DNA of 64,000 nucleotides from Pedobacter psychrodurus. GTDB lineage: Bacteria; Bacteroidota; Bacteroidia; Sphingobacteriales; Sphingobacteriaceae. The translations under genes were made by a program, and so were the position numbers. The notes under the pieces were generated by a model that saw only the letters and a program-made list of their open reading frames with translations, did no database searches and had not been told where the DNA came from. Positions 1-64,000 of the stretch are shown in pieces. How positions within the stretch are numbered: the stretch's first letter is position 1; the number at the start of each line of letters is the position of its first letter. The stretch lies in contig NZ_SJSO01000016.1 in NCBI RefSeq assembly GCF_004331735.1, positions 62,001-126,000 on the forward strand, read 5' to 3'.

Positions 1-311
1 ATGTAAGTAATACAAAACAATCGGGTATGGCTATGCGGGTACTCGATGCTTTAGGTTCGGGCAAAAAAGTAATCACAACCAATAAATGGGTAACCAAAGA
101 CAGCATTTACGACCCGAGGCAGATTGCCGTAATTGATATTGAAGATATAAGGCTATCGGATGGATTCATAAAAGACAACACCTATCTACCACGCAAAGCA
201 GAATTTAATTTAGACAGGTGGATTGAGCGGATATTTATCGAGAGTTTCGAGGATCCCAAAGTAAAAGCTGGCACCGATGATATCAACATCACTAAGCAAT
301 TCTCAAAATAA
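1..311 (+). CDS. Glycosyltransferase-like protein, C-terminal fragment
   Basis: The reading frame is open to the left edge (codons from base 3), so only about the last 103 residues are present and the Met at 27 is probably internal. The visible sequence NTKQSGMAMRVLDALGSGKK followed by VITTNKW resembles the C-terminal nucleotide-sugar-binding half of CgeB-like or GT-B proteins found in polysaccharide clusters, where a 'TMR.E.L..GKKLITTN' motif is common. The next gene, a flippase, starts 20 bases downstream on the same strand, which fits a polysaccharide operon. The family assignment rests on this motif only; the donor sugar cannot be told. Confidence 0.6.
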   Translation, partial: VSNTKQSGMAMRVLDALGSGKKVITTNKWVTKDSIYDPRQIAVIDIEDIRLSDGFIKDNTYLPRKAEFNLDRWIERIFIESFEDPKVKAGTDDINITKQFSK

Positions 312-331
312 GAATGAATAATACACTATAA

Positions 332-1687
332 ATGAAAATTGTACAGAAACTTAAAAACATACATTTTCTCTCGTTAATGGGTACCGGCGGCATGTCGGTA
401 TTGACGTTTTTGTTGACTGCTATACTATACCGCTCCTTATCCATAAAGGAAATCGGCATTTGGTTTTTCTTTCAATCCATGTTATCCTTTCTTGATACCT
501 TTAGGCAGGGTTTTTTGTCTACCGCATTTGTAAAGTTTTATGCAGGCACTTCACCCTCAAGAGGTCAGGAGGTTATCGGATCAACCTGGTTTATCGCCAC
601 CGCTACAACTATTGTCCTGTTATTGCTTAACATTCCACTTATTTTCATCGCTTTTCTGATCAAAGATGAAAGCCTCATCTATTTTGCCAAATTTTATTCC
701 ATCAACCTACTGTCATCTCTACCCATGATCGTAACGATGTGTATCGCACAGGGCGACCTACGTTTCGGACGTTTAATGTACATCAGGGTTTTTCAGGTCG
801 CTATCCTAATCCTGTGCCTTGGTTTTTTAATATTGACAAAACAGAATAACTTGTACAACCTGATGTACATCAATATCATTTCTGGAGCGATAACCAGCGT
901 GCTGTGTATCATTTTAGGCTGGTCGGGTATAGCTTTTTACGCCAAGCGGAGCAAAGCATGCACAAAAGAAATTTTCGATTTCGGAAAATATACCGTTGGC
1001 ACTTCAATAAGCTCAAGCCTTTTCGGTGTTACTGATACCTTTGTCATCAATTTTATGTTGGGACCATCTACTCTGGCTGTTTACAACCTGGGGCGGAGGT
1101 TGATGGAAGTTGTGGAAATTCCTTTGAGGAGTTTTGTCGCGACTGCCATGCCGGCCTTGTCTAGCGCCTTCAATCAGAATAACAAGGCCAAGCTTATATC
1201 CACCATGAGCAAATATATCGGTATCATCACCATTGGTCTCATCCCGTTTTTAATAGGAACCTACATATTTGCCGGTTATGCACTTGCCATTATCGGAGGT
1301 GGAAAGTACAATGGTACCGAAGCTGGTTCTATAGCGGTTAATATATTTAGGATAAGCGCAACAATTGCCCTGCTTAGCCCTGCTGACCGGTTTATGAGCG
1401 TTACCCTTGATGCGATACACAAGCCACAGATCAACTTATATAAAGTAATCGTAATGGTTATTGTAAATGTGATTTCAGACTTTGCTGGAGTTTACTTTTT
1501 CGGAAACATATACGGACTTGTTGTTGGCACTTTCTTTCCCACTTTAATAGGCATCCTTATCTCCTATTATTATATCAATAAAGGATACCAGAGCTTCTCC
1601 ATTTTTCACAGCTATATCCTAAGTTTTAAGGAAATTAAAAAATTTATATCGAATGGATTTAAAACCCCTGGTACAATATCAAATTAA
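332..1687 (+). CDS. MOP-superfamily polysaccharide flippase (Wzx-like)
   Basis: A 451-residue, highly hydrophobic protein with about 12 predicted transmembrane segments and no soluble domain. The N-terminus (LTAILYRSLSIKEIGIWFFF) and the pattern of paired helices fit the lipopolysaccharide/exopolysaccharide flippases of the MOP superfamily, which move undecaprenyl-linked repeat units across the inner membrane. It sits between glycosyltransferase genes on the plus strand, 15 bases ahead of a GT2 gene, consistent with one operon. Its length is normal for Wzx. It is the only flippase seen here, so it probably serves the polysaccharide assembled by the convergent minus-strand genes; that link is inference. 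Confidence 0.8.
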   Translation: MKIVQKLKNIHFLSLMGTGGMSVLTFLLTAILYRSLSIKEIGIWFFFQSMLSFLDTFRQGFLSTAFVKFYAGTSPSRGQEVIGSTWFIATATTIVLLLLNIPLIFIAFLIKDESLIYFAKFYSINLLSSLPMIVTMCIAQGDLRFGRLMYIRVFQVAILILCLGFLILTKQNNLYNLMYINIISGAITSVLCIILGWSGIAFYAKRSKACTKEIFDFGKYTVGTSISSSLFGVTDTFVINFMLGPSTLAVYNLGRRLMEVVEIPLRSFVATAMPALSSAFNQNNKAKLISTMSKYIGIITIGLIPFLIGTYIFAGYALAIIGGGKYNGTEAGSIAVNIFRISATIALLSPADRFMSVTLDAIHKPQINLYKVIVMVIVNVISDFAGVYFFGNIYGLVVGTFFPTLIGILISYYYINKGYQSFSIFHSYILSFKEIKKFISNGFKTPGTISN

Positions 1688-1702
1688 AAAACCTGTTAAC
1701 CC

Positions 1703-2566
1703 ATGAAAACGATATTTTCAGCACCTAAATGGTTGGATCAATACGAGTTTACCTTTAAGAGCATTAATGAGGTGCCTCCATCTTTCTTCCAGGGAATTAA
1801 TAAAAAACTAAAGGAATTGCAGAGCCCGAAGCCCGTAGTTACGATACTAATCGCCGCATGGAACGAAGAGCTGAATATTCTACGCAATATTTCCAGCCTG
1901 GCCAATCTCGTTACAGATTATCCCCTTGAAATTATTGTGGTTAATAATAACTCTACTGACAGAACACAGCAAACCCTTGATAACCTCAGCGTTACCAGCT
2001 ACTTTCAGGAAATTCAAGGTTGTGGTCCGGCAAGACAAATGGGAATGGAGCGTGCAGGAGGTGAATACATTTTGCTGGCAGACGCAGATTGTGTGTACCC
2101 CACCAACTGGGTTAATGATATGATGGAAAAGCTCACCATACCTGGCACCGCCTGCGTATACGGCAGGTATTCCTTTATACCCGAACCTGGCTTTTCGCGC
2201 TGGAAACTTTTTGTTCTTGAAAAACTCAAAGACCTGGCTGCAGAACTCAGACAGGTTAAACGGCCATATCTGAATGCTTTTGGAATCAGCATGGGTTATG
2301 TTAAGGCTTTTGGGTTACAGGCCGGTTATATTATGCATAATACGAGGGGTGATGATGGCAGATTATGTTTTGACCTGATGAAATTTGGGAAAATATTACC
2401 TGTACGCACGAACCGCGCAAGAGCATGGACCGCTCCACGCACCCTTCAGCGTGATGGTGATTTTGCGACCGCACTGCGCTCAAGGTTAAAACTAGAGTTC
2501 AGCAACCTTACGAGCTTACTGCGTGCCCACCCGGCACATGATACGAAGACAAGTAAAAATGAATAA
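1703..2566 (+). CDS. Family 2 glycosyltransferase (GT-A)
   Basis: A 287-residue soluble enzyme. From about residue 45 it has a GT2 core: VVTILIAAWNEELNILRNI, then LEIIVVNNNSTDRTQ, then the metal/nucleotide-sugar motif LLADADC near residue 130. The GPARQMG stretch before the DXD is typical of GT2 enzymes acting on lipid-linked oligosaccharides. No transmembrane helix is seen, so it is probably cytoplasmic or membrane-associated. It transfers a sugar from a nucleotide donor to a growing repeat unit; donor and acceptor cannot be told from sequence. The stop overlaps the next start, suggesting translational coupling. Confidence 0.82.
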   Translation: MKTIFSAPKWLDQYEFTFKSINEVPPSFFQGINKKLKELQSPKPVVTILIAAWNEELNILRNISSLANLVTDYPLEIIVVNNNSTDRTQQTLDNLSVTSYFQEIQGCGPARQMGMERAGGEYILLADADCVYPTNWVNDMMEKLTIPGTACVYGRYSFIPEPGFSRWKLFVLEKLKDLAAELRQVKRPYLNAFGISMGYVKAFGLQAGYIMHNTRGDDGRLCFDLMKFGKILPVRTNRARAWTAPRTLQRDGDFATALRSRLKLEFSNLTSLLRAHPAHDTKTSKNE

Positions 2567-3353
2567 CCCCCTTATGAAAACATTTAATTTCCCGGAAATA
2601 TCATTACTGATCACCCATTATAACCGACCTGAATCTTTAGAGAACTTACTGGCTAAACTAAAAGACACCGGTTGCGTTTTCGGGGAAATTGTAGTATCTG
2701 ATGATGGCAGTAAACCGATCATCCGCGAGCGGTTAAATCAACTTGCCCAGGTTTATGGTTTCAGGTTGGTAGGAACGGAGGCAAACCGTGGGCTGGGCAA
2801 TAACCTGAACAAAGGGCAGGATGCGGTAAGCAAACCATATACCCTATACCTACAGGAAGATTTTGAACCCAGCGTACTGTTTGGCGAAAAGCTGGCTTCA
2901 GCCCAGGGTGCTATGGACAATGATACGCAAATCGACATCGTAAAATTTTACGCCTATTACGCCTATCCTTATCTTAAACCATTTGATGATGATTTCGATG
3001 AAATGTTCATCCCTAGAATGGCATTAGATTATACGAAAATCTATTTTTATACCGATCATCCGCATTTGAGAAGATCTAATTTTTTTGAAAAATTCGGCAA
3101 ATACCCTGAAGGTATAAAAGGCGATACGACAGAATATAAAATGTGTATATCCTTTATCCAAAATAAAGGCAAAGGATTGTTTTATAAGGATTTTACCAAT
3201 CTGCTTTCACAACGCAATTCTCTTAGCGAGCCCAGCACCATGCAAAGGACCAATTGGAAACACCGTCCTAATATATTAATCAAGGTATTGCGCGATAGCT
3301 ACCGCCAGGTTAAATACAATATCGACATCCTTACCATGAAAAGATTAAAATAA
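2559..3353 (+). CDS. Family 2 glycosyltransferase
   Basis: The protein begins MNNPLMKTFNFPEISLLITH and carries a GT2-type N-terminus (SLLITHYNRPESLENLL, then EIVVSDDGSKP), with LYLQEDFEP in place of a classical DXD. I start at 2559 because this ATG overlaps the preceding gene's stop; the ATG at 2574 is equally possible, and the open frame reaches back to 2523 inside the preceding gene. The enzyme is soluble and near 265 residues, short for GT2 but with the catalytic half intact. Its stop codon abuts the stop of the convergent acyltransferase with no spacer. Sugar specificity is unknown. Confidence 0.78.
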   Translation: MNNPLMKTFNFPEISLLITHYNRPESLENLLAKLKDTGCVFGEIVVSDDGSKPIIRERLNQLAQVYGFRLVGTEANRGLGNNLNKGQDAVSKPYTLYLQEDFEPSVLFGEKLASAQGAMDNDTQIDIVKFYAYYAYPYLKPFDDDFDEMFIPRMALDYTKIYFYTDHPHLRRSNFFEKFGKYPEGIKGDTTEYKMCISFIQNKGKGLFYKDFTNLLSQRNSLSEPSTMQRTNWKHRPNILIKVLRDSYRQVKYNIDILTMKRLK

Positions 3354-4448
3354 TCAACCAGCAGTAACGCTTTTCTTTGACTTATACTGGAATCTCATTT
3401 CGATGTGCTGATAAGTCCACCTGGCGGCATAGTAAATTACGATACAATTCGGAATAAACAGGTAGGCATAAGCGCTTTCTGGCAGTTTAAATACTCTAAT
3501 AAAAATAACATTAAACATACTGATAAACAGGGTATGTACCATGTATATGGAATAGGAATACTTACCGAGTTTTTTGAGCAGGCCAATTTTACTTATAGCT
3601 TTGGAAACCAATCCCTTTTCGAATGAAAACACCATTATCGAGATAAAAAATACGATTTCGTAAATGAACCCGTAAGGTTTAAGTACCGGGCCGCTAATGA
3701 TGGCCATGCCTATTAACAGCAATACCCCAATCTCCATAAAACTGAATAATGACTGCCTGAAATCCGATAGCCGCTCGTGCAAGTATTTAAAGCAATATAG
3801 ACAGCATGCGCCAGAGAAAAAACCGATCAATCCTCTTAAAAAACCATAATCGTACGTGTAATCGAGTTTAAAGGATCCTGTTATCGTGTATAAGAGTATT
3901 GCCGCCAGAAGGGCAATAAACATATAAAACATTGGTTTCAATGCATTTCCTCTATTTGTACTGCTCAAGTGGCAACTAAGGGCAAATATGATGTAACTGA
4001 TAACCTCTGCGCTGATAGACCAGCTCACCAGATTCCAGCTCACATCATGTACATGCGGAAGCTTAATCGAATTAATCAGAAATAAAGAGGAAAAAAACGT
4101 TGTGGGTGAATTATCAAGAAAATTGTTGATATGGATATGATTAACCAGACCAAGTTTTACTCCTTCTATTGCAAGGAAAATAAGTAGCATTAAAAGATGC
4201 AGGGGATATAACCGCCTGATCCTTTTGGTTAGAAATAATTTTAGTTCTGTGAGGCTGTTGATACTTTGATAGGAATAACAGATTACAAATCCACTGAGCA
4301 CAAAGAAAAAATCCACGAACATATCAGCGTTCAAGATGAAGCTGTTGTTCAGTACCGGAGTATCAGAGAAAGCGCTCATGTGATAGAGTACAACAAGGGA
4401 TGCGAAGATTCCCCTGAACATATCCAACACCAAAAATCTGTGTTTCAT
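3354..4448 (-). CDS. Acyltransferase family 3 (OafA/ExoZ-like membrane protein)
   Basis: A 364-residue polytopic membrane protein with about ten hydrophobic segments. The N-terminus LDMFRGIFASLVVLYHM matches the acyltransferase-3 signature, with the conserved Arg12 and the His23 expected to act in O-acyl transfer. Members add acetyl or succinyl groups to exopolysaccharide or O-antigen sugars, taking acyl-CoA from the cytoplasmic side. It is the last gene of the minus-strand polysaccharide operon and meets the plus-strand glycosyltransferase stop to stop. A role in decorating the local polymer is inferred from context. Confidence 0.85.
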   Translation of the reverse strand: MKHRFLVLDMFRGIFASLVVLYHMSAFSDTPVLNNSFILNADMFVDFFFVLSGFVICYSYQSINSLTELKLFLTKRIRRLYPLHLLMLLIFLAIEGVKLGLVNHIHINNFLDNSPTTFFSSLFLINSIKLPHVHDVSWNLVSWSISAEVISYIIFALSCHLSSTNRGNALKPMFYMFIALLAAILLYTITGSFKLDYTYDYGFLRGLIGFFSGACCLYCFKYLHERLSDFRQSLFSFMEIGVLLLIGMAIISGPVLKPYGFIYEIVFFISIMVFSFEKGLVSKAISKIGLLKKLGKYSYSIYMVHTLFISMFNVIFIRVFKLPESAYAYLFIPNCIVIYYAARWTYQHIEMRFQYKSKKSVTAG

Positions 4449-4506
4449 AATGATTGATTGAATATTAGAGATAAAACCCCGTTTTTCGTCATGATTATTT
4501 TCATTT

Positions 4507-5373
4507 TTATTGAATATTGATCAAAAGGTTTTCATCGATCTGAGAGAGAATCTTCGCATCAATATCGATATCAAACTTGCGCGCAAATAATTTCTCTGAA
4601 CTTCGGATACCTGCAAAATCCACCGACTTTAAAATCAAGGGATTGGGAAGATTTTCATCCCATGTTATCATACGGAGATTATCATTTACAATGGTATTTT
4701 TATAAGGTGAGTCCATTAACAGGGTTGCAATAAAAAACTCATCAGCCGCCCAGGTGTACTTCATAAAACGCATTAATCCTTGCTCCTCTTTTATGTAGCT
4801 GGTAAGGTATACCGCACATGCTGAAGAAATTGACCACCAACTGGAAATACAGGCTCCATACAGCTTTGCTGGCAATGGAAACTTTCTTTTCGGCAAAATA
4901 TTGTTAATGACGCGCTGCAGCAGATATTTTCCCTTAAAGTTAAAATCGGTGAAATGATAACTTTCAAACCTTGATCTGGCATGGCTCCACCACTTTTCAT
5001 TGCCTTCCGTGTCATAAGAGACAAAACTCTTGCCGATATTTTGTCGAAAAAAATCGGCAATTATACCAACAGGTTTAATGGGATAATCCTGTGCACTGAG
5101 CAGATTATAAAAATCGTAAGCTATTCGCTTTTGCAGGATCTCTTCTAAAGACCTTAATATGGCCTGAACAAACTGAAAACCTCCCCAGTTACAAACCGTT
5201 CTGTTAATGATGAAGTAAACATTAGGCAGATCCTGTAAATGCTGAAAACCGGATATCGCTATTTTCTTGTCGAGGTGGATGTAAAAATCGAACTCGGGAT
5301 GCGCCATGGCTTTGATCATCATACCCAGTTGTTTTGGATTTTTATAAGCCATTATGATATTAGCAACTCTCAT
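4507..5373 (-). CDS. GT14-type beta-1,6-N-acetylglucosaminyltransferase-like enzyme
   Basis: A 288-residue protein beginning MRVANIIMAYKNPKQLGMMI, then FYIHLDKK, and later CNWGGFQFVQAILRSLEEIL and NLLSAQDYPIK. These are the hallmark blocks of the core-2/I-branching enzyme family (GT14), which in bacteria transfers GlcNAc or xylose and does not use a DXD motif. No signal peptide or membrane segment is seen. Its start overlaps the stop of the upstream GT4-like gene in an ATGA arrangement, so the two are probably translated together. It probably adds a branch or backbone sugar to the local polysaccharide. Confidence 0.82.
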   Translation of the reverse strand: MRVANIIMAYKNPKQLGMMIKAMAHPEFDFYIHLDKKIAISGFQHLQDLPNVYFIINRTVCNWGGFQFVQAILRSLEEILQKRIAYDFYNLLSAQDYPIKPVGIIADFFRQNIGKSFVSYDTEGNEKWWSHARSRFESYHFTDFNFKGKYLLQRVINNILPKRKFPLPAKLYGACISSWWSISSACAVYLTSYIKEEQGLMRFMKYTWAADEFFIATLLMDSPYKNTIVNDNLRMITWDENLPNPLILKSVDFAGIRSSEKLFARKFDIDIDAKILSQIDENLLINIQ

Positions 5374-6569
5374 GGCCCAACAGGATTAACTTTATTCATA
5401 AATCGGTACATCGTCCCAACTGAATTTTTCCAGGTATGCGACCTGGCAAAAGCCTTTCTTTTATCCGTCAAAACACGATCTTTCTCTTTTAACAATTTTT
5501 CTATACCATTGCTGTAACCCTTTGCGTCCTCTGCCAAATCCACATAATCAGCAAATGGCTCCATAGCATCAGTTCTTGTGGCTATTGTTGGCTTGCCAAG
5601 AGCGAGGTATTCATCAATTTTTCTTGGATAGTTTCCAATAGTGAGTTCATTAACCGCCTGTGGGTTAAAGCATACATCGAATTCATCAATAAAAGCAGGT
5701 AGTTCATCTACCGGCCTTGCCCCTAAAAAATGAACGTTGGGTATCTGGTGTAAGGAACTTTCCTGAAAGCTGGCATCTTCGGGTCCAACCAATACAATGT
5801 TCCAATCTGGTCTGGACACCGCAATATTCCCTATGAGAGAAATATCCAGCCTGGCAGATGTTAGTACCCCAACATAGCCAATCCTGGGATGTGGGATATG
5901 CGCTAATTTCTTTTCTTCTTCACTTGAAACAAACCTGTCGAAAACAGTAAAATCACAACCCTGCCCAACGTTATATGACCTGGGATTATATTTTCGGCAA
6001 TAGCTCTCCAGATAGGCCGAATTGGTGAAACATAAATCACTTTGGGCGATGATTTCAGGTTCCATATATGCACCGTGTTTTCTGTAATAATCTGTAGCGA
6101 GCATATTGTCACGTGAGTAATATATACTCAACTTTGGCTTCAGCAGATCCTTTAAAAAAAAACTTCTAAACATGTCGCTATCATTAAAGAGTACATCGCT
6201 CTTAAAAGATAAATTTTCAGTCACTTTTTTGATTGCCTTAAAAAGCCGCTCATTGTTGAGCCTGTTGAGATAATTATAAATCCGTCCAGGGGGTAACCAG
6301 TTGATGGATTCTAAAATGGAATCGCAATTTAATACATATAGCCTTTCGTTAATTTTTTCCAGGCCGTTCTTCTTGCCCGAAATAACTTTGAGCTTTTCAA
6401 TTACCTCCTTGTTTTTACCATAACGCCATTTTGTAATCCGGTCGAGTGAAGGGTTAACATATAAAACACGGTTACTCGCTGAAAATTCTACAGCAATATC
6501 TTTACAATTACTCCCAATTTTGGTATCCCAGCCCTGCTGTCCGACGATAATAATATCTAAGTTTTCCAA
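5370..6569 (-). CDS. GT4-like (GT-B fold) glycosyltransferase
   Basis: A 399-residue soluble protein. It begins MENLDIIIVGQQGWDTKIGS and has a C-terminal Rossmann half starting near PRIGYVGVLTSARLD. A donor-binding stretch FNPQAVNELTIGNYPRKIDE followed by YLALGKPTIATR resembles the E-x7-E region of retaining GT4 enzymes. Length is normal for the family. It lies 12 bases after the membrane GT2 gene and overlaps GT14 by 4 bases. It belongs to the minus-strand polysaccharide operon; the sugar is unknown. Confidence 0.78.
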   Translation of the reverse strand: MENLDIIIVGQQGWDTKIGSNCKDIAVEFSASNRVLYVNPSLDRITKWRYGKNKEVIEKLKVISGKKNGLEKINERLYVLNCDSILESINWLPPGRIYNYLNRLNNERLFKAIKKVTENLSFKSDVLFNDSDMFRSFFLKDLLKPKLSIYYSRDNMLATDYYRKHGAYMEPEIIAQSDLCFTNSAYLESYCRKYNPRSYNVGQGCDFTVFDRFVSSEEEKKLAHIPHPRIGYVGVLTSARLDISLIGNIAVSRPDWNIVLVGPEDASFQESSLHQIPNVHFLGARPVDELPAFIDEFDVCFNPQAVNELTIGNYPRKIDEYLALGKPTIATRTDAMEPFADYVDLAEDAKGYSNGIEKLLKEKDRVLTDKRKAFARSHTWKNSVGTMYRFMNKVNPVGP

Positions 6570-6581
6570 ATTGCTGATGAT

Positions 6582-7748
6582 TTAGGGATGAATAATATGT
6601 TTTGTAGCTACCGATCTTTTGTTTGCACCTCTTGCATAAACGAGGGAAACCACCTGATAGTAAATAAATTTTGGGATACCTGCCAGTGATCTGTATATGC
6701 GGGCATCGGTTGGCTGTCTGAGCAGGGCGATTAAGAAACTGATCAAAAAGCTGAAAATCGCAAGTATCCAATAAACTGAGGCTACACTACCTGTTAAGAT
6801 ACTGATCATTAGGAGAAGCAAGGAGAGAATCAGAAAGATAAATAAAGGTGGCCTGAGCAGAATAACACCAAAAAGCAACTGGTTTAAACTTCTATTTTTT
6901 ATTCCCTTACCAATGATGCTTAACCCGTAGCCGCAGAAACGGAACCATGTATTGATCCACCTTGCACGTTGATTGACTAGTTGAGTAGGGTTGACGGTTT
7001 TTTCGTCATATACAATCGCATTTTTTGCAAATGCGATTCTTTTGCCTGAAAGAAGAATACCTGCCTGAACCACTTTATCAAATCCAGCGCCATGAAAATC
7101 CATCGCTGCAATAGCATCCTGGTACAACCCAGCTTTAAATGCCATCCCCGATCCCGCCAAAGTTGCCGATGAACCAAGTTTAAACAACAGCTCCCCGTCG
7201 TAAAAGTGGTAGTAAAGATCTCTCGCCGCATCCAGGCAGGCATAAGTACTGTTCAGATTTTTTGCGGCCCTTAATCCCTGTACCGCTTCAAATCCCTGAT
7301 CAAAATATTTGTTAAGTTCATTGATATATTCAGGATGGACCAGATTGTCGCTATCGATAATGGTAATGATATCGTGCTTCCTAATAAAATGTTTAATGGC
7401 ATAATCATGCGATTTTATATTGCTGGCGAGCGTTTGTGGAGGTCTTAAAACCACTACACGGTCAGCATCGAATATCAATGAAGCTAAAGGGCAATTATCC
7501 GCAACGATATAGATCATGTAATTATGATAGTTGAGATCGAGTAGAGATTTTACAACCTGTTGCAAATAATCCGTTTGTTCGTAAGCAGTCACAATAATCG
7601 CATAATCAGGCATTTGCTTAATTAACGTTTTCCCTATCCTGTCGCGAACAAAAACAGAAAAGACCACCATCAATAGTGGAAGTACCAGATTGTATCCGAT
7701 TAAAACCTGAAAAACCAGCCAAAGCAGGTTAATGATGTTATTGATCAT
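6582..7748 (-). CDS. Membrane-bound family 2 glycosyltransferase (cellulose-synthase-like)
   Basis: A 388-residue protein with an N-terminal membrane segment (residues 5-30), a GT2 domain (YAIIVTAYEQTDYLQQVV, then IITIIDSDN as the DXD), a QRARW motif (the Q-x-x-R-W motif of processive GT2 enzymes), and two or three C-terminal membrane helices around residues 290-345. This layout is shared with hyaluronan/cellulose-synthase-like enzymes. It may act processively or add the first sugars at the membrane; the sequence cannot decide. The 5' end overlaps the small ORF at 7738-7845. Confidence 0.82.
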   Translation of the reverse strand: MINNIINLLWLVFQVLIGYNLVLPLLMVVFSVFVRDRIGKTLIKQMPDYAIIVTAYEQTDYLQQVVKSLLDLNYHNYMIYIVADNCPLASLIFDADRVVVLRPPQTLASNIKSHDYAIKHFIRKHDIITIIDSDNLVHPEYINELNKYFDQGFEAVQGLRAAKNLNSTYACLDAARDLYYHFYDGELLFKLGSSATLAGSGMAFKAGLYQDAIAAMDFHGAGFDKVVQAGILLSGKRIAFAKNAIVYDEKTVNPTQLVNQRARWINTWFRFCGYGLSIIGKGIKNRSLNQLLFGVILLRPPLFIFLILSLLLLMISILTGSVASVYWILAIFSFLISFLIALLRQPTDARIYRSLAGIPKFIYYQVVSLVYARGANKRSVATKHIIHP

Positions 7749-7845
7749 GGGGGCGCGTTTGTGTGTTTTTAGTATTCCTTAAAGCTTTATAAAAAGCATA
7801 GGTAAAGCATATCAATCCGGGTATAACAAAAAATTCAAATGGCAT
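7738..7845 (-). CDS. Small 35-aa putative membrane microprotein
   Basis: This short frame lies exactly between the Wzy-like gene and the membrane GT2. Its ATG (7845) is one base after the polymerase stop and its TAA overlaps the start of the GT2 by 11 bases, the spacing expected of a translationally coupled gene. The peptide starts MPFEFFVIPGLICFTYAFYK, so it has one hydrophobic helix and a basic, polar tail. I do not recognise a family. It could be a small subunit of the polymerase or synthase, or a chance frame; homologues in the same position would settle it. Confidence 0.45.
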   Translation of the reverse strand: MPFEFFVIPGLICFTYAFYKALRNTKNTQTRPHDQ

Positions 7846-7846
7846 A

Positions 7847-9124
7847 TTAAGCAGTTAAATAGTTTAGTTCTTCAGGTTCGGCAATCGGTTTATCCATTAT
7901 GCGGGCATTATATATGAAAACCCACGACAGGTATACCACTATGGCAGTGGGCATGGTATTAAGCACTTCATTTCCATAACTACAGAACAGTACCCCACCA
8001 AAGCCCGACGTGAGCGCAATAAGTTTGATTCTTAATCCATTATCGCGGATCGTCCAGGTAATGCCACAGCATTTCCCCAAAATAAACATCATGATACAAA
8101 ACCATAGGGTGAGACCTACAACCCCATACATAGCCCATATTTTAACAAATAAGCTATCGGGAGGAAAGGTAGAGAGATAGGTTCCGCCATTATATAACAC
8201 CCCGTTATAGCCCAAACTACCCAGCCCGCCACCAAATGGGCGGGTCTCCATATAATTTTTTAGGTTGTTTTGATTGATAAGCCTCACGTTTAGAGAGGCA
8301 TCCTCTGGATTAAGGGCGGTGCGCAATCTGTATATCTGATAGTTATTATCACCGATATGGGTAAACATCAATATACTCACCAGTGCAAGAGCTGTAGCGC
8401 CACCAAGAAAAATGGCCTTAAGATTTTTACTAAGAATAATTGCGATAACTCCGCCCACTAACAGGGCAAAAAGTGCTCCACGTGTACCTGAAATCAGCAT
8501 GCCATAAATACAAAATGCTGAACTGGCCAATAGCGCCATGCGTTTCCATACCTTCATTTTACCAAACGAGAGTATCAGCGCAATTAAGCCGATATGGGCC
8601 TGTGATGCCCCAAACTGCCCCGCATCGGTAAAGAACGAAAAAACCCTCAGTCTCCCCCAGAGCAGGTGGGTAGCGGCATTGGCTTGCAGAAATGCATTCT
8701 CACCTGCCGATAATCCAAAAAACAATTGCTTGATGCCATTCAAGGTTGCTAATACTGAAAGGGAAATAATAAGTATCAGGAAAAGATCAAGGTCCTTTCG
8801 TGTTTTAAAAATAACAAGCCCCAGCCAAGTCATCACAAAAGGATACAGCGCTATACTGCGTAATTCGGCAACCCAGCCTAGCAAACTCGCCTCAGGATTA
8901 AATACTTCAAGTAAACTCAAAGCGAACCATATCAGTAACGAATAGAAAAGATCGTTATTGATACTTTTAGCATCAAAGCCGGGTTTAGAAACAATTGTGG
9001 CAATAATAATGAGTATCAGAAACCCCTCTACAAAAATCCCGAAAGGCAGCCCTCCTATCTCACGGAAAAGTATTCCAAAAATGAAACCGTAAACCAAAAG
9101 AATTATAAATATGCTTCTTTGCAT
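7847..9124 (-). CDS. O-antigen ligase/polymerase-like membrane protein (Wzy/WaaL family)
   Basis: A 425-residue polytopic protein with about 10-12 transmembrane helices. A large periplasmic loop is visible around residues 275-325 and contains ETRPFGGGLGSLGYNG, a stretch characteristic of the O-antigen ligase/Wzy_C family loop with its conserved Arg and Gly residues. Such proteins polymerise repeat units or ligate chains in the periplasm. With a flippase and a Wzc-like protein in the same locus, polymerase is the more likely role. It is 15 bases downstream of the Wzc-like gene and followed by a microprotein. Confidence 0.8.
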   Translation of the reverse strand: MQRSIFIILLVYGFIFGILFREIGGLPFGIFVEGFLILIIIATIVSKPGFDAKSINNDLFYSLLIWFALSLLEVFNPEASLLGWVAELRSIALYPFVMTWLGLVIFKTRKDLDLFLILIISLSVLATLNGIKQLFFGLSAGENAFLQANAATHLLWGRLRVFSFFTDAGQFGASQAHIGLIALILSFGKMKVWKRMALLASSAFCIYGMLISGTRGALFALLVGGVIAIILSKNLKAIFLGGATALALVSILMFTHIGDNNYQIYRLRTALNPEDASLNVRLINQNNLKNYMETRPFGGGLGSLGYNGVLYNGGTYLSTFPPDSLFVKIWAMYGVVGLTLWFCIMMFILGKCCGITWTIRDNGLRIKLIALTSGFGGVLFCSYGNEVLNTMPTAIVVYLSWVFIYNARIMDKPIAEPEELNYLTA

Positions 9125-9139
9125 TTAAAAGGCAGTGTG

Positions 9140-11272
9140 TTAGGTTATCGGATGATCATAAAAAACCCAACCGGCAAAGCCCTGCTGCTGTTTAATATAT
9201 TCAATATGTTTGCGTTGGTCATCTGAAATGATGTTGCCTGACCTGAAAACCAGTACACTCATATCTACAAACAACAGCCATTCTTTTGTAAGGTTAAGGT
9301 CCTGAAGACTGCTGATATCGATCACAATATTATCAAACTCTTTTCTTAGCTCATCAAACGCACTGCGAAGGTTTTTAAGACTTTGCGTTTCCAAAAGCGA
9401 TTTTTTTACCGCATTTTTAGTCATTACCGTGATGAGATCTTCTGTTTGTAGTTTGCGTTTGACAATAAAATTCTGAAAGCTCTGGCTTGATGCAATCTTC
9501 TTTTGTGCAGCACCTTCAAGAGGTAGTTCTTCAGCGATAAGTAGGGTCTTCCTGCCTACCATTGCAAAAGAATAAGCAAGGTTATAAGCCAGCTGGGTTT
9601 TTCCTTCCTTAGGCAATAAACTGGAAATTCCCAGCACCTGTTCTTTGTTCTGGTCCAGTTTCTTTAGTAACTCAAACCTCAGCGACCTGATCTCGTTTTT
9701 GTAGTCATCATGGGTAGCACTACTATTATCGTTCCAAATGTAACTCGGGTTGCGTTCGCTCGTGGTAATTTTACTAAAACTGCCAATCACTTCTGATCCA
9801 GTTGCGATTTTGAGCCTATCCACATCTTTTATTTTTTGATCCAGTATAAGCATGAGCAGTAAAACGCCAAAGCATAGACCAAAACCAGCAAAACTAGATC
9901 CCATTACATATAAAACTTTCTTTGAGCGTAGTGCCTTACCAGGCAAACCTGCCTGCTCAATTTTAAGGTGCATACCCAAGCTGTTGCTCGTTTTGCTCTG
10001 ATTGGATTGATCCAGAGCAGCCATATATTCTTTCGTGGCCAAATCGGCATCCCGTTGGTAATTCTGGATATCAGCATCATAAGGCACCATACTGGCATAC
10101 CTTGCCCTTAAGGTGGAAAGTTCATGATCAACGGTTTGCATACTGCTTTTAGCCTGTTGGAGCTTAATCTCGAGATCGAGCTTCTGCTGTACCAAAGCCT
10201 GCTTGGAAGTACGAGGGTCCAATACGTTTTCATCTGAATTCGAATTGCTTTTGGCCGATATCAGCCTGTTTAGCGAATCGATCTTCTTTTGGCCCGACAT
10301 CTTAAATCCACCATCAATATAAGTATTATTTGCCACTTCCAACTGTCGTTTTAAACTCACAATGGCCTTATTATCACTATAGCTGCTTCCTTCAACAAAA
10401 GAATCCCCCCCTCTTAATTTACCTATTATCGTGCCGATTGCTGCCTGGTTGGATGCAATTGTACGAAGCATTTCCGCACGTTGGCTTTCATATTTTGAAA
10501 TTTCATTGTAAACTGTTGCCGATTGTTCATTCAGGTTAAGTACCCCTTTTGTTTTTTTAAATGATGAAAGAGAAGAATTCTTCTTGTCCATATCCAGTTC
10601 TTTTACTTTGAGCAACGAATCCAAAACCGCCGCGGCATTGCTCTGGTTTGTGGAAACATCAGAGCTGTAGATATTGATACATTCCTGACTCAAACTATTT
10701 ACCACAAATGCGGAAAGACTTGGATCCTCTGAAGTAAAGCCAACCATAATCAGATCACTGTTACCCGCATGGGAGATTTCTAGCTTATCTCTTAACGCGT
10801 CTTCTCCATAGCCCATATTTTCCGCAAGGTCAAAAATAGCGTAAGCGCCACTGTTATCTTCGAGGGTAAGTAGGGATTTTGTTGCCAGCTTGGTTTTTAA
10901 TATGCCGATAATTTTAGCCTTGGCAGCTGCATCCATTGACTTTAAATACTTCGAATGATCTCTAAAGGAATGTTTCACATCGCTCAGGTCGTGGATCATC
11001 AAATTATAGCTCAGAATGCTTAACATCCTTTTCATGCCAAATTTTTCGATGATGTTGGAGAATTGCTGATTCACCGCAAAAAAATCGACAGACTGATTGC
11101 TTATGGCTTTTTTGGACGGATCGAGTAAACCGGTAGATATCTGGGTTTCAGAGTAATATTGCTTGGGAATTCTTTTAACTAAAATATAGGCAATTATCCC
11201 CACCAATACCGGAGAGGAAATGAGTACCCACTTGTAGCGCTTAATAAGTTTGAAAAATATTTTAATGTCCAT
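9140..11272 (-). CDS. Wzc/GumC-like polysaccharide co-polymerase with degenerate BY-kinase domain
   Basis: A 710-residue protein. It has an N-terminal Wzz-type domain with TM1 at about residues 15-33, a coiled-coil periplasmic region at about 210-430, TM2 at 453-477 and a cytoplasmic P-loop ATPase at about 525-710. The Walker A-type motif P554KEGKT is present. The Walker A' stretch reads LLIAEELPLEG, where tyrosine kinases have D-x-D, so the acidic residues are replaced (Ala580, Glu582). Walker B (IVID at 649-652) is kept. There is no C-terminal tyrosine cluster. It probably controls chain length and export; kinase activity is doubtful. Confidence 0.85.
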   Translation of the reverse strand: MDIKIFFKLIKRYKWVLISSPVLVGIIAYILVKRIPKQYYSETQISTGLLDPSKKAISNQSVDFFAVNQQFSNIIEKFGMKRMLSILSYNLMIHDLSDVKHSFRDHSKYLKSMDAAAKAKIIGILKTKLATKSLLTLEDNSGAYAIFDLAENMGYGEDALRDKLEISHAGNSDLIMVGFTSEDPSLSAFVVNSLSQECINIYSSDVSTNQSNAAAVLDSLLKVKELDMDKKNSSLSSFKKTKGVLNLNEQSATVYNEISKYESQRAEMLRTIASNQAAIGTIIGKLRGGDSFVEGSSYSDNKAIVSLKRQLEVANNTYIDGGFKMSGQKKIDSLNRLISAKSNSNSDENVLDPRTSKQALVQQKLDLEIKLQQAKSSMQTVDHELSTLRARYASMVPYDADIQNYQRDADLATKEYMAALDQSNQSKTSNSLGMHLKIEQAGLPGKALRSKKVLYVMGSSFAGFGLCFGVLLLMLILDQKIKDVDRLKIATGSEVIGSFSKITTSERNPSYIWNDNSSATHDDYKNEIRSLRFELLKKLDQNKEQVLGISSLLPKEGKTQLAYNLAYSFAMVGRKTLLIAEELPLEGAAQKKIASSQSFQNFIVKRKLQTEDLITVMTKNAVKKSLLETQSLKNLRSAFDELRKEFDNIVIDISSLQDLNLTKEWLLFVDMSVLVFRSGNIISDDQRKHIEYIKQQQGFAGWVFYDHPIT

Positions 11273-11286
11273 TACGATTTTCTTAT

Positions 11287-11970
11287 CTATTTAACCTCTG
11301 ACAATGGCTGACCGATAACCTCTTCCAATAAATCTTTGGCTTTCAAATAATCAGACTCTGCCTGTACCTGCAGCGAAATGGCAGATGTTTGGGCAATACG
11401 CGATTGATTGTAAACATCGAGAGTAACCTGACCTTTCTCAAATTTATACCTCGAGCTTTCCGCCACACCTTTGCTGTCTTGAGCACTTTGGGTGTAAACT
11501 TTTAGCAGACTGGTTTGCAGTAAAAAATCATAATATCTCTTCTTTACTTCAACAATTAGTCCGTTGTCGAAATCAAGTTCCTGATATTTGGCGATCATGT
11601 AGTTCGCTTTGGCTTTTTTAACGTTATAAGGTTTCTGCAAAAACGAACCCAGGTTAAAATTAATTCCAAACTGAAAACCGTTTACGTTGTATGGATTAAT
11701 CGGATCGACAGCAGTTTTACCCTGCGGGCGATAAATGTATGAAGCACCGAACATATCCAGATAAGACATTTTCGCTACGCTAACATCCTGTTTAAAACTT
11801 TCACTGGTAGCTTGCTGAACTTTTCGTTTGGCGTAATTCTTTTTTGCAAGTTCAATGTACTTTGCAAGATCATTGTTATCAACAGCACCAATCACCGTTT
11901 GTTGAGCCTGAGATTGAAAACTGATGAAGCTGCAGGCTATAATAATAAGTATATAAGATATTTTTTTCAT
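11287..11970 (-). CDS. Single-repeat TolC-like outer-membrane protein
   Basis: I start at the MKKISYILIIIACSF signal peptide (11970); a longer frame reaches 12012 into the upstream gene. The mature part is about 205 residues and contains one copy of the TolC/outer-membrane efflux repeat: a helix around AKKNYAKRKVQQATSE, a beta segment around FQFGINFNLGSF, and paired helices through VEVKKRYYDFLLQTSLLK to SRYKFEKGQVTLDVYNQSR and LEEVIGQPL. TolC family members normally have two such repeats in 400-480 residues, so this is half-length. Its place between a sugar transferase and a Wzc-like protein suggests it forms part of the polymer exit route. Confidence 0.75.
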   Translation of the reverse strand: MKKISYILIIIACSFISFQSQAQQTVIGAVDNNDLAKYIELAKKNYAKRKVQQATSESFKQDVSVAKMSYLDMFGASYIYRPQGKTAVDPINPYNVNGFQFGINFNLGSFLQKPYNVKKAKANYMIAKYQELDFDNGLIVEVKKRYYDFLLQTSLLKVYTQSAQDSKGVAESSRYKFEKGQVTLDVYNQSRIAQTSAISLQVQAESDYLKAKDLLEEVIGQPLSEVK

Positions 11971-12004
11971 TGGGGGTATATTAAATAGTTTAATTGAAAA
12001 TGGG

Positions 12005-13078
12005 TTACACATCTTCTTTCTGAATCAGGGCAGGCAATGTTTTAAGAATAATTTTAAAGTCGAGAAAAATGGAATAATGGTTGGCATAATAATTATCAAG
12101 TTCTTTACGCTCACTCTCTGACATGTCTTTTTTCCCTCTGCGGCTTATCTGCCATAATCCGGTTAGTCCTGCTGGCCCGTTAAATCTGGTAGACCATTTA
12201 TTCGTAGTGAGTTGCTCGGCCTCGTAAAGCGGCAACGGCCGGTTTCCCACCAGCGACATGTCGCCGATGAGTACATTAATGAGTTGTGGAAGTTCATCAA
12301 CACTGGTTTTCCTCAGTATTTTCCCTATCCTTGTAATCCTGGGATCATTAGAAAATTTAACAAAGGCTGATTTTCCTTTTGAGTTGCCCTCATTCGCATA
12401 TTGATTGAGATTAGCGAGCTGGCCAATCATTTGATCAGCATCACTGCGCATGGACCTGAACTTATAAAAATCAAAAATCCTGTATCCGGCACCAACGCGT
12501 TTGCTTTTATAAATAATGGCACCTTTAGATTCAAGTCGGATCATTATAGCGATAATGATAAACAATGGCGACAATAAAAGTAAGGCAATGCCCGAAGCGA
12601 TGATATCGAATATCCTTTTGCTTAAAGGCATCTTGTAGCTTTCCTGCATATCAGCAGAAATTTCGAGCACATTCGGCTTTATTGCTTTAAACTTAACCAA
12701 AAAAGCAATCCTGGAAATAAAATCTGCCGCTGGAAAGGGATGCAGATAGTAATCGTTTGCCCTCACCTGAAGCGCTTTTTTTCTCCAATCGGCATTTTCA
12801 GTCGTACCGATCAGTACAACAATAAGATGACTGAGTATAGGATGGTCTCTGATAAAAGAAACCTGATTAAACCATTCAGGGTTTCCGTCAACTTCAATCA
12901 TCACCAGATCAGGAAGACTTAAAAAAGTTTGCTGCTGGATATAAGACTGAAAGTCATCAATAAAAATAAGTTCTTTGATGCACCCGCCCAGGCTTTCAAA
13001 TATGAAGTCCCTCAATAATTTACCAAAATACACTGACCGGACATTGGCCACAGCGCTATCTTTGTTCGGAATGTTCAT
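12005..13078 (-). CDS. Receiver-like domain fused to polyprenyl-phosphate sugar-1-phosphate transferase
   Basis: A 357-residue two-domain protein. Residues about 15-130 have the order of a response-regulator receiver (LPDLVMIEV, IVVLIGT, DYYLHPF), but the phospho-acceptor position is Glu62 and the conserved Lys is His113. Residues 152-357 are a bacterial sugar transferase: KRIFDIIASGIALLLLSP with one membrane anchor, then KSKRVGAGYRIFDFYKFRSM, DELPQLINVLIGDMSLVGNR, and a Leu-rich end. It should start the repeat unit by moving a hexose-1-phosphate onto undecaprenyl phosphate at the inner membrane. The start overlaps the receiver gene's stop (TAATG). Confidence 0.85.
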   Translation of the reverse strand: MNIPNKDSAVANVRSVYFGKLLRDFIFESLGGCIKELIFIDDFQSYIQQQTFLSLPDLVMIEVDGNPEWFNQVSFIRDHPILSHLIVVLIGTTENADWRKKALQVRANDYYLHPFPAADFISRIAFLVKFKAIKPNVLEISADMQESYKMPLSKRIFDIIASGIALLLLSPLFIIIAIMIRLESKGAIIYKSKRVGAGYRIFDFYKFRSMRSDADQMIGQLANLNQYANEGNSKGKSAFVKFSNDPRITRIGKILRKTSVDELPQLINVLIGDMSLVGNRPLPLYEAEQLTTNKWSTRFNGPAGLTGLWQISRRGKKDMSESERKELDNYYANHYSIFLDFKIILKTLPALIQKEDV

Positions 13079-13482
13079 TATGCGATCAACCTGCTAATCT
13101 GATTTTTCAAAACTGTCGGATCAAAAGGTTTCTCCATATAGCTATCGATCCTGAAAGACATATTTTTTACTTTTTCCTCCAGATTTTCCTCTCCTGAAAG
13201 CACCATTATTGGCGTGTTGCGGTAGAAGCCGCTACACTTGAGGTTTTGGATAAACGCGCTCCCGTCAAAATACGGCATCCTTAAACTGGAAATGATGAGA
13301 TCGGGATCATTCCCGTTCTCCAGCCAGCTCAATGCATCAATTCCACTGGTTTTGATGGTCAGCCTATATTCTGGTGCCAAAATGAAGTTCAATAACTTTC
13401 CGAGATTTAATCCTCCATCTACCAGCAGAATATGTTTCTTGGTATAAGGCTTGATACCGTTCTTTAAAATAAGATTTTTCAT
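13078..13482 (-). CDS. Stand-alone receiver-like protein lacking the phospho-acceptor Asp
   Basis: A 134-residue CheY-like domain: HILLVDGGLNLGKLL (one acidic residue instead of two), PDLIISSLRMPYFDG, PIMVLSG and SYMEKPFDP. By alignment with the usual 'PDLxxxDxxMP' pattern the phospho-acceptor position is Ser66, while the switch Ser and the active-site Lys118 are kept. It is thus a pseudo-receiver that probably cannot be phosphorylated in the usual way. The gene is joined by a 1-base TAATG overlap to the receiver-sugar transferase fusion. It may hold that enzyme or an assembly partner by protein contact. Confidence 0.8.
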   Translation of the reverse strand: MKNLILKNGIKPYTKKHILLVDGGLNLGKLLNFILAPEYRLTIKTSGIDALSWLENGNDPDLIISSLRMPYFDGSAFIQNLKCSGFYRNTPIMVLSGEENLEEKVKNMSFRIDSYMEKPFDPTVLKNQISRLIA

Positions 13483-13584
13483 TAGTTTATTAATTGTTCA
13501 CGATACTATTCTTTACAATAATTGCCGGGAGTTATAGGTTTCATAGATCTCTGTAAAGGTCATATATCCCCCACCGAAGATCAA

Positions 13585-13600
13585 TAGCCCGATAGGGCTA
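13585..13600. promoter_or_regulatory. Short inverted repeat upstream of the receiver-like gene
   Basis: TAGCCC and GGGCTA flank a 4-base GATA spacer in the 216-base gap between the acetyltransferase gene and the pseudo-receiver gene. It could be an operator or an intercistronic hairpin. No promoter could be assigned with confidence. Confidence 0.3.
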
Positions 13601-13698
13601 ATCCCTTTATCTATGGTGTTGAAATGGTAAGAGGAGTTTTTTTTAATTGGAAAATTATTGAAAAGAAGAATATGAAAATGAGCTAGCTTTGGCTTCTA

Positions 13699-14241
13699 TT
13701 AAGTTTTCTCAACCGAGATAATATATTTCTTCTTTAACACCGTAGCTGTATTCCCTACCATTACACAGTTATCTTCAACATCTTTGGTAATTACCGAGCC
13801 TGCTCCTATAATTACATTATTTCCGATGTTCACATCACCGAGTATTACTACATTAATGCCGATATCTACATTATTACCAATCCTTGGCGCCCGGCTGTAG
13901 CTTCCATTCTCTTTCATCTTGGAGCTGATGTTGGTAAGCTGCCTGATATTACAGTTTTCGCCGATGACGGTGTTGCTACCGATAACCGTTCCAAAACCAT
14001 ATTGAATCCTAAGGCCCCTGCCGATAACCGCACTTGAGTTGATACCGATATTCATCATCCAGCCAATGGCAAACTTGTAGAGCAGTAAGTACCAGAAAAA
14101 AATGAACCGTAAAAATTTGTACCGGTAAATTAACGATGAGATTCTATAGAAGAGCATGATCATCCTGGACTTGAAGTTTCCTTTATTATCCTTCCAGTCT
14201 TGAAAGATATAAAGTGACTGCTTCTGCCCCTCAGAAATCAT
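13699..14241 (-). CDS. Hexapeptide-repeat acetyltransferase (serine acetyltransferase-like)
   Basis: A 180-residue protein with an alpha-helical, partly hydrophobic N-terminus (about residues 28-62) and a left-handed beta-helix of hexapeptide repeats from about residue 68 (GLRIQYGFGTVIG, IGENCNIRQLTNIS, then IGNNVDIGINVVILGDVNIG). The CysE/WcaB-type end IGAGSVITKDVEDNCVMVGN is clear. It probably O- or N-acetylates a sugar of the locus using acetyl-CoA. It is the first gene after a 370-base non-coding region and may open the operon. A housekeeping CysE is less likely given the context. Confidence 0.8.
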   Translation of the reverse strand: MISEGQKQSLYIFQDWKDNKGNFKSRMIMLFYRISSLIYRYKFLRFIFFWYLLLYKFAIGWMMNIGINSSAVIGRGLRIQYGFGTVIGSNTVIGENCNIRQLTNISSKMKENGSYSRAPRIGNNVDIGINVVILGDVNIGNNVIIGAGSVITKDVEDNCVMVGNTATVLKKKYIISVEKT

Positions 14242-14550
14242 TATTATTCGTATTTATATTCATATACATTAAGGCGCATGCAAAAAAAATCGGGCACGCT
14301 ATATCGCGTATAGATCCTAAGCCTTAGCTTCTACAAAGCTATCAGTTACTTGCACCGCGCTCAATAGCCCTTAAGTACCAATAAAGTACCAAGCAACATA
14401 AAATAAGTGTGTATGAATTTTATTAAAGAATAGGTTAACGCGGGCAATGCAGAATTGACAGCGTTTATTGAACAGGCTCGAAGTTTATAGTATTGCCCCT
14501 GTATTTTATAATAATGCCTATGCTTTTTATAATACTTATGATATAAAACG
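14242..14550. promoter_or_regulatory. Non-coding region ahead of the polysaccharide operon
   Basis: No gene is supported here. Two copies of AAGTACCAA lie at 14373-14381 and 14384-14392, offset by 11 bases (one helical turn), and a near-palindrome CTATATCGCGTATAG lies close to the acetyltransferase start. These are candidate operator sites for the minus-strand operon. A promoter could not be fixed by eye. Confidence 0.35.
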
Positions 14551-14588
14551 TAAAATGGATGATGGTTTTAATTCCATCATCCATTTTA
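14551..14588 (-). terminator. Perfect 15-bp hairpin downstream of the GH-like lipoprotein gene
   Basis: TAAAATGGATGATGG and its exact complement flank an 8-base loop, 22 bases after the stop at 14611. The arm starts with A-rich bases, giving a short U-rich run on the transcript, so it fits an intrinsic terminator separating this gene from the polysaccharide operon. Confidence 0.65.
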
Positions 14589-14610
14589 CACCTTCTATTG
14601 TTTATAATTT

Positions 14611-16230
14611 CTACTTTGGCTGTACAAAAACAGGGGTTTCAGTTACCTGGATCTGCAAAATACCATTTTTGGTGGTTACTGTTTTACTGTCCATTTCATC
14701 TTTACCAATGGCGAAACTGTAAATAATGGCTTCCTTGCTTTGTCCAAGATCAAGATCGTAGGATTTTGATCTACCAACCTGATCGGGGATGGTGAGTACA
14801 TAAGTCTTTTTTCCATTAAGCAGGTATACATCAACCAGAGGATCTTTACTGATTGTTGAAGAAAAATGATATTCACCAATAAGCTTATTTGCCTGGAGTA
14901 CATAATCTGCAGACGGTCTTCTGGAAAAGTTCAGATTGATAAAACCCGATGAACTATATTGTGTCCAGCTATTAACATCCACATCATCGAGCATATAAAA
15001 TATACATTTTGAAACACCTGTTCTCGCATATAACAGCGCTGTACGCAGGTTCCAATCCGCTTGGGTAACCATCGTACTTTTATTTCCTATTTTTAAAGCC
15101 CTTTGAGGCGTATGCTCGCCTACATCAAAACCTGTTTCAGTTACCCATACCGGAATACCACCATTTACCGACTTTGCAAATTCCTTGAAAAGGGATGCTA
15201 CTCTACCAAGATCAGAAAGTTCCGGTGCCATACCTGATGTAGCATTTCGATTGTTTTTAAAGGCATCGTTAGCATACTGATGATAGTTGATTACATCAAA
15301 ACAGAGATCTATCTGCCCATTCGCCTTCACCCCCCTATTAATTTTACACCACTGAACCATCTTTTGCACAAATTCAGGGTTTGCATCGGCAAGGCCTCCC
15401 ATCACTACGATCATGTTTGGATCGGCGGTTTTAACGCCTATCCCCTTGCCAAGCGTGCCTTTGTGACCATCGTAAAAAGCAGAAAGATTGGCTGCGTATT
15501 CTTCTGCAGACTGCTGGGCTAGCGGTCCCTTCCACCATTTGTCGCGTTCATTGTCGTTTTCTATGTGGGTAATGAGGCCTAAACCAGCTTTGGGCATATT
15601 CTGTGGGTCATCTCTCCAGCGTACAGAAGGATCAGCTAAAAGCAAACTCTTATCAACATTTTTGTTCGAGCCATAACGCGCCGCCAATTGAAAACCTGCA
15701 CGCGCTTGCTTTATATAAGAGGCAGGTGCAGACCTGTCTAATCCATAGGGTGCAGGAACGTTCTCTGCATCTCTTTTACCGATGGGATAAGTAGCTAAAA
15801 GCCAGTCTGGACAACCTTTTAGATCCAATAAAACATATTTTCCGGCATCTTTCATCCGCTGGTAAATCTGGTCATAATCCCAGTTACCGTTATGGGATGG
15901 GCTGTAAGTGAACAATCCTTCTTTATTTTCAATTCTTTGCCAATCCAGATAATGCCTAATGCCTGTAAAAGATTTGATCACCTGAAACCTGGATTCATCA
16001 ACCTTCCCATGGTCGACTTCAGAAGTAAAGTCCCACTCGAAAGCATTAACACCAAGGTAAGCTTTGAAAGGCTCATTGCCCAATAAAACATTAGCCCCAG
16101 TATTAGCGGTATTATTTGTATTATCGGTATTATCGGGTGCGGCGACTACTACCTTATTGCAATTTGAAAAAATGATTACGCTAATAAAAGCAGCAGCGAT
16201 GGATACTTTCTTAAAATGACTGTTCTTCAT
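14611..16230 (-). CDS. Clan GH-A glycoside-hydrolase-like lipoprotein
   Basis: A 539-residue protein with a lipoprotein signal (IIFSNC, Cys24) and a Thr/Asn-rich linker. A TIM-barrel catalytic domain follows from about residue 55 to 460. The pattern of clan GH-A enzymes is visible: HIENDNE with Glu228 as candidate acid/base, WVTETGFD with Glu365 as candidate nucleophile, and INYHQYAND between them. The C-terminal 80 residues look like a small beta domain. It resembles GH39-type enzymes, but the exact family is uncertain. Surface-anchored, it may trim or release the local polymer, or digest an external glycan. Confidence 0.7.
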   Translation of the reverse strand: MKNSHFKKVSIAAAFISVIIFSNCNKVVVAAPDNTDNTNNTANTGANVLLGNEPFKAYLGVNAFEWDFTSEVDHGKVDESRFQVIKSFTGIRHYLDWQRIENKEGLFTYSPSHNGNWDYDQIYQRMKDAGKYVLLDLKGCPDWLLATYPIGKRDAENVPAPYGLDRSAPASYIKQARAGFQLAARYGSNKNVDKSLLLADPSVRWRDDPQNMPKAGLGLITHIENDNERDKWWKGPLAQQSAEEYAANLSAFYDGHKGTLGKGIGVKTADPNMIVVMGGLADANPEFVQKMVQWCKINRGVKANGQIDLCFDVINYHQYANDAFKNNRNATSGMAPELSDLGRVASLFKEFAKSVNGGIPVWVTETGFDVGEHTPQRALKIGNKSTMVTQADWNLRTALLYARTGVSKCIFYMLDDVDVNSWTQYSSSGFINLNFSRRPSADYVLQANKLIGEYHFSSTISKDPLVDVYLLNGKKTYVLTIPDQVGRSKSYDLDLGQSKEAIIYSFAIGKDEMDSKTVTTKNGILQIQVTETPVFVQPK

Positions 16231-16338
16231 GACCCTGGATTGGCCAACAAGATAACAAATATATCTTCCTATCCCCTATCAACAGCTATATATGTGTAAA
16301 ACTTAATATGATGTTAATGCAAATCGGCAAATAAAACC

Positions 16339-16602
16339 TCAGGCAGAGCACATAATGAAAATAGTTTGTTTACTATCAAGCAAAAATATAAATTCAACTA
16401 ACTCATCCCTGACCTTCTTTTCGATCTTCACAACTTTTCCGCTGGAATGATATTCATCCATAACTTCATCTCCAACTTTAATCTTGTCTAATTTAGAAAT
16501 AGGAGTACTATACGCTAATTTAACCATATTGAGAAACTTAAACTTTAAACTGTTGCCAGCCAAACATTGGCTCAATAAAACGTTCAGATCAAATTTGACC
16601 AT
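16339..16602 (-). CDS. Small hypothetical protein with SH3-like C-terminus
   Basis: An 87-residue frame with no recognised family. The C-terminal half (KIKVGDEVMDEYHSSGKVVK followed by IEKKVRDELVEFIFLL) has the alternating pattern of a small beta-barrel such as SH3-like or KOW-type folds. Met26 (16527) is a possible later start and would give a 62-residue protein. It stands alone between the GH-like lipoprotein and the NarL-type regulator. Confidence 0.45.
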   Translation of the reverse strand: MVKFDLNVLLSQCLAGNSLKFKFLNMVKLAYSTPISKLDKIKVGDEVMDEYHSSGKVVKIEKKVRDELVEFIFLLDSKQTIFIMCSA

Positions 16603-16811
16603 TTGACAGTTTTAATAGGGAATTGACAACTGAAACATAAACAGAGTAAGTACCTAAAAGGTTTTATTGTTATATTATTCAATTCATACGTATGCATTTA
16701 ATTAACCCAAAAAATTATTGAAATAGTTGCAAAATCAGAAAGGTAAACCTTTCACTAATTTTAAGCCAGTCCGAACCCCAGGAGCATAACTGTTAGCAGT
16801 TTAATAGCCAA

Positions 16812-17447
16812 TTAGTTATAGCTATAATCTTTAAACTTGTTGAGGGCTTCAATCTTATTCTGAACATGCAATCTTTTATAAATATTTTTACAATGATTTT
16901 TCACTGTATTCGGACTGATAAAAAGCATTTCTGAAATTTCCTTGTACAATAAGCCTTTACTTAACAGCGACAGAACCTCCAGTTCTCTCTCACTCAGGCC
17001 TAAATCAACTTTCTGTTTAGCAGGCTGCCTTCCCTGGATAAGACTGATCACCTTTCTGGCAATATAGGGGCTCATTGGCGAACCGCCATTGTAAAGTTCT
17101 ATCAGGGCTTCATGGATTTCGGTTGAGGTAGAGCCTTTGATGATATAACCTGATGCGCCTGCCTGCAATGCACTAAAAATTTTTTCATCATTCTGAAAAC
17201 CAGTGCACATCAAAAAAAGCGTTTTGTTTAACCCTTCCCTACTTTGCATAACCAAGTCTATCCCCGACATATTAGACAACTTAATGTCTACAATGGCTAT
17301 ATCCGGACATTCATTGGGCAAGTTCTCAAGTGCTTCTTCAGCAGAAGAATAAACTCCTTTAAGTTCAAAGGATTTGTTTTCGAGGATGGAACTGGCCAAA
17401 CTATTTCTGTAAAGGCTGTGATCTTCAATAATCGACACTGAAATCAT
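16812..17447 (-). CDS. NarL/LuxR-type response regulator
   Basis: I start at MISVSIIEDHSLYRN (17447); the frame runs to 17498 without a better start. The receiver domain has the acidic pair (IIEDH), the phospho-acceptor in PDIAIVDIKLS and a Lys in GYIIKGS. The C-terminal GerE helix-turn-helix is clear: LSERELEVLSLLSKGLLYKE and NTVKNHCKNIYKRLHV. It binds DNA as a dimer after phosphorylation. A HisKA_3-type kinase is transcribed divergently 363 bases away and is its likely partner. The position next to the polysaccharide locus suggests, but does not prove, a role there. Confidence 0.9.
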   Translation of the reverse strand: MISVSIIEDHSLYRNSLASSILENKSFELKGVYSSAEEALENLPNECPDIAIVDIKLSNMSGIDLVMQSREGLNKTLFLMCTGFQNDEKIFSALQAGASGYIIKGSTSTEIHEALIELYNGGSPMSPYIARKVISLIQGRQPAKQKVDLGLSERELEVLSLLSKGLLYKEISEMLFISPNTVKNHCKNIYKRLHVQNKIEALNKFKDYSYN

Positions 17448-17810
17448 AGTAATGCGTTTTTTTTTAGGTAATATTGTTATTTGCCCGTATCCTTTCATTT
17501 GTTATTAATGTTAACCGGTGCGGAGCATGTTAATGCTGCTGATGGTTTAGTGATTTAGAAGGAAGACGATCTTTTGTTCGGTCTTAACCGAACATGACAA
17601 ACCTATAAAAAAGAAAAGTTTTAGCTATGCCCTTTGATATCACACAGTTACTACACATCACTTTTACGTAATGAGGTTGTTATAAAGACAAATCTAAGCT
17701 GATATAGCAATACACAATTAAACAAATACCGATAAATAAAGCATTATTAATAATACAAAATTTTAAAAAAATGCACGATTAAGCATTTCAATCTTATTAT
17801 TACAAAAAAT
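17448..17810. promoter_or_regulatory. Divergent intergenic region with palindrome
   Basis: This gap separates the response regulator (minus) from its probable kinase (plus). It holds a perfect inverted repeat at 17575-17594, TGTTCGGT and ACCGAACA around CTTA. That symmetry is what a NarL-type dimer would recognise, so autoregulation is possible. The rest is very AT-rich with no gene. Confidence 0.4.
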
Positions 17811-18560
17811 ATGCAGCTAAATTCTTACCACTATTCTTTCAATTTTTTATCAATTTTTCTAGTGATTTTAATCTTATTCTTACTGGTTTTTTTGTTGAGA
17901 TATTATAAATCAGCAATAAAATTCAAAAAAAAATATAAAAATTTAGCTGTGCTTATCAAAGCGGAACGGGACAGGATCAGTGGTGAAATACATGATGATA
18001 TCGGATCTGGCCTGACAGCGATAAAATTATATGCAGAATATGCAGCACGAACTAAGCCCGATATACCAGAGCTTAAGAACATGGAAGGGATGATCAGCGA
18101 TATCACGGTTAAGATCAGAGAAATCATCTGGAGTTCAAATACAGACAGCGACAACCTGGAAAGCTTAATATATTTTATTGACGAACAGATTCGAAAACTA
18201 TTTGAACATACCGATATTATTTTCACGTCTGAACTTCCCGAATTCATTCCAGTTATTGAGCTCGAAAGCCAAAGTAGACGGGATTGTTATCTAATTGCAA
18301 AAGAAATCGGTCACAATGTACTTAAACATTCGCAGGCGAGTGAAGTAAAACTACTTATCGAGTTGGAAAAAGATCAGCTGATATTTTCCATAAAAGATAA
18401 TGGTATAGGGTTTGATCCGGCCGGACAGAAATCTACAGGATTGGGTATGGAAAATATCCGGATCCGAACGGAGCGCTTAAAGGCTGGTCTGATTATCGAA
18501 AATTATAGGGGTACTCGGATCAGGATCAATATACCCATGAAACACAATCTGCCCTATTAA
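17811..18560 (+). CDS. NarL-type sensor histidine kinase with minimal sensor
   Basis: A 249-residue protein with one membrane segment (about residues 10-30) and no periplasmic or PAS domain. The dimerisation/phosphotransfer box ERDRISGEIHDDIGSGLTAI carries His61, and the ATPase domain shows KEIGHNVLKHSQAS (N box), IKDNGIGFDP (G1) and GLGMENI (G2). It matches the short HisKA_3/HATPase kinases. With almost no input domain, it may sense membrane state or a partner protein. The divergent response regulator is its likely target. Confidence 0.85.
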   Translation: MQLNSYHYSFNFLSIFLVILILFLLVFLLRYYKSAIKFKKKYKNLAVLIKAERDRISGEIHDDIGSGLTAIKLYAEYAARTKPDIPELKNMEGMISDITVKIREIIWSSNTDSDNLESLIYFIDEQIRKLFEHTDIIFTSELPEFIPVIELESQSRRDCYLIAKEIGHNVLKHSQASEVKLLIELEKDQLIFSIKDNGIGFDPAGQKSTGLGMENIRIRTERLKAGLIIENYRGTRIRINIPMKHNLPY

Positions 18561-18765
18561 AAGCTAAAGTATAAAAACCTATGTTATACCTGGTGAAAGG
18601 ATTTAATCACACTAACCGTTCACATGAATCAGAAACACCACCCATTATCTAAAAAATAATGTTAGAAAAATGGTTACATGATTTATGAAGATGACAAATT
18701 ATAGCTTTTTGAAGCCATTAGATGATCAGTATATAGATCGGTTAAACACTTTAGAAACCCAACGA

Positions 18766-19017
18766 TTAATGTTGGGATTCCAAAATGCTAAAACCTATAT
18801 TTGATGGAATAATACTCCTGTTTATCACCCGCACCACTTCCCAAAAGCAATTGCCATTTAAGTCCCGTACTCCCATTATACGCACTTCATAAGCTTTTCC
18901 CATATAGCTTGTAGAAACCTCAAGAAAGTCATTCTCTATATCTAAAGGCTTTAAGGCAGGCCGAAAGCGCTTTAGGATAATTTTTTTGAAACTGTCGAAT
19001 TCAGTATTGTTAAACAT
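18766..19017 (-). CDS. Small hypothetical protein
   Basis: An 83-residue frame, MFNNTEFDSFKKIILKRF at the start and MGKAYEVRIMGVRDLNGNC followed by FWEVVRV in the middle. No membrane segment or signal is visible, and I do not recognise a family. The amphipathic N-terminal helix followed by beta-like segments suggests a small soluble domain. It stands alone in AT-rich DNA between the histidine kinase and the remnant preceding the SUKH gene. Confidence 0.45.
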   Translation of the reverse strand: MFNNTEFDSFKKIILKRFRPALKPLDIENDFLEVSTSYMGKAYEVRIMGVRDLNGNCFWEVVRVINRSIIPSNIGFSILESQH

Positions 19018-19262
19018 AGTTGGTAAGAGATAGTTGATTATAGTCTACCAATTTCAACTTTTGTGCCACATAGGCTAAGCAATTGCCGTGAATAAGACAA
19101 ATGTTTATTTTATTGACTATTATCAACTTCAGCGTTATTAAAAACACAAATTTGATTTTTTTTTACGAAAGTCAGACAATTCGAAAAATCAATATTTATA
19201 AATAATGCATAACTTATACTACAGCTATTTAACTTACTAATGCTTGTATAGCGTATCATTTT

Positions 19263-19575
19263 ATGCGTGGGATAGTTTTAAGGGACGGCTTAGTAACCAA
19301 TGAAACATTTAAGAAGATAAACCATTCCGCTGTTTGTTTATTTATTACCCTATGAAGATCTAAAACAACCAGGGCATTTGTTTTATTGTGAATTGACAGC
19401 TAATGGGTTACCTCCCGAAAAATGGTGGAATAAGTATAAAGTAAGGCATTTCATTGTAGTAGAAATGAAAATTGTAACAGAATGAGTTAGCTAGACACGA
19501 TGGTCTTAGCAAAAATGTATTGAATTGGTTGGCAGGTACTAGAGATTATTGCGATATGAATTTTAGCCAATGTTG
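19263..19575 (+). pseudogene. Frameshifted gene remnant upstream of a SUKH immunity gene
   Basis: Three overlapping short frames read as protein but are broken by shifts. Frame A starts at 19263 (MRGIVLRDGLVTNETF). Frame B (19321-19485) has no start codon and includes LLPYEDLKQPGHLFYCELT and PPEKWWNKYKVRHF. Frame C (19478-19575) includes LARHDGLSKNVLNWLAGTRD. Joining B and C needs a single-base change near 19480, and C ends on a TGA overlapping the ATG at 19570. The position just ahead of a SUKH-type gene suggests the decayed C-terminus of a secreted toxin, but no toxin family is recognised, so this is tentative. Confidence 0.3.
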
Positions 19576-19593
19576 AAGAAAAATTCAGATAGT

Positions 19594-20016
19594 ATGGAAA
19601 GATTTGAAGAAATACTAACAAAATATAACATTACTAAACGGACTAACAAACCAAACACCACTTTTGAGGAAGCTGAAAAAATAATAAACTTCAAACTTCC
19701 TAACGATTATAAAACCTTTGCTTTAAATTATTCAGAATTTGAAGGTATTATTGGAAATCAATATTTTAGACTTTGGGACTTCGACGAAATAATTGGAATG
19801 AATACTGACTATCGAATTTTCGAGTATTTACCAAAGACATTAGCAATTGGGGGAAATGGAAGCGGAGAATACATCGCAATAGAACAATTAAATGATAGTC
19901 GTTTAAGAATTGTGTTATCTCCCTTTCTTATTGAGGAAGAAGCACATATTGAAATAGGGATTTCCTTTACCGACTTTCTAGAACGTTTAGAAAATCGAAA
20001 AGAATGGTTTGAATAA
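19594..20016 (+). CDS. SMI1/KNR4 (SUKH) family protein, immunity-type
   Basis: The protein MERFEEILTKYNITKR... is about 140 residues with the SUKH pattern: TTFEEAEKIINFKLPNDYKT near residues 20-40, a central aromatic FRLWDFDEIIG, and IGGNGSGEYIAI. SUKH proteins are best known as immunity proteins against contact-dependent or polymorphic toxins. I start at 19594; an in-frame ATG at 19570 adds eight residues and overlaps the upstream remnant. No intact toxin gene is present in the window, so it may be an orphan immunity gene. Confidence 0.8.
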   Translation: MERFEEILTKYNITKRTNKPNTTFEEAEKIINFKLPNDYKTFALNYSEFEGIIGNQYFRLWDFDEIIGMNTDYRIFEYLPKTLAIGGNGSGEYIAIEQLNDSRLRIVLSPFLIEEEAHIEIGISFTDFLERLENRKEWFE

Positions 20017-20062
20017 TTAAAACACATACCGCTAATAAACCTAGCTAGAGAGAGGTTAGACT

Positions 20063-20548
20063 ATGATGCCAATGACCATACTTACATTTAAAGATTGGAT
20101 TTTAACAGTTGATCACGAAAGTACGAAATCAACTTATGCTGCTGTTGAAAATGGAAGTGCGGAGGATTGTAATTGTAATGATTGCCTGAATTATATTCTG
20201 AACAGAGATAATATATTTCCAGAACAGGTTAAACATTTATTCAATCAACTAGGTGTTGATTATCATAAGGAAAGTGAGGTTTGGCGAATGTGTAAAGAAA
20301 ACAACTGTATCCACCGCTATAGTGTAATATTTCACTTTAAAGGAAGCTTTGAAGGTACTGATTGTTTAGTCATACTTAATAACGGCACACAAACAACTAA
20401 ACTGAATCCTATAACAGACTCTTTTAAAATTGGCTTTACCAAGGGTGACGATCTAGTCTATTTTAAAGATAAAAATGATTTGATTCAGATTGAAATTGAA
20501 ATAATGGCACCTTGGGCTATCGATAAAATGCTGGAAAGCGAGTGGTAG
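20063..20548 (+). CDS. Hypothetical protein with CxCxxC motif, possible immunity-type
   Basis: A 161-residue soluble protein with the motif SAEDCNCNDCLNYI near residues 32-46, then FPEQVKHLFNQLGVDYHKE. A CxCxxC cluster could bind a metal. Two Met codons (20063 and 20072) are possible starts. I recall similar conserved proteins of unknown role with a 'DCxCxDC' block but cannot name a family. It lies 46 bases after the SUKH gene on the same strand and may belong to the same immunity island; that is inference from position only. Confidence 0.55.
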   Translation: MMPMTILTFKDWILTVDHESTKSTYAAVENGSAEDCNCNDCLNYILNRDNIFPEQVKHLFNQLGVDYHKESEVWRMCKENNCIHRYSVIFHFKGSFEGTDCLVILNNGTQTTKLNPITDSFKIGFTKGDDLVYFKDKNDLIQIEIEIMAPWAIDKMLESEW

Positions 20549-20572
20549 CTTCTTAACCCAATCAAGGAGCAC

Positions 20573-20755
20573 TCAAGTTTTATTGTTATCCAAATACCCA
20601 GCTCCTGCAAATCTTAGCACCATTAAAGCAATGGCCTGAATAAGTTTCTTTACATCAATCTCTTCATGCACCCTCAGTGCGTTACGTATTATTCTAGATG
20701 CAAAGTTATCGGGTAAAAAATGTTGGTTATTTTTACAAATTGCAATTTTTACATG
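20573..20755 (-). pseudogene. Possible start-less gene fragment
   Basis: The minus strand is open for about 60 codons without any ATG, GTG or TTG at its head. It reads protein-like near its end (RNALRVHEEIDVKKLIQAIA, then LRFAGAGYLDNN). It may be the C-terminal remnant of a deleted gene. No family is recognised and chance cannot be excluded. Confidence 0.22.
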
Positions 20756-20762
20756 CCATTAC

Positions 20763-21878
20763 ATGATAACTAACCTGAATAATGAGCTGGCCACCAAGCC
20801 ACACTACCCCATATTAGATGGCCTCCGCGGTATCGCAGCCATAATTGTTGTCACCTTTCACCTCACCGAGCCGTTAGGAACCGGGCACCTGGATATCCTG
20901 GTTAACCACGGTTATCTGGCTGTAGATTTTTTCTTTTTATTATCGGGCTTTGTGATGGGCTACGCTTACGACGACCGATGGCAAAAAATGACGGTCGGCA
21001 ATTTTTTCAAACGCCGTATCGTACGTCTTCAACCCATGGTAATTTTGGGGATGACACTCGGCGCTATCGGATTCTATTTTACAGATTCTACCATATGGCC
21101 GCTCATTCATACTATCCCCATCTGGAAGATGCTGCTGGTGTTGCTGATTGGTTATACGATCCTTCCTATACCATTATCGCTTGATATACGTGGCTGGCAA
21201 GAGATGCATCCCATGAATAGCGTGGGCTGGTCGCTGTTCTTTGAATACATAGCCAACATTCTTTATGCCGTGTGGATCAGGAAGTTTTCTAAAACGGCTT
21301 TAAGTATCTTAGTTGTTATCGCTGCCATTGCACTGGCACACCTGGCCATTACAAACGGCGACTTAAGTGGTGGCTGGACACTGAATGTAGAACAGGTACG
21401 CATTGGGTTTACCCGTACGATATACCCTTTTTTTGCAGGCCTGTTACTTTCGCGTATAACGAAGCCAAGCCGAATTAAAAATGCCTTTTTATGGTGCAGC
21501 CTTTTAGTGGCTATTGTATTGTATATGCCACGCATTGGCGGTGCGGAGCACCTTTGGATGAACGGGATTTATGAATCTGTTTGTATTATCATCGTTTTCC
21601 CACTTATCGTATACCTTGGTGCCAGTGGTGTGCTGCAAACACAAAGGGAACACAGGATATGCCAATTTTTAGGAGATATATCCTATCCGTTATACCTGGT
21701 ACATTACCCATTGGTTTATTTTTACGTGGCCTGGATCAGCAACCATAAAGGTATAACCATTGTACAGGCCTGGCCATATGCCTTACTCATTTTAATAGGC
21801 GGCGTTGTTTTGGCCTATGTTACATTAAAATGGTATGATGAGCCGGTGCGCAAATGGTTGCGGAAAAAAATTGCTTAG
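20763..21878 (+). CDS. Acyltransferase family 3 (OafA-like) membrane protein
   Basis: A 371-residue polytopic protein starting MITNLNNELATKPHYPILDG and LRGIAAIIVVTFHLTEP, which is the acyltransferase-3 signature with the conserved Arg and His. About ten hydrophobic helices follow, ending with a basic tail (VRKWLRKKIA). Such enzymes transfer acetyl groups to sugars of surface glycans or to antibiotics. It is monocistronic and not next to other glycan genes, so its substrate is unknown. Codon use is slightly more GC-rich than the neighbours, which may mean separate acquisition. Confidence 0.85.
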   Translation: MITNLNNELATKPHYPILDGLRGIAAIIVVTFHLTEPLGTGHLDILVNHGYLAVDFFFLLSGFVMGYAYDDRWQKMTVGNFFKRRIVRLQPMVILGMTLGAIGFYFTDSTIWPLIHTIPIWKMLLVLLIGYTILPIPLSLDIRGWQEMHPMNSVGWSLFFEYIANILYAVWIRKFSKTALSILVVIAAIALAHLAITNGDLSGGWTLNVEQVRIGFTRTIYPFFAGLLLSRITKPSRIKNAFLWCSLLVAIVLYMPRIGGAEHLWMNGIYESVCIIIVFPLIVYLGASGVLQTQREHRICQFLGDISYPLYLVHYPLVYFYVAWISNHKGITIVQAWPYALLILIGGVVLAYVTLKWYDEPVRKWLRKKIA

Positions 21879-22211
21879 AATTGGTTTATGCTGTTGCCCT
21901 TTAGATTGGGATGTGGCAAACAAGATGATTGCAATAAGTGGTATCGATTTAAGGATTTTACCCGTTTGGAATAAATTTTTCATGAAGCTATTAGTTTGAA
22001 CGATATTGACCATACAAATAACGAAGTGCATTCCAGGCTTTAAAACGACAAATCAGTGGCGAATTGCGACATTAAAAATTTGGTAGTCACTGCAGGTGAG
22101 TTAAGAAAAAAATCGCAATTTCTGGCTTACTAGTAGCGCCTATTATTTATATTTGAGTGTTAACTACGGTATTGAAATACCCTATCAAAAAAATGATCTA
22201 ATAAACCAAAA
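21879..22211. promoter_or_regulatory. Intergenic region with a candidate Bacteroidota promoter
   Basis: No convincing gene is seen; several short protein-like stretches are interrupted by stops. TATATTTG at 22148-22155 matches the Bacteroidota -7 consensus TAnnTTTG, about 57 bases ahead of the small membrane protein gene, with a weak TTCTGG around -33. Confidence 0.35.
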
Positions 22212-22463
22212 ATGGAGCAAAAAAAACTATCTGAATTAACTGACCATGAATTGTTGCTGGAAGCAAAAAAGAAGAAATCAGCTGCTATAACCAATGCAGT
22301 ATTAATTGGCTTTCTGGCTGGTGTTATATTTTACAGCCTAATGAAAAACAGTTTAGGTTTTTTGACACTCATCCCTTTATTTTTAATCTATAAATTGGCA
22401 AATAATTCGAAATATGATAACAAAGAATTAGAAAATCTTTTAAGGGAAAGAGGATTGAAATAA
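22212..22463 (+). CDS. Small conserved two-helix membrane protein
   Basis: An 83-residue protein. A charged N-terminal helix (KLSELTDHELLLEAKKKK) is followed by two close membrane segments (about residues 28-62, AVLIGFLAGVIFYS and LGFLTLIPLFLIY) and a charged C-terminal helix (NKELENLLRERGLK). Proteins of this pattern are common in Bacteroidota and carry no known function. It is probably an inner-membrane protein with both ends in the cytoplasm. A good -7 promoter match lies upstream. Confidence 0.7.
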   Translation: MEQKKLSELTDHELLLEAKKKKSAAITNAVLIGFLAGVIFYSLMKNSLGFLTLIPLFLIYKLANNSKYDNKELENLLRERGLK

Positions 22464-22537
22464 AGGGCAATGGCCAGGGGATCTCTTTTCACAGAAGAGC
22501 GGTCAGCAATTGGCACAGTTATCGCTTATCCTTTATT

Positions 22538-22708
22538 ATGAAACAGATATATCTTATTGTAGCCTTATCAGTAATGCTGCTTACCAGTGCTTGTTATAGT
22601 ACCAGAACTGCTGGTAATAGCGGAAAAGTTCCTCCAGGGCAAGCCAAAAAAGGAACAGGTTCAAAATCGGCTAAACCTTTTGCTCCAGGACAACAAAAAA
22701 GAAATTAA
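22538..22708 (+). CDS. Small lipoprotein (56 aa), 'PPGQAKK...GSKSAKPFAPGQ' type
   Basis: A short frame, MKQIYLIVALSVMLLTSACY, with a clear lipobox (LTSAC) followed by KVPPGQAKKGTGSKSAKPFA and PGQQKRN. This matches a family of tiny Bacteroidota lipoproteins, often given the unlikely name quinol oxidase subunit 4. After cleavage only about 36 basic residues remain, so the mature product is a lipid-anchored basic peptide. Its function is unknown. It is followed directly by a terminator hairpin. Confidence 0.72.
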   Translation: MKQIYLIVALSVMLLTSACYSTRTAGNSGKVPPGQAKKGTGSKSAKPFAPGQQKRN

Positions 22709-22714
22709 AAAAGA

Positions 22715-22745
22715 AAACCCTCCAAAATCTGGCGGGTTTCTTTCT
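22715..22745. terminator. Bidirectional terminator hairpin
   Basis: AAACCCTCC pairs with GGCGGGTTT across a 7-base loop with one mismatch, followed by a T-rich run. It lies between the small lipoprotein (plus) and the secreted protein gene (minus), which end facing each other. Confidence 0.65.
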
Positions 22746-22760
22746 TTATTACACAAACAA

Positions 22761-23267
22761 CTAATGTTTTCCTTTACCATTTCCATGGCCTTTGCCATTT
22801 CCGTTTCCTTTATTAAAATGCGGTGAAGGTTTTCCTTTATCACCTTTATAAACTTTGGCATTACCCTTTGCCGGTGAATATTTTTGGCCTTTGCTTTTCC
22901 CTATTGCCGATTGACCATGGTTGCCTTTAAATTTAGCATATTTTACTTTGTGGGTTTCAAAATAACGGTAAGGTTGACGTGAGTTAATCACGACTTTGTA
23001 GCCATTATATAAGTCATACCCGCTATATCTCGATGGAAGCGCTGTAGTAAAAACCCAGCCTCCGCTACCTAAATAAATAAACTGTTTTTTAGGTACATAA
23101 TAATAACTCTCAATATCGGGTAGGTAGTAATAATCTACATAATCATATCCGGTTGGCCCCCATGCAGGCTGTGCCCCAATATTTATGTTTACACTTACCT
23201 GGGCCTGAGATTTGAAAATAAGGCCGCTGCTTACCACCATTAATAACAGCAAGAATAACTTTTTCAT
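22761..23267 (-). CDS. Secreted Gly/Lys-rich hypothetical protein
   Basis: A 168-residue protein with a signal peptide (MKKLFLLLLMVVSSGLIFKS, AQA-type cleavage). A Tyr-rich domain follows (YDYVDYYYLPDIESYYYVP, then FIYLGSGGWVF and RYSGYDLYNGYKVV). The C-terminal low-complexity tail is rich in Lys, Gly, Asn and His (residues about 115-168). Similar secreted proteins are widespread in Bacteroidota with no known role. The basic tail could bind polyanions such as nucleic acids or phosphates, but that is a guess. It is 29 bases downstream of the DUF4382 gene and may be co-transcribed. Confidence 0.7.
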   Translation of the reverse strand: MKKLFLLLLMVVSSGLIFKSQAQVSVNINIGAQPAWGPTGYDYVDYYYLPDIESYYYVPKKQFIYLGSGGWVFTTALPSRYSGYDLYNGYKVVINSRQPYRYFETHKVKYAKFKGNHGQSAIGKSKGQKYSPAKGNAKVYKGDKGKPSPHFNKGNGNGKGHGNGKGKH

Positions 23268-23296
23268 AAGTTTAAATTTAGATGTGAATAATTGGT

Positions 23297-24094
23297 TTAC
23301 TGTTTTAAAGTAACCGTTCCTAATAGCGTATTTTGCCCTAAAGCTACTTTTACTGCGGTAATGGTGCTATCTCTATAGCCTACAACCGGTACAAATTTAA
23401 CCGAGTAGGTACCAGAAGATAGGCCGCCAACTGTAAATTTACCCGTTAAAGGATCCGCAACAGTACCTACAGTATCTGTACCTGCAATAACCAATACTTC
23501 AGGATGGCTTGCCAAAGGCAGAACAGTTCCCGAAATTAACCCGGTAGTTGCTGATGCAATACCACGTACCACTGGTTTTAATAAATATTTTCCGTTTCCT
23601 GTACTTACAATCGATTTCGCCGCATCAAAATCTAATAGTAGTGTATAAGCAGCCCCTTCAACCAGTTCAGGATTAGCTGTTAATTTTACCTTCCAGCCAG
23701 ATGTTTGTGCACTTGGTGTTTTAAGTTCCTGCTGAACACCATTTACCACAATTGTATTTCCGGTTTCGTTAAGTACCAGTCTGATTTCGGTGATTTCACC
23801 AGAAGGCATTTCGCCTGAAGCAACCAAAATATCAGGGTTACTGGTCCCGATTCTAAAATCAAGAATATCGAATATACCAGTACTGGCCGCAAATACATAA
23901 GGTTTATCGCCTGATACCAGTACAATCTCTTTTACGCTTAAGTTAATCTTATCGAAGTTACCCGGAGCATCGGTCATTTTAATCTGAACTTTAGTTGTTC
24001 CCTGGCTTGATTCATTTTTTTTACATCCATAAAAAGCAATCATCCCGATTACGACAAAGACCGCTAAAATGGTATTTACAAAATTTGTTTTCAT
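23297..24094 (-). CDS. DUF4382 lipoprotein with carboxypeptidase-regulatory-like C-terminus
   Basis: A 265-residue protein with a lipoprotein signal ending IAFYGC. A DUF4382 domain spans about residues 33-175 (TTKVQIKMTDAPGNFDKINL, later SGEITEIRLVLNETGN and LLLDFDAAKSIV). A C-terminal beta-sandwich resembling carboxypeptidase-regulatory domains follows (ISGTVLP to LGTVTLKQ). DUF4382 proteins are surface or periplasmic lipoproteins of unknown function. It is divergent from the operon carrying the OmpR/kinase pair, and a 10-bp-arm inverted repeat lies between them. Confidence 0.85.
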   Translation of the reverse strand: MKTNFVNTILAVFVVIGMIAFYGCKKNESSQGTTKVQIKMTDAPGNFDKINLSVKEIVLVSGDKPYVFAASTGIFDILDFRIGTSNPDILVASGEMPSGEITEIRLVLNETGNTIVVNGVQQELKTPSAQTSGWKVKLTANPELVEGAAYTLLLDFDAAKSIVSTGNGKYLLKPVVRGIASATTGLISGTVLPLASHPEVLVIAGTDTVGTVADPLTGKFTVGGLSSGTYSVKFVPVVGYRDSTITAVKVALGQNTLLGTVTLKQ

Positions 24095-24150
24095 AACTGT
24101 AGATTTTATTTAAAGTTTTACGTTTCAAAGTTGAGGGCCGAAGATGAAAC

Positions 24151-24196
24151 CAACATGAAATTTAAAATTTATTTTTTTCATCTTATTTTCATGTTG
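24151..24196. promoter_or_regulatory. Inverted repeat CAACATGAAA / TTTCATGTTG between divergent genes
   Basis: Exact 10-bp arms are separated by 26 bases in the gap between the DUF4382 gene (minus) and the Lys-rich protein gene (plus). Half of one arm (ATGAAA) is also repeated just upstream. An OmpR-type regulator encoded 1.3 kb away is a plausible binder. Confidence 0.4.
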
Positions 24197-24248
24197 CCCG
24201 TCTACTTTTGAAATGTGAGCGCACCATGTATGGTGGTTTTTAGGTAGG

Positions 24249-24277
24249 GTTTACCTCTTAGGGGGTAAACTTTTTTT
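24249..24277 (+). terminator. Terminator-like hairpin in the 5' leader of the barrel/two-component operon
   Basis: GTTTACC and GGTAAAC flank an 8-base loop, followed at once by seven T residues, 12 bases before the start codon at 24289. On the plus strand this has the form of an intrinsic terminator, so it may act as an attenuator for the genes behind it. Confidence 0.5.
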
Positions 24278-24288
24278 ATATTTATAAA

Positions 24289-24576
24289 ATGATCCGATTC
24301 GCCGTTATTTTTTGCCTGGCTATTGCCCCGATATCGGGTGTTTTTGCCATGCAACAAGATTCTACCGCCTTGACTGTTTCAAATCGGCAAGAAGAACAAG
24401 TGGTTAAAAAACAGGATAAAGAAAAAAAAGATAAACAGTCTGAAAATCAAAAACCTGAACCACTTCAAATCAAAGAAGTACCAAAGGCCAAAAAACAGGT
24501 AAAGCCAATGGCAATAAAGCCTAATGTAAAGGTAAAACCCATCAAAATTATTAAACCAAAGATTAAAAGGCCGTAA
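24289..24576 (+). CDS. Secreted Lys/Pro-rich hypothetical protein
   Basis: A 95-residue protein with a signal peptide (MIRFAVIFCLAIAPISGVFA) followed by a strongly basic, low-complexity tail of Lys, Glu, Gln and Pro with KPxVKVKPIKI-type repeats. The tail is TonB-like in composition but has no C-terminal TonB domain. It lies 11 bases before an outer-membrane barrel gene and the OmpR/kinase pair, so it is probably in their operon. No function is known. Confidence 0.6.
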   Translation: MIRFAVIFCLAIAPISGVFAMQQDSTALTVSNRQEEQVVKKQDKEKKDKQSENQKPEPLQIKEVPKAKKQVKPMAIKPNVKVKPIKIIKPKIKRP

Positions 24577-24587
24577 AGGATAAATAT

Positions 24588-25439
24588 ATGCGCATCCGTC
24601 TCTTAATTTTCTTCTCGTTTTTGGTGATATCGAATGTAAAGGCACAGCAAGATTCTACAAAAGCTACGCTTACACTTGCGGCCATGTATAATAGTAACAT
24701 TAATTATTACGGACAAGTTACCCCTGAAAAATATCCTTATGTGCTCTTTAACGCCACATTACGATTCCCAAACGGTTTGTATTTTTCGGGTGGTGGTTAT
24801 AAACTCTTAAATTATGGCTCTACCATTTCGGAAACAGATTTAAGCATAGGTTACGATTATGATTTTAACGAAAAATTTACCGCAGGACTAGCCTATACAC
24901 ATTCGTTTTTCCCTTCTAATTCTCCTTTGCTCCAGGCATCCAACAACAATAATATCAATGCATCGGCATCCTACCAATGGCCTTGGTTTAAAACAGACCT
25001 TAGTGTCGATTTGGCCTTCGGAAAGCAAACCGATGGATTTATCAGTTTTGGGAATTCAAAAGAAATTGAGCTGGGAACGGTGTTTAACGAAAAGAACCTC
25101 ATTTCAATTACACCAGCCATAGAGATTACAGCGGGTACTACCCACTTTTACGAAACCTATATCATCGAAAAAAACAAGAGGCAGAATTCGAATGGGAACG
25201 GGAAGGGAAAAAGTGATACCGCTCCCGGAATCGTTAACGGAAATACGACAGAAGTAGTTGAAAATTCGGTGAATCAGTTTAAACTATTGTCTTACAATTT
25301 TAAGTTACCTTTAAACTGGAGTAATGGAAATTTTCTTGCAGAAGCGAGCTATCAATTCTCTATACTTGGGAACAGAAAAGAAGAAAACGTAAAACACCAA
25401 CAATCTTTCTTTGGTTTAGCAGTTTACTATCAATTTTAA
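24588..25439 (+). CDS. Outer-membrane beta-barrel protein
   Basis: A 283-residue protein with a signal peptide (MRIRLLIFFSFLVISNVKA). Regular alternating aromatic beta-strands run to the C-terminal FFGLAVYYQF, which ends in Phe as outer-membrane barrels do. An internal loop (about residues 196-220) is rich in Lys, Asn and Gly. The number of strands suggests 8-12. Its role is unknown; it may sense or transport a substrate for the regulator and kinase that follow 7 bases downstream. Confidence 0.75.
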   Translation: MRIRLLIFFSFLVISNVKAQQDSTKATLTLAAMYNSNINYYGQVTPEKYPYVLFNATLRFPNGLYFSGGGYKLLNYGSTISETDLSIGYDYDFNEKFTAGLAYTHSFFPSNSPLLQASNNNNINASASYQWPWFKTDLSVDLAFGKQTDGFISFGNSKEIELGTVFNEKNLISITPAIEITAGTTHFYETYIIEKNKRQNSNGNGKGKSDTAPGIVNGNTTEVVENSVNQFKLLSYNFKLPLNWSNGNFLAEASYQFSILGNRKEENVKHQQSFFGLAVYYQF

Positions 25440-25446
25440 TCCACAC

Positions 25447-26121
25447 ATGAAGGTACTGATCATAGAAGATGAAAAAACGCTAGCCTTTGAGATGGAAAAG
25501 TTCCTTAAAAAGGCTTTTTTCTTATGTGATCTGGCCCATAGCTTTAAGCAGGGCGCTAATAAGCTAGAGCTAAATCAATATGATTATGTGCTTATTGATT
25601 TAGGTCTGCCAGATGGCGACGGCTTTGAACTGCTTAGCAAGGCGAAGAAAAGCAATCCTGATGCCGCTTACATTATTCTTACGGCCAGAGGTAAATTAGA
25701 AGACCGGGTGGCAGGCCTAGATATGGGAGCAGACGATTATTTAGCGAAACCCTTCTTCTTACCCGAACTTCAATCGCGCATGCAGGCCATTGCCAGGCGA
25801 AAATTTAAAGTTGCCGAAGATTTAATTCCCCTGGGAAACTTTAGTATCGATCTGCAAAAACGCTTTGTATTTTTTGAGGAAGAGCAGATTGAACTTTCGC
25901 GCAAAGAATTTGATCTTTTAAGCTACCTTTTACTGCATAAAAACAGGGTGCTTACCAGAATACAATTGAGCGAACATATTTGGGGCAACTTTGTAGATGA
26001 TGACTACGATTCTAACTACATTGATGCACATATTAAAAATATCAGAAAGAAATTAAATCTTTATGCCCCTACCGAATGGTTAGAAACCGTTAGGGGCGTT
26101 GGTTATAGAATTAAAAAATAA
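25447..26121 (+). CDS. OmpR-family response regulator
   Basis: A 224-residue protein with a receiver domain (MKVLIIEDEKTLAFEM with the acidic pair, YVLIDLGLPDGDGF with the phospho-acceptor, YLAKPF with the Lys). A winged-helix DNA-binding domain follows from about residue 130 (IELSRKEFDLLSYLLLH, VDAHIKNIRKKL-type recognition helix and VRGVGYRIKK). It is followed by its kinase gene with essentially no gap. Targets may include the upstream barrel gene and the divergent DUF4382 gene. Confidence 0.92.
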   Translation: MKVLIIEDEKTLAFEMEKFLKKAFFLCDLAHSFKQGANKLELNQYDYVLIDLGLPDGDGFELLSKAKKSNPDAAYIILTARGKLEDRVAGLDMGADDYLAKPFFLPELQSRMQAIARRKFKVAEDLIPLGNFSIDLQKRFVFFEEEQIELSRKEFDLLSYLLLHKNRVLTRIQLSEHIWGNFVDDDYDSNYIDAHIKNIRKKLNLYAPTEWLETVRGVGYRIKK

Positions 26122-26122
26122 T

Positions 26123-27463
26123 TTGAAACTATCTACTAAACTCACCTTATTTATTACCGGATCTAAACTTGCCATTGTAGGTCTGTTTATTCTATTGCTC
26201 CCTTTTCTGATCAGACAGATCGCTTCTAACTACACCAACTTTTCACTTAGAAACCAGCAAAAGAAAGTACTCCAAAACATCGATAAAAAGGGAATAGATT
26301 ATTACTTCGAAGGCGATAACAGTTATGGGAGTTACACCATGCTTAAAGATGAATATATTGCACTCGAAACTGTAGCGCAAACACTGAAACTAGATACCAT
26401 ACGCGATACCAAACGTATTGTAGAACAAGATACCATTGCTTATCGGGTACTGAGTTTTACTTTTCAAAAAAACCAAAAAAACTACCTCTTAGAAATCGGC
26501 AAAACTACCGCTAGTATCAACCACTACAATGATGCGCTCCAACGCTTTGCTTTATATGTGCTTATCATTCTTATTGCCTTAAGTATTGTTATAGACCTGA
26601 TTTTTACACGACAGTTAATCAAACCACTTGGTCAGATCATCAAATTAAGGCTAACCAATAGCCGGTTTCCTTTTAAAAAAAAACACGGCAATATTAACAC
26701 CAGTACGCAAGACTTTAAATACCTCGATCATTCGCTCATTTCGTTAATGGATAAGATTAATGAGGCTTTTGAAAAGGAGCGGGAATTTACGGCCAATGCC
26801 TCGCATGAGTTTATGACGCCCATTAGTATATTACAAAACAAGATGGAAAACCTGCTTACTGAAGAATCGGCATCAGAAGCGGTACAGGAACATATTGTGG
26901 ATATGATGAAAACACTGGAGCGGTTAAAGAAAATATCGCGTTCGCTTTTGCTTATTTCGAGAATAGAAAATGAGCAGTTCTCCAAACAGGAAGAGATAGA
27001 ACCACAAACACTCCTTAATGAAATAGTGGAAGAAATAGGCCATAGGCTCGAAGAGAAAAATATTCATATCGACATCAAGCTTAGCCATAATAAGCGTTTA
27101 AGCCATATCAATCATGATCTTTTATTTCAACTCTTTTATAACCTAATTAACAATGCAATTAAGTTTAACAAAGAAAATGGGCGTATACAGATTTCTGATC
27201 TTATCGAAAAAGGTTATTATTCCATTCAGGTTAGCGATAGTGGTCAGGGTATTAAAGCAGAAGATATACCACATGTATTTGATCGATTTAAAAAAACCGG
27301 TCATGCCGAAAATACGGGTTATGGATTAGGTCTTGCCATTGTTAAAAGCATAGCCAATTATCTTAGTCTAAAAGTTCTGGTGAATTCAATACCAGGGGAA
27401 GGAACAAGTTTTAAAGTTATTTTCGAAGTAGAACAACACAATGAGGTTGTCTCACAAATGTAG
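26123..27463 (+). CDS. Two-component sensor histidine kinase
   Basis: About 446 residues from a TTG start at 26123, one base after the regulator's stop (a TTG at 26099 also exists inside the regulator). There are two membrane segments (about residues 9-35 and 147-165) enclosing a periplasmic sensor region. A HisKA box follows (ASHEFMTPISILQNKMENLL with the phospho-His), then HATPase blocks: NLINNAIKF, VSDSGQGI and GYGLGLAIVKSI. It should phosphorylate the adjacent OmpR regulator. The start is inferred because no ATG is available. Confidence 0.88.
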   Translation: MKLSTKLTLFITGSKLAIVGLFILLLPFLIRQIASNYTNFSLRNQQKKVLQNIDKKGIDYYFEGDNSYGSYTMLKDEYIALETVAQTLKLDTIRDTKRIVEQDTIAYRVLSFTFQKNQKNYLLEIGKTTASINHYNDALQRFALYVLIILIALSIVIDLIFTRQLIKPLGQIIKLRLTNSRFPFKKKHGNINTSTQDFKYLDHSLISLMDKINEAFEKEREFTANASHEFMTPISILQNKMENLLTEESASEAVQEHIVDMMKTLERLKKISRSLLLISRIENEQFSKQEEIEPQTLLNEIVEEIGHRLEEKNIHIDIKLSHNKRLSHINHDLLFQLFYNLINNAIKFNKENGRIQISDLIEKGYYSIQVSDSGQGIKAEDIPHVFDRFKKTGHAENTGYGLGLAIVKSIANYLSLKVLVNSIPGEGTSFKVIFEVEQHNEVVSQM

Positions 27464-27797
27464 AATTGTCATCCTGAGGAATATTTTATTATATAAAAAT
27501 CAATAATGATAACAGAGGATTTTTTTTGCAGTAATAGGCTGCAAGGAATCGTCATCCGATAGCTATCGGATGCGAGAAGACTTTTTCAGTTGTTTTTAAA
27601 GGCATTCATGAGCTCACTTCATTCGGTTATCTTCATTCCTCGCAATGACGGCTTTTCTATTGAAATCTGTCATTGATAGCCTGTCGAAGGAACTGCTGGC
27701 GATTTGGTTAGTTTCGGGCGATTTTACTCTTTAGCCCATTTATTTTCAGCATATTATTTGGTATGTAACATGCTAAAAGATGGAAATTTTACGAACG
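27464..27797. repeat. Intergenic composite repeat (CTCAGGATGACA / CGTCATTGCGAG type)
   Basis: No gene is seen. Bases 27464-27500 are an inverted copy of the 37-base element found at 31761 and 39611. A palindrome CATCCGATAGCTATCGGATG lies near 27552-27571, and TCCTCGCAATGACGG near 27638 is the end of the second module. The same modules recur in other gaps of the window. Confidence 0.6.
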
Positions 27798-28529
27798 TTA
27801 ATGTTTCATCAATAAATCGATTAAAATGCCCAAAAGCACTAAAAAAAGGCCAAATGTTAACATCCCCAGGCTATAAGCAATAATTGCTTTTAAGTAGTTT
27901 GCTGCTTTTTTCCCGTTAAAAAACTGTGCTATAGCCCATGTACTGTAGGCTGCGCCTATCATGCCTGAAACTTTCATGAAACTAATTTTGATAAGTCCTT
28001 CGGCAACGGCAAAAACAGAAATGATTAACATACCAATCCCCATCACAAAGCACAGCAGGATTAATACTTCGAAGAAGTTGTAGTTGTATTTTTTAAAAAA
28101 TAGTTTTAACCATAAGGAAATACAAACGCCCATTAAAATATTGGCATAACCATAATGCCCCTGTACCCAATCGAAAATTAAACCAATGCTTGTTTTTTTT
28201 ACCTCGGTAAATTCAACGTAACCTTCTTCAATATGAAAGAAATGACTAATTACCGTATAAATTAACGAGCTAACGATGATAAATATAACAGGCTTTACCA
28301 GCCGGCTGCGGTTCTCGGTAATGAATGTTCTGATATTTTGGCCAGGTCTGATGAGCAGTTCTTTTACGGTAAACAATATTCCTTTTTCGAAATGTAGAAT
28401 ATGTTGTATTTCATGTAAGATATAGTGCGCATCTACCCTTTTAACCTGCACAGGCTGGCCGCAATGGCCGCAAAATTTAGTGTTAACGGTTTGGCTACAG
28501 TTTATACAGTTCATGGCATTTGGTATCAT
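27798..28529 (-). CDS. DUF3667 membrane protein with zinc-ribbon N-terminus
   Basis: A 243-residue protein starting with two CxxC pairs (NCINCSQTV and KFCGHCGQP), which form a zinc ribbon. A hydrophilic segment DAHYILHEIQHILHFEKGIL and PGQNIRTFITENRSRLVKP follow, then five or so transmembrane helices. This is the standard DUF3667 layout in Bacteroidota; no function is known. The Met at codon 6 (28514) is an alternative start. The gene is monocistronic. Confidence 0.88.
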   Translation of the reverse strand: MIPNAMNCINCSQTVNTKFCGHCGQPVQVKRVDAHYILHEIQHILHFEKGILFTVKELLIRPGQNIRTFITENRSRLVKPVIFIIVSSLIYTVISHFFHIEEGYVEFTEVKKTSIGLIFDWVQGHYGYANILMGVCISLWLKLFFKKYNYNFFEVLILLCFVMGIGMLIISVFAVAEGLIKISFMKVSGMIGAAYSTWAIAQFFNGKKAANYLKAIIAYSLGMLTFGLFLVLLGILIDLLMKH

Positions 28530-28855
28530 AAATAATTATTGATTTGCGTAATTTGATTTTCTCATCTATCGATTTTTAAAAAAGCATATGAGTGTCCAAG
28601 TTATGGAAAACATCATTACCTGAATAAATAAATAAATTTTTGCCCGAAGAAAAAGCAATTTAAATGCGAAAACTAAACCCAGTATCATCTAGACAATTAA
28701 GGCTTTCTTTAAAGCCAATTTACGCTTGTTTAATTCTACTAAGTTTAATTCAGGGTGTTTTTTCATGCTACAAAATTGCTTACAGTAAAAGTAAGCACAA
28801 AAACATTTTCAAAGGCTACACTTTAGTGTAAATTTGCTATTAAGCCATCCCCTAA
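28530..28855. other. Intergenic region without a supported gene
   Basis: AT-rich DNA with one clear inverted repeat, TGCTTAC/GTAAGCA around a 7-base spacer near 28773-28793. Many short frames exist but none looks coding. It probably holds the promoter of the decayed regulator that follows. Confidence 0.4.
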
Positions 28856-29580
28856 ATGAAAGATAACGTCGCCTCCGCTCTGCTGACCAAAAATAAGGTT
28901 GAAAAATATCAACCGAAAACCTTCTCCCGCAAGATTACATGGAAGCTATAAAAGCTTTTGCGCGCTTAACATACGAAAGTGTATATGTGATCGATTACGA
29001 AAAAATGGCGTTTGAGTATGTTTCAGAAAACCCCTTGTTTTTATGTGATTATTTGCCTGAAGAGATATTGGTTTAGGATATGAATTTTATTTTAAAAATG
29101 TTCCTGAAAAGGATCTCGTATTGTTGAGTCTGATTAACGAAGCGGGATTTGATTTTTTCGCGAAATTGTCTGATGGAGAAAAAAAACTATAGCATTACAT
29201 ACGATTTTCATCTGATTAACCAGGAAGGTAAACCCACGCTGATTAACCATAAGCTTACCCCCTTATTTTTAACTGGCGAAGGAAAGATGTGCGTTAAAAG
29301 GATTAAACTTTATTTCGATCAGATTACACATATTCAGGGTTTAAAAGATTATGCTATTATTCATGCCTCAGCAGAAAGGATCGTGATTAAGGGATCGATA
29401 AAGATGGTACAGGAAATGTTACCTGTGCAACTATTTATTCGGGTACACAAATCGTTTTTAGTAGCCCATAAGGCAATTAAGCGGATACAGCACAACAAGA
29501 TAACCATCGGCACTTACCAGATCCCAATCGGCCGGAACTACCGCGAAACATTGGAACAAAAGATTAACTTAAATAGATAA
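28856..29580 (+). pseudogene. Decayed regulator: PAS-like N-terminus joined to a LytTR domain
   Basis: Translation from the ATG at 28856 gives MKDNVASALLTKNKVEKYQP, then shifts frame near 28940 (missing base), near 29076 (GTTTAGG where GTTTTAGG is expected) and again in the A-run near 29177. Followed across these shifts, the protein continues AIKAFARLTYESVYVIDYEK, GYEFYFKNVPEKDL and SITYDFHLINQEGKP. That resembles the N-terminal domain of Bacteroidota PAS-LuxR regulators. The last 100 residues are instead a LytTR DNA-binding domain (FDQITHIQGLKDYAIIH, FIRVHKSFLVA, IPIGRNYRETL). The gene is broken and probably chimeric; only 29149-29580 remains as one frame. Confidence 0.65.
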
Positions 29581-29613
29581 ACTTTGGCCGGGATTTGCCG
29601 CCCCAACCAAAGT
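29581..29613. terminator. Hairpin between convergent genes
   Basis: ACTTTGG and CCAAAGT flank a GC-rich loop and are followed by a T-rich stretch. It lies between the decayed regulator and the convergent SDR gene. Confidence 0.45.
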
Positions 29614-29634
29614 CTAGTTTTATTAGAGATCACA

Positions 29635-30375
29635 CTAAGCGTTCAATCCACCGTCGATTGTTAAAAACGAACCGGTGATATATCTGGCTTCTTCGCTTGC
29701 AATAAAGTTCACAAATGCAGCGATATCTTCTACTGTGCCGTAATCTGGCAATGCCATACGGGTTCTTAGAAAATCAGCTAATGGTGCATCAGCAGGATTC
29801 ATGTCGGTATTAATTGGCCCAGGCTGAATCAGGTTTACGGTAATTTTTCGGGCGCCCAGATCGCGTGCCAAACCACGTGTAAAACCCTGAAGTGCCGATT
29901 TGCTCATGGTATACAAAGTGGTTTCAGGACCAACAGCGTTATCGCCCATGTTGCTACCAATGGTAATGATCCGACCACCCTCAGGCATGCCTTTTACAGC
30001 GGCCAAAGCAGCCACAAAAACCGCCTGTACATTAATAGCCATAATTTCGTTATAATCCTCAAGGGTGTGTTCTTCAAAGGCTTTACCAATATAGATGCCT
30101 GCATTGCTAATCAGCACATCAATACGGCCAAAATCGGCAATTGTTTTAGCCACTGCACCAGTTACTTCAGCAGGTATTGTACTGCTTGCTTTTAAGGCAA
30201 CCGCAACTCCACCAGCAGCTTCAACATCAGCCACTACGGCTAAAGCTTTTTCGGCTGAATTGGCATAAGTAAATACAACTTTTGCACCCTCTGCAGCCAA
30301 TCTTTTTACAATCGCTGCACCTATGCCCCGGCTTCCTCCTGTTACCAGCGCAATTTTATCTTCTAATTTTTTCAT
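29635..30375 (-). CDS. SDR-family oxidoreductase
   Basis: A 246-residue classical short-chain dehydrogenase with TGGSRGIGAAI (NADP-binding Rossmann motif), NAGIY, the catalytic Ser in ITIGSNMG, and YTMSK with catalytic Tyr and Lys. It ends ITGSFLTIDGGLNA, the usual end of 3-oxoacyl-reductase-like SDRs. The substrate cannot be told. It is divergent from an HxlR regulator with only 93 bases between, an arrangement typical of redox- or electrophile-responsive SDR genes under HxlR control. Confidence 0.9.
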   Translation of the reverse strand: MKKLEDKIALVTGGSRGIGAAIVKRLAAEGAKVVFTYANSAEKALAVVADVEAAGGVAVALKASSTIPAEVTGAVAKTIADFGRIDVLISNAGIYIGKAFEEHTLEDYNEIMAINVQAVFVAALAAVKGMPEGGRIITIGSNMGDNAVGPETTLYTMSKSALQGFTRGLARDLGARKITVNLIQPGPINTDMNPADAPLADFLRTRMALPDYGTVEDIAAFVNFIASEEARYITGSFLTIDGGLNA

Positions 30376-30440
30376 GTGTATTTTTTTTAATTTTATGCTA
30401 AAGTAAAAGAGATACTTTACATTTGCAGGTAAGCAACAAA

Positions 30441-30457
30441 TTGTTAGGTACTAACAA
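30441..30457. promoter_or_regulatory. Palindromic HxlR-type operator candidate
   Basis: TTGTTAG-GTA-CTAACAA is a perfect dyad in the gap between the HxlR gene and the SDR gene. A -7-like TACATTTG lies at 30418-30425. Both fit autoregulated divergent control. Confidence 0.55.
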
Positions 30458-30468
30458 AAAAGTAAGAA

Positions 30469-30888
30469 ATGAGAAAAGAGACATCAACCAATGCTTTAAA
30501 TGAAAAAATGATGATCGACAGTTGTGGCATGTCTTCATCGCTGGCGGTAATTGGCGGAAGGTGGAAACCTGCAATATTGTGCCGCCTTTCTTATGGCACC
30601 ATGCGTTATGGCGAACTTAAAAAAGACATTATTGGTATATCAGAACGGATGTTGGTGGCACAGTTAAGAGAACTGGAGAAAGACCAGATTATTACCCGTG
30701 TTGTTTTTCCGGAAGTACCACCAAGGGTAGAATACCGCTTAACCGAGTTGGGTCGTACCATGAAACCGATGCTGGATGCGATGTCTAACTGGGGCAATAT
30801 GTACAGGAAACATATTAACCAAACACAAGATTTATCTGGTGATTCGGCAACATTACACGTGCTTGATGAGACCAAAATTGGGATTTAG
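30469..30888 (+). CDS. HxlR-family transcriptional regulator
   Basis: A 139-residue winged-helix protein with the HxlR signature: CGMSSSLAVIGGRWKPAIL, MRYGELKKDIIGISERML, LRELEKDQIITRVVFPEVPP and VEYRLTELGRTMKPML. The Cys19 of the CGM motif sits where redox- or aldehyde-sensing HxlR proteins have a reactive Cys, though this is not proof of sensing. It probably controls the divergent SDR gene through the palindrome next to its start. Confidence 0.9.
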   Translation: MRKETSTNALNEKMMIDSCGMSSSLAVIGGRWKPAILCRLSYGTMRYGELKKDIIGISERMLVAQLRELEKDQIITRVVFPEVPPRVEYRLTELGRTMKPMLDAMSNWGNMYRKHINQTQDLSGDSATLHVLDETKIGI

Positions 30889-30943
30889 GGATTAGCTGTA
30901 ATAAATAGAAATTTTAATAAAAAACAACATGCTGTTTTTCGAC

Positions 30944-30978
30944 TGACAAACAGCTGTCATAATGCAGTCTTAGCTTTG
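30944..30978 (+). promoter_or_regulatory. Promoter/operator candidate for the DinB gene
   Basis: TGACA-N6-TGTCA (30944-30959) is followed by TAGCTTTG (30971-30978), which fits the Bacteroidota -7 consensus TAnnTTTG, 24 bases ahead of the DinB start. The dyad may be an operator overlapping the promoter. Confidence 0.4.
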
Positions 30979-31001
30979 TTCTATTAAATTAATATAACAT
31001 C

Positions 31002-31472
31002 ATGTCAGCAACTATGATTACTAAAAGCGAATTACTACAGCATTGGTTAGGCCACAGAAAACTAACCAGAAAAACCATTGAAAAATTTCCCGAAAAAGAA
31101 TTGTTCGAATTTTCGATCGGTGGAATGAGGCCTTTTTCTGCATTAATTAAAGAGTTATTATCGATTGATGTTCCTGGTTTAAAAGAAATGATCACCAAGG
31201 AAACATCGCCTTTTAGTCATGATCTTCCACTGAATACCAAGGAAGAGATTCTAACAAAATGGGATGAGGATACTCCAAAAATTGTGGAGTACTTTAACCA
31301 AATCTCTGAAGATCAGCTTCACGAAACAATTAAATTATTCGGACAGTACGAGTTTACAATCATTAGCCATCTCTTGTATTTCATTGATAACGAAATACAC
31401 CACCGTGGCCAGGGCTTTGTGTATTTACGAGCCTTAGGCATTGAGCCTCCATTTTTCTGGGACCGTTATTAA
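31002..31472 (+). CDS. DinB-family protein
   Basis: A 156-residue four-helix-bundle protein. HWLGHRKLTRKTIEKFPEKE at the start and NEIHHRGQGFVYLRALGIEP near the end are DinB/YfiT-like blocks, in which His residues of helices 1 and 4 bind a divalent metal. Such proteins act as thiol-dependent transferases or have no known role. The convergent gene is a WYL-domain regulator of the YafY type, often found next to DinB genes. Confidence 0.85.
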   Translation: MSATMITKSELLQHWLGHRKLTRKTIEKFPEKELFEFSIGGMRPFSALIKELLSIDVPGLKEMITKETSPFSHDLPLNTKEEILTKWDEDTPKIVEYFNQISEDQLHETIKLFGQYEFTIISHLLYFIDNEIHHRGQGFVYLRALGIEPPFFWDRY

Positions 31473-31803
31473 AAAGCAAGAGACTGTATCATAAAGGTTA
31501 TTTCACCTCAGATGCTGTCATGTTGTCCAAAGGACTCCTACGGAGAGCCTGTCGAAACGTTTTGCGAAACATTTAAACGGGTTACTCCAACTGGCCACCA
31601 TTGATGGACTGCAATAGAAAAATCGTCATTGCGAGGAGGAACGACGAAGCAATCTTTCATGCTAGTGATCCTTGCCATAAAGATTGCTTCGTCGGCTGAA
31701 AAAGCCTTCTCGCAATGACGATACTTGGAGGGGATTTATTATCTTTTAAATTCTTCCTTCATTTTTATAAAATAAATTATCACTCAGGATGACAATTCTA
31801 TAT
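31473..31803. repeat. Intergenic repeat with perfect CGTCATTGCGAG / CTCGCAATGACG arms
   Basis: Bases 31624-31720 form a large inverted repeat: 12-bp outer arms CGTCATTGCGAG and CTCGCAATGACG, with inner arms GACGAAGCAATCTT and AGATTGCTTCGTC. A second module at 31761-31797 is nearly identical (two mismatches in 37 bases) to 39611-39647. No gene is seen. Confidence 0.75.
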
Positions 31804-32772
31804 TTATGATACAGCCTCTTTGTTTTTTATTCTCTTCAGACCAGATTCCATGATTTCAACCAGCTCGTTATTTAAATGGGCTGGTTCTATAATTTCGGCA
31901 ACATCAACAAATTTAAGAAACCAGCGGACAAAAGAAACAACAGAAAGGGAACAGTCGAAATACATGATCACAAAATCATCTGAAATTTCTTCGCCCGTAA
32001 ATCCGAAAATCTGTCGTTCCCAATATAGAAAATGTGCATACTTCCGGTCTACCCTGATTTCTATTTTCATTATATTTTCGGATAGACCTTTATCCCGGAA
32101 TTCATTAATTGGCGGGTGTGTAATGGTGAAGTTTTCTTGGAGCACTAAAACTTTTTTAATCCTGTCTAGCCTAAAATTGCGGTAATCTTTTCTTAAATGG
32201 CAATAGGCTAACAGATACCAAAGACTGTGTTCGTAGAATACACCAATTGGTTCAACAGATCTGCCAACGGTATTAACATCACCACTTTTGAGGTAATCTA
32301 TCTGGGTTATTTTTTTCTTTAAAGTGCTATTGAGTAAAACATCAATAATATTGGGCAGGTAATCATTTGATTTAATGTCACTTTTAAGATGTACTGCATC
32401 TTCCAAATGCAGGAAATCTCTTTTTTGATGCACCTGAAAAGAGCTTTTTATTTTGATAAGTGCCGCCTCAAAATGTTTTTTAACAAATTCGGTTTCATGT
32501 TTTTGCATCACTTTTTCGGCAACCATTAAACTGAGAATTTCTTCCTGACTAAACCTTGATGGCTGTAGCCTAAACCCTTCCATAATCGAATAACCAGTTC
32601 CTGATTCGTTTACGATTGGAATGCCAGCAATCTCCAGGGCTTTTAAATCCCGGTAGATCGTTCTTATACTGATTTCGAACCGCTTTTGTAATTCTTCTGT
32701 AGTTACTACAGATTTAGATTGCAATAGAAAAAATATCTGTAGTATGCGGTCAAATCTTTTGGTAATATCCAT
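31804..32772 (-). CDS. YafY-type transcriptional regulator with WYL domain
   Basis: A 322-residue protein. The N-terminal DeoR-like helix-turn-helix reads RILQIFFLLQSKSVVTTEEL and ISIRTIYRDLKALEIAGIPI. A WYL domain lies at about residues 140-230 (SLWYLLAYCHLRKDYRNFRL then DRIKKV) and a WCX-like C-terminal extension follows. WYL domains bind nucleic acids or small ligands. It probably controls the convergent DinB gene or its own expression. Confidence 0.9.
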   Translation of the reverse strand: MDITKRFDRILQIFFLLQSKSVVTTEELQKRFEISIRTIYRDLKALEIAGIPIVNESGTGYSIMEGFRLQPSRFSQEEILSLMVAEKVMQKHETEFVKKHFEAALIKIKSSFQVHQKRDFLHLEDAVHLKSDIKSNDYLPNIIDVLLNSTLKKKITQIDYLKSGDVNTVGRSVEPIGVFYEHSLWYLLAYCHLRKDYRNFRLDRIKKVLVLQENFTITHPPINEFRDKGLSENIMKIEIRVDRKYAHFLYWERQIFGFTGEEISDDFVIMYFDCSLSVVSFVRWFLKFVDVAEIIEPAHLNNELVEIMESGLKRIKNKEAVS

Positions 32773-32823
32773 TTTTAAAAATGTATGTATTTACTTTAAC
32801 AGTTAATTTAGATGGTTTGCCCG

Positions 32824-33414
32824 TTAACGGAGAAATTGCTTTGGCAATACGTTTTCTGATGAGGATTTTATAAGTTCAAGAATTCTGTTTTGCCGGGTTT
32901 CTGGCTTTTTGGCTAGTACAATCCATTGCAGGATGGATTTCTTAACCGATTTACTAAGACTCAGAAAAAAAATCTTTGCGTCTTTTCTATTTTTAAATTC
33001 AGCGGCTAAATCTCTAGGTATTTTAAGTGTTTCCGCTGCATCTAAAGTTCTCCATGATCCATTTTGTTTGGCCCTTTTAATAGCTTCTAAACCTGCTTTT
33101 GCAATAAGTTCTTGTGCCAATAGGCGCTTTACCTTTTCCTTATTGATTTTTGACCAAACACTTTTAGGTTTCCGTTTACAGAAAAACTGCATAAATGTCT
33201 TCCCATCTATGGGTTTTTTTATACTGTCTATCCAGCCGAAACACAGAGCCTCATCTACAGCTTCGCTCCAGGTAATGCTTGGCAAACCAGAACCCTTCTT
33301 GCCATAAATTAGCCAAACTGAAGATTTAAGATCATGATGGGCTGCTAACCAATTCCGCCATTCTATAATGCTGCCTGGGCAAAAAGTTTCTATATCTTTT
33401 ACTTTATTTTCCAC
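32824..33414 (-). CDS. YdeI/OmpD-associated family protein
   Basis: A 196-residue soluble protein with the family pattern: WRNWLAAHHDLKSSVWLIYG, SITWSEAVDEALCFGWIDSI and KRKPKSVWSKINKEKV, and a C-terminal domain (FFLSLSKSVKKSILQWIVLA) typical of the OmdA/bacteriocin-protection family. Function in Bacteroidota is unknown; the family name comes from enterobacterial studies of stress and bacteriocin tolerance. It is 51 bases upstream of the WYL regulator gene on the same strand and may share its transcript. Confidence 0.85.
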   Translation of the reverse strand: MENKVKDIETFCPGSIIEWRNWLAAHHDLKSSVWLIYGKKGSGLPSITWSEAVDEALCFGWIDSIKKPIDGKTFMQFFCKRKPKSVWSKINKEKVKRLLAQELIAKAGLEAIKRAKQNGSWRTLDAAETLKIPRDLAAEFKNRKDAKIFFLSLSKSVKKSILQWIVLAKKPETRQNRILELIKSSSENVLPKQFLR

Positions 33415-33622
33415 TATTTCGCAATTAATAAAATAATTTTAAGGAACAGATTGTACATAAAATTATTTTTAATTAAGCAACAAATTTAGCAGGCCAACTG
33501 ACAACCCTATGGCAGTGGTGATTTTATCTTTTATAAAATTAGCTAAGATATGCTATCGCATTACGGAGATTAAAAAGAATCATTGGTCTGGACCATAATA
33601 AACTCCACCAATGCCAAAAAGC

Positions 33623-34102
33623 TTAGCGGTTAAAGCCTTCGCTTGCTATTATCATCTTTAATGTTTCCAATTGCCAAATACGTTCGGCTTTTATCCGATT
33701 TAAATCTTTATGGAAAGCTAAGCCAATGGTTTTAATTGCATAATCCGCGCATACCATGGCATGCTCCCTCATGTGCCCAACACCTACCGCCTGACCAGCT
33801 GTTCGAATAGCATTTTTCGTCACCTCGGTACTACATGCCCTGGCAAGCTCATGAATTTTGAAACCAGCCTGTCTAACCTCGTGAACACTTGCTTTTCCAA
33901 CTTGCCAACGTTTATTTATTTCGAATCCGATTTCAATAACGGATAAATCTATATTTTCATCTGGCAAACAGGTTAACAAATTTTTCGCACACTTAATTGC
34001 CCACTTTGCTAAAGAAACCTGATCTGTTTTCTCGTAAATGTTATCAATTTCAGTTCTTAAATCGCTATCATCAAGTATTTTGATTTTCGATATAGTCGGC
34101 AT
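33623..34102 (-). CDS. Putative immunity protein (Imm5-like)
   Basis: A 159-residue alpha-helical protein. The block VHEVRQAGFKIHELARACST followed by GQAVGVGHMREHAMVCADYA matches proteins annotated as putative immunity proteins (Imm-5-like). No toxin gene is adjacent, so it stands as an orphan. The conserved His and Cys residues (GHMREHAMVC) may be structural or catalytic; the real role is not established. Start ATG at 34102 is clear. Confidence 0.7.
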   Translation of the reverse strand: MPTISKIKILDDSDLRTEIDNIYEKTDQVSLAKWAIKCAKNLLTCLPDENIDLSVIEIGFEINKRWQVGKASVHEVRQAGFKIHELARACSTEVTKNAIRTAGQAVGVGHMREHAMVCADYAIKTIGLAFHKDLNRIKAERIWQLETLKMIIASEGFNR

Positions 34103-34360
34103 AAATTTTAAACTATGTTAACCCCTTCTTTATTCAGTTTGAGTCGGCAGCTCCCTTCTTTATCTGGATAATAGATTTCAAAGGCATAATAAAATGAAAT
34201 TAATCAATATTACAGAAAAGGCTGGCAATTCAAACAGCGAAGACAGTAAAATACTACGTTTACAAAGGAACGGTAAGCCTTAAGTTCAAGCTACCAATTT
34301 ATGCTGCATTTTTAAAATGATGACACAAGCAGGAGTCAGACCTTATACTGATTGATGTAT

Positions 34361-34522
34361 TTAAATATAGGCAATCGTTATAATCACAATCCAGATCAAG
34401 CTAAACACACCTCCAAAATAAAACATTGGCATGTTTTGTTTCAAGTTTTTCTTAACCAAGGCTGCGTAAATGATCCAACCAAAAAAGGCAATAAAATATA
34501 GCGGAACCGCAAATAATAACAT
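34361..34522 (-). CDS. Small two-helix membrane protein
   Basis: A frame giving MLLFAVPLYFIAFFGWIIYA, a short cationic loop (LVKKNLKQNM) and a second membrane helix (FYFGGVFSLIWIVIITIAYI). I start at the Met at 34522 because the longer frame (to 34633) begins inside the upstream repeat-protein gene and reads unlike a membrane protein there. It follows that gene on the same strand and may be the last gene of the sigma/FecR operon. No family is recognised. Confidence 0.45.
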   Translation of the reverse strand: MLLFAVPLYFIAFFGWIIYAALVKKNLKQNMPMFYFGGVFSLIWIVIITIAYI

Positions 34523-34593
34523 AAGATTAAAATTGGTAATCAAATGTAGCCATTTAACTAAAGTGAAGCCATAAAATTGGCAAAATAAACGAT

Positions 34594-36333
34594 CTATAGA
34601 GAAACCATAACACCAAAATTCCACCCCAACCAACCTTGCGCACCGTTTTTAAAACGACGACTCCAGGCAGGCGCCACCTCCTTTTTATAATTTTCTCCAG
34701 AAATAACTTCTCCATTTACGTAATGCGAATAGGCTGGTCCTGCAAAAATAGCAAGCCTCGACAAAGCGTTAAACTGCAGGTTTACCTGTAGCCTATAGAG
34801 GTTATTTGCTTCTTCAACATTATTGCCGAGATATATCGACTGAATGGTTCCTTCGGCGGCGATGGCAAAACGTTTGTTTAATATAAAATCATGACCAAGA
34901 CCTAATCCAAAAGTAAATACCCGGGCAGTATCTGAAAAATTTTTACCCACGATTAATAAGGTATATAAATTGGCATTTCCAGTTTTAAAGGCAACGTTGG
35001 CATTGATTACCTCATTGCTATATACTGTTATTTTACGGTAGCCATTATTGGATAAATTGATCAAACCGATACTGATACCCGATGATGAATCGGCCAGATT
35101 TACCACGCCAAGTTGAAAACCATCCATATTTTGAGCATGGTTAACCAATCCGGCAAGCTGCATGCCCTTCAAACGGCCCGAGGTTTGATTCAATACGCCT
35201 GCCAGCTGAACCCCAGTGGTATTTTTGCTCCAATTAACCAGTCCAGCTACCTGCGCTCCTTTAACATCTTTGCCCGCAAGGTTGCCTACCCCGGCCAATT
35301 GCAGACCCCTCACTTTACTTTCTACTCTATTTAACAAACCGGCCACCTGTACACCATCCATATTGAGGTTTACATCGTTGTACGCACCCGAAAATTGAGT
35401 GCCTTTTACCGATCCGCCCACTACATTGAACAAGCCTGCTACCTGAATCTTTTTAATATCGCCTTTGGTTAAATTAAACGCACCCGCTATTTCAAAGCCA
35501 TTTGTTCCGGCAGTATAACCACCAAGTATATTTAAAGATGCCTTGTTTACTACACTAGAACTCATGCTGCCATGCGAGCTTAAGCCAGGGGTAAACGATG
35601 CCTGAAAAGGTGTTTGCGCCAAAAAATCGGGAATATTCAGGTTTTGGATGCGTTGTTTTGAGGAGAGCAAAAAACGCCATATCCCGCGTCCCCCAAAAGT
35701 GTTGGTGAAAAATGCGCCTTTCTCTTTGTCTGGATCTTCGTATTTCTCAGGTTTTATATTGATATCAGCCAGGAAAACCAGGGCGGTATCTCGATAGGTT
35801 TCTTTACTTGCCGTTAAAATTACGCCACTGTGTTCACCCCTAAAACGTAGTGTAAAATAACCATTGTCATCTGTAAGTGCAGCCTGAAGTAGTTTTTTTT
35901 CATAAACACTTGCCTGTTTAACTTTATTTCCCGTTCTGGTATCAACCACATAACCGCTTATCGCATATTCATTATCGCCGTTAGCAATGTGCTCTGCTTC
36001 TATTGTTAAATGATTTACGGCATAGCGAAGAATAATGTATTCAGCATTTTCTTTATAATCTACCTTACCATCAAATAGTTGATCTAAAACCTCGCGCACC
36101 GGAACATTCTTCACATTCAGGCTAACCAGGCTATCCTGCCTGAACAGCACACCATTGTAAGAAAAATAGAATCCGCCAGCTTTGCTTATCATCTGCAAAA
36201 CATTGCCAACCCGTTCCTGCTTAACATTTATACTTACCCCTTTTGATAAATTTCTTCTATAATCGACGGTGGTAACCTGTGCGGTACAATAGCCTGAAAT
36301 AAAGAGCAATAAAATAATCAGTTTTGTCTTCAT
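34594..36333 (-). CDS. STN + carboxypeptidase-like domain protein with AGL-N repeat solenoid and C-terminal barrel
   Basis: A 579-residue protein with a signal peptide (KLIILLLFISGYCTA). An STN domain (about 25-105, GVSINVKQERVGNVLQMISK and VREVLDQLFDGK) and a carboxypeptidase-regulatory-like domain (about 125-195) follow. About ten 15-16-residue repeats of the type GxQ[VL]AG[LV]xN run from 277 to 425, and a C-terminal segment (about 430-579) ends in alternating beta-strands. STN domains receive FecR contact or gate TonB receptors, but no receptor barrel of the SusC type is attached. The gene overlaps FecR (TAATG). The repeats resemble LA_2272-type surface repeats. Confidence 0.75.
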   Translation of the reverse strand: MKTKLIILLLFISGYCTAQVTTVDYRRNLSKGVSINVKQERVGNVLQMISKAGGFYFSYNGVLFRQDSLVSLNVKNVPVREVLDQLFDGKVDYKENAEYIILRYAVNHLTIEAEHIANGDNEYAISGYVVDTRTGNKVKQASVYEKKLLQAALTDDNGYFTLRFRGEHSGVILTASKETYRDTALVFLADINIKPEKYEDPDKEKGAFFTNTFGGRGIWRFLLSSKQRIQNLNIPDFLAQTPFQASFTPGLSSHGSMSSSVVNKASLNILGGYTAGTNGFEIAGAFNLTKGDIKKIQVAGLFNVVGGSVKGTQFSGAYNDVNLNMDGVQVAGLLNRVESKVRGLQLAGVGNLAGKDVKGAQVAGLVNWSKNTTGVQLAGVLNQTSGRLKGMQLAGLVNHAQNMDGFQLGVVNLADSSSGISIGLINLSNNGYRKITVYSNEVINANVAFKTGNANLYTLLIVGKNFSDTARVFTFGLGLGHDFILNKRFAIAAEGTIQSIYLGNNVEEANNLYRLQVNLQFNALSRLAIFAGPAYSHYVNGEVISGENYKKEVAPAWSRRFKNGAQGWLGWNFGVMVSL

Positions 36334-37292
36334 TATTTTTTATCAGACAACAAAATGGTGTTACCGTTACGGGATAACTGTAAATTTAAGGTTTGGCAGA
36401 TAATATCGAGATTCTGGTTTATCGATCCCATTTTTAAAGTGGTATTGATTGTTAAACCCTTAATCTTTTCACCCAAAGAGATGTTGCTTCCATAAGCCTC
36501 GTTCAAGGTGGTCACCAGTTTGGATAAAGCAATGTTATTTGCCTGAAACAGATTGCTGCGATAATAGTTGTAAAGCTGATCGGTACTTTGTTCTTTTACC
36601 AGTTTACTGGTATTGCCATTAATGATAATTTTTTCGCCCTTATAAAGTTTAACTTCATCACTGCCCAGGCTAACCTTCACAATTCCGGTCTCTACATTAA
36701 TTTCGGTATCCTTTTGAATGTGCTTAATGTTGAACGAGGTGCCTACCACTTCTACACTTATCGTTTCGATATTGATTACAAAAGGATGGGTTTTATCTTT
36801 GGCGACGTCAAAAAACACATCACCTTGTTCCAATTTCAGTTTTCTGTTGTTTTTAAAGTTACCTGCATAACTTATTTTAGTATTCTTGTTTAAGGTAAGT
36901 GCCGATCCATCAGGCAAGGTTTCAGTACGGACCTGATTAGTGGCAGTTAGTTCAGTATAATTTTCGGGGCCGTACAAAACATATACCATCCATCCGCCCA
37001 CAGCAATAAACAATACCGCAGCTATCCTAAGCCAAACTTTACGGGCATCTAATAGTTTAGTATTTCCGCCCTGCGGTTTTAAATCTGCTCTTCTCGCCTT
37101 AAAACTTGTCCACGCCAGCTCTTCATCCCTTTTATTTTCATTTTTCAGGGTATCGCTTACCTGCCAGATGGTTTCTAACTGCGAGAAATGTTTTTTATTG
37201 GCTTCAGTAGCGTTTAGCCATTTTTCTACCTTTTCGTTTTCTTCTACAGTACTTTCTTTTAGAAGAACCTTTATCAATAATTCATCATTCAT
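36333..37292 (-). CDS. FecR-family anti-sigma factor
   Basis: I start at MNDELLIKVLLKESTVEENE (37292), since the frame upstream overlaps the sigma gene. The protein of about 319 residues has a cytoplasmic sigma-binding N-terminus, one membrane helix (about 83-105, WLRIAAVLFIAVGGWMVYVL) and a FecR beta-domain (LPDGSALTLNKNTKISY, GDVFFDVAKDKTHPF, VEVVGTSFNIK). A C-terminal DUF4974-like part follows. It should pass a periplasmic signal from the STN protein to the ECF sigma factor just upstream. Confidence 0.9.
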   Translation of the reverse strand: MNDELLIKVLLKESTVEENEKVEKWLNATEANKKHFSQLETIWQVSDTLKNENKRDEELAWTSFKARRADLKPQGGNTKLLDARKVWLRIAAVLFIAVGGWMVYVLYGPENYTELTATNQVRTETLPDGSALTLNKNTKISYAGNFKNNRKLKLEQGDVFFDVAKDKTHPFVINIETISVEVVGTSFNIKHIQKDTEINVETGIVKVSLGSDEVKLYKGEKIIINGNTSKLVKEQSTDQLYNYYRSNLFQANNIALSKLVTTLNEAYGSNISLGEKIKGLTINTTLKMGSINQNLDIICQTLNLQLSRNGNTILLSDKK

Positions 37293-37302
37293 ACGCTTTC
37301 TT

Positions 37303-37905
37303 CTAATTAAAAAAATCTTTGTAACACCATAGCCCAAGTAAAATAAAGACCAGAAAATCAGCCAGTTTAAGTCTTAAAATCCTTAAAGCCTTACCCATTT
37401 GATTTTCTACGGTTTTAATCGATAAACCTAAATGATCGGCAATTTCGCGGTATTTCAATTCTTCGAACCTGCTCATTTGAAAAATGGTCCGGCATTGCTC
37501 TGGTAAGTGATTCAGGGCTTCTCTTAAATGCTGCTGTAGCTCTGAAAATTCGACTTTTGCAGCAGCAGGCTCGTGTTCTGTATTCATGGTGTGTACCGTA
37601 AATTCCTGGTATTTGCTTTTGGTTTTTTCCTGTTTAATATAATTTAAACTATCGTTGTAAACACACTTGTAGAGATATGCTTTTATAGATTGTATTTTAA
37701 GGTTTTCCCTTTTTTCCCAAAACTTCAAGAACATTCCCTGTACAATTTCCTCAGCAACATCTTCATCCTTTAAAATCACCTGAGCATAAGTGTGCAGTGC
37801 ATTATATTGCGTTTTGAACAAATGTTCAAATGCGGTATCATCATGGTATTGATGTCTGATTTCGGAAGCTACTGCTGTTAATTCCACGGGTTTAATTGTA
37901 ATCAA
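37303..37905 (-). CDS. ECF RNA polymerase sigma factor (FecI-like)
   Basis: A 200-residue protein with region 2 (FEHLFKTQYNALHTYAQVIL then EEIVQGMFLKFWEKRENL) and region 4 (LREALNHLPEQCRTIFQMSR, YREIADHLGLSIKTVENQMG). It carries a hydrophobic C-terminal tail (FLVFILLGLWCY), a feature of some Bacteroidota ECF sigma factors paired with FecR. It should direct transcription of the STN-repeat gene and perhaps of the paralogue upstream. Confidence 0.92.
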   Translation of the reverse strand: MITIKPVELTAVASEIRHQYHDDTAFEHLFKTQYNALHTYAQVILKDEDVAEEIVQGMFLKFWEKRENLKIQSIKAYLYKCVYNDSLNYIKQEKTKSKYQEFTVHTMNTEHEPAAAKVEFSELQQHLREALNHLPEQCRTIFQMSRFEELKYREIADHLGLSIKTVENQMGKALRILRLKLADFLVFILLGLWCYKDFFN

Positions 37906-38007
37906 ATATATATTTTTAATAATTTAATGAGAGAATTAGAGAATGATTGAATGAATAAATGAGAGCATGTTAGATAGTTCACAAAGTCAATCATTCAATC
38001 ATCCATC

Positions 38008-39102
38008 TTAAAAACTAATAGCCAAACCACCAGTATAACCTAAAAATAAGGCATGTAGGGTATTGTCTTTTCGATCCCAGGTTTTTACATAATGTTTCTG
38101 TAGGCTTTTGCCCTCTTCGGTATTGGTTGATACAAAATTGAACGATGGTCCTGCAAAAATTTCTAAATTTTGGCCTATCCTAAGTGATGGCAGTAACTGG
38201 AAGGTCGATTTGAAATAATTGCCCCGTTTAAAGTTTTGCAATGAGCCAGCGGTAAGTTCTGCATTTAACCTAAAGTGTTCCGATTGAAAAAAGTGAGCCC
38301 CTAAGCCTGCTTCGAAAGCATAAACTTCATCTTTATTTTTAAAATTATAACCAGCACCAATAATACCATATAATACTTTCCCACCCGATCTGAATGTGGC
38401 CATGGTAGTTAAATTCTGGTTGGTGGTTAAAGCAATACTTTTCTCACCGTTTTTAACAATATTGATAATCCCAATTGGATAATCGCTGCTATCAGCTACG
38501 TTAATAAAACCTGCAAGCTGTACGCCCTTCACTTTCTTTGCCACATTGATAAAACCTGCGATCTGTGATCCTTTTACATCGGCGGCTTTATTCATAAAAC
38601 CTCCAACCTGCAGTACTGAAACATTTTTCGAAGTCCAGTTCATAAAACCAGCTACCTGAGCACCACTGTTTTCTTTTGAGATATTGGCGAAGCCTGCAAT
38701 AGCTGCTCCATTTCCACCCCCATAGGTATTGATAAAACCCGCAAACTGTGCCCCACTTGCTTTACCACCAATGTGGTTAGAAAAACCTGCGAACTGCGTA
38801 CCACTTGCATTTTTACGCACAATATTGGAAAGACCTGCAAATGAGAGTCCTTTTTCTGCTGCCGAAACGCCAACTAGTGCGTTTAAAGAAAATACGTTTG
38901 TATCAAGAGCAGCATGGGTTCCGTTCGTACTTACCGGGTATACAAAACCAATATTTACTTTACCTTTTGTGCCTTCCTGTGCAAAACCATTTAAACCAGT
39001 GCTTAAGAGTATAGCTAAACCCAATGCTTTAACACCATATGCTTTATTGAAATTGATGTTTGCTGTAAAGCTGTTTTTAATTTTTGTCGAAGTTGTATTC
39101 AT
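38008..39102 (-). CDS. AGF-N repeat solenoid/barrel outer-membrane protein (paralogue)
   Basis: A 364-residue protein with a signal sequence near residues 25-42 (GLAILLSTGLNGFAQ). About eight repeats of 15-16 residues (GTQFAGFSN, GAQFAGFIN, GAQVAGFMN, GSQIAGFIN, GVQLAGFIN) span about 85-210. A C-terminal beta-rich segment ends GGLAISF. The repeat and the C-terminal motif (RSGGKVLYGIIGAGYNF, FAGPSFNFV) match those of the STN-repeat protein, so the two are related. It lacks the STN and carboxypeptidase-like domains. It lies just upstream of the sigma factor gene on the same strand. Confidence 0.7.
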   Translation of the reverse strand: MNTTSTKIKNSFTANINFNKAYGVKALGLAILLSTGLNGFAQEGTKGKVNIGFVYPVSTNGTHAALDTNVFSLNALVGVSAAEKGLSFAGLSNIVRKNASGTQFAGFSNHIGGKASGAQFAGFINTYGGGNGAAIAGFANISKENSGAQVAGFMNWTSKNVSVLQVGGFMNKAADVKGSQIAGFINVAKKVKGVQLAGFINVADSSDYPIGIINIVKNGEKSIALTTNQNLTTMATFRSGGKVLYGIIGAGYNFKNKDEVYAFEAGLGAHFFQSEHFRLNAELTAGSLQNFKRGNYFKSTFQLLPSLRIGQNLEIFAGPSFNFVSTNTEEGKSLQKHYVKTWDRKDNTLHALFLGYTGGLAISF

Positions 39103-39819
39103 ATCTATCTAATTTTAAAATGAGACAACAAATACAACACTTACCCCTACGTGCAACAAAAAAATATTTCTTTGCTCATTAATACCTTCGCCGTTCCCCG
39201 CATTATACCAGCGAAACCTCAAACATGCGCGCAATATTATTAAGTTAAGTAGAAGTCTTGTCAGTCTGAGTGTAATCGAAGACTTCTTGAGTGATAATCG
39301 CAAATAAATGCCCTTCTACTACGCTACCACTGACGTTATTTTACAAATTGTTATTAATCAGCATTTTAACTACTTTCGCATTTCCATCCAGCTAGGCCCT
39401 ATCACGGTATCCCCGTTCTACTTAAATCCGGCCTAACAAATTTTTCGGGCTACACTGTTTTGGCCGCACAACTGGCTTCAAAAGAAAAATTTTCAGCCGG
39501 CATTTTTTGTTTCTTTTTGATGCCAAAAAGAAAGAGCCCTTCGGCGGCGGCGAGCCGAGGCAAGATCGTGGTGTATGGCAAAAGAAATCAATTATACCTC
39601 ACTCATATTGATTTTTATAAAATAAATTATCCCTCAGGGTGACAATTTTTTTTACGATTATCTCTTAACTTAATGGTATTGACATGGGCGTTGGATTGAT
39701 TCTGGAATGAGTCTGCCCAAAAGAATTGAGCATTATTAAAAGTATTTTTTTAGAGCCTGAAAATAATAAATTAAAAGTTCATTAGCCTACTTATGGACTC
39801 CCAAATCATCCATAATATA
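39103..39819. repeat. Long intergenic region with palindromes and dispersed repeat
   Basis: No gene is convincing. A 10-bp-arm perfect hairpin TTTCTTTTTG/CAAAAAGAAA (39510-39533) is followed by GC-rich sequence (TTCGGCGGCGGCGAGCCGAG) unlike its surroundings. Bases 39611-39647 repeat the element at 31761-31797 with two mismatches. A 60-codon plus-strand frame across this region has no protein-like character. Confidence 0.55.
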
Positions 39820-40614
39820 CTACAATATCGACCTTACTAACCCACCCTCTACCCTAATGGCTGCCCCATTGGTTCCTGAGGCTAATGGACTTACATAAAA
39901 AGTAACTGCGTTTGCAATTTCACTAACATCAAGAAAGCGTTGCAGTAATGAAGTAGGCCGCATGTTCTTAAAGAAATCGGCTTCTACCTCAGCAATGGTG
40001 ATGTTTCCTTTTTTTGCTAAATCTTCAATAAAACCACCAACCCCTTTTGATTTGGTAGGGCCGGGCAAAATTGAATTGACGGTTACTTCAGTACCTTGAG
40101 TTAATTCTGCCAAGCCACGACTAACCGCCAGCTGTGCAGTTTTAGTCATACCATAGTGGATCATTTCATCCGGGATAAACACTGCCGATTCGCTAGAGAT
40201 AAAAACAATCCTGCCCCAATTTTTCTTTAACATCTTAGGGAATAGCTGCCGCGATAACCTGATTCCGCTCATCACATTGACTTCGAAAAACCTAAACCAT
40301 TCTTCATCACTGATGTTTTCAAAAGCTTTAGGTTCAAAAATGCCTGCATTATTGATCAGTATATCTATCTCCGGAAGTTTATCTATCAAGTTACTTACTT
40401 CGTCAGCTTTCGAAAAATCAGCAGCTATGCCCGAAATAAATTCTTTCCCAGCAATACCTTGCAACGATTTCACTGCATCATCTACACTGCTTTGCGATCG
40501 GCCATTGATAATCACTTTTACACCTTCTTTTAATAAACTTTCGGCAATTGCAAATCCGATCCCAGCAGTAGAGCCACTTATAAAAGCTGTTTTATTCTTT
40601 AATTGTAAATCCAT
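39820..40614 (-). CDS. SDR-family oxidoreductase
   Basis: A 264-residue classical SDR starting MDLQLKNKTAFISGSTAGIG (I use this Met at 40614; four residues earlier another exists). It shows the Rossmann Gly motif, NNAGIFEP, FISSESAVFIP with catalytic Ser, and HYGMTKTAQL with catalytic Tyr/Lys. The Met at that site (YGMTK) is normal. The C-terminus GTNGAAIRVEGGLVRSIL lacks the common DGG, reading EGG. Substrate unknown; it is monocistronic. Confidence 0.88.
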   Translation of the reverse strand: MDLQLKNKTAFISGSTAGIGFAIAESLLKEGVKVIINGRSQSSVDDAVKSLQGIAGKEFISGIAADFSKADEVSNLIDKLPEIDILINNAGIFEPKAFENISDEEWFRFFEVNVMSGIRLSRQLFPKMLKKNWGRIVFISSESAVFIPDEMIHYGMTKTAQLAVSRGLAELTQGTEVTVNSILPGPTKSKGVGGFIEDLAKKGNITIAEVEADFFKNMRPTSLLQRFLDVSEIANAVTFYVSPLASGTNGAAIRVEGGLVRSIL

Positions 40615-40814
40615 TTTTAATTTCAAAATAATGTTTATAATAAATAGTTATTACCTTGTGGGCTATACAAACTGAACAATTTTCTAGCTAAAAAGTGTCA
40701 TAGGAATATGCTAAAATTCAATTGTTGGGTTTAGGTAATTCGGGCATCATTTTTGAACAGGCAGCATTGGGGAAGCAAAAAAATCCCATAGCTAAAACGT
40801 AATCAAACCTATCC

Positions 40815-41462
40815 ATAAAAAAAACAGCAATCGCCCTCGCATTCGGAGTAGCCTTCGTATCTTGTAAAAACAACGAAAAGAAAACAGCAGAAAATTCTAA
40901 AGACAGTATAAGCACCAGTCAGGTTGAAGCACCAAAGGTTAACGACAGCGTTACCACCACAACTATCGATTGGGATAACATCCACGAAGCCAGGGAAATC
41001 GGCAAGTTTCCTTTTTTCACTACCCCAAAGGAATTTAAGATTTTAGATGAAAAAGATGGTTTATCAGATGTTTTCGACAATGAAAAATTAGAGAATTATA
41101 CTGGCAATGACATATACACCGCAGAAGGAAAACTTGGGACAATTATTTTTGAAAATGTGGATGAACAAAGGTTTAATCAAAGATTATTTAATCAGAACAT
41201 TAGCGATTATTTCACGAAAATAGGTGCAAAGCAAATATATAAGGGTAGCTATCCAGCCAATGAAACGGCCAATGAGGCCTTAAGAAATAAATTGAAAGAA
41301 AACCAATGGAATGGCAAGCACCATACTTTTGGTTTATCGGATGATGAACCCTTCACTGTATATGCTTTCAGAAATAATGGCAAAAATTATATCGTAAATG
41401 TACAAACCAATTCTGCCCAGGGCCATATTTTTATTATGGAGCTAAAAAGTGAAGTAAGATAA
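40815..41462 (+). CDS. Putative lipoprotein with no canonical start codon (ATA)
   Basis: The frame is open from 40815 (a stop lies 12 bases upstream) and encodes 215 residues: a signal peptide (KKTAIALAFGVAFVSC, lipobox Cys17), an acidic Ser/Thr linker and a domain with IDWDNIHEAREIGKFPFF and TPKEFKILDEKDGLSD. The codon where ATG is expected reads ATA, followed by AAA AAA ACA. No ATG, GTG or TTG occurs in frame until GTG at 41157. The coding sequence shows no other damage. Either ATA is used as start, the start was lost recently, or there is a base error. Family unknown. Confidence 0.6.
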   Translation: MKKTAIALAFGVAFVSCKNNEKKTAENSKDSISTSQVEAPKVNDSVTTTTIDWDNIHEAREIGKFPFFTTPKEFKILDEKDGLSDVFDNEKLENYTGNDIYTAEGKLGTIIFENVDEQRFNQRLFNQNISDYFTKIGAKQIYKGSYPANETANEALRNKLKENQWNGKHHTFGLSDDEPFTVYAFRNNGKNYIVNVQTNSAQGHIFIMELKSEVR

Positions 41463-41560
41463 AATACAGAAGATTTTGCCAGTGCAAGGCTTGTATTTTA
41501 TTAGACATATAAATCAAATTTATCTCTGTCCAATCTGATGAACAGGGATAAATTTTCATT

Positions 41561-41932
41561 CTATTTCGCGTTGTTCGACGTTTCAAAGTGTGTGGCTAAT
41601 AACACCCCACCAAGAGCGGCTGTTAGAAAAACTCCCTCAAAAATCCATAGCCGTTTTTTCTTTTCTATGCCTCGGTAAAAGGTATGTGCAGCAATAACGC
41701 CCAAACCAATAAACTCGATGTTTCTTTGCACTCTTTTAGAAGAATCTTTATTTTTGATAAGGACAATGCGCAATAATTCATCAATTAAACTGATGTTTTT
41801 AGAAACACCTTTTCGAATCTGTGCCTTACTGGCCTCCGCACCCAGTTTCTTTGCAGCAGCCTGCAATCCTGCGGTGGTAATCTCGTTAATCAAATGTGTT
41901 TTGGTATCCTTTTTTTCCATATCGCTTTCCAT
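41561..41932 (-). CDS. Small hypothetical membrane protein
   Basis: A 123-residue protein with a Lys/Asp-rich N-terminus, an amphipathic helix (AGLQAAAKKLGAEASKAQIR) and two membrane segments (about 72-88 GLGVIAAHTFYRG and 96-113 FEGVFLTAALGGVLLA). No family is recognised. It lies 78 bases after kdpD on the same strand. The Met at residue 5 (41920) is an alternative start. Its link to potassium transport is unknown. Confidence 0.55.
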   Translation of the reverse strand: MESDMEKKDTKTHLINEITTAGLQAAAKKLGAEASKAQIRKGVSKNISLIDELLRIVLIKNKDSSKRVQRNIEFIGLGVIAAHTFYRGIEKKKRLWIFEGVFLTAALGGVLLATHFETSNNAK

Positions 41933-42009
41933 AGGTCTTATTATTTCAACCCAACATAAAGGGATATGGTTTTGACTAATTTGAGAATTATGTGAATAGC
42001 CTTTGTTAT

Positions 42010-43140
42010 TTAAGATAGGATAACTAAATCGATATCCTTCAGCGCCAGATTCTTCAACAGACCATTAAAAACCGCCGTACGTAGGATGACCTGAAAAATA
42101 TTTAGATGGGGTTTCCCAATACAAATGGTGGTAATTTCTTTTTCGTTTGCGATATCGATGATGGTTTTGGTTATCGCATTACTTTTTACTTTGATCACTT
42201 CGGCCCCAAGCTCGGTAGCCAGTTTAAAATGATTAATCAGATGGCGTTGTTTATCAAGTTTAATGCGTTCCATGCTTTCACTATCGCTCTGCACATACAG
42301 TACAATCCATGGCGATCGGTAATAGGAAGCCAGTCTAGCTGTTTTCCGGATTACCACTCCTGCAGTTTCGGCGTTAGAAGAAATACAGGCTAAAAACCGT
42401 TCAGGCCGAAGTTTGATTGATTTTGGAATTTCGGTCTGGATTTTCCGTTCCACCTGGTGCACCACCTCTTTTAAGGCCAGTTCGCGCAACTGAAGAATTT
42501 TATCAGATTGAAAAAAATTGCCGAGTGCCCTTTCGATTTTCGATTGATCGTAAATTTTACCTTCTTTTAACCGGGTAACCAATTCGTCAGCCGTAAGGTC
42601 GATGTTTACGATTTCATCGGCAATTTCCAGTATCTTATCCGGGATACGTTCGGTAACCGCTATTCCAGTAATCTGTTCAATTTCCTCGTTAATGCTTTCC
42701 AGGTGCTGGATATTAACAGCCGAAATTACGCTGATCCCTGCCTCGAGCAGGTCGAAAACATCCTGCCAACGTTTGGTATTTTTGCTGCCTTCGGCATTGG
42801 TATGGGCAAGTTCATCTACAATAACAATCTCTGGATGGCGGTTCATGATCCCCTTGAGATCCATTTCTTCGATTTCCTTGCCCCGATAAAAGATTTTGCG
42901 TCTTGGAATATTGGGAAGACCTGCAACAAGCGCTTCTGTTTCTACCCTTTTGTGGGTTTCAACATAACCGATACAAATGTCTACTCCATTTCGCAACAAT
43001 GCATGCGATTCCTGGAGCATCCGGTAAGTTTTACCCACACCAGCACTCATGCCAATATAGATCTTGAGCTTGCCGCGCCTGGATTTCTTCACCAGATCTA
43101 AAAAGTGCCTGACTGATTCTTCTTTTTGTTCTTCTTCCAT
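42010..43140 (-). CDS. kdpD: KdpD N-terminal sensor module without histidine kinase
   Basis: A 376-residue protein equal to the cytoplasmic N-terminus of KdpD. It has a P-loop domain with LKIYIGMSAGVGKTYRMLQE (Walker A), IVIVDELAHTNAEGSKN (Walker B region) and WQDVFDLLEAGISVISAVNI, then a UspA-like domain (about 245-370, ending VFNGLLKNLALKDIDLVILS). The four membrane helices, HisKA and ATPase domains of full KdpD are absent, and no frameshift is seen downstream. It may signal to a separate kinase, or act directly as a potassium or c-di-AMP sensor. Confidence 0.85.
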   Translation of the reverse strand: MEEEQKEESVRHFLDLVKKSRRGKLKIYIGMSAGVGKTYRMLQESHALLRNGVDICIGYVETHKRVETEALVAGLPNIPRRKIFYRGKEIEEMDLKGIMNRHPEIVIVDELAHTNAEGSKNTKRWQDVFDLLEAGISVISAVNIQHLESINEEIEQITGIAVTERIPDKILEIADEIVNIDLTADELVTRLKEGKIYDQSKIERALGNFFQSDKILQLRELALKEVVHQVERKIQTEIPKSIKLRPERFLACISSNAETAGVVIRKTARLASYYRSPWIVLYVQSDSESMERIKLDKQRHLINHFKLATELGAEVIKVKSNAITKTIIDIANEKEITTICIGKPHLNIFQVILRTAVFNGLLKNLALKDIDLVILS

Positions 43141-43147
43141 GATCTTT

Positions 43148-43396
43148 TTACCAGGTAACAGTCATTAATCCTTTTTCTATCAATATGGTAACTGTGGTAA
43201 TCATTATAAGGGTAAACAATACCAGCATAAATTTAAGTGAAATCTTTCTAGAAAGCAGTTTAAAGTATTTTTCAGTAGCATAACTTTTTTTGATAGCAGA
43301 TGTTCTTTTCCTTTTTAACGAGCTTAATTTTCTCATCATTAACATTCCAAGGAACGCTAAAAACAGGCTGAATAAGATTTCTATATATGGATGCAT
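43148..43396 (-). CDS. Small membrane protein between porin and kdpD
   Basis: An 82-residue protein with two hydrophobic helices (about 4-21 YIEILFSLFLAFLGMLMM and 53-75 LKFMLVLFTLIMITTVTILI) joined by a Lys/Ser/Arg-rich linker. No family is recognised. Its start lies 172 bases after the porin gene and its stop seven bases before kdpD. The small size and location suggest an accessory part of the potassium system or a chance membrane gene. Confidence 0.5.
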   Translation of the reverse strand: MHPYIEILFSLFLAFLGMLMMRKLSSLKRKRTSAIKKSYATEKYFKLLSRKISLKFMLVLFTLIMITTVTILIEKGLMTVTW

Positions 43397-43439
43397 TGTT
43401 TTTTTATTAAAAAATCATTCTATATGTCACGTTGAGCCT

Positions 43440-43560
43440 CCCGATGAATCGGGACAAGTAGTCGAAACGCTTTACCATGCATTTTGGCAAGTCCTTCGAC
43501 AAGCTCAGGATGACAGATCTCAAAGAGTAGTCGTCATTCCCACCTGCCTGGAAATGACGA
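43440..43560. repeat. Dispersed repeat with CGTCATTCC inverted arms
   Basis: It includes CCCGATGAATCGGG (43440-43453), CTCAGGATGACA and a compact palindrome CGTCATTCCCACCTGCCTGG then AAATGACG (43532-43559). It lies between the porin gene and the small membrane gene and belongs to the same family as the elements in other gaps. Confidence 0.6.
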
Positions 43561-43568
43561 CCGCGAAG

Positions 43569-44639
43569 CTAAAACGAAACTGCTATACTCGCTGTAAGGG
43601 TTGCATTGGCATTTACCGCTGCCGCATCTCTTACAAAGATTTTGTCCTTGCTATCATAGGCCTTTCCTTCTAACCTGATCACGGCATTGGAGATTGGCGA
43701 ATAATCAAGGTTTAACGAGTATCCTTTGGTTTTGAAACCTTCTGGTGTTCCGGTTGCAATGAAGATCCCGTTTTTATCTTCATAATATTCGAATCTTCCG
43801 GCAACAGCCCATTTCGGTGCAAACTTGTATTGCAGGATTGCCACTGGTGAGATTACCTCGTTTTTATCGTCACTGCCTTTTGCTTTCTGCTGCGTACCAT
43901 AGTCAAAACCAACAGTTACACCAAATTTATCGGTAACCTGAAAGATACCATAGATGTTGTGGTAAAACCTGTTTACCCGAACCGAATCCACACCCTCTGT
44001 CCCAAGGTAGTTGCTGTAGTTCACCGTGATCTTGTCTGTTGGTTTCCAGCTTAATTGAAGTCCGCCCGCAGGTTTATTATTTCCATTCTGACGGGTAATA
44101 CGCTGCCACCCATTAAGGTAAAGTGCTGTTGCTGTAAATTTGCCATCTTTGGTGCCATAAGTAATTTTTGCACCTGATTCGTAGTAAGGGGTATTCTCCG
44201 AAGAAATGTTCCTGGTTAACACCCAACAGTCTTTTGAAACAGCACCTTCAAAACCGATGTGCGAAGAAAAGATTCCGGCATCAACCCAAAGGTTTTCCGA
44301 TTTGGATAATTTCACGCCAGCATTGGCTTCGAAGATATTTTTTAATACACCCGGCTCAGCAGCAAGGTTTGCATTGGCATAAGTTCCTGCCATTACAGCT
44401 AAGTTTGCGCGGATATTTCCACTGTCATACGCAGCTTTAATAAAGCCAAGGTTCAGGTTAACCTCGTTTGCACGGTTATGTGAATAAATGAAGCCCGGGC
44501 GGTTATGGTCTGCCGGTTTGTTAAAATCGTATCCATAATAGGCTTCAAGATAGCCGGTTACTTTAATTTTCGGTTCTTCCTGTGCTTTCGCGAAGAATCC
44601 TGTAGTAAGTGCAGCAGCTAGTAATACTAATTTTTTCAT
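43569..44639 (-). CDS. Outer-membrane porin (BBP2-like beta-barrel)
   Basis: A 356-residue protein with a signal peptide (MKKLVLLAAALTTGFFAKA) followed by IKVTGYLEAYYGYDF, NEVNLNLGFIKAAY and further amphipathic strands, ending in the C-terminal Phe of SIAVSF. This is the pattern of putative beta-barrel porin-2 proteins. It lies after kdpC in the kdp operon, suggesting passive ion or solute passage through the outer membrane that feeds KdpFABC. Two strong hairpins separate it from kdpC. Confidence 0.78.
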   Translation of the reverse strand: MKKLVLLAAALTTGFFAKAQEEPKIKVTGYLEAYYGYDFNKPADHNRPGFIYSHNRANEVNLNLGFIKAAYDSGNIRANLAVMAGTYANANLAAEPGVLKNIFEANAGVKLSKSENLWVDAGIFSSHIGFEGAVSKDCWVLTRNISSENTPYYESGAKITYGTKDGKFTATALYLNGWQRITRQNGNNKPAGGLQLSWKPTDKITVNYSNYLGTEGVDSVRVNRFYHNIYGIFQVTDKFGVTVGFDYGTQQKAKGSDDKNEVISPVAILQYKFAPKWAVAGRFEYYEDKNGIFIATGTPEGFKTKGYSLNLDYSPISNAVIRLEGKAYDSKDKIFVRDAAAVNANATLTASIAVSF

Positions 44640-44672
44640 AAAATTGGAATTGTTTTGTGTAGGGCAAAGCCA

Positions 44673-44704
44673 ATGAGGCCCGTGCTCGTTTTTACGGGCC
44701 TCAT
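44673..44704. repeat. Intercistronic hairpin 1 between kdpC and porin
   Basis: ATGAGGCCCGT and ACGGGCCTCAT, a perfect 11-bp stem with a 10-base loop. No U-run follows on the transcript side, so it may act as an RNA stabiliser, processing site or attenuator rather than a terminator. Confidence 0.6.
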
Positions 44705-44751
44705 CTGCTTTGTTATTGTTAATTTTTGGATATTGTCAGATTGACCGGTGA

Positions 44752-44798
44752 TGCTGCCTGCCGGACTGTTTTGGCAAACGCTTTACAGGCAGGCAGCA
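44752..44798. repeat. Intercistronic hairpin 2 between kdpC and porin
   Basis: TGCTGCCTGCC and GGCAGGCAGCA form a perfect 11-bp stem with a 25-base loop, 15 bases after the kdpC stop. With hairpin 1 it gives two strong structures in 130 bases. Confidence 0.6.
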
Positions 44799-44812
44799 AG
44801 ATGGTCAGTTTT

Positions 44813-45373
44813 TTAAAGTTCGTCCAGGGCAAGGTTCAGTTTCAGCACATTTACCGATGATGGCCCGAACATTCCCATAAAGGGCTTAAGGGTATTCATT
44901 GCAACAAGTTCTTTTACTTTCTTCTCATCTATTTTCCTGGCCTTGGCCACTCTTGCCACCTGGATGGCAGCACCGGCTTCAGAAATATTCGGGTCAAGCC
45001 CACTTCCTGATGCGGTAACCATATCGGCAGGGATATCTGATTTTTTGATGCCTGGGTTGTATTTCAATAAAGTATCGATACGCGACTGCACCTCTTTTAA
45101 ATAATCGGGGTTAGACGGGCCTTTGTTGGAGCCCGCAGAACCTGCGGCATTGTAAGCAACTGCTGATGGTCTTCCCCAGAAATATTCTGGTTTGGTAAAA
45201 GATTGGCCGAGCAGCGCATAACCTACTGTTTTACCATTTTTGGTGATTTTTTCTCCTCCCCCGTTTCCTTTAGACATTTTGCCGATAAAGGCTACACTGA
45301 TGGGATATATTACGCATAACAGTACCAATAGTACAAGGGTTAAGCGGATGGATTGAATGATATACTTTTTCAT
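44813..45373 (-). CDS. kdpC: Potassium-transporting ATPase subunit C
   Basis: A 186-residue protein with one N-terminal membrane helix (SIRLTLVLLVLLCVIYPISV) and a periplasmic/cytoplasmic domain. KdpC blocks are visible: GYALLGQSFTKPEYFWGRPS, SNKGPSNPDYLKEV and SGSGLDPNISEAGAAIQVAR. KdpC stabilises the KdpFABC complex and aids potassium binding. The end VNVLKLNLALDEL is normal. It follows kdpB with a 107-base gap containing a dispersed repeat. Confidence 0.95.
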   Translation of the reverse strand: MKKYIIQSIRLTLVLLVLLCVIYPISVAFIGKMSKGNGGGEKITKNGKTVGYALLGQSFTKPEYFWGRPSAVAYNAAGSAGSNKGPSNPDYLKEVQSRIDTLLKYNPGIKKSDIPADMVTASGSGLDPNISEAGAAIQVARVAKARKIDEKKVKELVAMNTLKPFMGMFGPSSVNVLKLNLALDEL

Positions 45374-45404
45374 TTTATTAAGTTTTAATTTTTCTTATTC
45401 GATT

Positions 45405-45473
45405 CGTCATTCCCAACTTGATTGGGAATCTTAAAGCTCTTGCATTACGATTCCCGCCTGCGCGGGAATGACG
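45405..45473. repeat. Dispersed palindromic element inside the kdp operon
   Basis: CGTCATTCCC (45405-45414) and GGGAATGACG (45464-45473) enclose two inner hairpins, CCCAA/TTGGG and CCCGC/GCGGG types. It fills most of the kdpB-kdpC gap. The same arms occur at 49832-49917. Confidence 0.7.
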
Positions 45474-45480
45474 AACTCTT

Positions 45481-47508
45481 TTACACAAATAAACCAACCA
45501 ATAAATCGATTATTTTAATGCCTATAAATGGAGCAACTACACCACCTATTCCATATATAAACAGGTTTCTGCGCAATAATGCTGTTGCACCAATAGGTTT
45601 GTAGGCTACACCTTTCAATGCCAGCGGGATCAGGATCGGAATAATGATCGCGTTAAAAATCACAGCCGACATAATTGCCGATTCTGGTGAATGTAGTCCC
45701 ATAATGTTCAGGCTCTGCAAGGCAGGAATTGATGCGATAAACAATGCCGGAACGATGGCAAAATACTTGGCCACATCATTCGCAATGGAAAAAGTAGTCA
45801 GCGTGCCACGGGTAATCAGTAATTGTTTACCGATTTCTACGATCTCGATGAGCTTAGTAGGGTCGTTATCCAGATCGACCATGTTACCGGCCTCTTTTGC
45901 CGCTTGTGTTCCACTGTTCATGGCTACACCAACATCTGCCTGAGCCAAGGCAGGAGCATCGTTCGTACCATCCCCCATCATGGCTACCAGCTTACCGAGG
46001 GTCTGTTCATCTTTGATGTAATTCATTTTATCCTCAGGCTTGGCCTCAGCAATAAAATCATCAACACCCGCTTTCTCAGCGATATATTTAGCTGTTAACG
46101 GATTATCGCCCGTAACCATCACGGTTTTCACACCCATTTTCCTTAAACGTTCGAAACGTTCGCTGATTCCGGGTTTAATGATATCCTGCAACTCGATTAC
46201 CCCAAGGGCTTTTTCATTTTCAGATACTACAAGCGGCGTTCCTCCATTAGTGGCAATAGCCTTTACATGGTTTTCGATATCAGATGGAAAAATATTTCCA
46301 GCTTTTTCTACAATATTTCGGATTGAATCGAAAGCCCCTTTTCTAATTCTTCTTCCTTCGGCAGTATCTAAACCACTTGACCGGGTTTCGGCTGTAAATT
46401 TAATAAACGTAGATCCCTGTGGTGTTCCGATAGATTTAATACCTTGCTCGGCTGCAAGCTCAATAATTGATTTTCCCTCTGGGGTTTCATCAGCCAACGA
46501 GCTCAGTACGCAGGCATCGGTAAAAGCTTTAATGTTTACCCCTGCTGTTGGATAAAAATTGGTGGCTTTACGATTACCAATGGTGATGGTTCCGGTCTTG
46601 TCTAAAAGCAGTACATCAATATCACCTGCAGTTTCTACGGCTTTACCCGATTTGGTAATTACGTTAGCCCTTAACGCCCTGTCCATTCCGGCAATACCGA
46701 TGGCAGATAAAAGTCCGCCGATAGTAGTTGGGATCAGACATACAAAAAGGGAGATCAATGACGCAATGGTGATGGGTGTATTGGCATAATCGGCAAAAGG
46801 TTTCAACGTTACGCACACAATGATGAATACCAAAGTAAAACTAGCCAATAAAATGGTTAAGGCAATCTCGTTTGGTGTTTTCTGACGAGATGCGCCCTCA
46901 ACCAAAGCAATCATCTTATCTAAGAAACTTTCTCCAGGAGCAGTACTCACCTGAACTTTAATCTCATCGGATAAAACTTTTGTACCTCCGGTTACCGAAG
47001 ATTTATCACCTCCCGATTCGCGTATTACAGGAGCAGATTCTCCGGTAATAGCCGATTCGTCAATGGTGGCAATACCTTCTATAATCTCTCCGTCTGTTGG
47101 AATGGTGTCGCCAGTTTCGCAAACAAATACATCGCCTTTTTTTAACTGGTTGGATGAACGGATTTCGATGGTTCCGTTGGCCAAAAGCACCTTTGCTGGT
47201 GTTTCTTCCCTTGTTTTACGAAGGCTGTCGGCTTGTGCCTTACCTCTTGCCTCTGCAATGGCTTCGGCGAAGTTTGCAAACAGAACGGTAAGTAATAAAA
47301 CCAAAAAGATGAAGAAATTGTATAATGGCGATCCTTGTCCGCTATGGCTGAAAGAATATACGGTAACATAAGCCATTACAAGTGTTCCTATTTCCACGGT
47401 AAACATTACCGGGTTGCGGACCATTACCCTTGGATCAAGCTTGATGAAAGATTGTTTTAGTGCGGTCTGCACCAAGGCAGGTTCGAACAATTTATTATTG
47501 GGTTTCAT
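45481..47508 (-). CDS. kdpB: Potassium-transporting ATPase subunit B
   Basis: A 675-residue P-type ATPase. Visible are TGESAPV (actuator), the phosphorylation site [24 protein letters not shown], and [20 protein letters not shown] (hinge). Membrane helices lie near 37-78, 215-280 and 570-670. It couples ATP hydrolysis to potassium uptake through KdpA. Length and motifs are standard. It is 7 bases from kdpA and belongs to the operon that is usually induced at low potassium. Confidence 0.97.
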
Positions 47509-47515
47509 TGTATGT

Positions 47516-49234
47516 TTATTTAAGCATAGTAAAATATTCTGCCAACGGGCCTAAAGCCAGGGCAGGGAAATAAGAAAGTGCATTTAACACTATGATCACC
47601 GCAAAAGTCATCAGTGCAAAGGTTTTGGTATCTGTTTTAAGTGTACCAGCAGATTCAGGGATGAATTTTTTGGCGCCTAATAATCCTGCAATGGCAACAG
47701 GACCGATAATCGGCAAGAAGCGGCCGAGGAAAATCACAATACCAGTAGATAGATTCCAGAAGATATTATTATCGCCCAATCCTTCAAATCCCGATCCATT
47801 GTTGGCGTTAGATGAAGTCATTTCATACAGCATCTCAGAGAATCCGTGGAAACCAGGATTATTGAGCCAGTTTTTAGGCTGCACAGCCCAAGCGGCATCG
47901 CCATGACTGGTAAAGATGTAACTTGCAATTGCGGTTCCGGCAAGGATCAAAAACGGGCTTAACAAAGTAATAATAGCTGCAATCTTGATTTCTCTGGCCT
48001 CTACCTTGTGCCCAAGAAACTCGGGCGTTCTCCCTACCATTAATCCAGAAATAAATACGGCAACAATCAGGTAAATAAAATAGTTTAATAAACCAACACC
48101 ACATCCTCCATAGAATGAATTGATCATCATTCCCAGTAATTGCCATGTACCTGACATCGGCATTGTACTATCGTGCATACTATTCACCGAACCAGTAGAA
48201 ATAATGGTAGTTACAGTAGCCCAGTAAGCAGAGGCAGCCGGGCCGAAGCGTACTTCTTTTCCTTCCATGGCACCAGTGGATTGGGAAATTCCCATTTTAG
48301 CTAATGCCGGATTACCGCCCAACTCTGAGCTAAGCATAGGGATGAGCAGCATAAACAGACCAATGGTCATAACACCAAAGATGGTCCAGGCTAGTTTTTT
48401 TCTTCTAATAAAAAAGCCAAAAGCAATAACCATAGCAATAGGGATGATTACCTGTGCAATCAGCTCTACCATATTGGTAAAGTAGCTTGGGTTTTCAAAT
48501 GGATGTGCCGAATTGGCGCCAAAATAACCTCCACCGTTTGTACCCAAGTGTTTAATAGCGATCAGTTGAGCAGCAGGACCGCGTGAAACGTTTACCGTAT
48601 CACCCTGTAAGGAAATAAACTGGTCTTTCCCCTCATAGCTCGCTGGTGTACCGTTAAAGGTTAAGATTAAGGCTACCACAATGGATAAAGGCAATAATAA
48701 ACGAGTAATTGATTTTACAAAGAATTCCCAAAAGTTACCCAGTTCGGTAGTTGTTTTATCTCTAAAGGCTTTAAAAAGGACTACTGCAGCGGCAATACCT
48801 GTAGCAGCACTTACAAACTGAAGAAACATAAGTACATATTGCTGGGTAAGGTAACTTACGCCACTCTCGCCCGAGTAGTGCTGAAGGTTACAGTTAGCAA
48901 CAAAACTGATAATGGTGTTGAAAGCAAGATCTGGCGTCATCCCAGGATTTCCATCCGGATTGAATGGAAGTTTATCCTGATAGATGAGTACAAAAAAACC
49001 GTAAAACAACCATAGTACATTAATGGTAAGCAGTGCTTTTAACTGCTGTTTCCAGTTCATCTGTTCTTTAATATTGATTCCGGAAAGTTTGTAAATACCA
49101 GTTTCCAATGGTTTTAAAAAATCTGTCCAGACTTTTTCTCCTGCAAAAACCTTGGCCAGGTATTTACCCAATGGTATTGCGATGACCAGGGTGAGCAGGA
49201 ATGTGGCGATAATGCCGGTTAATTCAGTGTTCAT
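47516..49234 (-). CDS. kdpA: Potassium-transporting ATPase subunit A
   Basis: A 572-residue polytopic protein with about ten membrane helices. KdpA hallmarks are visible: [40 protein letters not shown] and [17 protein letters not shown], and [16 protein letters not shown], each carrying a selectivity-filter-like Gly motif. It is the potassium-binding channel-like subunit. It starts about 39 bases after kdpF. No unusual residues are noticed. Confidence 0.97.
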
Positions 49235-49273
49235 TTTTTGATTTGTTAATTATCCTCCTTAGAGGAGAAAGGA

Positions 49274-49351
49274 TTAAAATTTTTCGGGTTTGATCAGCAC
49301 GTAGATCATATAGATAAATACGGCGATGGCGATAATAAATAATGCGATCAT
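49274..49351 (-). CDS. kdpF: KdpF small subunit
   Basis: A 25-residue hydrophobic peptide, MIALFIIAIAVFIYMIYVLI then KPEKF, directly ahead of kdpA on the same strand. The single helix with a short 'YxLxKPEKF' tail matches KdpF, which stabilises the KdpFABC complex in the membrane. It is too short for usual ORF calling but its position and tail make it convincing. Confidence 0.9.
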   Translation of the reverse strand: MIALFIIAIAVFIYMIYVLIKPEKF

Positions 49352-49355
49352 AGTG

Positions 49356-49460
49356 TTAGATTTTTTCGAACCAGTCGATTGATTTGTAAGTAGCCCAGCA
49401 GAGTAGGATTAGGATTAAAAAAATTAGTATTGTCATGATTGTAATGATTTTGTATGCCAT
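49356..49460 (-). CDS. Hydrophobic microprotein ahead of kdpF
   Basis: A frame of 26-34 residues ending four bases before kdpF. It reads MTILIFLILILLCWATYKSI then DWFEKI from the ATG at 49436; an in-frame ATG at 49460 adds MAYKIITI. The helix length, basic/aromatic tail and position resemble KdpF itself, so it could be a second small subunit or a leader peptide of the kdp operon. I know of no named family. Conservation next to kdpF in related genomes would support it. Confidence 0.5.
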   Translation of the reverse strand: MAYKIITIMTILIFLILILLCWATYKSIDWFEKI

Positions 49461-49478
49461 TAGCCAACTCTTATACCA

Positions 49479-49504
49479 CAAAATAGAAAACACACACAAA
49501 CCAA
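49479..49504 (-). promoter_or_regulatory. Candidate kdp operon promoter
   Basis: On the minus strand TTGG (49504-49501) is followed by TATTTTG (49485-49479), close to the Bacteroidota -33/-7 elements, 19 bases ahead of the first ATG of the kdp leader. The -7 element lacks one base of the TAnnTTTG consensus, so confidence is low. Confidence 0.3.
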
Positions 49505-49556
49505 TGATTTACAGATAATTACACATGAAATCCGTTTTTCAATTAAATTCAGGCAT

Positions 49557-49589
49557 AAAAAAACCCTTCCATTTTGGAAAGGTTTTTTT
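49557..49589. terminator. Bidirectional intrinsic terminator
   Basis: AAAAAAACCCTTCC pairs with GGAAAGGTTTTTTT around a 5-base loop with a single mismatch. Runs of A and T at the two ends allow termination in both directions. It insulates the kdp operon from the region to the right. Confidence 0.65.
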
Positions 49590-50032
49590 CATTTGGGAAA
49601 AATTTGCCGTCATTGCGAGGAGGCTATTTTATTAGTAGTCTATATTTTTTTTCAAAGGCCTAATAGCTACTTAGTGGTCAGCTTCTATTTTATTGTAAAG
49701 ATCCTTCAACTCCGCTCAGGATGACAATCGCAGCTGGAAGTATCCGTGGTAAAAAATAAAATTTCTGGTCTTAGCCTCTCGCTAAGACCTCATTATGTAA
49801 TTGCGTGTTTTCTGAGTTTTTATAACACAATCGTCATTCCAACGCAGGTGGAAATCTTAATGCAACCTCCAAAGCCCAACAAGGCATTACGATTCCCAAT
49901 CAAGTTGGGAATGACGAATCGCCAAATCTAATCTCATAGTGTAATTCTGTGCTTTCTGAGTCTCCGTGGCAAAAACTAAAGTCTTAGCGAGACGCTAAGA
50001 CTAAGAAAGAGCGAGACGCTAAGACTAAGAGA
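49590..50032. repeat. Repeat-rich intergenic region
   Basis: No gene is seen. It holds GCCGTCATTGCGAGGAGGC (near 49608), CTCAGGATGACAATC, a GGTCTTAGC/GCTAAGACC dyad (49767-49789), an inverted element CGTCATTCC...GGGAATGACG (49832-49917), a GTCTTAGCG/CGCTAAGAC dyad (49981-50001), and a direct repeat GCGAGACGCTAAGACTAAGA at 49987 and 50011 (24-base period). Confidence 0.65.
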
Positions 50033-51145
50033 TTAAGAATGCCCGCCTAACTCCAAAGCTTCAAGCAGACTAATGTAAATATCAATCCCTTCTTCTATTT
50101 CTTCAATACCAATAAATTCATCGGCGGTATGAGAACGTGCAGAATTACCTGGCCCCATTTTAACCGAAGGCATATCCAGCCAGCCTTGGTCGGAACTTGT
50201 TGGCGAAAGGTAAGTTTTCCTGCCAAGTGAAAGTCCACTTACCACCACAGGATGCAGCATATCAATAAAAGATGGTTTTAATACATTTGGGCGCAAAGTA
50301 AAATGGCATGAAGTGTGATTGATGATGGTGTTCACAATTTCCCTTTCGGTATAATTATGATCGAAACGTATATCTACCGTAAAACTACATTCAGCCGGAA
50401 CAATATTGTGTTGAATACCCGCCCTGATCTCTGTAACCGTCATTTTCACAGGCTGCGGTTGATCATCCATAATTGGAAACAGATAACTTTTGAACCATTC
50501 GATATCTTTAAGGGCATGGTAAATGGCATTATCACCTTCTTCCCTTGCTGCATGGCCTGAGCGACCTTTTGAAACACAGTCGATTACCATTGATCCTTTT
50601 TCGGCAATGGCCATATGCATGCCCGTAGGTTCGCCTACAATGGCAAAAGATATTTCTTTAATATCAGTTAATATGCTGCGGATGCCCAATTCTCCTGAGG
50701 TTTCTTCTTCGGCTGTTGCCGCTAGGCAGAGGTTAAAAGGAAGATCTTTTCGCTCATAGAAATACAAGAAAGTAGCGGTTAAAGCCACCAGCGGACCGCC
50801 AGCATCGTTACTGCCCAGGCCGTATATTTTTTCATCCTCTATAATCGAAGTGAAAGGGTCTCTGGTGTATTGTTCATTGGGTTTAACAGTATCGTGGTGA
50901 GAGTTTAACAGAATGGTAGGCTTTGAAGCATCCATGTGTTTATTATAACACCAGACATTATTGTATTTCCTAAAAGTGTTTATGCCTTGAAGGTTTAAAA
51001 AAGATTCGATCTGATCGGCGGTAAGTATCTCATCGCCACTAATAGAGGGAATAGAGATTAAAGCTGAAAGGAGTTCGAGTGATTCCTGATAGAGGTGGTT
51101 AAGATCTGGACCCTCGGTAAGTTTTATTTTACTGATCGTATTCAT
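50033..51145 (-). CDS. M20-family metallo-hydrolase, ArgE-like N-acetylornithine/N-acetylcitrulline deacetylase
   Basis: I start at MNTISKIKLTEGPDLNH (51145); the frame runs on to 51199 over the upstream gene. The roughly 370-residue protein has M20 metal sites: LLNSHHDTVKPN, GSNDAGGPLVAL, ATAEEETSGE (general-base Glu) and VGEPTGM, and ends with SARSHTADEFIGIEEIEEGI. The dimerisation domain is present. Bacteroidota with these motifs use the enzyme in arginine synthesis. It follows a GNAT gene like those placed beside argG in this phylum, which supports an arginine-pathway role. Confidence 0.85.
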   Translation of the reverse strand: MNTISKIKLTEGPDLNHLYQESLELLSALISIPSISGDEILTADQIESFLNLQGINTFRKYNNVWCYNKHMDASKPTILLNSHHDTVKPNEQYTRDPFTSIIEDEKIYGLGSNDAGGPLVALTATFLYFYERKDLPFNLCLAATAEEETSGELGIRSILTDIKEISFAIVGEPTGMHMAIAEKGSMVIDCVSKGRSGHAAREEGDNAIYHALKDIEWFKSYLFPIMDDQPQPVKMTVTEIRAGIQHNIVPAECSFTVDIRFDHNYTEREIVNTIINHTSCHFTLRPNVLKPSFIDMLHPVVVSGLSLGRKTYLSPTSSDQGWLDMPSVKMGPGNSARSHTADEFIGIEEIEEGIDIYISLLEALELGGHS

Positions 51146-51164
51146 AACAATGTGGTTAGGTGTT

Positions 51165-51770
51165 TTAGGAATAAGTGATTTTCTGGTAGGTCTCAGCATG
51201 CTGATAAACTACGGGCTGTGCATCAGAAAAATATTCTGGATCGAAAAGCATAGCGGTACAGAGACAGTTGCATTTTTTCTTGCGGGTTAAAATATCGTAG
51301 TTCACACAGCTTTTGCATCCTTCCCAAAAATGCTCATCATGGGTAATTTCGGCAAAGCTGACCGGAAGAAAACCAAGTTTGGCATTCATCCGCATAATTG
51401 CAGGACCAGAGGTAATGCTAAAGATTTTTGAATTGGGATACAATCTTCTCGACATTTTGAAGATTCTGTTCTTTATTGATCTGGCTACCCCAGAATTCCT
51501 GAATTTGGGCGCAACAATAAGCCCTGAGTTAGAAACGAAGCGTTCATCTTCCCAAGTTTCGAGATAAGAAAAACCTACCCACTCGCCTGTATTGGTTAAG
51601 GCAATAACTGCTTTGCCAGCAGCCATTTTATCAATTACCGACGCTAAGGTTCTTTTCGCAATGCCTGAACCCCTTGCAATGGCCGATTGTTCTGTTTCCT
51701 TTATAATTTCTTCTGCGTAATGTGCATCGCCTTGATCAGCAATGCGTACAAAAATGATGTGGTTATCCAT
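51165..51770 (-). CDS. GNAT-family acetyltransferase, arginine-cluster type
   Basis: A 201-residue protein with a GNAT fold: GEWVGFSYLETWEDERFVSN, SGLIVAPKFRNSGVARSIKN (acetyl-CoA loop R/QxxGxA/G) and AKLGFLPVSF. The C-terminal Cys-rich motif (FWEGCKSCVNYDILTRKKKC and NCLCTAML) is characteristic of the GNAT enzymes located in Bacteroidota arginine clusters and may bind a metal. It may serve as the acetylglutamate-forming step. It lies 20 bases before the ArgE-like gene. The rest of an arg operon is not in this window. Confidence 0.82.
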   Translation of the reverse strand: MDNHIIFVRIADQGDAHYAEEIIKETEQSAIARGSGIAKRTLASVIDKMAAGKAVIALTNTGEWVGFSYLETWEDERFVSNSGLIVAPKFRNSGVARSIKNRIFKMSRRLYPNSKIFSITSGPAIMRMNAKLGFLPVSFAEITHDEHFWEGCKSCVNYDILTRKKKCNCLCTAMLFDPEYFSDAQPVVYQHAETYQKITYS

Positions 51771-52030
51771 TATGATTTAAATTTCATGCTAGGCCAATCG
51801 CAAAGGAGATGCCCCAAAGCAGTATTAACACCTAAAAAGCAGTTTAAACAATGGTACAGGCCTCTATTTTTTTTCTTCGAGTATCATATCTTGTTGGCAC
51901 CTTACCAAAATGGAAGGATTAATTTCATTATGGCAATCTATTACCCCATCTTGCAATTAGGAGCATTAACAAGCTAAAAAACTTTGTTGCTACATTAAAC
52001 GTATGTTGGTTAGAATTAAGTGGAATTAGA

Positions 52031-52228
52031 ATGAGGAAAGGGAGGATAATACGAATCGATCAATTGGTGGGCCGTGGATTTATACAAGATGAAAATGAAC
52101 AGGAAATTGCATTTTGTTTAGCAAATCTTAATGGAAATATTAATATCGGTGACCTAGTAGAATTTAAAATCGAACTCACGACGTATGGACTTACGGCAAT
52201 TAACCTTCGCGGATTATTACTTATTTAA
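52031..52228 (+). CDS. Small OB-fold, cold-shock-like protein
   Basis: A 65-residue protein: MRKGRIIRIDQLVGRGFIQD, then ENEQEIAFCLANLNGNINIG and DLVEFKIELTTYG. The order GxIxxxxxxGxGFI...EIxF...GDxVEF...A.N is that of cold-shock/OB-fold domains, but the aromatic RNP1/RNP2 residues of CspA (KGFGFI, VFVH) are mostly missing. It may be a divergent nucleic-acid-binding protein. It is monocistronic. Confidence 0.6.
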   Translation: MRKGRIIRIDQLVGRGFIQDENEQEIAFCLANLNGNINIGDLVEFKIELTTYGLTAINLRGLLLI

Positions 52229-52323
52229 ATGCAAGTTTTCAGATTATTTTGTATATTATGAAATAGCAAGATGATTATTTATCTTAAAAAGATCCCTTTT
52301 AAAAGCTAAAAGTTTATAACATT

Positions 52324-52965
52324 ATGCTCAATTCTAACAACAACAGTTCTTTTGTACGGCCACTTATCCAGTATATGGAGCAATATCATAAGCTTTCCAG
52401 TAGCCTTATTGCACAGTACGAAAAACATTGCTCATTGGTCATAGTCAGAAAGAATAAATACATTGTTTCCCCTGTTGATAGTAATGCAGCACTTTACTTT
52501 GTAAAAAGTGGCATTGTTCGTGGTTTTATAAAAGATGGCGCCAAAGATATTACCACCTGGTTTTGTTTTGGGAATAATATTGTAGGAGCCATTCGTCACC
52601 CTGATTTACAAGCTAACCACTCTGTAGAATATTTACAGGCACTAGAAGATTGCGAGCTGATCCGCATTCCTTATACGTTAATCGACTATGCGTATTCCCA
52701 TTTCGAAGAAGCCAACATTATCGGGCGAAAACTGTTAGCGGTACACTACTATGCTGCATCCGAGAGATCTATACTGGCTAGAATACCCAATGCCTTAAGA
52801 CGGTACCAAAATTTAGCAGAGAGCAGAAAAGTAGATTTGAACAAAATACCGCTTCGCTATCTGGCAAGCTATTTAGGAATGAGATTAGAAACCTTAAGCA
52901 GGATCAAAAAGAAAGTACTGCATAAAACCGAAAATCGTGGCGTTCCAGTATCAATAGAAGATTAG
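52324..52965 (+). CDS. Crp/Fnr-family regulator
   Basis: A 213-residue protein with a cyclic-nucleotide-binding-like beta roll (residues 20-130, VIVRKNKYIVSPVDSNAALY and FVKSGIVRGFIKDGAKD) and a C-terminal helix-turn-helix region (KIPLRYLASYLGMRLETLSR then IKKKV). The cAMP-binding Arg/Ser residues of Crp are not evident, as is usual in Bacteroidota members. Its targets are not known; it stands between the OB-like gene and a terminator shared with the thioredoxin genes. Confidence 0.85.
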   Translation: MLNSNNNSSFVRPLIQYMEQYHKLSSSLIAQYEKHCSLVIVRKNKYIVSPVDSNAALYFVKSGIVRGFIKDGAKDITTWFCFGNNIVGAIRHPDLQANHSVEYLQALEDCELIRIPYTLIDYAYSHFEEANIIGRKLLAVHYYAASERSILARIPNALRRYQNLAESRKVDLNKIPLRYLASYLGMRLETLSRIKKKVLHKTENRGVPVSIED

Positions 52966-53014
52966 TGCATTAAACCCCTCAATTTAGTTTGGAATAAAAA
53001 TCCTTCAAAAAACA

Positions 53015-53042
53015 AACCCCGTACAGTTATTTGTACAGGGTT
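53015..53042. terminator. Bidirectional terminator hairpin
   Basis: AACCCCGTACA pairs with TGTACAGGGTT around a 6-base loop, one mismatch. It lies between the convergent Crp/Fnr gene and the TlpA-TPR gene. Confidence 0.65.
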
Positions 53043-53068
53043 AAAAATTCTAGTAAAACAAGAAGGGT

Positions 53069-54556
53069 TTAACCTTTTTTAATCATATCAATCATCATCG
53101 ATATTTCATCTACTGCAGCTTCATTGCTACCATCAAAACCCATCAGGTTAAATCTGATGTTCCCTGCAGGATCGATCACAAATTTTGAAGGAATTCCCGA
53201 CACTTTGTAATCGGTAACCACCTTGTTAACTTTCGAATCAGGATCTTTCGTATCCATTAACACCTCGAAACTATATTTCTGCGATTTAATGTAATCACTC
53301 GCATCTCGAGTTGGCGTAGCTGTTTTCTCCCAGGTATGAATAAACAAAAATTTCACGTTTGGATCTTCTTTATATTTATTAACGGCCATTTGCATTGCAG
53401 GGAAAGAAGCCTTACATGGCCCACACCAGGTAGCCCAAAAATCGAGGATTACCACCTTACCCTTTAAACTGCTTAGTGTAACTTTCTTACCTTCAATATC
53501 GGTTAATGTAAAATCTACAGCTGGTTTATTGATGATTTCTTTATTGAGTTTTTGCTGTAGATTGGCCAGAATCCCTTTTCTGATTTCAGCAGCATATGCA
53601 TCGAAGCCTGCATCACTTCCCTTTACTTTGATATAAAGTGTTTTAAAGGCACTACTCATTTCATCATTAGCCTTCCCCGATTTTACGGCCTCTTCCAATT
53701 TAGTATAAGCCTCTTTGCTTCTATTCAATGCCATTAATATTTTGGCGTATTGAAAATTCGATCTCGGAGAAGCAGTTTTTGGATTTTTAGCTGCTAAATC
53801 GGCATAAATAAGTGCTTCATTATACTTTTTCTGTTCGAAAAGAATACCTGCATAAGTCATGGTTAAACCTGGGTAACCTGATGCGGCAAATTTGGATGAA
53901 TTTTCGTCAGGTAATTTTCCATCATAATAAGTTTTAGCACTTTCCATGGCTTTTTTATAATATACAGCTGCATTTTTTAAATCGCCGGTTTTATAAAAAG
54001 CCTCCGCAACACCACCAAACCCGTTTCCTTTCCAAAAATCTACCTGAAGCTTGTTAATATACTCAATAGCCTTAGCCGCATTTTTTTCTTTGGCATATTC
54101 GGAAGCAATAGCCGATACCACATAATCATACACAATCAATTCTTCTCCAGAACCCGAAACCGGAAATTTCTTAATCCAGATTTTATAGGCATTTTCTTTG
54201 CCCTGTGCTGTTTTCTCGTCATAAATTTTGCTGGCTTCCTGCGCCCTCGCTCTCGAACCTTTAGGGAACTTTTGTAATTCTACCTGAACAAGCGAATCGG
54301 AAGCTTTTACATTTTTTAATCGATAATAGTAATTAATGGCCAGATCTACATCCTTTTCTTGATCGGCAGCTCCCAGCTTTTGTAAGTTGGCTACCAATAG
54401 TAACTTATCTGCAGGTTCCTTCGAAGCCAGCAATTTGTCTAGATAAATTCTGGTTGTATCTACTGGTTTGGTTTGTGCTTTTAAACCACTTATACTTCCT
54501 AAAATGATAATAGAAAGCAATCCTAACATTTTGTTACTGATATTTAATGTGCTCAT
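53069..54556 (-). CDS. TlpA-like thiol-disulfide protein with TPR-like N-terminus
   Basis: A 495-residue secreted protein: signal peptide (about 1-28), an alpha-helical TPR-like region (about 60-330, with repeating AxxYxxKAxE-type helices) and a C-terminal thioredoxin domain with the active site WATWCGPCK near residue 385. The thioredoxin part acts in the periplasm to reduce or shuffle disulfides. It is the last gene of the SusCD series and 4 bases from the preceding TlpA gene, so it is co-transcribed. Partner proteins are unknown. Confidence 0.85.
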   Translation of the reverse strand: MSTLNISNKMLGLLSIIILGSISGLKAQTKPVDTTRIYLDKLLASKEPADKLLLVANLQKLGAADQEKDVDLAINYYYRLKNVKASDSLVQVELQKFPKGSRARAQEASKIYDEKTAQGKENAYKIWIKKFPVSGSGEELIVYDYVVSAIASEYAKEKNAAKAIEYINKLQVDFWKGNGFGGVAEAFYKTGDLKNAAVYYKKAMESAKTYYDGKLPDENSSKFAASGYPGLTMTYAGILFEQKKYNEALIYADLAAKNPKTASPRSNFQYAKILMALNRSKEAYTKLEEAVKSGKANDEMSSAFKTLYIKVKGSDAGFDAYAAEIRKGILANLQQKLNKEIINKPAVDFTLTDIEGKKVTLSSLKGKVVILDFWATWCGPCKASFPAMQMAVNKYKEDPNVKFLFIHTWEKTATPTRDASDYIKSQKYSFEVLMDTKDPDSKVNKVVTDYKVSGIPSKFVIDPAGNIRFNLMGFDGSNEAAVDEISMMIDMIKKG

Positions 54557-54560
54557 GTGA

Positions 54561-55682
54561 CTAATCTTTAAATAGGTTTGACAATGTGTTGTTCAATTCT
54601 TCTCCACGTAAATCTTTTGCAACCACTTTTCCATCCTTATCCAATAAAAAGCTAGCGGGAACCGATTTTACACCATACAATGCCGCAGCAGTATTCGACC
54701 AACCTTTAAGTTCAGAAACATGTTTCCATATTAAACCGTCGTCGTTAATTGCTTTTAGCCAGGCTTCTTTTTTACTGTCTAACGATACGCCTAAGATTTC
54801 GAAGCCTTTATCATGGTATTTTTTGTAGGCTGCCACTACATTAGGATTTTCTTTACGGCAGGGACCGCACCAGCTTGCCCAAAAATCTACTAAAACATAT
54901 TTTCCACGAAGTGCAGAAAGTTTAAGTGGTTTTCCATCCACATCATTCATTACAAAATCCGGAGCCAGTTTTCCTGGAGCAGTTTTATTGGTTAATGCTA
55001 AACTGGCTTTAATGGCCTTCCCATAAAATGAAGCTTTAACCGCAGGACTAAATAACGCGTACATGGCTGTTGCTTGTTCCGGATAGGGATAATTAATAAA
55101 ACGGTCTTCTACAATTGCAGCAACTGCTACCGAAGAGGCATGTGCCTCTACATAAGTTTTCACTGCCTTTTGATTGAGCACGTCAAGTGCTTTAAATTCA
55201 TCATCAAATGGTTTTCGCTGTGCAGGGCTTAATGTAACTTTACCTTTTTGATTTGCACTATCTAAACGCCGGTAAATATCACCAGCTTTTGAAGTTATCA
55301 CTTTCCATGGTCCATTATAAAAACCAAAATAAATATCGGTTTCTGGCGAACCGATCACTTTGGCCATAAACAACGAATCCTTGTCGCCAACTATTGAGAT
55401 TTCTTTATTTTCTAAAAGGAAGTTTTTTTGTTGCTTACCGCCCTTAAGCTTTAAGGCATACATTTTAACCTCGGGTACTGTGCCGCTGAAGGTGAAGCCA
55501 CCATTGGTAATTTTGGTAGAATCTTTAATTTCTTTATCGCCAATATTATGCAACAAATAAATCATGCCACTGTCGGTCCCTTTTATTTTACCGGTAAGTT
55601 TATATCCCTTTTGTGGGGCAAAGGCTGTTGCGCCGAAAAGCATTATGCAGGCCACAACCGATAATTTTATTATCTTTTTCAT
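54561..55682 (-). CDS. DUF4369/TlpA-family thioredoxin-like protein
   Basis: I start at MKKIIKLSVVACIMLFGATA (55682), which gives a proper signal peptide. The protein is about 373 residues. An N-terminal DUF4369-like beta domain (YKLTGKIKGTDSGMIYLLHN) and a helical linker lead to a thioredoxin domain with VDFWASWCGPCRKENPNVV. It is probably periplasmic or lipid-independent. Such genes commonly follow SusC/SusD pairs in Sphingobacteriaceae. A 7-bp perfect hairpin (55700-55719) separates it from susD. Confidence 0.86.
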   Translation of the reverse strand: MKKIIKLSVVACIMLFGATAFAPQKGYKLTGKIKGTDSGMIYLLHNIGDKEIKDSTKITNGGFTFSGTVPEVKMYALKLKGGKQQKNFLLENKEISIVGDKDSLFMAKVIGSPETDIYFGFYNGPWKVITSKAGDIYRRLDSANQKGKVTLSPAQRKPFDDEFKALDVLNQKAVKTYVEAHASSVAVAAIVEDRFINYPYPEQATAMYALFSPAVKASFYGKAIKASLALTNKTAPGKLAPDFVMNDVDGKPLKLSALRGKYVLVDFWASWCGPCRKENPNVVAAYKKYHDKGFEILGVSLDSKKEAWLKAINDDGLIWKHVSELKGWSNTAAALYGVKSVPASFLLDKDGKVVAKDLRGEELNNTLSNLFKD

Positions 55683-55699
55683 AAAAATGATATAGTTAG

Positions 55700-55719
55700 G
55701 GGAGCCCGTGCAGGCTCCC
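55700..55719. repeat. Intercistronic hairpin between susD-like and TlpA genes
   Basis: GGGAGCC and GGCTCCC around a 6-base loop, inside the 42-base gap. It may moderate read-through or protect the 3' end of the susCD message. Confidence 0.5.
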
Positions 55720-55724
55720 AATAG

Positions 55725-57104
55725 TTAATTTTGGTAACCTGGATTCTGCGTTAACGAAGGATTAACAATAATCTGCGCCTGTGGTATTGGAAATAAGACT
55801 GAAGTTGATTTCCAGGTTGGTTTTAAGGCACTGATTACTGTAGCTGCACGATTAGTACGTTTTAAATCGAACCAACGGTGGCCCCACTCGCCAAAAAACT
55901 CTACTTTTCTTTCTTGCTCTACAGCAGTTAACATCTGTGCTTGTGTTAAAATAGCACTCACACCACCTAGGCCAGCTCTGGTTCTAACCATATCGATATC
56001 TGTTTTAGCACCCGACACATTATTTTGTTGTGCACGGGCCTCAGCACGGATCAGGTATTGTTCTGCAAATCTTAGCGCAACGTTATACTCATTTCCGGTA
56101 CCTGTTCCTATTTTATACTTGCTGATACCATAATAAGTTTTTCCTCCAATTGTTTTTGCAACTGTCCAATTGGTACGGCGTAGATCAGTTGTACTTTCAA
56201 AACTTTGATAAGTTGCATCTGCCAGGGTGTAATTTGGAATTACATTCGCTAATGTTACATATGCCGCCCCAGGCACAGAGATACCCGGGATATTGCCAAT
56301 CTGCCAGATAATTTCATTACTGGAATTGATAAAAGCTACCTCAGGCGCAGGCAATGTATATACAGCTGAATTTATAACTTGTGTAGCCTGTGCTTCTGCA
56401 TTAACATAATCTTTTTGGTAGAGGTATACCCGGGCCAAAAGTGCTGTTACAGCATACTTATTTACCCTACCTCTAAATGTACCAACATAAGCAGTAGGCA
56501 ATAGACTTTGTGCTTCAGTTAAATCTTTGATAATCTGGGCATAAACTCCGGCAGTTGAGCTACGTGGCAATACAGCATTTTCGAAAGCAGAATAATCATC
56601 CTTCAAGGGCAATGGCACGTCTCCATAAAGATTAACCAGATGGAAGTAAGCATAAGCTCTCATAAATTTCGCTTCACCCAAAAGCTGGTTTTTTACCGAT
56701 GGAGTTAAGGTTGTAGAAGCACTAAGTCCACTTATGGCATTATTGGCATTTTTTATCAATTGATAGGTGGTTCCCCATATCGTATTTGCAGTGCCGTTGG
56801 TATTGGCAATTGAATTGTTTGCAAACTCCTGAACCAAGGCATCGCTGGAATTGTATTGCAGTTCATCGCTAGAAACGCCGGAATAAAAAGTGAGGGAGGT
56901 GATCAGGCCGTTAGTAGCCTGCGAAGAAAATGAATATAGCCCCATAACCACACTTTGTGCTGCTGCATCTGTTTTAAAAGAATCTTCGAATAATACCTGA
57001 GTTGGCGGTGCACCAAGTTCGACAAATTTTTTACACGATGAAGCGGTTAGGACCGTTATAGTGATCAATGTTTTATAAAAGATATTTTTATATGTTTTTT
57101 TCAT
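55725..57104 (-). CDS. SusD/RagB-family surface lipoprotein
   Basis: A 459-residue lipoprotein (signal ending LTASSC) with the SusD pattern: GAPPTQVLFEDSFKTDAAAQ, YSGVSSDELQYNSS near the start, TPR-like helices (LLGEAKFMRAYAYFHLVNLY) and the C-terminal blocks EQYLIRAEARAQQNN, VRTRAGLGG and FFGEWGHRWFDLKRT, ending NPSLTQNPGYQN. It captures a nutrient at the cell surface for the SusC channel. Substrate is not predictable from this sequence. Confidence 0.93.
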   Translation of the reverse strand: MKKTYKNIFYKTLITITVLTASSCKKFVELGAPPTQVLFEDSFKTDAAAQSVVMGLYSFSSQATNGLITSLTFYSGVSSDELQYNSSDALVQEFANNSIANTNGTANTIWGTTYQLIKNANNAISGLSASTTLTPSVKNQLLGEAKFMRAYAYFHLVNLYGDVPLPLKDDYSAFENAVLPRSSTAGVYAQIIKDLTEAQSLLPTAYVGTFRGRVNKYAVTALLARVYLYQKDYVNAEAQATQVINSAVYTLPAPEVAFINSSNEIIWQIGNIPGISVPGAAYVTLANVIPNYTLADATYQSFESTTDLRRTNWTVAKTIGGKTYYGISKYKIGTGTGNEYNVALRFAEQYLIRAEARAQQNNVSGAKTDIDMVRTRAGLGGVSAILTQAQMLTAVEQERKVEFFGEWGHRWFDLKRTNRAATVISALKPTWKSTSVLFPIPQAQIIVNPSLTQNPGYQN

Positions 57105-57115
57105 GATTGTTTTGA

Positions 57116-60100
57116 TTAAAATGAACAGTTAACACCAAATACAATGGTTCTTAACGGAGGTAATACCTGTCCGATAGTACCGGTTCCCAAGCCAGTAGGT
57201 CCACCTTGAACAGTTGTTTCTGTATCCAAAATATACTTGTTCTTTGCCCAGGTGTAGAGGTTCTGGCCTTGAAGAAATACGCTACAGCTAGATATTTTAA
57301 TTTGCTTTAGCCATTCTGTCGGCAAACTATATGATAAGTTTACGGATCTGAGTTTTAAATATGAGGCGTCTCCGTAAACGGCATCAGATGAGGTATAGTT
57401 GTTGTAAGAAGTAGCTATTGCTGATCCTGCTGTTGCCGAAGAGCCTGGGATATCCGAATTGTTGTTTGTAGGTGTCCATCTGCCTAACCAATAATCATTT
57501 TGGTTAGTAAGTGCACCAGGACGCGTGTTCACAATCTTTGTTACCCCAAAACGATGGTTGAACTGGAAGAATATACCAAGTTCGAAATTTTTATAAGTGA
57601 AGGTGTTATTAAAACCTCCAAAGAAAGGTGTTCCCAGATCTGCAATGTATCGGTCGTTTGAATTGATTATGCCGTTACCATCTTTGTCTTCGTATATTGC
57701 TGTCCCGTTTGTGGGGTTAACACCAAGATAATGGTAAAGACGGATGAGGTTGATAGATTGGCCGACAACATAAGAAGAAGCATAAGATGATTTGTCAAGG
57801 TTTGGAAAATCCGTAATCTTATTATCGGTAAAAGTAAAGTTTGCCGAGGTTTTCCATGAGAAATCTTTTGTGATCACATTTGTAGTGTTCAGTTCAAGTT
57901 CCAGTCCCTTGTTCTGGATGGTGGCGGGCAGATTTAGTGTATAACTACTATATCCACTCTGACTGCCTAATGCATTCAGAGTAATCTGATCCGAAGACCT
58001 GTTTCTATAATAATTTGCTGTAAAAGAAATGCGGTCTTTTAAGAAACCTAGGTCAATAGCAAATTCTAGTTTTTTGGTGGTTTCCCATTGGATGAATTCG
58101 TTAGGAAGAACATTTACGTTTGTTGCAGCATTACCAAGATAAGCGGTTGCTGAAGAATATAAAGGCAGATAAAGGTAATTGGAAATCTGATCATTTCCTG
58201 TTGTTCCAAAGCTTCCCCTTAACTTTCCAAAACTTAGAAAAGAGAGGTTGTCCTTTACAAAATTTTCATTTGAAAATACCCATCCTGCACCAATTGCACC
58301 AAAATTACCAAAACGGTTCTTAGGGCCAAATCTTGATGAACCATCCCTTCTAAAGGTGGCATTAAAAAGATATTTTTCCTGCAAATTGTAATTTAGTTTT
58401 GCAAAAACTGCATCATATTTATACTTCACGATGTTATTGTATATCACTGTTGTGGTACCCGCTGCACCAAGTGTACCCAACAATGACTCATTGCTGTAAT
58501 TTGTTCCGAAAAGATAAAGTCCATTTGATGTGTTTTGCTGGAAACTCGTTCCGATAAGTGCAGTCAGTGTTCCGTCTCCAATAGGCTTAACATAATCTAG
58601 AGTAGGTTCGATAATCCAGTTCTGCGCATTGAGATTGGTGAAATTTGCAGAGCTTGTAGGGCTGTTCGCAGGATTTTGAGATGATGCAGGATTTGTAGAG
58701 GTCTGATCCAGCCTGGTACTGGTATAACCAAAATTGGCTTTAGCAGTTAAACCTGGTAAAATGACATATTTAATATTGGCATTGGCAATTAAGTTATTGG
58801 TTACGCCATTATACCTCTTTAATAAACTCGCCAGTGGATTGGTAAAACCAGTAGCCCAAAATAATTTGCCGGCAGCATCGTAAAGTGGGAGGTTGGGGGG
58901 CAGATTGTAAACCGATGACAGATCAGAAGTTGGGATATTGGTATTGTCGTTGGAATAGCTGGCAGAAAGTGAGACAGTGAATTTTTTATTTAATGAACTA
59001 TGGTCTAGGTTCAGTCTTGAAGAAAATCTTTTAGCACTATTGTCGCCCAAAAAAACGGTACTCTCTCTACGGTAGGCAGAATTGAAGAAAAAACGAGTCT
59101 GCTCGTTACCACCAGACATTGAAGCCTGAATTTCATTAACATGGCCCCTGTTTCCAATAAACATTTTCTGGAAATCTGTTGAACTATTTTGATCCCAAGC
59201 AGTTAAATCTGGAGCATTATTGGTATTCGGTGTAACGCCGTCATTTTTGAATGCTTCTGTTCTTAATGCCAGGTATTGCTGAAGATCGAGCACAGGGATA
59301 AATTGATTGACTTCAGTAAAGCCTGTATTAAGGTTAAGCCCAATTTTTACACGGCCTGATTTTCCCTTCTTAGTTGTGATCAAAACGACACCATTGGCAC
59401 CTCTGGATCCGTAAATCGAAGTCGCATCTGCATCTTTCAGAATGTCTATACGCTCGATGTCTGATGGATTGATCATACTGAAGGGACTTAATCCGCCACT
59501 GGCCCCCGAAGTTCCGAAAGCATTTAAATTATCTGTTGCGGGCTGACCTCCATTGAAATTGGTAAAAGGAACCCCATCAATTACATATAATGGAATTCCT
59601 CCCTGCAATAGTGAATTTTGCCCTCTGATCTGCACCTGGATTGCTCCACCCGGAACACCATTGTTCTGGGCAATCAATACGCCCGACATCCTGCCGGATA
59701 GTGCTGCCAAGGGATTTCCAACTGGTTGCTTTTCGATTTCTTTCGCTGTAATAGATGCAATAGAGCCTGTACTCGTTTTTCTGGTTGTAGTTCCATAACC
59801 AATAATCTGTACTTCATTTAGGCTACCAACTGAAGGTTTCATTACAATTTTGTACGAATTTTCTGAGCCAATAACCTGTTCTGCATTCTGATAGCCAATA
59901 CAAGTAAAAAGCAGCACTTTCGTTCCCTCATCCGGAAGGTTAATTCCAAACTGGCCGTTTCTATCGGTCGCTGTACTTACCTTATTACTTTGTTTCAGCA
60001 TTATTGAAACCCCTGGGATGGGAACTCCATCCTCATCTACCACAATACCAGAAATCCTGATGTCAACAGGCAAAGCTTTAACTTCTGGCTTTATCGAAGA

Positions 60101-60499
60101 AATTAAAATCCTGTTATTTAACTGCGTTATTTTAAAATGTTTGGAGTTAAACAGCACATCAAGCAGTTCCTGAACCGTACGTTTTTGTACCGGGATATTT
60201 ATTTCCTTTAGTTCTTTAAGATCGGTATTTCTATAAATGAAAATAAAAGGTGTTTGCTTTTGAATTTTTTCAATAGCAGAGAATACACTCTCATGATTTA
60301 ATCCAATTATAACTTCTGTATTGGAGATCGATTGACCCTTGGTATTAGAAGCAAAGATTAATGAAGAGGTGGCAAAGGTTATTATAGCTAATACAAAGCT
60401 TAAACGCATAATCTGACGAATTAGATATCGTGATTTTTTAGAAGCGAAAAATTTCTTACAGGGATTCCCGCTCTCTGCTGATTGTGCAGAAAATTTCAT
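57116..60499 (-). CDS. SusC/RagA TonB-dependent receptor with STN domain
   Basis: A 1127-residue outer-membrane receptor. It carries a signal after a long N-terminal extension (IRQIMRLSFVLAIITFATSS), an STN domain (about 55-110), a carboxypeptidase-regulatory-like domain (IRISGIVVDEDGVPIPGVSI), a plug (VIDGVPFTN, KDADATSIYGSRGANGVVLI) and a TonB barrel of 22 strands. The STN domain signals to the FecR encoded upstream. The sigma-FecR-SusC-SusD order is standard for transcription-coupled uptake. Substrate unknown. Confidence 0.95.
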   Translation of the reverse strand: MKFSAQSAESGNPCKKFFASKKSRYLIRQIMRLSFVLAIITFATSSLIFASNTKGQSISNTEVIIGLNHESVFSAIEKIQKQTPFIFIYRNTDLKELKEINIPVQKRTVQELLDVLFNSKHFKITQLNNRILISSIKPEVKALPVDIRISGIVVDEDGVPIPGVSIMLKQSNKVSTATDRNGQFGINLPDEGTKVLLFTCIGYQNAEQVIGSENSYKIVMKPSVGSLNEVQIIGYGTTTRKTSTGSIASITAKEIEKQPVGNPLAALSGRMSGVLIAQNNGVPGGAIQVQIRGQNSLLQGGIPLYVIDGVPFTNFNGGQPATDNLNAFGTSGASGGLSPFSMINPSDIERIDILKDADATSIYGSRGANGVVLITTKKGKSGRVKIGLNLNTGFTEVNQFIPVLDLQQYLALRTEAFKNDGVTPNTNNAPDLTAWDQNSSTDFQKMFIGNRGHVNEIQASMSGGNEQTRFFFNSAYRRESTVFLGDNSAKRFSSRLNLDHSSLNKKFTVSLSASYSNDNTNIPTSDLSSVYNLPPNLPLYDAAGKLFWATGFTNPLASLLKRYNGVTNNLIANANIKYVILPGLTAKANFGYTSTRLDQTSTNPASSQNPANSPTSSANFTNLNAQNWIIEPTLDYVKPIGDGTLTALIGTSFQQNTSNGLYLFGTNYSNESLLGTLGAAGTTTVIYNNIVKYKYDAVFAKLNYNLQEKYLFNATFRRDGSSRFGPKNRFGNFGAIGAGWVFSNENFVKDNLSFLSFGKLRGSFGTTGNDQISNYLYLPLYSSATAYLGNAATNVNVLPNEFIQWETTKKLEFAIDLGFLKDRISFTANYYRNRSSDQITLNALGSQSGYSSYTLNLPATIQNKGLELELNTTNVITKDFSWKTSANFTFTDNKITDFPNLDKSSYASSYVVGQSINLIRLYHYLGVNPTNGTAIYEDKDGNGIINSNDRYIADLGTPFFGGFNNTFTYKNFELGIFFQFNHRFGVTKIVNTRPGALTNQNDYWLGRWTPTNNNSDIPGSSATAGSAIATSYNNYTSSDAVYGDASYLKLRSVNLSYSLPTEWLKQIKISSCSVFLQGQNLYTWAKNKYILDTETTVQGGPTGLGTGTIGQVLPPLRTIVFGVNCSF

Positions 60500-60542
60500 A
60501 ATTTTAAATGTTTTAAATGATGCCTAAATTGTTTAATACAGG

Positions 60543-60605
60543 CTGTTCCAATTCCAGCTGGAACAGTGCAAATTTTATCTCTCTGTCTTGCAAGGACAGG
60601 GAGAT
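60543..60605. promoter_or_regulatory. Two tandem hairpins in the susC leader
   Basis: CTGTTCCA/TGGAACAG (60543-60566, nested TTCCAGCTGGAA) and ATCTCTCTGTC with GACAGGGAGAT (about 60577-60605) fall between fecR and susC. On the minus strand neither is followed by a U-run, so they are candidate 5'-leader structures affecting susC expression. Confidence 0.45.
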
Positions 60606-60680
60606 TTTTTCATCAAATGTGGAAATAATAGAGTTCTTTCATGTAGTTTGGTTTGTTTGGTTTTGGTTGATATTGATTAT

Positions 60681-61673
60681 TTAATTATTGCAATCCTTAC
60701 CCGAAATAAAAATCTCGTTGGCTTTGGTTACATATACTGCATTATTAAAGGAAGTTATGACCTGCAAAATCTCATCTAAACTTTCTCCTTTCTGAAAAGT
60801 TGTGGTAAAGCGGCAGTTTTTACCGCTATCATCAACAAAAGTAATTTTGGTCCCGAAGCGTTTAGCTAATACCTCAATGGCATCTTTCATGGTAATATCT
60901 TCAAAGAAAATATCTTTTGCCTGCCAGTCTACAACTTCCTGCGATATCACTTTGGTCTGGCTTGGCATTTTTCTTTTCTCATCAAAGGTTAGCTGTTGAT
61001 TAGGTGTAAGTACCCCTAAAAGCTTTTGATGATCTTGCACACTTACTTTTCCACGGGTTACCGTTATCACAACTTTTTGCCCCTCAATAGCTTTAATATT
61101 GAAAGCAGTACCTAAAACTGTTGTTTTAACTTTCCCTGCATAAACAATAAAGGGCTTAGCGGGATTATGAACAATATCAAAATATCCTTCCCCTTTAAGT
61201 GTTACTTCTCTGGTATTTCCATCAAAATGTTGGGGATACAGCAAAACTGCACCATTGTTTAATATCACTGTACTCCCATCTGGCAATACTATTTTTTTAT
61301 GCTCCGTTTCTGCTACTACATTAACAACTGCTACATTGGCTTTAGCAGTTATTTTTTGCGTTGCAGGCTTTAAAAAATAAAAAGTAGAAAAACCTGCAAT
61401 CAATAATACAGCAGCCCAACCTATCCAGGCAAAATTTAATTTAAACGACTTTTTTTCTTCCTCGTCAACAATTTCACTAAAAATTTTATTGGCCTTACTT
61501 TCTGCTATAGTTTCTTCAGATTGAAATAAATCCCAATCCTTTTCCATGAGGCGTTTTTCAAATTCAACATTGCTTGAGGCGTTAAGATGATTAAATAAAA
61601 CGCTCTTTTCTTCTTCGGATATAGTATTTTGAGCATACTTCTCCAGAAGTTCACTTATTTCTTCATTTTTCAT
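60681..61673 (-). CDS. FecR-family anti-sigma factor
   Basis: A 330-residue protein with a cytoplasmic N-terminus (MKNEEISELLEKYAQNTISE), one membrane helix (about 85-103, WIGWAAVLLIAGFSTFYF) and a FecR domain (LPDGSTVILNNGAVLLYPQH, GYFDIVHNPAKPFIV and VLGTAFNIK). The DUF4974-like C-terminus follows. It regulates the sigma factor encoded upstream and receives its signal from the SusC STN domain. Confidence 0.92.
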   Translation of the reverse strand: MKNEEISELLEKYAQNTISEEEKSVLFNHLNASSNVEFEKRLMEKDWDLFQSEETIAESKANKIFSEIVDEEEKKSFKLNFAWIGWAAVLLIAGFSTFYFLKPATQKITAKANVAVVNVVAETEHKKIVLPDGSTVILNNGAVLLYPQHFDGNTREVTLKGEGYFDIVHNPAKPFIVYAGKVKTTVLGTAFNIKAIEGQKVVITVTRGKVSVQDHQKLLGVLTPNQQLTFDEKRKMPSQTKVISQEVVDWQAKDIFFEDITMKDAIEVLAKRFGTKITFVDDSGKNCRFTTTFQKGESLDEILQVITSFNNAVYVTKANEIFISGKDCNN

Positions 61674-61830
61674 ACAAATGGCGATATAGAAAAGATATTA
61701 TTTTGTTCGTTTTAATAGTTGACGTTTGTAAAGCACAAAAAGGGGTAGTCAAAAAATATTTTTTTTTGAATATTTTTAAATTTCAGCCGTATTTTAAAAG
61801 AAAACCGTTCTAAAACAGGAATAGATTATA

Positions 61831-62427
61831 TTATTTTAGCAATCCAATGAAAACGAAAGAGATGAGTGGTATCGTATTATTTTCGCCAACCAAGGTCCGC
61901 AATGTTTTTAAGGCTTCTCTTAAGTGGACCTTAACGGTAGAGGGGGCAATATGGAGTATTTCTGCAACTTCTTTCTGCTTCATCCCTTCAATATGGCACA
62001 TACGGTAAACCAATCCCTGTTGCTTGGGTAGCTTATCTAATAACTGATCTACATAGGTCTGTGCATCTTTCCGCATAATCTCATCTTCGGTTCCTGTGTC
62101 GCGTTCAGTCCACATAACCTTACTTAAATCTGATGTTTTGTTTTCGGTAGCAATAGCCCTAAGCGAGTCTAGTGTAAGGTTAACAGCAATCCTTCTAATG
62201 TAGCCTCCAAAGTTTCCAACTTCGTTAAGACCATCTCTTTTTAACCATATTTTAAGGAAGGTTTCCTGAACCACTTCTTCAGCCCTTTCTTTAGATTTCA
62301 AGTAGCGGTTGGAATAAGAAAAAACTTTATTTTTATAAGCATCAAAGATCAAGCGAAAGGCCTGTTGATCGCCAACAGCAATTTTGAGCATTAAATCTCG
62401 TTCCTCTCCCAATTCCTTATTTTGCAT
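61831..62427 (-). CDS. ECF RNA polymerase sigma factor (FecI-like)
   Basis: A 198-residue protein: AFRLIFDAYKNKVFSYSNRY and EEVVQETFLKIWLKRDGLNE for region 2, and LPKQQGLVYRMCHIEGMKQK with EVAEILHIAPSTVKVHLREA for region 4. It ends in a hydrophobic tail (IPLISFVFIGLLK). It probably drives transcription of the SusC/SusD genes when FecR is released. The gap to fecR is 157 bases. Confidence 0.93.
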   Translation of the reverse strand: MQNKELGEERDLMLKIAVGDQQAFRLIFDAYKNKVFSYSNRYLKSKERAEEVVQETFLKIWLKRDGLNEVGNFGGYIRRIAVNLTLDSLRAIATENKTSDLSKVMWTERDTGTEDEIMRKDAQTYVDQLLDKLPKQQGLVYRMCHIEGMKQKEVAEILHIAPSTVKVHLREALKTLRTLVGENNTIPLISFVFIGLLK

Positions 62428-62782
62428 ATACTAATATAATATTTCCAAAGCAGGTTTCCTTGCTTGATTAAGCATTTTAGCCCGTAAAAACCCTTTTAAT
62501 TTAATAGATTGAAGTTGGATTTAGAAAGAACCTATTTTATGTTAAAAAATCAGTCCACAATCTACAATTGCTGCAAATCATGTTTTCTCTCAAAATCTAT
62601 ATTTTTTGGTAAGGCTACAAAAAAATCCCACTATTATTTCTAATTCTTCTATAATTTGACAATAAAAATCTTCAAACACTCAAAATATGATCGTTCACTC
62701 CAAAAATAAATCAAGAATTAAAAATAATCATTCAAATGTTTGAAAATATTCAGTCAAAAAAGACTTTAGTATATTTGATGGT
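62428..62782. promoter_or_regulatory. Divergent promoter region, sigma factor and AraC genes
   Basis: AT-rich DNA without a gene. TATATTTG at 62770-62777 matches the Bacteroidota -7 consensus only five bases before the araC-type start, which would make a leaderless or almost leaderless transcript. No clear -33 is seen at the correct distance. Confidence 0.35.
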
Positions 62783-63649
62783 ATGAAAGCTATTATTAAT
62801 ATAAAGCTGGAAAAAGAGCTAAAAGATTCCTTTTCGATTACCTATTTTAAGGATAGTTTTAGCGTTGAGCAATCTGCACAAGGTGCATACCGATTAACCT
62901 ACAACCGGATTATATTAATCACGAACGGATCGGGAGAAATCTACATTGATGACCAGGTTTTTCAAATTACCGATCACGAAATCTTTTTAATAGCAAAAGG
63001 ACAGATTATTAATTTTAATGAGGGTACCATATTTTCTGGTTTTGAACTGAGTTTTGGAGATTGTTTTTGGGAACGGAGCCCGTCAAGTGCAAATAACTGC
63101 AAGGCTGTATTATTCAATAATGCAGCAAACAATCAGTGGTTATCCTTAACGTTAAACGATCATACTCAATTAAGTGTACTTTTTAAAAGTTTATACATCG
63201 AATTTTCGTCGGCAGATTATGTTAATAAGCTAGATGCCATGGCAGCCTATTTAAAAATCATCATGATTAAAATTGCGAATGTAAATGCAGCATTAGCACC
63301 GGGGATTGATAGTTACGAAAATAAGCTTTATAGAAATTTTATCGAATTGATCAGTCAGCATTACCAAAGCTCACATGAGGTTGGGGATTATGCCGATTTG
63401 ATGGGTATATCTGCAAGAAAATTAACCGAGCTTTCTAAAAAATGTAGTGGCAAAGGCGCTAAAGATTTAATAAACGGTCAACTTATAGCCGAAGCCAAAC
63501 GTGGTTTACAATTTTCGTCGAAACCAGTTAAAGAGATTGCCTATCAACTTAATTTTAGTTCACCAGATCAGTTCAGTCATTTTTTTAAAAAGAATACGGC
63601 CATTTCACCTCAAGATTATAGAATGCTCTTTGTAAACATTGGTGTTTAA
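62783..63649 (+). CDS. AraC-family transcriptional regulator
   Basis: A 288-residue protein. An N-terminal cupin-like sensor (about 20-110, IILITNGSGEIYIDDQVF and HEIFLIAKG) is followed by a linker. The C-terminal double helix-turn-helix reads YADLMGISARKLTELSKKCS and KEIAYQLNFSSPDQFSHFFK, ending ISPQDYR. It is divergent from the sigma/FecR genes and may control them or respond to the same nutrient; that link is inference. Confidence 0.9.
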   Translation: MKAIINIKLEKELKDSFSITYFKDSFSVEQSAQGAYRLTYNRIILITNGSGEIYIDDQVFQITDHEIFLIAKGQIINFNEGTIFSGFELSFGDCFWERSPSSANNCKAVLFNNAANNQWLSLTLNDHTQLSVLFKSLYIEFSSADYVNKLDAMAAYLKIIMIKIANVNAALAPGIDSYENKLYRNFIELISQHYQSSHEVGDYADLMGISARKLTELSKKCSGKGAKDLINGQLIAEAKRGLQFSSKPVKEIAYQLNFSSPDQFSHFFKKNTAISPQDYRMLFVNIGV

Positions 63650-63708
63650 TTTTCCAAAAAAATGGTAAGCGTGGATAATATCACAACACCTACCATTTTA
63701 AAAGAATG

Positions 63709-64000
63709 TTATTCACTCCATGGAGAATGTAATATACAATCGCAAAAGTTTTTACGGTAAAAATTAGGGATCATGTAGGCACATACATCTGCTTTGATGT
63801 TCCCAAATGTGGTTTCCGTTTTATGCTCAAAGCCACTAAAAAATGTTGGAATAATCTTTTTCTTAAAATCATTGCGAGGAAAGGCCTCAACAATAGCTAA
63901 GCGATCTGCTTCAGCAAGGTTTTCATAGCCCTCGCCCATCACATCCAGCCCCACACCACTATACATTAATGCTACTTCATTTTCTTTATGTTCGGCAATG
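63709..64000 (-). CDS. HD-domain-like protein, C-terminal fragment
   Basis: The frame is open to the right edge, so only the last 96 or so residues are visible; the Met at 63966 is internal. The text ENEVALMYSGVGLDVMGEGY, ADRLAIVEAFPRNDF and KTETTFGNIKADVCA, ending LHSPWSE, resembles the C-terminal part of predicted metal-dependent HD-domain phosphohydrolases. The HD motif itself would lie beyond the window. No function can be assigned here. Confidence 0.6.
   Translation of the reverse strand, partial: IAEHKENEVALMYSGVGLDVMGEGYENLAEADRLAIVEAFPRNDFKKKIIPTFFSGFEHKTETTFGNIKADVCAYMIPNFYRKNFCDCILHSPWSE

Follow-up and report, generated by a model that had tools for sequence, protein, structure and literature searches.

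We found that the gene of a single-repeat TolC-family protein (hereafter half-TolC) is coupled to that of a Wzc-like co-polymerase with a decayed kinase, and that the loci bearing this pair lack Wza. In Pedobacter psychrodurus, the two genes lie in a four-gene block within the 64,000-nucleotide stretch of DNA that was analysed (the window). Probably, this block encodes the core export machinery of a Wzx/Wzy polysaccharide pathway without Wza, where a homo-oligomer of six or eight half-TolC subunits stands on a pseudokinase co-polymerase; the channel function, the oligomer number, the docking and the control are inferred.

In standard Gram-negative Wzx/Wzy export, the exit is an OPX protein, and co-polymerases of the Wzc type add a tyrosine-phosphorylation cycle. 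In one widespread lineage, both appear to have been jointly replaced. Should this be correct, it would represent an additional design for polysaccharide export, involving a TolC-type protein that is unlikely to assemble as a trimer, and would offer a natural test of co-polymerase assembly in the absence of tyrosine phosphorylation.

The gene block and its conservation

The four genes of the block are intact and all read from the minus strand; they overlap or almost adjoin (Table 1), in line with the overlapping series described in the first-pass annotation. Its proposal that the locus comprises both a Wzx and a Wzy was also borne out by the profile matches, with the reservation that PF04932 covers ligases along with Wzy polymerases and cannot tell one from the other. 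This family was present in 36 of the 40 half-TolC loci.

Table 1. Genes of the block and its neighbours, with positions in the window
Feature	Position	Strand	Basis
Wzx-type flippase	332..1687	+	PF01943 E 2.7e-17
Two family-2 glycosyltransferases	1703-2566 and 2523-3353	+	PF00535 E 2.5e-25 and 4.6e-13
Acyltransferase	3354..4448	-	PF01757 E 4.5e-20
Branching-enzyme-type glycosyltransferase	4507..5373	-	PF02485 E 3e-20
Group 1 type glycosyltransferase	5370..6569	-	PF13692 E 9.6e-10
Family 2 type glycosyltransferase	6582..7748	-	PF13641 E 4.5e-33
Wzy polymerase or O-antigen-ligase-type protein	7847..9124	-	PF04932 E 1.6e-12
Wzc-like polysaccharide co-polymerase, degenerate tyrosine-kinase domain, without tyrosine tail	9140..11272	-	Wzz E 1.4e-5; kinase motif counts
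Single-repeat TolC-family protein (half-TolC)	11287..12012	-	One full OEP match; likely start Met15
Initiating sugar-phosphate transferase, receiver-like N-terminal part	12005..13078	-	PF02397 E 2.9e-60; alignment
Stand-alone receiver, phospho-acceptor Asp lost in this strain	13078..13482	-	PF00072 E 2.4e-13; alignment
Hexapeptide acetyltransferase	13699..14241	-	PF00132 E 1.9e-11

Two other assignments held only in part. The supposed pseudo-receiver does carry Ser instead of Asp at the phospho-acceptor position of the alignment, but the Asp is kept in 18 of 21 receivers of half-TolC loci. Judged from the alignment, the loss is local and not part of the design, and a conserved pseudo-receiver was thus ruled out as a component of the export system. 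In the supposed receiver/sugar-transferase fusion, the transferase was confirmed, while the receiver-like part, with Glu at the phospho-acceptor position of the alignment, gave only weak NCBIfam matches and no receiver match in Pfam.

Half-TolC was found in 109 of the 201 family genomes surveyed, and all 112 of its genes in this survey lie directly 5′ of a gene of the same Wzc-like class, at a gap of 2–158 bp (taken from the limits of the matches, which only approximate those of the genes). This count was derived from 140 listed matches, of which 111 strong ones, in frames of 226–291 aa, and the divergent second pair of genome G571 were kept; the 28 weak matches that were dropped comprised 26 in frames of 441–498 aa, a partial one in G586 (273-aa frame) and one in G566 (1452-aa frame). 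The Wzc-like class gave 116 rows, or 114 when the second pieces of split matches in G455 and G476 were left out. Of these, only two lacked a counterpart among the half-TolC matches kept: in G559 a divergent half-TolC of 250 aa was found beside the Wzc, and in G467 none was found. Furthermore, the pairwise distances of half-TolC correlated with those of Wzc at r = 0.94, vs. 0.56 with those of the upstream transferase in the same 13 loci. Polysaccharide loci of other classes of the phylum contain half-TolC as well, and the phylum survey detected the Wzc class in 23 of the 25 genomes having a match in a frame shorter than 331 aa. The first-pass annotation had noted neither this spread nor the decayed kinase of the partner Wzc.

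As a member of the TolC family, half-TolC could belong to an efflux pump or to type I secretion and lie at the locus by chance. We give this reading hardly any credence, since the gene stands beside a Wzc-like gene in all 112 cases of the family survey, is found in polysaccharide loci of other classes too, and is not accompanied by pump genes among the recurrent gene clusters scanned. One example was scanned of each unlabelled cluster present in at least 5 of the 40 loci; the clusters proved to encode glycosyltransferases, a regulator, a histidine kinase, an acyltransferase, a phosphodiesterase and a glyoxalase, and one small-protein cluster (5 loci) had no match.

Absence of Wza from the half-TolC loci

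The first-pass annotation had noted no Wza (PF02563) in the window and a TolC-like protein at its place, while allowing that a Wza might adjoin the locus outside the window. No PF02563 match was obtained anywhere on C8, the contig that carries the window; the three matches in the genome are on contigs C34, C25 and C12, each adjoining its own long Wzc, which argues against such a neighbour. The Wza profile had no match across the 40 half-TolC loci either (755 kb), and as a control it found Wza in 20 of 20 control loci besides its three seeds. Along with the constant position of half-TolC directly 5′ of the Wzc-like gene, these data support the placement of the TolC-like protein where Wza would be expected.

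The exit channel might still be supplied in trans, by a Wza or a long, SLBB-rich OPX protein from another locus, leaving half-TolC as an accessory (a collar, adaptor or plug) between this channel and the Wzc-like protein. Every half-TolC genome tallied has at least one PF02563 match, and it would be uncommon for a channel to be built from single-repeat subunits. We nevertheless regard this explanation as unlikely: the three Wzas of the genome under study each have a Wzc of their own, and among the 35 half-TolC genomes chosen, 12 are devoid of a short Wza and retain only long OPX proteins. The latter are encoded beside a gene of 349–370 aa in eight of nine regions from six genomes (the ninth is cut by a contig end), and a Wzz match was obtained for all five such genes scanned, in one case above the curated cut-off.

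It is also conceivable, albeit distinctly improbable, that the exit is another outer-membrane barrel in or near the locus, in the style of the Myxococcus OPX/beta-barrel, and that half-TolC is its periplasmic part. A composite translocon does provide a precedent (PMC9601211); however, no recurrent barrel gene was found among the unlabelled clusters scanned, and the OEP profile of half-TolC already covers membrane strands of its own.

The single-repeat TolC and its predicted pseudokinase partner

Members of the TolC family have two OEP repeats per protomer, and their trimer forms a 12-stranded barrel. In half-TolC, the only PF02321 (OEP) match, at residues 50–234, spans profile positions 2–187 of 187 (E 4e-20), that is, one complete repeat within 241 aa. 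The stop codon of half-TolC is only 14 bp from the start of the Wzc-like gene, too short a distance to accommodate a second half. The genome-wide OEP search gave 21 matches: 18 form pairs in nine proteins (frames of 444–498 aa), a further two, in frames of 401 and 382 aa, are weak and partial, and the last is half-TolC (245-aa frame). Half-TolC is thus the sole protein of the genome with a single full repeat, as against two in the nine other full-match members, and the TolC-like protein is indeed half-length, as had been claimed. All 23 members of the half-TolC alignment (A1) have the OEP match, and their second Met (residue 15) is invariant; this Met, common to the family, is likely the start, as far as an alignment can tell. 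With roughly half the length of the two-repeat proteins, half-TolC might be taken for a pseudogene or a misassembled full-length TolC, but next to no weight can be put on this, as the gene is intact and conserved in the 111 strong matches, and the other 29 matches listed are, bar three, in frames of 441–498 aa.

The span from Pro128 to the tip comprises 66 residues, and the corresponding span in H3/H7 of OprM is 67 residues (PMC8277102). Half-TolC is halved in circumference, not in height, its long helix being of full length. AlphaFold run on the single sequence gave no usable fold (pLDDT 31). A lipoprotein anchor was rejected, as none of 40 relatives shares the IIAC sequence that resembles a lipobox in the window protein.

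The Wzz domain, the periplasmic helical part and the fused nucleotide-binding domain that mark Wzc (PCP-2) co-polymerases are all present in the Wzc-like protein of the window, and a profile of 24 such sequences matched the solved Wzc over the helical part and the kinase domain (E 1.1e-29). The window protein keeps the Walker A Lys-Thr and the B Asp, has lost the A′ Asp and has no tyrosine tail. Comparison of 40 half-TolC-paired Wzc proteins (39 loci and the window; L057, with no Wzc in its stretch, was excluded) with 25 Wza-paired ones clearly showed the kinase decay: the tyrosine tail is absent from 40/40 of the former, and the four kinase residues tested are not all kept in 37 (all four remain in 3), whereas the tail and the four residues are kept in 25/25 of the latter. 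The Walker A Lys is found in 35 of the 40, and therefore ATP binding may persist, a prediction made from this residue alone. In a quick tree without bootstrap, which left rows L085 and L087 in no group, the two sets were separated by a single branch (SH-aLRT 100).

The helical arm, a possible docking surface, measures 152–169 residues in the 40 half-TolC-paired proteins vs. 140–141 in 23 of the 25 Wza-paired ones; its length was ruled out as a group marker by the other two, with 172–173 residues. RLS is an MFP-like docking motif, and inspection of the Wzc-like consensus by eye revealed nothing convincing of this kind. The search for a linked tyrosine phosphatase with a PHP-type query from the Wza locus L059 matched nothing but the query itself in any of the loci, 20 of the 23 control loci being just 4–5 kb.

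Proposed export route and comparison with known systems

In the pathway that we propose, Wzx would flip the repeat units and Wzy would polymerise them; the Wzc-like co-polymerase, as a largely kinase-dead scaffold, would organise Wzx/Wzy and span the periplasm, and the half-TolC homo-oligomer docked on it would serve as the outer-membrane duct. Since one repeat gives two membrane strands, six subunits (12 strands) would be needed for a closed TolC-type barrel, while an octamer (16 strands) would share the eight-fold symmetry of Wzc. By this analogy, the inferred number is six or eight, and would differ from three if a TolC-type barrel closes. With the tyrosine tail and kinase motifs lost, the co-polymerase would assemble without being cycled by tyrosine phosphorylation.

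The findings suggest a so far undescribed mode of polysaccharide export from bacterial cells, and no account of such a route appeared among the papers listed by literature searches. For a broader proposal we see even chances: a further outer-membrane polysaccharide route, in which a channel without OPX is built from six or eight TolC subunits of one repeat each and matches a kinase-dead Wzc ring in symmetry. Such a channel would have been kept across classes of the phylum, and its subunit might be a surviving example of the single-repeat TolC from before the internal duplication of the family.

The TolC of Sinorhizobium meliloti is a full-length general TolC. A tolC mutant of this species had no exopolysaccharides in the culture supernatant, the loss of galactoglucan being ascribed to failed WgeA secretion and that of succinoglycan to suspected envelope damage (PMC2912261); hence, this TolC is not a dedicated exporter. 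With TolC/OprM outer-membrane factors, half-TolC shares the OEP repeat and, within it, the strands, the long helix and the tip (PMC8277102), but it has one repeat instead of two and no adjoining pump.

The EpsY/EpsX composite translocon of Myxococcus also belongs to a Wzx/Wzy pathway departing from the Wza channel; a short OPX protein is kept there and an 18-stranded barrel added (PMC9601211), whereas neither a short OPX nor a recurrent barrel gene was found in the half-TolC loci. In EpsV/EcpK and HfsA/HfsB, the co-polymerase likewise works with a kinase-like domain that has lost the Walker motifs and the tyrosine tail, but this pseudokinase is a separate protein (PMC12004946), while the half-TolC system has it fused to the co-polymerase, with a TolC-like protein as the proposed exit. 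Finally, the E. coli Wza-Wzc capsule exporter resembles the half-TolC system in its Wzx/Wzy pathway and in its gene order, the outer-membrane component being followed immediately by a Wzc-type co-polymerase (PMC12881504). Unlike it, the half-TolC locus has no OPX, its co-polymerase has no tyrosine tail and mostly no kinase residues, and its presumed outer-membrane component is a single-repeat TolC.

The locus and its single-repeat TolC-like protein

The export block consists of four intact genes, overlapping or nearly so, with a Wzy-type protein and glycosyltransferases 3′ of it. Together with the Wzx-type flippase, these genes mark the locus as a polysaccharide cluster of the Wzx/Wzy-dependent kind, although PF04932 cannot tell Wzy from a ligase.

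Features of the window and of two kinds of other loci
Feature	Location	Strand
Four-gene series	9140-13482	-
Receiver	13078-13482	-
Receiver-like/sugar-phosphate transferase	12005-13078	-
TolC-like protein (half-TolC)	11287-12012	-
Wzc-like protein	9140-11272	-
Wzy-type protein	7847-9124	-
Wzx-type flippase	332-1687	
Wzc without adjoining half-TolC	L087:3608-5815	
Short Wza-like protein (169 aa) and adjoining Wzc	L084:5278-8013	
Short Wza-like protein (172 aa) and adjoining Wzc	L086:6857-9643	

The TolC-like protein, hereafter half-TolC, matched the OEP model (PF02321, the TolC-family repeat) once, at positions 2-187 of 187, and it holds one strand-helix motif of the outer-membrane-factor type. 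According to the available text of PMC8277102, gene duplication has given each outer-membrane-factor protomer two copies of a motif made up of two membrane strands, a long helix and two shorter ones; three protomers assemble, giving 12 strands in all. The invariant Pro128, taken as lying just after the second strand, is separated from the presumed tip Gly194 by 66 residues, the comparison being the 67 residues of H3/H7 in OprM (PMC8277102). Because it has one motif and a span of this length, half-TolC should, by analogy, have the same height as TolC and cover half of the circumference, so that a closed TolC-type barrel would need six copies. The same genome encodes nine other proteins with two OEP matches each (frames of 444-498 aa), and frames of 401 and 382 aa hold two more OEP matches, both weak and partial. 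The nearest solved relatives found with the profile were TolC (E 2.8e-5) and CmeC (E 6.8e-4); in the best TolC chain, the profile matched both repeats, each weakly.

Half-TolC is a conserved family. The one named match found, in Pedobacter sp. Leaf216 (L034), is 90% identical to the window protein. In a first search, covering 59 genomes, 22 of the 36 members of the genus (the window's own genome counted) matched at E <=1.4e-23, the frames being 226-266 aa long; the matched stretch of one of them (G002) contains a stop codon. A profile of 23 half-TolC sequences, applied to 201 genomes of the family, yielded 111 matches of E <=5.1e-47, all to frames 226-291 aa long. The best of the other 29 matches listed has E 2.3e-13; with three exceptions, these 29 fall in frames of 441-498 aa. 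Among 395 genomes of the phylum, 25 had a match (E <=1e-7) in a frame of <331 aa; seven of these genomes belong to classes other than the window's, and 23 of the 25 also possessed the Wzc-like class. Conversely, half-TolC was present in 26 of the 29 phylum genomes having this Wzc class at E 1e-30, after three loci (L081-L083) had been read; of the other three, two (L084, L086) have a short Wza-like gene in its place, and in L085 neither half-TolC nor Wza was recognised.

Coupling to a Wzc-like protein with decayed kinase motifs

Each of the 112 half-TolC genes of the family survey (109 genomes) immediately precedes, on the same strand, a Wzc-class gene, with 2-158 bp (median 8.5) between the match ends, and 112 of the 114 Wzc-class rows pair with half-TolC; a 113th pairing, in G559, emerged once the locus was read and a divergent half-TolC recognised. 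In the 2.2-Mb genome G467, a Wzc of the same class has no adjoining half-TolC, nor is there a strong match elsewhere in that genome; a secondary loss is possible. Among the 40 half-TolC loci read for gene content, 39 have the Wzc class, 36 have Wzy, and 29 have each of the two commonest glycosyltransferases. The half-TolC gene directly adjoins that for Wzc in 33 loci, lies 1.6-7 kb from it within one cluster in six, and is on a different contig only in G036 (L057).

In 13 genus-level loci holding all five genes, half-TolC pairwise distances correlated most with the corresponding distances for Wzc (r 0.94) and for Wzy (0.88), for which a set of 16 loci gave 0.92 and 0.84, and less with the receiver (0.59) and the upstream transferase (0.56). 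Correlation of this kind shows joint inheritance and not contact. When the window (11287-13482) was compared with L035, identity was high for the receiver (92%) and the receiver-transferase (88%) and dropped sharply from the half-TolC gene onwards (half-TolC 57%, Wzc 53%, Wzy 59%), which looks as if an export-polymerase cassette had been exchanged as a block.

A tree of 67 Wzc-type proteins (quick method, drawn midpoint) contains one branch, with SH-aLRT 100, that splits the 40 half-TolC-paired from the 25 Wza-paired proteins, two rows being in no group; the pairing label changes once on the tree, versus about 20 times in shuffles. In the Wza-paired group, the Lys and Ser/Thr of Walker A and the Asp residues of Walker A′ and Walker B are intact in all 25 proteins, each of which has 5-10 tyrosines within the final 45 residues. 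Among the half-TolC-paired proteins, 35/40 retain the Lys of Walker A, 6/40 the A′ Asp and 20/40 the B Asp; all four positions are present in three, and none has the tyrosine cluster (0-3 tyrosines). Judged by its sequence, the Wzc-like partner is a degenerate kinase, which may have retained ATP binding in many cases. In E. coli, the kinase and the tyrosine tail of Wzc control octamer assembly and disassembly, and the K540M mutant forms stable octamers (PMC12881504, available part). We infer that the half-TolC system works without tyrosine-phosphorylation cycling.

The stand-alone receiver, its Asp usually intact, and the receiver-like N-terminal part of the transferase could have replaced tyrosine phosphorylation as a control; this is a guess, because receiver genes occur in only about half of the loci (receiver in 22/40, receiver-transferase in 21/40). 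In the initiating transferase, the phospho-acceptor position of the receiver-like part is occupied by Glu in 14/14 rows of the genus type; among 21 stand-alone receivers, only those of the window, L034 and L035 have Ser at this position (window 12005-13482). Signals may feed into the pathway's first enzyme here.

Absence of Wza from the half-TolC loci

The P. psychrodurus genome (6.09 Mb in 58 contigs) encodes PF02563 proteins on three contigs, C34, C25 and C12, with one protein on each and none on C8, the window's contig; each gene is directly followed by its own Wzc (763-802 aa). A Wza profile made with these three sequences gave no match in the 40 half-TolC loci (755 kb); as a positive control, it found Wza in 20/20 other loci, as well as long OPX (PF02563) proteins. 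Among the same-genus genomes tallied, the nearest PF02563 match on a half-TolC contig was about 26 kb off (G025). When unlabelled gene clusters recurring in at least five of the loci were scanned, one example each, they proved to be glycosyltransferases, other enzymes (one each of histidine kinase, acyltransferase, phosphodiesterase and glyoxalase), a regulator of the AraC type, and one small protein that matched nothing; these recurring genes include no further one of outer-membrane type.

No half-TolC genome lacking every PF02563 match was seen. In 12 of 35 half-TolC genomes picked for <=2 PF02563 matches (G029 included), these proteins are all long (frames of 683-883 aa; several SLBB domains in the one scanned). 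No short Wza is thus available to lend in such genomes; help in trans from a long OPX protein is not excluded. In nine regions around long OPX genes from six genomes (L101-L109), a 349-370-aa gene directly adjoins in eight, the ninth being cut by a contig end; all five neighbours scanned match Wzz (E 5e-7 to 2e-4, one above the curated cut-off). This pairing of a long OPX protein with a kinase-less Wzz-type gene represents a further export type in these genomes, distinct from that of half-TolC. Separately, the short Wza-like genes of L084 and L086 adjoin a Wzc with intact motifs and long tyrosine runs, and their products are candidates for OPX proteins without the outer-membrane helix, as in Myxococcus.

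A putative exporter and its relation to known systems

The first-pass annotation had noted a half-length TolC-like protein where Wza would be expected; this was right, and more general than could be known at that stage. Our data demonstrate the single repeat, the strict gene coupling, the absence of Wza from the loci, the kinase decay and the separate Wzc branch; the channel function is inferred. Half-TolC would assemble as a homo-oligomer into a duct through the outer membrane; analogy with TolC suggests six subunits, and a match to Wzc would give eight, the Wza-Wzc complex having C8 symmetry (PMC12881504, available part). Its periplasmic tips would contact the helical arms of the co-polymerase, as Wza does in E. 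coli.

We searched the literature for TolC with Wza, Wzc, Wzx, co-polymerase or Bacteroidetes taxa, for half-length TolC, and for Pedobacter or Mucilaginibacter exopolysaccharide. Among the matches listed, none describes export by half-TolC and Wzc; subscription papers and preprints were outside this scope, and an earlier description is not excluded. The word TolC is absent from the main texts of PMC9601211 and PMC9603273.

The half-TolC system probably works like the Wza-Wzc exporter, and it meets neither the Wza criterion nor the kinase criterion of such export. In Myxococcus and Caulobacter, kinase-like scaffolds without these kinase residues are, in contrast, separate proteins (PMC12004946, available part). 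As far as the available text of PMC9601211 (2022) goes, two mechanisms of outer-membrane export were counted as known, and a composite was added in which a short OPX protein is joined by an 18-stranded barrel; the half-TolC design differs from this composite in having no OPX protein in its loci. The half-TolC system is a variant of Wzx/Wzy-dependent export, which we file as new.
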